Positions 1 through 20,594 of a stretch of 20,594 bases of DNA are shown in pieces (positions within the stretch are counted from its first letter, which is position 1; each line of letters begins with the position of its first letter). Origin of the DNA: a virus; the IMG/VR virus record IMGVR_UViG_3300045120_000573, positions 1-20,594 of that record; one strand, given 5' to 3'. Below the pieces are notes generated by a model. That model ran no database searches. It had not been told where the DNA came from and saw nothing but the letters and a program-made list of their open reading frames with translations. The position numbers and the translations under genes were made by a program.

Positions 1-127
1 TGCTGATCCGCCACAAGACCGACGCCGACAACGCCCCGTACGTGCAGTTCGCCAACGCCGCCGGCGGCGTCATCTCGCAGATCCTGCAGGACAACACCGC
101 CCCGGTCGGCGTCCTGTTCCCGAACTG
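1..127. repeat. Left copy of 127-bp exact terminal repeat
   Basis: These bases are identical to the last 127 bases of the window (20468-20594). Both copies lie inside the tail-fibre reading frame, and joining the ends keeps that frame open. The simplest explanation is a circular or circularly permuted molecule cut at an arbitrary point, leaving an overlap of k-mer length. A genuine direct terminal repeat is possible but would rarely fall in the middle of a fibre gene. Confidence 0.97.
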
Positions 128-440
128 TCACGCGACGGACCCGTCCGACGCCCGCCTGAAGAACGACCTCGGCCCGATCAGTGGGGCGACGGCCCGGCTG
201 CGGCGGCTGCGTCCGCACCGCTTCACGTGGAGGGCGCACCCCGACGCCGAACGCGACGGGTTCTTCGCTGACGAGGTCGCCGCCGTCATCCCCGAAGCCG
301 TCCACGGCGCTCCGGACGCCGTCGACGGCAACGGCGCCGTCATCGCCCAACAGTTGGACCGCTCCGCCCTGATCCCGCTCCTCACCGCCGCCCTGCTCGA
401 AGTCGACGCCCGCCTCGACGCCCTGGAGGACCAGTTCTGA
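1..440 (+). CDS. Tail fibre, C-terminal part with S74 intramolecular chaperone domain
   Basis: This is the 3' part of the gene that begins at 19639; across the circular join the protein is 422 residues. Codons in this part begin at position 3. The last ~100 residues form a Peptidase_S74 / endosialidase-type intramolecular chaperone. The hallmark SDARLK motif is present, with Ser about residue 325 and Lys about 330 of the joined protein, the dyad known in this family for self-cleavage in front of the Ser. After it come GFFADEVAAVIPEAV and a C-terminal helix ending in LLEVDARLDALEDQF, typical of the trimerising end. In known members the domain folds trimeric fibres and is then released. The stop overlaps the start of the next gene by one base (TGATG), so the two tail proteins are probably translated together. 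Confidence 0.9.
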   Translation, partial: LIRHKTDADNAPYVQFANAAGGVISQILQDNTAPVGVLFPNCHATDPSDARLKNDLGPISGATARLRRLRPHRFTWRAHPDAERDGFFADEVAAVIPEAVHGAPDAVDGNGAVIAQQLDRSALIPLLTAALLEVDARLDALEDQF

Positions 441-2578
441 TGACGACCCGGCTGATCGGCACCGACTCGAACAACCCTTGGCTGCCCGACATCGTCAAGG
501 TCCACGCCGACCAGGCCCGCGTCGACGACCTGGCCGGCAACTTCACCGCCACCGACGTCGAGGGCGTCCTCGCCGAACTCGTCGACCTGGTCGACGACAT
601 CGTGATCACGGGCGGGTCGATGCCGGCCGCCAGTGACGCCGAGACGATCGCCGGCACCATCACCACCAAGGCGGTCACCCCGGCGAGCCTGAAATACGAA
701 CGCCCCTATTTCGACGTCCGAACCTATGGCGCCGTCGGTGATGGCGTAGCCAACGACACACCGGCGATCAACGCGGCGATCACCGCCGCCGCCGGCCGCA
801 CCATCTACTTCCCGGCGGGCACCTACAACCTCGCGCCCAGCGGCGCCGGACTGCTCGCCCCGCCGACCGCAGGCTCCAGCTTCATCGGCGAGGGCGCCTC
901 CGACACGGTCATCGTGTTCGCCCCGACGACGACAGTCGCCCGCAACTGCATCACCATCGCCGCCGACGACGTCATCTTCCAGAACCTGACGTTGCGCCGC
1001 GCCTCGACGTTCGACTCGGTGATGTTCCAGCTGAGCGCAGGCGTCGACCGGTTCACGCTGCGGGACTGCGTCCTCGACGGCGGCGACGACCTGTTCCCGA
1101 TCGGCTACACGCAAGGCATCCAGCTCCCCGAGTCGGGCACCGTCACCCGCATCCGCGCCGAACGGTGCCGGTTCACCAACTTTCACTATCCCCTGCTGAT
1201 GACCAACACGTCGACGGCGACGGTCACCGACATCCAGTTCCGCGACTGCGAGTTCACCGCCTGGGTCGGCGAAGGTCTGGGCTTCAACGCCCCGGTCGGC
1301 ACCCAACGTGACGTCATCGTCGACGGCTGCCGCTTCGTGAACCCGGGCGCCTACCGTGCCCTCACCCTCGCCCACGTCGAGAACGCCCGCATCACCGACT
1401 GCTACTTCAACGTCGGTCACGAAGCGGTCCACATCGAGGACTACTGCCGCGACGTCACAGTCGCCAACAACACGTTCTACGAAAGCGGCGGCGCCGGTCA
1501 GGCGTTGGACCTGATGGACTCGCAGTACATCGCGATCGTCGGCAACGTGTTCCGCAACTCGACGCTGCTCACCGCCGGCAAGGTCGTGCAAATCCACGGG
1601 GCCACGTCAGGCAACACGGTCGGCGGCCGACCGGTCCTCAACGCCACCTACGCGGTGACGGTCAGCGACAACACGGTCTACGCCGGGCCGAACACCGGCA
1701 TCTTCGTCATCCACGTCGCCCAGGTCGCCGTCGTCGGCAACACGGTCATCGGCGACGTGGCCATCTCGTCGTCGTTCGTCGAGACGGGCACGAACGCGTT
1801 GAACGGCATCATGATGACGGTGAGCGCGCAACTCGGTGCACGCATCACCGGCAACTCGATCCGCGGGTTCCGCGTCGGTATCGGCCCACCCGCATTCAAC
1901 GTCGGCTCCTATCAGGCGGCCACGACGATCGCCGACAACTCGGTCACCGAATGCCGCTACGGCATCGTCGGCAACAACACCAGGACAGCCGTCTACGCCG
2001 CCAACATCGTGCACCGCTGCATCTGGCCGTTCACGGTGACCCCGGCCATGCCGGTCACTTCCGGCAACGATCCGCACACGATCGTCGGCAACGTGTTCCA
2101 GGGCAACAAATATCCGGCCGCCTACGACGGGGTGATCCCCGTCGTCGCCAACGGCACCGCCACCGTCGGGTCCGGGGTGACGTTGACGGTGCAGCCGTTG
2201 ATCGGCGACATCGTCAACTCGAAGGTGATCACGTTTACCGGCGGCGGCATCCTGACGACGTCGGCCGGTGCCGCCGTCAACGCCACGTCGGTGACCGGCA
2301 ACCTGACCGTCGCCAACATCGCCTCCGGTGAGGTCGGCTACATCGTCGCCGGCGTCGACATCCCCAACAGTGGGACGTTCAACGTCTCCAACCGTTCCGT
2401 CTGGGCCAACGTCGACTCGATCCGCGACGTCTACACGTCGAACCGGACCGCGTTCTACAAGACGGCCCCGATCGCCGTGCCCACCGTCACCGGGGCGAAA
2501 GGCTCGAACGCCGCTCTCGGTTCGCTGATCACTGCGCTCAAGGCGTTCGGTCTCATCGTCGATACGACGACGGCATGA
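440..2578 (+). CDS. Beta-helix tailspike-like protein (pectate-lyase-3 type fold)
   Basis: The protein has 712 residues. Residues 1-60 look like a virion-attachment region, followed by DAETIAGTITTKAVTPASL, a linker style common in phage tail fibres. Residues 90-131 carry the start signature of right-handed beta-helix proteins (FDVRTYGAVGDGVANDTPAI, then TIYFPAGTYNL), as in Pectate_lyase_3 tailspikes. Residues about 170-560 are irregular beta-helix rungs rich in Asn, Val and Gly (for example VSDNTV, ITGNSI, IVGNVF). The last ~140 residues differ and may be a trimerisation or binding tip. It lies between the S74 fibre and the lysis genes, so it is probably a receptor-binding spike, perhaps degrading a surface polysaccharide. 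Catalytic residues cannot be assigned from sequence alone. Confidence 0.85.
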   Translation: MTTRLIGTDSNNPWLPDIVKVHADQARVDDLAGNFTATDVEGVLAELVDLVDDIVITGGSMPAASDAETIAGTITTKAVTPASLKYERPYFDVRTYGAVGDGVANDTPAINAAITAAAGRTIYFPAGTYNLAPSGAGLLAPPTAGSSFIGEGASDTVIVFAPTTTVARNCITIAADDVIFQNLTLRRASTFDSVMFQLSAGVDRFTLRDCVLDGGDDLFPIGYTQGIQLPESGTVTRIRAERCRFTNFHYPLLMTNTSTATVTDIQFRDCEFTAWVGEGLGFNAPVGTQRDVIVDGCRFVNPGAYRALTLAHVENARITDCYFNVGHEAVHIEDYCRDVTVANNTFYESGGAGQALDLMDSQYIAIVGNVFRNSTLLTAGKVVQIHGATSGNTVGGRPVLNATYAVTVSDNTVYAGPNTGIFVIHVAQVAVVGNTVIGDVAISSSFVETGTNALNGIMMTVSAQLGARITGNSIRGFRVGIGPPAFNVGSYQAATTIADNSVTECRYGIVGNNTRTAVYAANIVHRCIWPFTVTPAMPVTSGNDPHTIVGNVFQGNKYPAAYDGVIPVVANGTATVGSGVTLTVQPLIGDIVNSKVITFTGGGILTTSAGAAVNATSVTGNLTVANIASGEVGYIVAGVDIPNSGTFNVSNRSVWANVDSIRDVYTSNRTAFYKTAPIAVPTVTGAKGSNAALGSLITALKAFGLIVDTTTA

Positions 2579-2739
2579 GCGGCGACCCGGTCGGCGAACT
2601 GCGCCGCGTCCGCATCGTGTGCGAGAACCTGGCCGCCCGCGTCGGCGCCCTCACCGCCGAGAACATCGAACTGCTGGTCCGCATCCACGAACTGGAACAG
2701 GAACAGGAACATGCCGATGGCGACGATCACGACGACTAG
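2575..2739 (+). CDS. Small coiled-coil protein with acidic tail (54 aa)
   Basis: The start overlaps the previous stop (ATGA). The product is 54 residues. Residues 5-45 are a predicted amphipathic helix with heptad-like hydrophobic spacing (LRRVRIVCENLAARVGAL, then IELLVRIHELEQEQE), and the end is very acidic (DGDDHDD). There is no signal peptide or membrane segment. Tight coupling to the upstream spike gene and downstream lysis genes suggests either a small tail accessory subunit or a lysis accessory. I do not recognise a family. It is too short to show up readily by ORF length, but its position and overlap support it. Confidence 0.6.
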   Translation: MSGDPVGELRRVRIVCENLAARVGALTAENIELLVRIHELEQEQEHADGDDHDD

Positions 2740-2899
2740 CTACGACGACGCCGAGAACGTCGCAACCGACGACGACGGCTGGGCCGCCGAACACGCCCAG
2801 CTGCTCGACGCCGTCCGGGCGATCGGCGACCCGGCGACCCGGCGCGCCGTGTGGCTGCTGATCGTGCTCGCCGTCCTGCACGGCAGGGTCGGACGATGA
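2711..2899 (+). CDS. Small single-span membrane protein, holin-like candidate (62 aa)
   Basis: The ATG at 2711 lies inside the end of the previous gene (29-base overlap); a second ATG at 2717 is also possible. A purine-rich GGAACAGGAAC stretch precedes the start. The protein has an acidic soluble N-terminal half (DDAENVATDDDGWAAEH) and one hydrophobic segment near residues 46-57 (AVWLLIVLAVLHG), ending in Arg. The stop overlaps the endolysin start (ATGA), the usual place for a holin or antiholin. The hydrophobic stretch is short, so membrane insertion is likely but not certain. Confidence 0.6.
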   Translation: MPMATITTTSYDDAENVATDDDGWAAEHAQLLDAVRAIGDPATRRAVWLLIVLAVLHGRVGR

Positions 2900-3801
2900 G
2901 CAAACAGATCTGGCTGCTCGACCTGCCCGACGCCTGCCGGGCCGGCGGCCTCGACGTCACCGTGTACGACGGCTGGGAAACCCGCTCGCGTTCGTCGGGC
3001 GGGTATGACGATCTGCTCGGCGTCGGCTACCACCACGACGCCTCCTCGTCGACGTCGGATGACGGGTCGTCGGACGCCTACGGCTGGCTGTACGCCGACG
3101 ACAAACCGATCGGGGCGATGCGCCTACACCGCTCGGGCGCCCTGGTCGTCGGGGCGGCCGGTGCGACGAACACGATGGGCAAGGGCGGCCCGCTCGTCTG
3201 CTCGAAAGGCAACGTCCCGCAGGACCGCGGCAACCAGACCCTGATCGCCATCGAAGCAGCCAACAACGGCGTCGGCGAACCGTGGCCGAAAGTGCAACTG
3301 GACGCCTACATCGCGTTGGTCGGCGCCCTGTGCTGGTGGTACGACCTCGACCCGCAACGCGACATCGTGTCGCACTGGGAGTACTGCAAGCCGTCCTGCC
3401 CCGGACGCAAGATCGACCCGGCCGGCCCCACGCCGAGCGCACCGTCGATCGGCGGCACCAGCGGCGCAGCCACCTGGTCGACGCCCGGGTTCCGTGACGC
3501 CGTCGACGCCTGGCCGCCACCCGACACCCCGGACCCGGACCCGCCCCCGGTCACATTGGAGGACGACGACATGCTGTTCATCTGCAAAGTCGGCGGCGAC
3601 ACGTTCGTCGGCGACGGCGTCCGCGCCAACCTCGTCGACGACGACGACCTCGACACCCTGCAAGCCAACCTGGAGGGCAACGGCACCGCCCGATGGCGGC
3701 ACCCGGCCCGCTCCGGCCTGCCCATCCTCACGAAGATGGCCGACATCCCCGTGATCAACGCCGGCCAACGCGACACCCTCGTCGGCTGGGTCGAGACGTG
3801 A
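2896..3801 (+). CDS. Endolysin: N-acetylmuramoyl-L-alanine amidase (Amidase_2/PGRP type)
   Basis: Predicted peptidoglycan amidase of 301 residues. I chose the ATG at 2896 because it overlaps the upstream stop as ATGA; an in-frame start at 2851 would run far into the upstream gene. Zinc ligands fit the family: His46 or His47 in GVGYHHDAS, His160 in VSHWEYC and Cys168 in SCPGRKIDP, with His160-Cys168 spaced by eight as in T7-type lysozymes. IAIEAANNGVG (about 117-126) matches the conserved IE.NN region. A proline/aspartate-rich linker (about 207-225) leads to a C-terminal module of ~75 residues (from MLFICKVGGDTFVGDG), possibly for wall binding. There is no signal peptide, so release would depend on the neighbouring holin candidates. 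No mycolate esterase (LysB) is seen, which weakly argues against a mycolic-acid host. Confidence 0.9.
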   Translation: MSKQIWLLDLPDACRAGGLDVTVYDGWETRSRSSGGYDDLLGVGYHHDASSSTSDDGSSDAYGWLYADDKPIGAMRLHRSGALVVGAAGATNTMGKGGPLVCSKGNVPQDRGNQTLIAIEAANNGVGEPWPKVQLDAYIALVGALCWWYDLDPQRDIVSHWEYCKPSCPGRKIDPAGPTPSAPSIGGTSGAATWSTPGFRDAVDAWPPPDTPDPDPPPVTLEDDDMLFICKVGGDTFVGDGVRANLVDDDDLDTLQANLEGNGTARWRHPARSGLPILTKMADIPVINAGQRDTLVGWVET

Positions 3802-3804
3802 CCG

Positions 3805-3978
3805 GTGGCGTCGGCCCTCTGGCAGGACGTCCTGTGGGCCGCGCTGGCATGGGTGCTGATCGGCGTGCTCGGCGTCGTCGGCGGCACCTTCGTACGGCAC
3901 GCCGTACGCCGTCACCCGTGGCGCCTCGACGTCACCATCCGCAAACCTGAACCTGAGGAGTCTGAAGATGATCGCTGA
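3805..3978 (+). CDS. Small membrane protein, holin-like (57 aa)
   Basis: GTG start three bases after the endolysin stop. The translation begins VASALWQDVLWAALAW and has one long hydrophobic segment (about residues 5-30, ALWQDVLWAALAWVLIGVLG) followed by a basic stretch (VRHAVRRHPWRLDVTIRK) and an acidic end (PEPEESEDDR). One span plus a charged cytoplasmic tail directly after an endolysin is typical of small holins or holin regulators. Another frame here is open but gives an Arg-rich protein with no plausible fold. The 3' end overlaps the next membrane gene by 11 bases. Confidence 0.65.
   Translation: MASALWQDVLWAALAWVLIGVLGVVGGTFVRHAVRRHPWRLDVTIRKPEPEESEDDR
3955..3960 (+). promoter_or_regulatory. 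Ribosome binding site for the two-span holin candidate
   Basis: GAGGAG lies seven bases before the ATG at 3968, inside the coding sequence of the preceding gene. It is one of the few strong Shine-Dalgarno sequences in the window and fixes this start. Confidence 0.7.
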
Positions 3979-4144
3979 CATCGCCACCGGCCACACCGAC
4001 CTGGCCGACGTCCTGTTCCTGCTCGCCGCCATCCTGTTCGTCATCGAGGGCCTGGCGATCGCCGTGTCGAACGCGGCGATCGGCCGCGGCATCCTCGTCG
4101 CCTTCGGTCTGGCCGCCGTCGCCGTCGGCTGGCTGGTCCTGTAG
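3968..4144 (+). CDS. Two-span membrane protein, probable holin (58 aa)
   Basis: The product is 58 residues and almost entirely hydrophobic: a first span at about residues 13-35 (ADVLFLLAAILFVIEGLAI) and a second at about 42-58 (GILVAFGLAAVAVGWLVL), separated by a short turn (VSNAAIGR). It has a good ribosome binding site and follows the endolysin and another membrane gene. Two short spans joined by a tight turn match class II holin topology, so this is the best holin candidate of the cassette. No named holin family is recognised from sequence alone. Confidence 0.7.
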   Translation: MIADIATGHTDLADVLFLLAAILFVIEGLAIAVSNAAIGRGILVAFGLAAVAVGWLVL

Positions 4145-4768
4145 GTGCGCCGCCTCGCCGCCGTAGCCGCGGCGCTGTGTGCCGTCGCCGTCACCCTCTG
4201 TGCGGCGACGGCCGGCGCCGGATACACCCACCCGACGACCACCACGACCGAGGCGTCGACCACGACGACGGTGTGCGTCGACTGCACCCCCGGCACGCAG
4301 GGCGCGCCCACCACCACCACGACGACCGTCGCGCCCACCACGACGGTCGCGTCGACCACGACGACCGTCGCGCCCACCACCACCACGACGACCGTCGCCC
4401 CCACGACGACCACCACCACGACCGTCGCGTCGACCACGACGACGACGTGCCCGGACTGCACCCCCGGCACGCAGGGCGCGCCCACCACCACCACCACCAC
4501 CACCACGACGACGGAGGCGCCGCCATCCACCACCACCACGACGACGACGACGACACCGCCGCCGACCTCGACTGGCACGACGACGTCTACGACCACCTCG
4601 ACGACCACCTCGACGACGACCTCGACCTCGACGACGAGCACGACGATCGAGACGCCGCCGACACCGACGATCTGCGTCGACGTGCTGCCACCGGCCAACG
4701 CCGACGGCTACTTCCCTGAACCGGTGCTCTGCGGCCGGCCGGCGCCGCAACTGCCCGCCACCAGATAG
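4145..4768 (+). CDS. Secreted Thr-rich low-complexity protein (207 aa)
   Basis: The GTG start is directly after the previous TAG. Residues 1-26 form a signal peptide (RR, hydrophobic core, ATAGAG). Residues 31-170 are mostly Thr with Val/Ala/Pro/Ser, broken by two copies of a Cys-x2-Cys module (CVDCTPGTQGAP at 44 and CPDCTPGTQGAP at 102). A short non-repetitive C-terminus has two more cysteines (about 177 and 196). All three forward frames are open through the ACC/ACG repeats, but only this one has a signal peptide and correct spacing. Such mucin-like Thr tracts are common in actinobacterial surface proteins. Beside the holins it may act at the envelope (lysis accessory, wall spacer or superinfection barrier). 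Its function is unknown. Confidence 0.65.
   Translation: MRRLAAVAAALCAVAVTLCAATAGAGYTHPTTTTTEASTTTTVCVDCTPGTQGAPTTTTTTVAPTTTVASTTTTVAPTTTTTTVAPTTTTTTTVASTTTTTCPDCTPGTQGAPTTTTTTTTTTEAPPSTTTTTTTTTPPPTSTGTTTSTTTSTTTSTTTSTSTTSTTIETPPTPTICVDVLPPANADGYFPEPVLCGRPAPQLPATR
4298..4660. repeat. ACC/ACG-type low-complexity triplet repeats encoding poly-Thr
   Basis: Long runs of CCACCACCACGACGACG-type triplets, interleaved with a repeated block coding for CTPGTQGAP, fill the centre of the Thr-rich gene. This keeps several frames open on both strands and produces large spurious ORFs. Such repeats are prone to slippage, so the length of this gene could vary between related phages or be misassembled. Confidence 0.85.
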
Positions 4769-4773
4769 CCCGG

Positions 4774-4796
4774 CAATTTCGTCAGCGACGTAATTG
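4774..4796. promoter_or_regulatory. AT-rich inverted repeat between convergent genes (terminator or att-like)
   Basis: Arms CAATTTCGTC (4774-4783) and GACGTAATTG (4787-4796) are inverted repeats with one mismatch and a three-base spacer. This is the most AT-rich spot in the gap between the Thr-rich gene (plus) and the MerR-like gene (minus). It could end transcription from either side or be a recombinase or repressor site. Confidence 0.4.
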
Positions 4797-4797
4797 G

Positions 4798-4844
4798 GCG
4801 GCGCCCGCTGCGCGAAGGAGGTGCACGACGGGCGCCGCGGCGCC
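4798..4844. terminator. GC-rich hairpin between convergent operons
   Basis: A perfect 10-bp inverted repeat, GCGGCGCCCG (4798-4807) and CGGGCGCCGC (4829-4838), flanks a 21-base loop. The right part also contains a 14-bp perfect palindrome, GGCGCCGCGGCGCC (4831-4844). It sits where the late plus-strand operon meets the minus-strand lysogeny genes. A bidirectional terminator is plausible, but there is no clear T-tract. Confidence 0.4.
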
Positions 4845-4854
4845 TCTGTACCCG

Positions 4855-5160
4855 TCAGGCGGTGAGTAAGACGTGCCAGTCGTCGCCGGCCGTCAACGCG
4901 TCCCACATCTCGGTGACCGCCTTGACGCCGACGGACAGGCCGGCACGTTCGGCGTCGCGGATCACGTTGGCGACGCGGGCGAGACGGTGCACGTCGTCGG
5001 TTGACCATCCGCGGTCGGTGCCCTTGCCGCGTGCCGGGATAGACGGCCAGACCGCGCCGCGGCGCACCCAGTAGTCGACCATCCGGTACGTCATCCCGGC
5101 GGCGTCGCAGGCCTCACGCGTCGAAAAGCTGAGGCGTTCGTCGAGGACGGTCACGGCCAT
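4855..5160 (-). CDS. MerR-like winged-helix DNA-binding protein (101 aa)
   Basis: The product is 101 residues. Residues 10-60 match a MerR-type head: FSTREACDAAGMTYRMVDYW (helix-turn-helix), VRRGAVWPS, then a wing and STDDVHRLARVANVIRDAERAGLSV (helices of the MerR arm). There is no effector domain, as in small phage MerR-like regulators and excisionases. I chose the ATG at 5160 because a longer start at 5226 would add 22 residues of non-conserved sequence over an operator-like region. No Shine-Dalgarno is visible; TAGCGT seven bases before the ATG could be a -10 of a leaderless transcript. Downstream of the integrase on the same strand, it could be the lysogeny regulator or the excisionase. 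Dyads directly upstream suggest autoregulation. Confidence 0.75.
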   Translation of the reverse strand: MAVTVLDERLSFSTREACDAAGMTYRMVDYWVRRGAVWPSIPARGKGTDRGWSTDDVHRLARVANVIRDAERAGLSVGVKAVTEMWDALTAGDDWHVLLTA

Positions 5161-5182
5161 GTGGATAACGCTACGCGTTCGC

Positions 5183-5196
5183 GGTTCATGTGAACC
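5183..5196. promoter_or_regulatory. Operator-like dyad upstream of the MerR-like gene
   Basis: GGTTCA-TG-TGAACC is a perfect 6-bp inverted repeat with a 2-bp spacer, centred about 30 bp upstream of the MerR-like start. Its size and place fit a dimeric regulator site. Confidence 0.45.
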
Positions 5197-5210
5197 TGCA
5201 ATCCCCCAGT

Positions 5211-5220
5211 ACAGCGCTGT
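5211..5220. promoter_or_regulatory. Perfect 10-bp palindrome ACAGCGCTGT
   Basis: This is a second dyad in the same 130-bp non-coding gap, about 50 bp upstream of the MerR-like start. It may be a further protein-binding site. A short palindrome can also occur by chance. Confidence 0.3.
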
Positions 5221-5253
5221 GGACATGGAGTCTGTAACGCCAGATATCCCCAG

Positions 5254-5273
5254 CCGTTACCGGCCAGTAACGG
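5254..5273. promoter_or_regulatory. Inverted repeat CCGTTAC / GTAACGG
   Basis: Perfect 7-bp arms are separated by CGGCCA. Another GTAACG lies at 5234-5239, and a closely similar string, TACCGTCAGTAACG, occurs at 10023-10036 in front of the portal gene. This suggests a repeated regulator site. The gap 5161-5290 contains no other gene that I can see. Confidence 0.45.
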
Positions 5274-5290
5274 ACAGCAGAGGGCCCAGG

Positions 5291-5506
5291 TCACAGGCGG
5301 CGTAGGTGTGCACTGAGACGGGCGACGACGATGATCGCCACCCCGGCGAATATGCATGCGATGCCGAGGACGGCGATGGCGACGGTCGCCGGCGTGTAGT
5401 GGCCGGTGCCGTAGAGACGCCAGGCCCCGGCGGCGAGCATGATGAGGATGCCCGAGACGATCAATGTCGCGTCGGTTCCTCTGGCGATGTGTTCGGTTTC
5501 GGTCAT
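5291..5506 (-). CDS. Two-span membrane protein downstream of integrase (71 aa)
   Basis: The product starts MTETEHIARGTDA and has two hydrophobic helices, at about residues 13-32 (ATLIVSGILIMLAAGAW) and 41-62 (TVAIAVLGIACIFAGVAIIV), with a basic end (ARLSAHLRRL). The start lies 10 bases after the integrase stop with GAGAG as a weak ribosome binding site, so it is probably co-transcribed with the integrase. Small membrane proteins in lysogeny modules often protect the lysogen from superinfection, so superinfection exclusion is a reasonable guess. The sequence itself gives no specific function. Confidence 0.65.
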   Translation of the reverse strand: MTETEHIARGTDATLIVSGILIMLAAGAWRLYGTGHYTPATVAIAVLGIACIFAGVAIIVVARLSAHLRRL

Positions 5507-5516
5507 GGCTGCTCTC

Positions 5517-6362
5517 TTAGGTAGGCATTCGTACGGATCGGGCGACGGCGGCGGTGCGGGCCGACACGACCCGCGTGTAGATCTGGGTGGTGGCGACGGA
5601 GGCGTGGCCCAACATGTCGCGCACGGCGAGCAGGTCGCCTTCGGCGGCGGCGAGGGCGACGGTGCCGGCCCGGTGGCGCAGCTGGTGGGCGGTGTAGGGG
5701 TAGCCGCATTCGGTGAACGCCCTGGCGACCATCTGGCTGACGCGGTGCGGCGAGTAGGGCGGGTTCCCGATGCGGTGCGGTGACCGCCAGACGTGGCCGT
5801 CGGTGTCGTCGAGGGCGGCGAGCAGCACGACGGCGTCACGTGTCAGATAGCAGACGCGTTCACGGTCGCCTTTGCCCAACACGATCGCCTCGCCCCGGCC
5901 CAGGTCGACGTCACGCCATCTGAGGGCGGCGATCTCGCAGCAGCGCAAACCCGCGGTCGCCATCACGCCGACCATCGCCGCCAGCGGTGCTTCGGATACG
6001 GCGAGGACGTGGGCGATGGCGTCGTCCGGCGCCGGCCTGGGTAGCCGGGTGCCGACGCGGGGCAGGTCGACGAGGTCGACCGGATTGTGATCGGCGATCC
6101 CCTCACGGCGCGCCCACCGGTAGAAGGCGCGCAGGTGCGACAGATGGGCACGCTGCGAACTGGCCGACACACCGAGGTCGGCGGCGAACGCCTCGACGTC
6201 GCGGAACGTGGCGTCGCGCCAGTCGTCGCCGATGTAGGCGAACCAGCGGCGAACCAGCCCGACACGGTGCTGACGGGTGTTGACGGCGAACCCGCGGCGC
6301 ACCAGGTACCGCAACCAGCCTGCCATCGGGTCGTTGCACAACGAATCAGCATGTGCAACCAT
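5517..6362 (-). CDS. int: Tyrosine-family integrase (site-specific recombinase)
   Basis: The product is 281 residues, a compact member without an arm-binding N-terminal domain. The core-binding SAM-like domain is at about residues 10-105 (SSQRAHLSHLRAFYRWARREG). The catalytic domain has the full active-site set: Arg140 in TAGLRCCEIAALRW, Lys164 in VLGKGDRER, His226 and Arg229 in TAHQLRHRAGT, His253 in MLGHASVATT and nucleophile Tyr262 in QIYTRV. It should catalyse attP/attB recombination for lysogeny. The ATG at 6362 is five bases from the start of the divergent gene. A start at 6326 (269 residues) is also possible and would leave the 6333-6359 dyad outside the coding region. No attP can be proven from this window alone. 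Confidence 0.93.
   Translation of the reverse strand: MVAHADSLCNDPMAGWLRYLVRRGFAVNTRQHRVGLVRRWFAYIGDDWRDATFRDVEAFAADLGVSASSQRAHLSHLRAFYRWARREGIADHNPVDLVDLPRVGTRLPRPAPDDAIAHVLAVSEAPLAAMVGVMATAGLRCCEIAALRWRDVDLGRGEAIVLGKGDRERVCYLTRDAVVLLAALDDTDGHVWRSPHRIGNPPYSPHRVSQMVARAFTECGYPYTAHQLRHRAGTVALAAAEGDLLAVRDMLGHASVATTQIYTRVVSARTAAVARSVRMPT
6333..6359. promoter_or_regulatory. 8-bp inverted repeat at the divergent integrase/excisionase start
   Basis: GTTGCACA (6333-6340) and TGTGCAAC (6352-6359) are perfect inverted arms around an 11-base spacer. They sit at the divergent start region of the integrase and the HTH gene. The geometry suits a dimer-binding operator or a recombinase core-type site. It overlaps the first codons of the integrase if translation begins at 6362. 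Confidence 0.5.
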
Positions 6363-6367
6363 AGATT

Positions 6368-6661
6368 ATGACGGTACAACTTCCAACAGAAATGACGCGC
6401 ATGGAACTTGAAGCTCAGATGACCCTGTCGTTCACGCAGGTGCAGGAACTGCTCGGCGAACTGACCCGCGGCGACGGCAAGCCGCTGTCACGCGGCACCG
6501 TGCTGCGCGCCATCCACGCCGGCCTGCCCTGCCACCGGCTTACCGAACGCTCCCCGTACTGGTTCATCCGCGGCGAGGTAGAAGCGTTCGTCTGTAATCG
6601 ATGGAACAGACCAACGCCTGATGGCGTGGCCGATCCATCCGACCCCGCCCGCGTCGCGTGA
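6368..6661 (+). CDS. Excisionase-like / small HTH protein (97 aa)
   Basis: Residues about 19-75 resemble excisionase/MerR-like DNA-binding folds: LSFTQVQELLGELTRGDGK, SRGTVLRAIHAGLPCHRLTE, then SPYWFIRGEVEAFV, where the FIRGEVEAF helix is typical of HTH_17-type proteins. It is the first gene of the early operon and diverges from the integrase. In temperate actinophages such a gene is often an excisionase or a Cro-like control gene. Several ATGs are possible (6368, 6392, 6401, 6419) and none has a strong Shine-Dalgarno; with 6368 the transcript would be close to leaderless. The stop overlaps the next start (GTGA). Confidence 0.7.
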   Translation: MTVQLPTEMTRMELEAQMTLSFTQVQELLGELTRGDGKPLSRGTVLRAIHAGLPCHRLTERSPYWFIRGEVEAFVCNRWNRPTPDGVADPSDPARVA

Positions 6662-7236
6662 GCGTCTACCGCGCCGCGGTCGCCTGCCGCCAAGCGACCG
6701 ACGACCCTGACTGCCCGTTGTCGGCCCGCGCCCGGCAACTGTGGGCGAACCTGGCGTCCCGCGTCGACTGGGACGGCGTCTGCTGGCCCGACGTCGACAC
6801 CCTCGCCGTCTCGCTCGGCAACGTCGACCATCGCACCGTCCAACGCGCCACCGCCGAACTCGTCGAGTACGGCGTCGTCGACGTCATCACCGCCCACGGC
6901 CGGGGCCGCCGAAACACGTACCGGCTCGATCTGGCACCCGAAGAAAAGGCGACACCCGTGTCGGGTATCGCCGGAGAAAAGGCGACACCCGTGACCGAAA
7001 AGGCGACACTGGTGTCCGCACATATAGGAGAAGTAGAAGGAGAAGTAGAAGAGCGCGAGCGCGAGCAAATTGACCTCTCCACACTGAAGCCTGGCGACGT
7101 CGTCCGATGCCCGCGACGCCCAACGCCATCATGGTGCGGCACCGACTGCCCGGTCTGCGGTGGTCACCATCACGTACACGTCGAGGAACTGCTCCACCCG
7201 TGGTGGGAAGGCGCCGGCATCGAGGTCACGCCATGA
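6658..7236 (+). CDS. Winged-helix replication-initiator-like protein
   Basis: The product is 192 residues from a GTG overlapping the previous stop. Residues 20-92 form a winged helix of the Rep/HTH_36 style seen in phage and plasmid initiators (LSARARQLWANLASR, DTLAVSLGNVDHRTVQRATAELVEYGVV, then a wing with RGRRNTYRLDL). Residues 96-119 hold three repeats (EKATPV, EKATPV, EKATLV) encoded by iteron-like DNA. Next is a charged stretch (EVEGEVEEREREQ) and a C-terminal Cys/His cluster (Cys160, Cys164, Cys167, then HHHVH) likely to bind zinc. As in lambda O, an N-terminal DNA-binding domain with the origin inside the gene is inferred. It is the only replication-type gene here, so host replisome recruitment is likely. 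A purely regulatory role remains possible. Confidence 0.7.
   Translation: MSVYRAAVACRQATDDPDCPLSARARQLWANLASRVDWDGVCWPDVDTLAVSLGNVDHRTVQRATAELVEYGVVDVITAHGRGRRNTYRLDLAPEEKATPVSGIAGEKATPVTEKATLVSAHIGEVEGEVEEREREQIDLSTLKPGDVVRCPRRPTPSWCGTDCPVCGGHHHVHVEELLHPWWEGAGIEVTP
6942..7050 (+). other. Candidate replication origin: iteron-like repeats plus purine/AT-rich tract
   Basis: AGAAAAGGCGACACCCGTG is repeated exactly at 6942-6960 and 6975-6993. A partial third copy starts at 6997 (GAAAAGGCGACAC, then TGGTG). Start-to-start spacings are 33 and 21 bases, close to three and two helical turns. Directly after is an AT-richer, strand-biased tract with two exact 12-base tandem copies of GGAGAAGTAGAA (7027-7050) and a GAGCGC repeat. 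Iterons followed by an unwinding-type tract within the initiator gene resembles the lambdoid ori in gene O. Confidence 0.55.
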
Positions 7237-7406
7237 GCGGCGACTGGCGACGCCCGGACGACACCGGCCCCATCGTCGCCCCGGCCCACGGCCGCCAGGT
7301 CGCATGGCGCAACTACGTCCGCGAGCTACGCCTACAAGGCCGCGAAGCCGACGACGAATGGCTCGACGCCCTCGTCACCCGGTACGCCGACGAGGTGGAG
7401 TCGTGA
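7233..7406 (+). CDS. Small soluble protein of the early operon (57 aa)
   Basis: The ATG overlaps the initiator stop (ATGA). The sequence begins MSGDWRRPDDTGPIVAPAHG and continues with a predicted helical region (VAWRNYVRELRLQGREADDEWLDALVTRYADEVE). There are no membrane segments, cysteines or recognisable motifs. The helical, charged composition resembles many small phage early proteins. Support comes from tight coupling on both sides; the function is unknown. Confidence 0.6.
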   Translation: MSGDWRRPDDTGPIVAPAHGRQVAWRNYVRELRLQGREADDEWLDALVTRYADEVES

Positions 7407-7588
7407 CCGTGGCTTACGCCATCGCTGGCGGCCTGATCATTGGCGCCCTGCTGTACGCCGTCGGCCTGTTCCTCGACGAACTGGCAGAGCATCATCGCCT
7501 GCGTCGCATGGCCGACGGCATCCGCCGCCGCCAGCTGGAGGACGAACACCGACGCAACGGCGTCCACGACCGGAGGCCGCCGACATGA
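7403..7588 (+). CDS. Small single-span membrane protein (61 aa)
   Basis: The GTG overlaps the upstream stop (GTGA). Residues 3-26 are a transmembrane helix (VAYAIAGGLIIGALLYAVGLF), followed by a basic, amphipathic cytoplasmic tail rich in Arg, His and Glu (ELAEHHRLRRMADGIRRRQL). A membrane anchor with a basic tail in an early operon could tether a complex to the membrane or alter host envelope functions. No family is recognised. Confidence 0.6.
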   Translation: MTVAYAIAGGLIIGALLYAVGLFLDELAEHHRLRRMADGIRRRQLEDEHRRNGVHDRRPPT

Positions 7589-7680
7589 CGTGCCTGCTCG
7601 CCATCGTCGGCGCGGTCGCCGCCGCGCTCGGCCTGCTCGCCATCGCCGCCGTCATCGTCGGTGGCCAGGCCGACCGATGA
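7585..7680 (+). CDS. Very small hydrophobic protein (31 aa)
   Basis: ATG overlapping the previous stop; the product is MTCLLAIVGAVAAALGLLAI followed by AAVIVGGQADR. It is one hydrophobic helix with a short polar end, and a cysteine at position 3. It is short enough to be missed by gene callers. Overlaps at both ends (ATGA and ATGA) and the absence of any other open frame in the gap support it. Its function is unknown; it could pair with the preceding membrane protein. Confidence 0.5.
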   Translation: MTCLLAIVGAVAAALGLLAIAAVIVGGQADR

Positions 7681-7901
7681 CCGTCAACCTGTCCGCGGCG
7701 CAGGCCCGTCGACTGGGGATCGACACGCCGGCCACGGCGGCCCGGCCACGCGCCACCCGTAGGGCGTTGCCGCGTGGCCGGGCCGTGTCGGTCTGTCACG
7801 TGTGCGGCGTGCGGTTCGACACCGACGCCGCCGAGACCCGTCACGTCGCCGCCACCCTCCACGCCCGCTACGACACCGACGGTCTACAGTCCCAGGTATG
7901 A
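7677..7901 (+). CDS. Small C2H2-type zinc-finger protein (74 aa)
   Basis: The product is 74 residues, beginning MTVNLSAAQARRLGID, with a basic middle (ARPRATRRALPRGRA). The C-terminal half holds one classical C2H2-like finger: CHVCGVRF, then HVAATLHARY, giving Cys-x2-Cys-x12-His-x5-His with a Phe in the core. Single zinc fingers are uncommon in bacterial genes but are known in Ros-type regulators and some phage nucleic-acid-binding proteins. As an early gene it may regulate transcription or bind phage DNA. It overlaps neighbours at both ends. Confidence 0.65.
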   Translation: MTVNLSAAQARRLGIDTPATAARPRATRRALPRGRAVSVCHVCGVRFDTDAAETRHVAATLHARYDTDGLQSQV

Positions 7902-7990
7902 GTGATGATCCGACTGTGCCGGACCCGGAGCCTGTCGATCCCGACGACGCCGACCCGGACCCCGCCGCCCCCGCCGACGACGATCTGTAA
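7898..7990 (+). CDS. Tiny acidic Asp/Pro-rich peptide (30 aa)
   Basis: ATG overlapping the zinc-finger stop (ATGA), ending at TAA 7988-7990. It reads MSDDPTVPDPEPVDPDDADP and continues with Asp, Pro and Ala only, ending in DDDL. No fold is predicted. It may be a DNA-mimic-like acidic peptide, or just an in-frame extension of the coding region. Support is limited to the overlap and frame. Confidence 0.4.
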   Translation: MSDDPTVPDPEPVDPDDADPDPAAPADDDL

Positions 7991-8004
7991 CGGTTCGACC
8001 CGGC

Positions 8005-8025
8005 CGCTCGAAAAATTTTCGGGCG
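8005..8025. promoter_or_regulatory. AT-core hairpin/dyad after the early operon
   Basis: CGAAAA and TTTTCG are inverted arms around one A (8009-8021). The stem extends outward with GC pairs and one G-T wobble (8005-8008 with 8022-8025). In this GC-rich genome such an AT-rich dyad stands out. It could be an operator, a terminator on either strand or part of a packaging site. Confidence 0.4.
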
Positions 8026-8048
8026 TCCCCTTCGAGTGCTGTCCGTGT

Positions 8049-8078
8049 CCGGGCGCGCACGCGACCCCCGGTTTTTTT
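8049..8078 (+). terminator. Intrinsic terminator of the early operon
   Basis: The outer stem CCGGG (8049-8053) pairs with CCCGG (8067-8071). An inner CGC/GCG stem (8054-8056 with 8061-8063) closes a GCAC loop, with a three-base ACC bulge. Seven T residues follow at once (8072-8078). This is a textbook rho-independent signal and the only T7 run I noticed in the window. It separates the early genes from the terminase. Confidence 0.75.
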
Positions 8079-8232
8079 GTGGGACCCGGACAGCCCCCCC
8101 AGTGATCGGCTCTCCCCCTCCCCGTTCGTCGGGTTCGCCGTCACCTCGTCCACGATCCCGTCAGATCGTCCACATTCGCCGTAGACGGCCCTAGACCGGT
8201 CCGGGGTACTGCGGGGACCAAACTGGGGTCCT
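8079..8232. other. Non-coding region upstream of terminase with short repeats (packaging-site candidate)
   Basis: No gene is seen here. The stretch holds TCGTCCAC at 8146-8153 and 8166-8173 (20-base spacing), TTCGCCGT at 8134-8141 and 8175-8182, and the palindrome GACCGGTC (8194-8201). Phage packaging sites (cos or pac) usually lie next to terminase genes, and nested direct repeats would suit a terminase-binding site. No promoter is obvious. The assignment is an inference. Confidence 0.35.
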
Positions 8233-10017
8233 GTGGCGAATCCTGCGTATGCGACGCCGGCCTACCGCAAGGGCCGGGCCCGGCTGCTCGCCGACCAGCC
8301 GATGTGCGTGCATTGCCGGTGCCGTGTCGCCACCGAAGCGGACCACCAGCCGCCGCTCAGACTGCACGCCCACCTCGACGGGTCCGACTGCTGCCAGCTG
8401 GTGGCGTCGTGCTCGGTGTGTGCACGCCGGCAGGGTGCGATACTGGCGGGCAGGGTGACGGCGGCCCGCCTCCCTGTACCCGCTAAGTCAGTCGGTGGCC
8501 CGCCGTCACCGACCGTCGAACCGGTCGGCTATCCGCCAGCCGATCCGGTGTGGGACGTCGCGTGGCTGACAGGGCTGCGCGACGTCCCCGGCGACGCCAC
8601 CTGGCCCCGCCTGATGACACCGCCGCACCCGCAGGCCGTCGGCTCCTACGGCGACGACCTGGCCGCCTACGCGCTCGAGCGCACCGGTAAACCGCTGCGC
8701 TGGTGGCAACGCCTGTACGCCGCCCGCGCCCTCGAACACGACCAGGCCGGCATGCTCGTGTGGGACGCGTGTGATCTGACCGTCGCCCGCCAGGTCGGCA
8801 AGTCCTATCTGATGCGTGAGGCGTGCCTGTGGCGGATGCATCAGGGCGGCCGCTTCGACGAACCCCAGACGGTGGTGCACACCGGCAAGGACCTGCCGGT
8901 CTGTGTCGAGATACAGCGTCCGGCGCGCCGCTGGGCGCGCAGTGAACGCTTCGCCGACGTGTACAAGGTGCGTGACGCCAACGGCCAGGAACAGATCGAG
9001 TACCTGGCCGACGGGTCCCGCTGGCTGGTCAAGGCGAAGGAGTCCGTCTACGGCCTGTCCGCGTCGATGGCCGTCGTCGACGAGGCGTGGGCGGTGCCGG
9101 CGACGATGATCGAAGAGGGCCTCGTCCCGACGATGGTCGAACTCGCCGCCGCCCAGTTGTGGCTCGTGTCGACCGCCCACCGCAAGGCGACCGCCCTGAT
9201 GGTCGCCCGCCGCAACGCCGCCCTCGCCGACCTCGACGGCTACGACGCCGACCTGTGGGTCGAATGGTCCGCCGCGCCGGGCGTGGACCTCGACGACGAG
9301 GCCGGGTGGCGGCAGGCGTCGCCGCACTGGACGGACCGCCGCCGGCGTCTCATCGCCCAACGCCTCACCGCCGCCCGCTCCGGCGAGTCGGACGACCCTG
9401 ACGAGCCGGACCCGTTCGAGGCGTTCGCCGCCCAATGGTTGAACCGGTGGCCGACCGTACGCCGCAAACCGGGCCACGGCGAACCGCTCCTCGACGCCGG
9501 TGTGTGGGACGACTGCGCCGGCGCCCTCGACGCCTACGACGGGCCGGGCATCGTCGCCCTCGAGGAGAACCGCGGGACCGGGGCGGCGGCGGCGTTCGTC
9601 GCGTCGGACGGCGCCGGCCGCTTCGAGGTCGACGGCCGGGCCTGCGCCTCCTGGTCCGACGCCATCGACCTGGTACGCGGGTTCGTCGACGCCCGCCCCG
9701 GCGCCCGCCTCATCGTCGGCGCCCGCCTCAACAACCAGCTGCCGGCCGACCTGCCCGGCCGGATGGGTGCGACCCGCGCCGGCACCACCGAGACCGGGCG
9801 CGGCCTGGTCCTGTTGCGTGCCCTCGCCGCCGAACGCCGCGTGTTCCACGACGACACGGTGATGCTCGACGACCAGATCGCCCGCGCCCGCGTCCACAAC
9901 CTGGCCGGCGGCGGACTGGGCCTGGTCAACAACAACGCCCGCACCGACCTGCTGCGCGCCTGCCTGTGGGCGCTCGACGCAGCCCAGGTCACCCCGCCCT
10001 CGCCGGCCATCCGATGA
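8233..10017 (+). CDS. terL: Large terminase with N-terminal HNH-like zinc domain (594 aa)
   Basis: DNA-packaging motor and nuclease. Residues 10-70 are an HNH/treble-clef-like domain: Cys25-x2-Cys28, Asp37-His38 in ATEADHQPPL, Cys60-x2-Cys63 in ASCSVCARRQGA. The usual Asn and last His of HNH are not obvious. The ATPase follows: Walker A ARQVGKS (185-191), Walker B MAVVDEAW (279-286), coupling motif LVSTA (311-315). The C-terminal region from about 435 matches the RNase H-fold nuclease by position, with IVALEEN at the first acidic site and RTDLLRA near the end. Phage HNH proteins are often separate genes beside terminase; here the domain is in the same reading frame. No small terminase is recognisable nearby. 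The GTG start is chosen because it keeps the Cys domain intact; its ribosome binding site is weak. Confidence 0.9.
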   Translation: MANPAYATPAYRKGRARLLADQPMCVHCRCRVATEADHQPPLRLHAHLDGSDCCQLVASCSVCARRQGAILAGRVTAARLPVPAKSVGGPPSPTVEPVGYPPADPVWDVAWLTGLRDVPGDATWPRLMTPPHPQAVGSYGDDLAAYALERTGKPLRWWQRLYAARALEHDQAGMLVWDACDLTVARQVGKSYLMREACLWRMHQGGRFDEPQTVVHTGKDLPVCVEIQRPARRWARSERFADVYKVRDANGQEQIEYLADGSRWLVKAKESVYGLSASMAVVDEAWAVPATMIEEGLVPTMVELAAAQLWLVSTAHRKATALMVARRNAALADLDGYDADLWVEWSAAPGVDLDDEAGWRQASPHWTDRRRRLIAQRLTAARSGESDDPDEPDPFEAFAAQWLNRWPTVRRKPGHGEPLLDAGVWDDCAGALDAYDGPGIVALEENRGTGAAAAFVASDGAGRFEVDGRACASWSDAIDLVRGFVDARPGARLIVGARLNNQLPADLPGRMGATRAGTTETGRGLVLLRALAAERRVFHDDTVMLDDQIARARVHNLAGGGLGLVNNNARTDLLRACLWALDAAQVTPPSPAIR

Positions 10018-10060
10018 TTGCTACCGTCAGTAACGCTACTGGTAGTAACGTGGCGGGTCT
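10018..10060. promoter_or_regulatory. Repeat-containing gap before the portal gene
   Basis: AGTAACG occurs at 10029-10035 and 10044-10050, with CTAC/GTAG and CAGTA/TACTG dyads between. The left part (TACCGTCAGTAACG) closely resembles TACCGGCCAGTAACG in the lysogeny region at 5258-5272. It may be a promoter/operator at which a lysogeny regulator controls the head genes. Confidence 0.4.
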
Positions 10061-11278
10061 GTGGCCGAGACGCGCGCCCTGATCCCGCGTGACACGTCCG
10101 CCCCAGCACCGATCCCAACCGACGTCGACCCGCCGACACCGCCGGCGGTAGACGTCACCGACGTCGACACCGTCCCACCGGGCGCCGGCGCGTTCGCCCC
10201 GCCCCGCCCGCAGCCGTGGGCCGGCTGGCCGCTGGAATGGGCGACACCGAACTGGGGCGGCCACGCCGAGGAACTCGTCGACATCGCCTGGGCCTGCCTC
10301 GATCTGAACTCGTCGGTGGCGGCGTCGATGCCGCCGTACCTGGTCGACGCCGCCCCATCCCTCGACGCCGGCTGGCTGATCAACCCTGACCCGGACCGTT
10401 ACGAGTCGTGGGAAGAGTTCTTCCGGCAGGTGTGGTGGGACTATCAGGCGGCCGGCGAGGCGATCATCGTCGCCACCGCCCGCTACGTCACCGGCTGGCC
10501 CAGCCGGTTCCACGTTGTGCCGCCGTGGCTCGTCGACGTCGAACTCGACGACGCCGGCGTCCGCCAGTACCGCATCGGGGACCGCGACGTGCCCCGCGCC
10601 GACATCTGCCACATCCGCTACCAGTCGTCGACGCAGGACGCCCGCGGCCGCAGCGCCCTGGCGGTCGGGCGGGGCCGGATGGTCGCCGCACGCCTATTGG
10701 GCGCCTACCTGACGAACCTGATGGCCGCCGGCGGCGCCCCGACCACGGTGCTGGTGCATCCGCAGGAGGTCACCGCCGAACAGGCCGCCGCCCTGCAGGC
10801 CCAGTGGATCGAGGCCCGCATGAACTCGATGGGCCTGCCCGCCGTCCTGTCAGGCGGCCTCGACTTCCGCTCGACCGGCCTGTCCCCGAAGGACCTCGCC
10901 CTCACCGAGTTGGCCGGCATGACCGAGGCCCGCATCGCCGTCCTGCTCCGTGTCCCGCCGTACCTGGTCGGCCTGCCCCAATCATCCGATTCGCTCGTGT
11001 ACAACACGGCCGGCCTCACCCTCGACTACCACTGGCGTGCCCATCTGCGGCCGCTCGTCCGCCCGATCGTCGCCGCCCTCTCCAAATTCGCCCTGCCCGC
11101 CGGGACGATGCTCGAAGTGAACCGCGACGCCTACGTCCAGCCCGGCCCGTACGAACGTGCCCAAACCTGGCAGATCCTCACGTCGATCGGTGTCCTCACC
11201 GCCGAACAGGTCGCCGAAATCGAACGGTACGTCTACCGCGGCCAGGCGGCGACACTCACGGCAGGAGAAACGCCATGA
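10061..11278 (+). CDS. Portal protein (HK97-like family)
   Basis: The product is 405 residues, within the usual size for the compact HK97-type portals. It has a Pro-rich N-terminus (about 1-50), then the portal core: VDIAWACLDLNSSVAASMPPYLV, the tunnel-like region GDRDVPRADICHIRYQSSTQDA, and the family-typical MTEARIAVLLRVPPYLVGLP. Portals form the dodecameric ring through which DNA is pumped, and this gene follows terminase and precedes the protease as expected. Translation starts at GTG after the repeat-containing gap. The stop overlaps the protease start (ATGA). Confidence 0.92.
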   Translation: MAETRALIPRDTSAPAPIPTDVDPPTPPAVDVTDVDTVPPGAGAFAPPRPQPWAGWPLEWATPNWGGHAEELVDIAWACLDLNSSVAASMPPYLVDAAPSLDAGWLINPDPDRYESWEEFFRQVWWDYQAAGEAIIVATARYVTGWPSRFHVVPPWLVDVELDDAGVRQYRIGDRDVPRADICHIRYQSSTQDARGRSALAVGRGRMVAARLLGAYLTNLMAAGGAPTTVLVHPQEVTAEQAAALQAQWIEARMNSMGLPAVLSGGLDFRSTGLSPKDLALTELAGMTEARIAVLLRVPPYLVGLPQSSDSLVYNTAGLTLDYHWRAHLRPLVRPIVAALSKFALPAGTMLEVNRDAYVQPGPYERAQTWQILTSIGVLTAEQVAEIERYVYRGQAATLTAGETP

Positions 11279-11925
11279 CCGCAACGTTGACCGTCGTCGA
11301 GGCGTGGCCGTCCGGTTTGGGACCGTTGGAAATCCGCTCGAACGGCACCGTCGGGGCGGTGTCGTTCCCGCGGCGCACCGTCACCGTCGTCGCCGTCCCG
11401 TACGAGACGGACGCCGAAATCTTCGACGGGGAACGCACCTACATGGAGTCGTTCGCCCGGGGCGCGTTCGCCGGTGTGCAGACCCGCACCAACCGCATCA
11501 AAGTGAACCGGGACCACGACCATCACCGCCCCGTCGGCAAAGCGTTGGAGTTGCACCCGACCCGCGCCGAGGGTCTGGTCGCCGAACTGCGCATCTCGGC
11601 GACGACGCTGGGTGACGAGACGTTGGCCCTGGCCGACGACGGCGTCCTCGACGCCTCGATCGGGTTCGGCCTGAAAGCCGGGGACGCCGAATGGTCCGAC
11701 GGCCGGCGGCGCCGCACGATCAACCGGGCGTTCCTCGATCACATCGCCCTCGTCGCCGACCCGGCGTATGACACGGCGAACGTGATCGACGTCCGCCACC
11801 ATCCGGCCGGCACCGCCCGCCCGCAGTCGGCGACGCCGCTGCTCGACGACATCCTCGCCCAGCGCCGCGCCGTGCAGTACGCTGACCTGTACGCAGCCGG
11901 GCTGCCGCCCCAGACGCCCCAGTAG
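11275..11925 (+). CDS. Prohead (capsid maturation) protease, U35-like
   Basis: The product is 216 residues. It contains RTNRIKVNRDHDHHRPVGKA, with the His cluster at 81-84 and DHDHHRPVG being the U35 signature. It also has DASIGFGL with a candidate Ser128, and HIALVADPAYDTANVIDVR, the last family block. In HK97-like phages this serine protease removes the scaffold or delta domain from the capsid protein after assembly. The capsid gene that follows has such an N-terminal extension, which fits. The start overlaps the portal stop. Confidence 0.9.
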   Translation: MTATLTVVEAWPSGLGPLEIRSNGTVGAVSFPRRTVTVVAVPYETDAEIFDGERTYMESFARGAFAGVQTRTNRIKVNRDHDHHRPVGKALELHPTRAEGLVAELRISATTLGDETLALADDGVLDASIGFGLKAGDAEWSDGRRRRTINRAFLDHIALVADPAYDTANVIDVRHHPAGTARPQSATPLLDDILAQRRAVQYADLYAAGLPPQTPQ

Positions 11926-11931
11926 CGGGCC

Positions 11932-11948
11932 GGGCGGCCAGTACGCCC
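11932..11948 (+). promoter_or_regulatory. Small hairpin in the gap before the capsid gene
   Basis: GGGCG (11932-11936) and CGCCC (11944-11948) can pair around a 7-base loop, followed by TAGTTGGTTGT. This 68-base gap is one of the few inside the virion operon. The hairpin may protect or attenuate the transcript. Support is modest. Confidence 0.3.
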
Positions 11949-11981
11949 TAGTTGGTTGTCGAACCGTTTCGTTCCGACCCT

Positions 11982-11986
11982 AGGAG
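11982..11986 (+). promoter_or_regulatory. Strong ribosome binding site of the capsid gene
   Basis: AGGAG lies seven bases before the GTG at 11994 and decides this start over the upstream in-frame GTG at 11952. A strong site suits the most abundant virion protein. Confidence 0.75.
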
Positions 11987-11993
11987 TACCGCT

Positions 11994-13202
11994 GTGGCCG
12001 TTACCGCCATTCAAGAGTTGCAGGCCGACTATGCGGCGAAGATCGCCGAACTCGACGGCTACTCGAACGCCATCGTCGCCGACGCCCAGGCGAACGGCCG
12101 CGACCTGGACCCGAACGAGTACGAGTCGATTCAACGCAACACGGCGAGGATCACCGAACTCACCGAGAAGCTGAAGCCCCTCGCCGACGCCGGCCGCCAG
12201 TCGTCCGAGTCGCTCGCCTACTCGCGTGCGATCCAGGAGCAGATCACCGCCTCGAAGCGCAAGGACGTGGCGACGATCGAGTACCGCTCGGTCGGCGCCT
12301 ACCTGTGCGACTGGTCCCTCGCCGGGTGGGGCGACGGCCAGGCCCGCGAACGCATGAACCTGTACACGAGGGCCGCCGCCCATCAGACGACACCGGACAA
12401 CCTGGGCGTCATCCCGGAGCCGATCGTCGGCCCGCTCATCAATTTCGTCGACCAGTCCCGCCCCATCGTCAACAGCCTGGGACCGCAGGCCGTGCCGTCG
12501 GGACGGTTCAACCTGCCCCGCGTCACGCAGCACACGAACGTCGCCAAGCAGACCGCAGAAAAGGCCGAGCTTGTCTCGCAGAAGATGCTGATCGAACGGG
12601 TCGCCGTGGCGATGGACACCTACGGCGGCTACGTCAACATCTCCCGCCAGGACATCGACTGGTCGGTGCCGTCGATGATGGACGTCATCGTCAACGACCT
12701 GGCCGCCTACTACGCCCGGGTCACCGAGACGGCGGCCGGCACGATCATCAAGGCCGGCTCGACGGCGCAGACCCCGGTGATCACCGCCTCCTCGACGGCG
12801 GCCGAAGTCACCGCGGCGATCTGGAAGGCCGTCGCCACGATCTACACGAACACGGCCGGCGCAGGCGGGCTGCTCCTCGCCGCGTCGCCGGACATGATGG
12901 TCGCACTCGGCCAGCTGTTCGCCCCGGTCAACCCGACGAACTCGCAGTCGTCCGGTTTCTCGGCCGGTGACCTGGCGTCCGGGGTGATGGGCACGATCGC
13001 CGGTGTGCCGGCCGTCATGTCGTACGGCCTGGCCGCCGGCACCGTCCTGTTGATCAACACGGCGTCGGCCCGCGTGTTCGAGCAGCGCATCGGCACCCTG
13101 CAAGTCACCGAACCCAGCGTGATCGGTGTGCAGGTCGCCTACGCCGGCTACTTCCAGGCCGCCGTCACGACCGCGACCGGCGTCATCAAGCTGACCGCCT
13201 GA
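11994..13202 (+). CDS. Major capsid protein (HK97 fold)
   Basis: The product is 402 residues. Residues about 1-95 are a coiled-coil-rich delta/scaffold-like domain (AIQELQADYAAKIAELDGY, then ITELTEKLKPLADAGRQ), which the upstream protease probably removes. The mature part carries HK97-type capsid blocks: GVIPEPIVGPLINFVDQSRP, then PSGRFNLPRVTQ, VNISRQDIDWSVPSMMDVI, GGLLLAASPDMMVALGQL and the C-terminal VTEPSVIGVQVAYAGYFQAA. The start follows from AGGAG and agreement with the coiled-coil domain. No covalent cross-link residues can be assigned without alignment. Confidence 0.93.
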   Translation: MAVTAIQELQADYAAKIAELDGYSNAIVADAQANGRDLDPNEYESIQRNTARITELTEKLKPLADAGRQSSESLAYSRAIQEQITASKRKDVATIEYRSVGAYLCDWSLAGWGDGQARERMNLYTRAAAHQTTPDNLGVIPEPIVGPLINFVDQSRPIVNSLGPQAVPSGRFNLPRVTQHTNVAKQTAEKAELVSQKMLIERVAVAMDTYGGYVNISRQDIDWSVPSMMDVIVNDLAAYYARVTETAAGTIIKAGSTAQTPVITASSTAAEVTAAIWKAVATIYTNTAGAGGLLLAASPDMMVALGQLFAPVNPTNSQSSGFSAGDLASGVMGTIAGVPAVMSYGLAAGTVLLINTASARVFEQRIGTLQVTEPSVIGVQVAYAGYFQAAVTTATGVIKLTA

Positions 13203-13606
13203 TGGCCGCCGAAACCGTCACCGACCCGGACGACTGCCCGCCCGAGGAGGACCCGACACCGACACCGACCGGCGAACCGGGCGAACCGACGACCCAGGAC
13301 GCCGGCGGCACCCTGTGGGACTCACCGAACCAGCAGGTCGTACGCGCCGACCACAGTGGGCCGGGCATCGCTTCGGTGAACGCGGCGACCGGCGCCAGCG
13401 CCGGCGTCCCCGGCGCCTGGACGCCGGGCGGCTCGGTCGCCCCGGCATCCGTCGCCAACCTGCAGGCCGGCAACCCGCGCACGGTGACGGCGTCACCGAC
13501 GACGACGTGGACCGTCGGCCAATACGTGCAGACGACGACGGCCGGTGTGCCCGGGCGCGCCTACTGGCACGCCACGAACGGATGGGTTTCGGGCGCAGCG
13601 CCGTGA
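13202..13606 (+). CDS. Probable head decoration/accessory protein (134 aa)
   Basis: The start overlaps the capsid stop by one base (TGATG). Residues 8-40 are acidic and Pro-rich, a likely flexible arm. Residues about 68-134 form a domain with TVTASPTTTWTVGQYVQ and a C-terminal GRAYWHATNGWVSGAAP. The same pattern (TASP-T-W--GQYV, Trp-rich end, G-AP) recurs at the C-terminus of the tail tube protein, so this is a surface-decoration module. Its position right after the capsid points to the capsid exterior, though a host-binding role is also possible. Confidence 0.7.
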   Translation: MAAETVTDPDDCPPEEDPTPTPTGEPGEPTTQDAGGTLWDSPNQQVVRADHSGPGIASVNAATGASAGVPGAWTPGGSVAPASVANLQAGNPRTVTASPTTTWTVGQYVQTTTAGVPGRAYWHATNGWVSGAAP

Positions 13607-13956
13607 CCGTCGTCGCCCCACCCGATGCCACCGTCTGGTGGGACGTCGCCGACATCGCCGACGCCGCCCGCCAGATCCTGCGGCTGACGGCGGGCGACGT
13701 CGACGCCGAACGCATCGACGAACTCGTACCGGCGCAGGGGCAGCGCCTCAACGCCTACCTGGACCGTACCGTGCCGGCCGCCGCCGACGACCCGGCCCTG
13801 CGGCAGGCCCTGATCGACATGACCGTCGCCGCGTACAAGGCGGCCGCGCCCGCCTCGCCTGATTTGGCGTTCGGTGTCGGCTACCCGCCGGCCGACCCGC
13901 TCACACAGGTGCGCGGCCAGGTCGCCGCCGGCAAACAGCGTTGGGGCGTCGGATGA
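13603..13956 (+). CDS. Head-tail connector/adaptor protein (117 aa)
   Basis: GTG overlapping the previous stop (GTGA). The product is 117 residues and largely helical: DVADIADAARQILRLTAGDV, then ERIDELVPAQGQRLNAYLDR, PALRQALIDMTVAAYKAAA. This pattern of short helices, including a C-terminal Tyr/Lys helix, matches gp6-like adaptor proteins that dock to the portal. It lies between head and tail genes, where the adaptor normally is. A separate stopper protein is not recognised. Confidence 0.7.
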   Translation: MTVVAPPDATVWWDVADIADAARQILRLTAGDVDAERIDELVPAQGQRLNAYLDRTVPAAADDPALRQALIDMTVAAYKAAAPASPDLAFGVGYPPADPLTQVRGQVAAGKQRWGVG

Positions 13957-14426
13957 CCGCCACCGGCGTCGACGTCGTGACCGAGGCGATGGCGCCGGGC
14001 AACACCGTCGGGAACCTGCGTGCCCGCCTGTGGGCGACGTTGACGCCGTGCCTACCGGGCCGTGTGTTCGCCTACGCCCCAGCCCAGGTCGCCGCCTCCG
14101 TCGCCCCGGCGTTGTGGATCGCCGGCCACGACGGCTCGAGGGCGCAGCCGGTGCACGTCGTCACGTTCACGGTGTGGGCCGTCGCCGACGGCGCCAGCCA
14201 CGCCGCCCAGGCGATGCTCGACGAGTTGACGGCCGCCGTCGCCGCCGCCGTCTACGCGCCCGGCCCGTTCAACGTCGACGGCTGGTCATCCGAGACGTTG
14301 GACGTCGACGTCGACGTCGCCGTCCCCGCCGTCCGCTTCGACGTGTCCGGCACCTTGTCGGCAGTCACGTTCTGCCCGCCAATCCCGTATCAGGCGCTAG
14401 TGCCGCCGGAGGTCATCACGCCATGA
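13953..14426 (+). CDS. Tail terminator-like / neck protein (157 aa)
   Basis: ATG overlapping the connector stop (ATGA). The product is 157 residues with alternating beta and helical parts (VGNLRARLWATLTPCLPGRV, PVHVVTFTVWAVADGAS, AAQAMLDELTAAVAAAVYAP, VDVDVAVPAVRFDVSG). The alpha/beta layout and its position just before the tail tube are those of tail terminators (gpU-like) that cap the tail at the head. Homology is too weak for a firm name. Confidence 0.6.
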   Translation: MTATGVDVVTEAMAPGNTVGNLRARLWATLTPCLPGRVFAYAPAQVAASVAPALWIAGHDGSRAQPVHVVTFTVWAVADGASHAAQAMLDELTAAVAAAVYAPGPFNVDGWSSETLDVDVDVAVPAVRFDVSGTLSAVTFCPPIPYQALVPPEVITP

Positions 14427-15166
14427 GTAGCCACGTCTTTCAGATCGAGACCGGCAAGTTCGGTCTGTCATTGGTGGACCCGGCGGCGCCCGGCTACACG
14501 ACCGACTGGCAGGCGCCGGGCGGCAAGGCCGCCGACGCCGCGGTGATCGCCGACTACGCCACCGGCGGCGGCGACTTCACCTGCCAGGTCACGTCCGGTG
14601 CGTTGACGGCGTCGCCGAACACGACCGACGAGACGACGCCGGCGACGTTCTGCGGCCCCGAGGAGACCACGACCCAGGTCGGCGTGACGTCGTACACGAT
14701 CGACACGACGTTCCTGCAGGACCCGGACCTCGTCAACGGCCTGAACAGGTTCCTGTTCGAGCACGACACGCAAGAGGCGTACTTCTATCTCGGTCTCGCC
14801 GACGACGTCCCACCGAAGGTGTGCGGCCGCTGCCGGCTGATCTCCGGCACGATCGGCGGCGACGCCCGCACCAACCTGACCGCCACCCTCAGCCTGCCGT
14901 GCACCCGCAAGCCGGACGTCGCCTTCGGCAACGCCACGTCGTCGGTCGTCATCGAGGGCGGCGCCGGCGCCGGCACCCCGGCCACCACCGCCACCGCCGG
15001 CACACCCGGCAGCTTCAACGGGACGGCGCCGGCGAACCTCGCCGGCATGTCCGGGATCACCGCCAGCCCGGCGACGGCGTGGACGACCGGCCAGTACGTC
15101 GTGCTCGGTGACGCCTCGCACGCCAACTGGGACGGGTCGGCGTGGGACGCCGGCGAGGCGCCGTGA
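14423..15166 (+). CDS. Major tail tube protein with C-terminal decoration domain
   Basis: The product is 247 residues. Residues 1-165 form a beta-rich tube domain (HVFQIETGKFGLSLVDP, FTCQVTSGALTASPNTTD, YTIDTTFLQDPDLVNGL, LFEHDTQEAYFYLGLADD). A Gly/Ala/Thr linker (about 172-195) leads to a domain with ITASPATAWTTGQYVVLGD and ANWDGSAWDAGEAP, as in the 13202 gene. Tail tube proteins with a C-terminal surface domain are known in actinophages; the domain would project from the tail. It lies between the terminator-like gene and tape measure as expected. The stop is followed after four bases by the next GTG. Confidence 0.82.
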   Translation: MSSHVFQIETGKFGLSLVDPAAPGYTTDWQAPGGKAADAAVIADYATGGGDFTCQVTSGALTASPNTTDETTPATFCGPEETTTQVGVTSYTIDTTFLQDPDLVNGLNRFLFEHDTQEAYFYLGLADDVPPKVCGRCRLISGTIGGDARTNLTATLSLPCTRKPDVAFGNATSSVVIEGGAGAGTPATTATAGTPGSFNGTAPANLAGMSGITASPATAWTTGQYVVLGDASHANWDGSAWDAGEAP

Positions 15167-15170
15167 CGGT

Positions 15171-15626
15171 GTGGACTTCACGGTCAAGGCCCAGGGGCCG
15201 ACACTCGGCGAGTTGACGGCGCGCAGCAGCCGGGCGTTGCGGACGGCGAACCGGGCGGCCGGCCGCGAAATCGCCAAGGCCGGCCGCAAGGCGATGGACG
15301 CCGTCCCGAAAGGGCAGGGCCGCCGCTTCTACGGGCGCAGCCTGCGCGTCAAGTACAAGGTCGACTCGTCCCCGACCGGGGCGAAGGTGACGTTCAACCC
15401 GGCCAAAGGCCAGGCCGGCGGCTGGGCGATCGCCGAAGCCGGCGCCTCAGCCCACGTCATCCGCCCGCACAAACGGGCGTTGCGTTTCGGCGGCCGCTAC
15501 GCCGCCGTCGTACACCATCCGGGCACCGGCGGCTCCGGCACCTGGACCAGAGCAACCAAGGCCGTCGCCAAAGCCGTCAAACCCGAACTCGAAGACCTGT
15601 ACGAGGAGGCGTTGTCGGGTGGCTGA
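15171..15626 (+). CDS. HK97-gp10-like head-tail/minor tail protein (151 aa)
   Basis: The product is 151 residues from GTG 15171. It starts with a basic helix (ELTARSSRALRTANRAAG) and then has a block typical of actinophage gp10-like proteins: HVIRPHKRALRFGGRYAAVV, HHPGTGGSGTWTRAT, and a final helix. Such proteins are usually encoded before the tail tube as tail-completion or neck proteins. Here it lies between tube and tape measure, where other siphoviruses keep their frameshifted assembly chaperones. I see no slippery site or -1 partner. Its last eight bases overlap the tape measure gene. Confidence 0.65.
   Translation: MDFTVKAQGPTLGELTARSSRALRTANRAAGREIAKAGRKAMDAVPKGQGRRFYGRSLRVKYKVDSSPTGAKVTFNPAKGQAGGWAIAEAGASAHVIRPHKRALRFGGRYAAVVHHPGTGGSGTWTRATKAVAKAVKPELEDLYEEALSGG
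15604..15609 (+). promoter_or_regulatory. Ribosome binding site of tape measure gene
   Basis: GAGGAGG begins at 15603 and lies nine bases before the GTG at 15619, within the preceding gene. It fixes the start of the longest gene. Confidence 0.7.
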
Positions 15627-18078
15627 CCAGAAACTCAAGTACACCGTCGACGTCGACACCGGCTCCGCGGTCCGGGACCTCGACAAGCTGGGCGACGCCG
15701 GCGAGAAGGCCGGCAAGCAGATCGCCGAAGGATTCGACGACGCCGCATCGAAGTCGAAGCGGGCGATCGACGCCCTCTCGGCCCAGCTGGACAAGGTCGA
15801 GGCCGACGCCAAGGGTGCCGCCGAAGCGGTGTCGGCGATCAAAGCCAACTTGACGATCGACGTCGACGACTCGAAGATCGCCGCCTTCGCCTCCGACATC
15901 CGCAACAAGATGGGTGTCGCCTTCGACGACATCACCGCCGACGCCAAACAGTTCGCCGACGTCCTCGAACGTGGCGTCAATATGGACCGCACCAAGGGCG
16001 AACTCCGCGGCGTCGGCGACGAGTTGGAACACGTCCGCGGCGAGTCGGACCAGTCCCGCAGCGTGTTGGCGAACCTGGCCGGCAACGCCGCCCAGGACCT
16101 GGGCGAACTGGGCGGCGTCGTCGGCACGCTCGGTGTCGGCGTCGGCCAGCTCGCCGAGTACGCCGTCGACGGCAACATCGCCCTGCGCAGCCTGGCCGGT
16201 GTGGCCGGGCCGATGGCGGCGCTGTCGGTGGCGACACTCGCCGTGCAGAACGCGATGCAGAACATGGCGGCGACCAAGGCGTTCAACGCCGACCAGGTCA
16301 AGGGATTCTCCGACGCCGTCAACGAACTGGGCGACTCGTCGCTCGCCCTGCGCAGCGCCCTCGACGGGGCGTTCAACGCCCGCGTCGACGACAACTCGTT
16401 CTTCGGGCAGCTGCTCCAGAAGGAAAAGACCGTCGACCTGGCCGACAACCTGGCCGCCGTCGGCGTGTCCCTCGCCAACATCGACGACATCATCCGCTCG
16501 GGCGCCAGTGATCGGGCGTCGTTCGAGATGCTGCCCGACGTCCAGAACCTGGACAAGGTCCTGCAGGCCGCCGGCCTGTCCGCCAACGATTACAACGCGG
16601 TCATGGACGGCGTCTTCGAGGCCACCAAGAACTGGACGACGGCAACGATCGGCGGCGCCGAAGCAGCCAAGTTCTTCGGCACGTCCCTCGAAGACGTCAA
16701 CAACATCCTCGAACAGCAGCTGATCAGCGAGGACCCGTTCACCAGGTTCAACCAGGGCCTGTTCCAGACCGGCGGCCATCTCGTCGACTTGCAGGCGATC
16801 TGGAACGACGTCGTCAACGACATGCGCGACAGCGACGCCAACTTCGCCTCGACCGCCGGCAACGTCGACGTCCTCGCCGAAGCGATGAACCTGTCGACCG
16901 ACGAGGTCATCCAACTGGCCCGTGAGACGGCGGCGGCGACGACGTTCACGAAGTCGTTCGACTCTGCGACCCGTGACGCCACCGACGCCGTCAAACATGC
17001 CGGTCAAATCGCCGACGGCACCGCCGTGTCGGTCGCCGCCATCGGCCACGTCCTCGACTCCACCGACTGGGGCACCGCCTCGATCGACGCCGCGTCGACG
17101 GCGATGCAAGGGTTCTTCGACACGTTCACCGTCAGCCGTGACGCCGTCGCCGGCGTCAACGAGGCGTTGGATTCGTTGCAAGAGGCGTTCAAGGCGCAGC
17201 AGGACGCCGGCGGCCAGGAGCTGCTGCCCAACCTGTCGACACCGGAGGGTCGGGCCACGCTCGCCGCCCTGGAGCAGTTGGGGACGTCGCTGATCCCCGA
17301 CATCCAGAAGGCGTTCGACGACTCGAACGGGTCGGCCGACAAGTTCAACGAGAAGATGACCGGGATCTATCAGCGAACCCTGAACCAGCTGACGAGCCAG
17401 TTGCACATCTCGGAGGACGCCGCCAAGCAGCTGCTCGCCCAGATCGGCCTGACGCCGGACAACTTCTCCACCCAGTACGAACTGATCGGCGACGAACTCG
17501 CCTTGCAACAGTTGCAACTGTTGCAGGGTGTCATCGAGGGCCTGCCCCGTGACGTCCAGTCGAAGATCACATACCAGATTTCGACCGGCGACTACCAGGG
17601 CGCCGTGCAGACCATCGTCAACTATGGGGCGTCGCATCCGGTCGTGCAGTCGTCGAAGGTCAACACGTCCGGCGCCCAGAGCGACATCGACTACTTCCGC
17701 AACAGGCAGGAATCGGACCCGCTCAACATCACGGTGAAACCGCTGTGGTCGACGCTGTGGTCGGCCGGGCCGCCCGTCGCCTCGACCATATTCACGCGGG
17801 CGGCGCCGGCGCCGTCGGGGCTGGCCGTCACCCCGGCCGCCGCCGTCGAGGCGGCACCGTTCGACGACGACACGCCGGGGCCTTCGACGCCGGTCGCCCC
17901 ATCCAACATTTGGATGCCGACGTCCGCGGCGGCCGCCGTCCCGGTGCGGCCGATGACCGTCAACGTCAACGTGTCGGCCGGTGTCATCGGCAACCGCTTC
18001 GACGTGCAACGCGCCGTGCTGCGCGCCGTACGCCAAGGCACCCGCATCCGCGGCCAGGCCGCGCTGGTGGCGTCGTGA
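15619..18078 (+). CDS. Tail tape measure protein
   Basis: The product is 819 residues, the largest in the window. The N-terminal 150 residues are helical coiled coil (RDLDKLGDAGEKAGKQIAEG, ALSAQLDKVEADAKGAAEAV). Residues about 160-216 are hydrophobic (LGGVVGTLGVGVGQLAEYAV, LAGVAGPMAALSVATLAVQN), as in most siphovirus tape measures, which may insert in the host membrane. A long helical region follows, then an Ala/Pro-rich section and a basic C-terminal helix. At about 1.5 Å per residue, 819 residues would suggest a tail near 120 nm. No lytic transglycosylase or peptidase motif is obvious. The stop overlaps the next start (GTGA). Confidence 0.9.
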   Translation: MADQKLKYTVDVDTGSAVRDLDKLGDAGEKAGKQIAEGFDDAASKSKRAIDALSAQLDKVEADAKGAAEAVSAIKANLTIDVDDSKIAAFASDIRNKMGVAFDDITADAKQFADVLERGVNMDRTKGELRGVGDELEHVRGESDQSRSVLANLAGNAAQDLGELGGVVGTLGVGVGQLAEYAVDGNIALRSLAGVAGPMAALSVATLAVQNAMQNMAATKAFNADQVKGFSDAVNELGDSSLALRSALDGAFNARVDDNSFFGQLLQKEKTVDLADNLAAVGVSLANIDDIIRSGASDRASFEMLPDVQNLDKVLQAAGLSANDYNAVMDGVFEATKNWTTATIGGAEAAKFFGTSLEDVNNILEQQLISEDPFTRFNQGLFQTGGHLVDLQAIWNDVVNDMRDSDANFASTAGNVDVLAEAMNLSTDEVIQLARETAAATTFTKSFDSATRDATDAVKHAGQIADGTAVSVAAIGHVLDSTDWGTASIDAASTAMQGFFDTFTVSRDAVAGVNEALDSLQEAFKAQQDAGGQELLPNLSTPEGRATLAALEQLGTSLIPDIQKAFDDSNGSADKFNEKMTGIYQRTLNQLTSQLHISEDAAKQLLAQIGLTPDNFSTQYELIGDELALQQLQLLQGVIEGLPRDVQSKITYQISTGDYQGAVQTIVNYGASHPVVQSSKVNTSGAQSDIDYFRNRQESDPLNITVKPLWSTLWSAGPPVASTIFTRAAPAPSGLAVTPAAAVEAAPFDDDTPGPSTPVAPSNIWMPTSAAAAVPVRPMTVNVNVSAGVIGNRFDVQRAVLRAVRQGTRIRGQAALVAS

Positions 18079-19625
18079 CCGCCCCGACGATTGCCCGCCT
18101 CGACGGTGTGCGCCCGTTCGTCGAGGTCGGCGTCGGCTCCGGGCAACAGGACGACGGCACATGGGGACAGTGGGACGTCGACCTGTGGGACGACCCGGCC
18201 GGATCGCATTGGGCCGGCGACCAGCCGCTCTGGTTGGACGTCACCTGCCACGTGTTGGACGTCGCCACCGCGGCGGGCCGCGACCGGGCGATCGACAAGT
18301 TCGAGGTCGGCACCGCCACCGTCACCTGTGAGAACGACGACGGATGGGCCGACTATCCGTTGAGCATTGCCGACCTGCTCAACGACGACACGCTGCTGTC
18401 GGTGCGGCCGGGCCGGCCGATCCGCATCGGTGTGCAGGTCGGCGGCGACGCCCCGGTGACGTTGTGGGCCGGCTACATCGACGCCGCCAACCCGACCTAT
18501 GACCCGACGGACGGGGAACGCATGACGTTCGAGTGTGTCGACGCCAAAGGCGACGCCGGCCGCACCGACCTCGCCAAGCTCGCCGCCCCGGCCGGGGCGT
18601 CGGAAACGGTGACGGCGCGCCTCACGAGAATCCTGAACGCCGCCACCTACCCGACCTATCGCCGCCAGTTGGACACGTCCGGGGTTGCCCTGCGCGGTAC
18701 GACGTTGGGCGGCAAGACGGTCGACCTGCTCGACCGGGCGGCGGTGTCGGCGGGCGGCCACGTCTACGGCGACCTGGGCGGCGACCGCCGGGACCCGGCC
18801 GTCACGTTCCGGGGCCGTGACTGGCTCGACTATCCGAAGACCGACCCGTACGACGGCAGCATCGGCAACACCGGCTGGGAAGGCATCCCCGGCCACTGGG
18901 TCGAGGCGTACTTCACCGAGGACCCGGACGACTCGGGCCTGTACGACCCGGCCCCGTACGCCGTCGACGAGGACCCCGACGGGTCCGGCCTGTACCGGAT
19001 CACCGACGCCGGCCTGACGATGATCGAGGACCCGCCCGCCACGTGGCTGTTCATGGTCGTCGTCGCCGGCTCCTGGGTGCCACCCATCTACGGCGACACG
19101 TGCCCCGACTCATGGGAACTCGAATTCGGCCGCGACGACATCACGACCCGCGCCCTGCTCGGCCGGCAGGGCGAGGTCGAACACGTCTACAACGACGCCC
19201 AGGGCCAAGCCTTGTTCGGCGTGGAGACGTACACGGTGCGCGACCTCGAAACCGATGTCGACGCCGACATCGACTGGCTCGGCGAACGCATCCTCGCCGC
19301 CCGCTCCTGGCGGCACATGCCCCGCGTCGCCGCCGTGTCGATCACCGCCAAAGCCGGCCACCCCGAGACGGTCGACACGCTGGTGAGGGCGTCGCCGTAC
19401 GGGCCGGCCCGCTTCGCCGTGAAACACGTAGACGACGGCCGCGGCGTGTTCCACCGGGTGATGCTCGTCGTCGGCGTCGAACATTCGATCACGCCCGACA
19501 TGTGGCAGGCCCGCATCGCACTCGACGACGCCGCCCCGTTCCTGATCGGCGGCGCCCAACCCGCACTGTGGGACCAGGTCGGCGTCGCTGAGTGGGACGC
19601 CGCGACGTGGGCCGACCCGACCTGA
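18075..19625 (+). CDS. Distal tail / baseplate-like minor tail protein (516 aa)
   Basis: The product is 516 residues starting at GTG 18075. The first ~165 residues are beta-rich (RPFVEVGVGSGQQDD, KFEVGTATVTCENDDGWADY, then RPGRPIRIGVQV, FECVDAKGDAG), as in Dit-like and phage minor tail proteins of actinophages. A section with EDPDDSGLY and EDPDGSGLY (about 280-308) forms an internal repeat. The last third resembles the end of such proteins (VEHSITPDMWQARIALDDA, then Trp-rich WDQVGVAEWDAATW). It follows tape measure and precedes the fibre, so it is likely the tail-tip hub to which the fibres attach. Confidence 0.72.
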   Translation: MTAPTIARLDGVRPFVEVGVGSGQQDDGTWGQWDVDLWDDPAGSHWAGDQPLWLDVTCHVLDVATAAGRDRAIDKFEVGTATVTCENDDGWADYPLSIADLLNDDTLLSVRPGRPIRIGVQVGGDAPVTLWAGYIDAANPTYDPTDGERMTFECVDAKGDAGRTDLAKLAAPAGASETVTARLTRILNAATYPTYRRQLDTSGVALRGTTLGGKTVDLLDRAAVSAGGHVYGDLGGDRRDPAVTFRGRDWLDYPKTDPYDGSIGNTGWEGIPGHWVEAYFTEDPDDSGLYDPAPYAVDEDPDGSGLYRITDAGLTMIEDPPATWLFMVVVAGSWVPPIYGDTCPDSWELEFGRDDITTRALLGRQGEVEHVYNDAQGQALFGVETYTVRDLETDVDADIDWLGERILAARSWRHMPRVAAVSITAKAGHPETVDTLVRASPYGPARFAVKHVDDGRGVFHRVMLVVGVEHSITPDMWQARIALDDAAPFLIGGAQPALWDQVGVAEWDAATWADPT

Positions 19626-19638
19626 ACGGAGACTTGCT

Positions 19639-20594
19639 ATGACGACGGTGCCGACCGTTTCACCAACCGAACTGATCCGGTCGTCGTGGGGCAACACCGT
19701 CGCCACCGAACTGAACACCAAGACGGTGAAGGTCGACGGGTCGATGCCGATGACCGGCCCGCTTATCATCACCGCCGCGCCCGGCCTGCGCCTACGCCGC
19801 TCCGGTGACCAGCCGTATCTGCAGTTCGAGAACACGACCGGGGCGACGCTGTTCGGCTACGTGCAGGGCACGTCGGGCGGACTCCTCTACTACGCCTCGC
19901 CGGCCGGCTCCTCGCATCGGTTCATCGTCCAGTCGACCGAACGGTTCAAAGTGGACGCCTCCGGGGTGAACGTCACCGGCACGTTGACGGCAGACGCGTT
20001 CACGACGAACGGCACGGGCCGGTTCGGCGGCAACGGCGGACAAATCCAGTTGATCGACACGTCCACTTCCGGCTCAGATTTCCACGACGCCTACATGTCG
20101 TTCTACGGCGCCGGCGTATCCATCGTCAGCCCGGGGACCCGCACCGGCTACGTCGGCTACGCCGGCACCACGACCCTGCAGGTGCACAACGAGGTCGCCG
20201 GCGGCGCCGTCAGTCTCGTCACCGGCACCGGCGGCATCGTGTCGACGACGACCGGCGGCCCGATCACGTTCAACGCCGGCGGCACCGGCGACATCGTCCT
20301 CACCGCCGGCGGCGAAATCATCTTCACGCAGGGCGGCGCCGAACGTGGCCGGGTCGACGGGTCGCTGATGTGGGGCAAGACGACCGGCGGGTCGGCCAAC
20401 GTCGGCGTCGAAATGTTCGAGTCCGGCACGATCTATTCGACGACGGCGACGAACGCCGTCGCCAACCTGCTGATCCGCCACAAGACCGACGCCGACAACG
20501 CCCCGTACGTGCAGTTCGCCAACGCCGCCGGCGGCGTCATCTCGCAGATCCTGCAGGACAACACCGCCCCGGTCGGCGTCCTGTTCCCGAACTG
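19639..20594 (+). CDS. Tail fibre, N-terminal part (continues over the join to 440)
   Basis: ATG after CGGAGA. The frame is open to the window end and, over the join, to the stop at 440 (422 residues in total). Residues 1-60 have the typical start of S74-type fibres (PTELIRSSWGNTVATELNTK, then DGSMPMTGPLIITAAPGLRL). The middle is Gly/Thr-rich and beta-prone (GGPITFNAGGTGDIVLTAGG). The C-terminal chaperone lies in 1-440. It is probably the host-recognition fibre, attached to the distal tail protein made by the gene before it. Confidence 0.88.
   Translation, partial: MTTVPTVSPTELIRSSWGNTVATELNTKTVKVDGSMPMTGPLIITAAPGLRLRRSGDQPYLQFENTTGATLFGYVQGTSGGLLYYASPAGSSHRFIVQSTERFKVDASGVNVTGTLTADAFTTNGTGRFGGNGGQIQLIDTSTSGSDFHDAYMSFYGAGVSIVSPGTRTGYVGYAGTTTLQVHNEVAGGAVSLVTGTGGIVSTTTGGPITFNAGGTGDIVLTAGGEIIFTQGGAERGRVDGSLMWGKTTGGSANVGVEMFESGTIYSTTATNAVANLLIRHKTDADNAPYVQFANAAGGVISQILQDNTAPVGVLFPN
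20468..20594. repeat. Right copy of 127-bp exact terminal repeat
   Basis: This is the exact match of positions 1-127. Removing one copy gives a circle of about 20,467 bp with the fibre gene intact across the join. The length of 127 equals a widely used maximum assembly k-mer, which favours an assembly overlap over a biological terminus. Confidence 0.97.

Follow-up and report, generated by a model that had tools for sequence, protein, structure and literature searches.

Introduction

HNH proteins with a part in DNA packaging, and HNH genes that adjoin terminase genes, are already known, and such proteins are a known yet poorly understood component of cos packaging. In phage HK97, gp74 is a separate HNH protein that stimulates cos cleavage by the terminase (PMC9410871, PMC11331095), and it is the packaging HNH endonuclease of Kala et al. 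2014, as cited in PMC9410871. One possibility raised for this phage is that the large terminase (TerL) and gp74 each cut one strand (PMC11331095). The nuclease centre of HK97 TerL consists of D302, D388 and D471 (PMC9410871). In the HK97 genome, the small terminase (TerS) and TerL genes lie at the left end and the HNH gene near the right end. Here, we analysed a viral genome in which an HNH-like domain and a TerL are encoded in a single open reading frame.

Genome setting of the terminase gene

The window, that is, the whole stretch of DNA analysed, comprises positions 1 to 20,594 (20,594 bases) of IMGVR_UViG_3300045120_000573. Since its first 127 bases are identical to its last 127, it represents a circularised genome of ~20.5 kb, and its source is a small virus of bacteria. 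The terminase gene (8233-10017) encodes 594 amino acids from a GTG start and is open throughout; the portal gene follows it, and protease, capsid and tail genes, as read from the window ORFs, lie downstream of the portal. Two scans of GTDB contigs for a host yielded no relative, and a plasmid search returned no match. The coordinates of the relevant features are collected in Table 1.

Several other genes deserve mention. A Thr-rich protein with TTTT repeats and a signal-like start is encoded at 4145-4768, between an amidase-like gene and the integrase region. A 62-aa membrane-type protein at 7400-7588 is 81-84% conserved in two relatives (L011 and L016), a degree of constancy that is unusual within the variable right end. 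Directly left of the predicted cos site, an ORF of ~72 aa (7681-7901) encodes a C2H2-like finger, in which CHVC precedes two spaced His, and is without a PHROG match; the stretch is also conserved in L011, as seen in a comparison whose query was in a shifted frame.

Table 1 Features of the terminase locus in the window.
Feature	Coordinates	Strand	Basis
Predicted cos site, GTGATCGGCTCT	8102..8113		~120-130 bp 5' of the start codon; contig ends of relatives
HNH/treble-clef zinc domain, terminase residues 1-73	8233..8451	+	PHROG matches; AlphaFold model; GVE2 HNH 5h0m as top match
Pro/Ala-rich linker, ~residues 74-106	8452..8550	+	Low model confidence; length varies among relatives
TerL packaging ATPase, Walker A 185-191, Walker B 281-284	8551..9465	+	phrog_9; fold matches to HK97 TerL and P74-26
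TerL RNase H-like nuclease domain	9466..10014	+	Sf6, G20c and SPP1 nuclease domains, Z 12-15; HK97 profile alignment
Portal protein	10061..11278	+	PF04860, E=6.6e-40; directly 3' of the terminase

An HNH-fold domain is predicted at the N-terminus

An earlier note, made from the bare sequence, had claimed that an HNH-like zinc domain is fused in frame to TerL, and the motifs, PHROG matches and predicted fold bear this out. Two CxxC pairs, C25-x2-C28 (window 8305-8316) and C60-x2-C63 (8410-8421), together with D37-H38 (8341-8346), stand in the same frame as Walker A (ARQVGKS) and Walker B (VVDE). A profile search of residues 1-96 against PHROG found HNH families above chance (phrog_589, E=2.6e-6; phrog_2323, 2.2e-4; phrog_144, 1.5e-3). 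Pfam assigned no family to the window terminase protein and gave at most sub-threshold Endonuclease_7 matches in its class A relatives, defined below (best E 0.0019), and searching the PDB by sequence with profiles of the N-domain and of the whole protein returned chance matches only.

Structure prediction, covering both residues 1-105 and the whole protein, returned an HNH/treble-clef fold and an HK97-type TerL with a linker between them. The AlphaFold model of residues 1-105, built on an alignment of 56 related domains, had a mean pLDDT of 86 and placed a helix at 9-19, strands at 35-39 and 55-59 and a second helix at 61-71. This order of helix, zinc knuckle, strand, strand and helix agrees with a beta-beta-alpha-metal fold, so the predicted model has the beta-beta-alpha/treble-clef core of the HNH superfamily. 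The closest solved structure was the GVE2 HNH endonuclease 5h0m (Foldseek probability 1.00, E 0.012; Z 7.2 over 70 residues, rmsd 3.3), followed by Cas5-HNH, and the top three matches were all HNH domains.

At the residue level, the motif is incomplete. Both CxxC zinc knuckles are present; across the 56 aligned domains C25 and C60 do not vary and C63 hardly does, and the first catalytic-type His with its preceding Asp (D37-H38) is likewise invariant. The middle Asn of the HNH motif is absent, here and throughout class A: the position five before C60 is variable in aligned class A members and Gln in the window. The final metal ligand, a His or Asn after the last Cys, is Ala64. Beyond the usual zinc ligands, H45xH47 and C53C54 are invariant across the 56 domains, fused and split; neither these pairs nor the gaps in the motif appeared in the earlier note. 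The pairs sit within the HNH loop, where they may form a second metal site or a fold element.

The window domain may bind zinc and DNA. Metal-dependent cleavage by it is putative at best given the incomplete motif, and judging from its residues the domain is probably non-catalytic or weakened in this phage. One alternative is that it is an active HNH nuclease in which other metal ligands, for example H45, H47 or C53, C54, replace the lost Asn. The invariance of DH, HxH and CC fits such a scheme, but we found no HNH structure with ligands of this kind and the two pairs could just as well bind a second zinc or have a structural role, and we consider this explanation improbable.

The remainder of the protein is an HK97-type large terminase

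The whole-protein model had a pLDDT of 91, and the only stretch below 50 was residues 76-90, within the linker (mean 59 for residues 71-80 and 42 for 81-90). Outside the HNH domain, the protein matched the phrog_9 terminase large subunit family (E=4e-27). Its core aligned with HK97 TerL 6z6d at Z 24.6 over 420 residues and its ATPase with that of P74-26 at Z 19.8, so that both parts of an HK97-type large terminase, the Walker A/B ATPase and the RNase H-like nuclease, are found in the window protein.

E445, G496 and D572 align with the HK97 nuclease triad, which would leave the three-acid centre incomplete, although the alignment is weak: it is a single-sequence profile alignment of probability 9.5 that agrees with the predicted strands and helix, and we regard the equivalence as likely rather than certain. 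The second acidic position is Gly or Ala in nearly all family members. At the third, the window's clade has Asp and most other lineages have His. Because the sequences of the cultured relatives Maja and Catfish read Gln at the second position, the loss of this acid alone does not prove a dead nuclease, and we dropped it as such a proof.

The fusion is conserved across an uncultured family

We collected the family with an alignment of the TerL part alone, a query unable to favour the presence of an HNH module, and kept 80 of the 363 relatives found. Close relatives (83-96% identical) carry the same open HNH-TerL fusion. Leaving out relatives cut by a contig end, an N-terminal HNH module was present in 68 of 68 relatives with a complete N-terminus (61 of 61, plus seven with a variant TerL motif), and the domain persisted in all complete relatives down to ~40% identity. 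The modules fell into two classes: 49 belonged to class A, with the signature CxxC, DH, HxH, CC and CxxC, and 19 to class B, which reads CxxC, WDLGH, GPEH and CN and matches the phrog_1808 HNH at ~1e-15. Class B is scattered on the TerL tree, where well supported branches force at least three changes; since every complete relative retains a module, HNH has been exchanged but never lost in this sample.

The HNH domain is, as measured by dN/dS, under purifying selection (0.14-0.54 for the HNH part within the window's clade, in a comparison that left out L044, a misregistered row). We weighed whether a homing endonuclease, inserted at the start of the terminase, could have left it behind as a remnant that is now simply tolerated. 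Homing-type HNH genes concentrate in the region adjoining terminases (PMC10448857), yet a domain that occurs in all complete relatives, is held by selection and is swapped for another HNH subtype without being lost makes this origin very improbable.

A search with the HNH part recovered 50 fused loci, 25 stand-alone proteins and three that were cut, so relatives exist in both the fused and the split form, a comparison that the earlier note had put forward. The stand-alone proteins measure 57-95 residues from the start of the match, and at 12 of these 25 loci a TerL with an ARQNGK motif lies downstream, mostly within ~1 kb. At one split locus (L037), the gene order is HNH, TerS (phrog_6299, E=2.8e-20) and TerL. 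The separate HNH genes at related loci would fit an artefact, of assembly or of sequencing, in which two genes were joined. However, the same open fusion recurs in 50 contigs from many metagenomes, and the window ORF has no stop or frameshift between the domains. The conservation of the fusion among relatives thus speaks against a frameshift artefact, to which we assign next to no probability; we rejected it as refuted by the relatives.

Two observations concern the stand-alone and related proteins. Many stand-alone HNHs (L166, L168, L170, L176, L186 and others) share a C-terminal P-S-R-x-W, an ending not seen after the fused HNH domain, which may be a contact motif for TerL or TerS. In addition, residues 17-82 of L111, and one A5 member, show weak similarity to the C-terminal portion of phrog_4581, a terminase small subunit family of 395 columns, hinting at an HNH-TerS fusion elsewhere.

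None of the cultured phage records covers 80% of a fused protein, and all fused members found here are therefore uncultured. Within the sequences sampled, the HNH-TerL fusion is standard across a large uncultured family and is not unique to the window genome.

A probable cos site adjoins the HNH-terminase gene

Contig ends cluster at the start of the terminase gene. In 47 of 71 family members, the contig terminates 300-700 nt 5' of the WPRLM codon, a distance that places its end at the start of the gene or slightly upstream of it. A run of C follows most of these ends at 9-17 or 24-29 nt; the downstream contig ends (n = 35) are spread across 3,950 nt. The contigs of the close relatives L002 and L043 start at the GT after GCCCCCCA, and that of L013 starts one base later. 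In L095, the contig starts with GTGACCGTCCCT and ends with CAGCCCCCCAGTGACCGTCCCT, an end overlap of 12 nt, and the homologous place in the window is GTGATCGGCTCT. Judged from these assembly ends, cohesive ends at 8102-8113 are probable. The HNH-terminase gene therefore adjoins the predicted cos, as do the genes of gp74-like packaging HNH proteins.

Among the window ORFs, none between the predicted cos and the portal is a TerS gene, and the portal directly after the terminase leaves no room for one there. ORFs upstream of the predicted cos gave no TerS match in PHROG, and these ORFs differ between relatives. This arrangement bears on whether the HNH-fold domain is purely a DNA-recognition zinc module that replaces TerS, binding cos and passing DNA to the motor without cutting. 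The absence of a TerS gene between cos and portal and the lack of a conserved upstream candidate are in keeping with that proposal, as is the loss of the catalytic HNH Asn in the clade of the window. L037, a related split locus, does have TerS beside its HNH. On the other hand, TerS sequences diverge strongly, and such a gene could lie unrecognised among the ORFs elsewhere in the genome. Sister lineages, moreover, keep DH and the Asn, some of them in the second HNH subtype with its own Asn; Asn-bearing HNHs of both subtypes suggest that nuclease chemistry is selected there. A role in recognition alone hence seems unlikely to us.

Residue patterns in the two nuclease centres

Asn occupies the final HNH ligand position in 33 of 60 class A relatives and in all 11 class B relatives scored. 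Its distribution follows the third acidic position of TerL: in lineages with His at that position (43 members scored) the final HNH ligand is mostly Asn, and in members with Asp there (23 scored) it is not. Five members depart from this pattern, namely L046 (Asn with Asp), L058, L070 and L101 (no Asn with His) and L095 (Gly with Ser). On the TerL tree, the group with Asp and no Asn forms one clade (support 100/100). We thus rejected repeated compensation between the HNH Asn and the TerL Asp: with one main switch on the tree, the events are not independent and constitute weak evidence for a functional trade-off. The pattern is only suggestive of a division of labour between the two domains.

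Proposed mechanism

Taken together, we consider it reasonably likely that the window encodes a single-chain, cos-type terminase whose HNH-fold module assists in the recognition or cutting of cos. In this protein, a flexible linker would tether a zinc-bound HNH-fold domain to the packaging motor, which is of HK97 type. The module may bind DNA at or beside cos and help the terminase to make the staggered cut that gives cohesive ends, as the separate gp74 does in HK97. The fusion would supply HNH in fixed proportion to the motor. This scheme draws on the predicted fold, the fusion, its conservation, the clustering of contig ends and the residue patterns, from which we infer zinc binding, DNA binding, cutting and the division of labour.

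Who cuts may differ between lineages. Most family members retain DH and Asn in the HNH and have lost two of the three acids of TerL, so that the HNH probably does some or all of the cutting in those lineages. In the window's clade, where the Asn is lost and the third TerL Asp is kept, the HNH is more likely a module that binds and positions cos DNA, and the TerL nuclease would cut. The proposal of the earlier note that fusion yields a single-chain packaging machine thus stands in part: the fusion, its conservation and the probable cos adjoining the gene favour it, but DNA cutting by the HNH domain of the window phage was not borne out, as its motif lacks both the Asn and the final His or Asn.

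A broader evolutionary reading, which we offer tentatively and hold to be doubtful, is that the family has a TerS-free packaging enzyme with two nuclease centres per chain, and that cos cutting passed between HNH and RNase H during evolution. Most lineages would then have let the HNH cut while the TerL nuclease decayed; in the window's clade the reverse would have happened, the HNH being kept for cos recognition.

A natural HNH-TerL fusion fixes both partnership and stoichiometry, and the family spans members in which the HNH looks intact and the TerL nuclease centre has decayed, and members nearer the opposite. With both residue types in one family, purified proteins and point mutants could assign each cut to one centre. 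The fused terminase is, in addition, a candidate for a minimal motor that has no separate small subunit.

Comparison with known systems

What sets the window family apart from the known systems compared here is the family-wide fusion of HNH onto the large terminase. We found no description of an HNH-terminase fusion in the literature searched, and an earlier mention is possible. The top viral-model match to the window HNH domain (E 2.9e-4, 35% identity) was the model of UniProt A0A6J5T5X6, a 578-aa terminase large subunit of an uncultured Caudovirales phage; the entry is annotated as terminase only, and the match makes it probably another deposited fused form.

The cultured Arthrobacter phages Maja and HunterDalle have distantly related TerLs (27-29% identity) and an HNH gene at the end of the linear genome. 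In contrast to the window, no gene separates this HNH from the genome end to its right, and TerL is preceded by an HTH or hypothetical gene at the TerS position. The GVE2 HNH is a stand-alone protein, whereas the window HNH is fused. HK97 gp2 (6z6d) shares the ATPase and RNase H-like nuclease fold but has no N-terminal HNH, and its D302/D388/D471 triad corresponds at the aligned positions to E445/G496/D572.

The likeness to HK97 gp74 is that of an HNH family member tied to cos packaging and to an HK97-type TerL, with a Y..R..L..PxCxxC..AT..DH stretch in common with the window domain (profile comparison, E=5.8e-5). However, gp74 is encoded by a separate gene of 119 aa on the opposite side of cos and has an ENWQPLC..HH motif, whereas the window HNH is fused to TerL in one open frame and is without the Asn and the final His.
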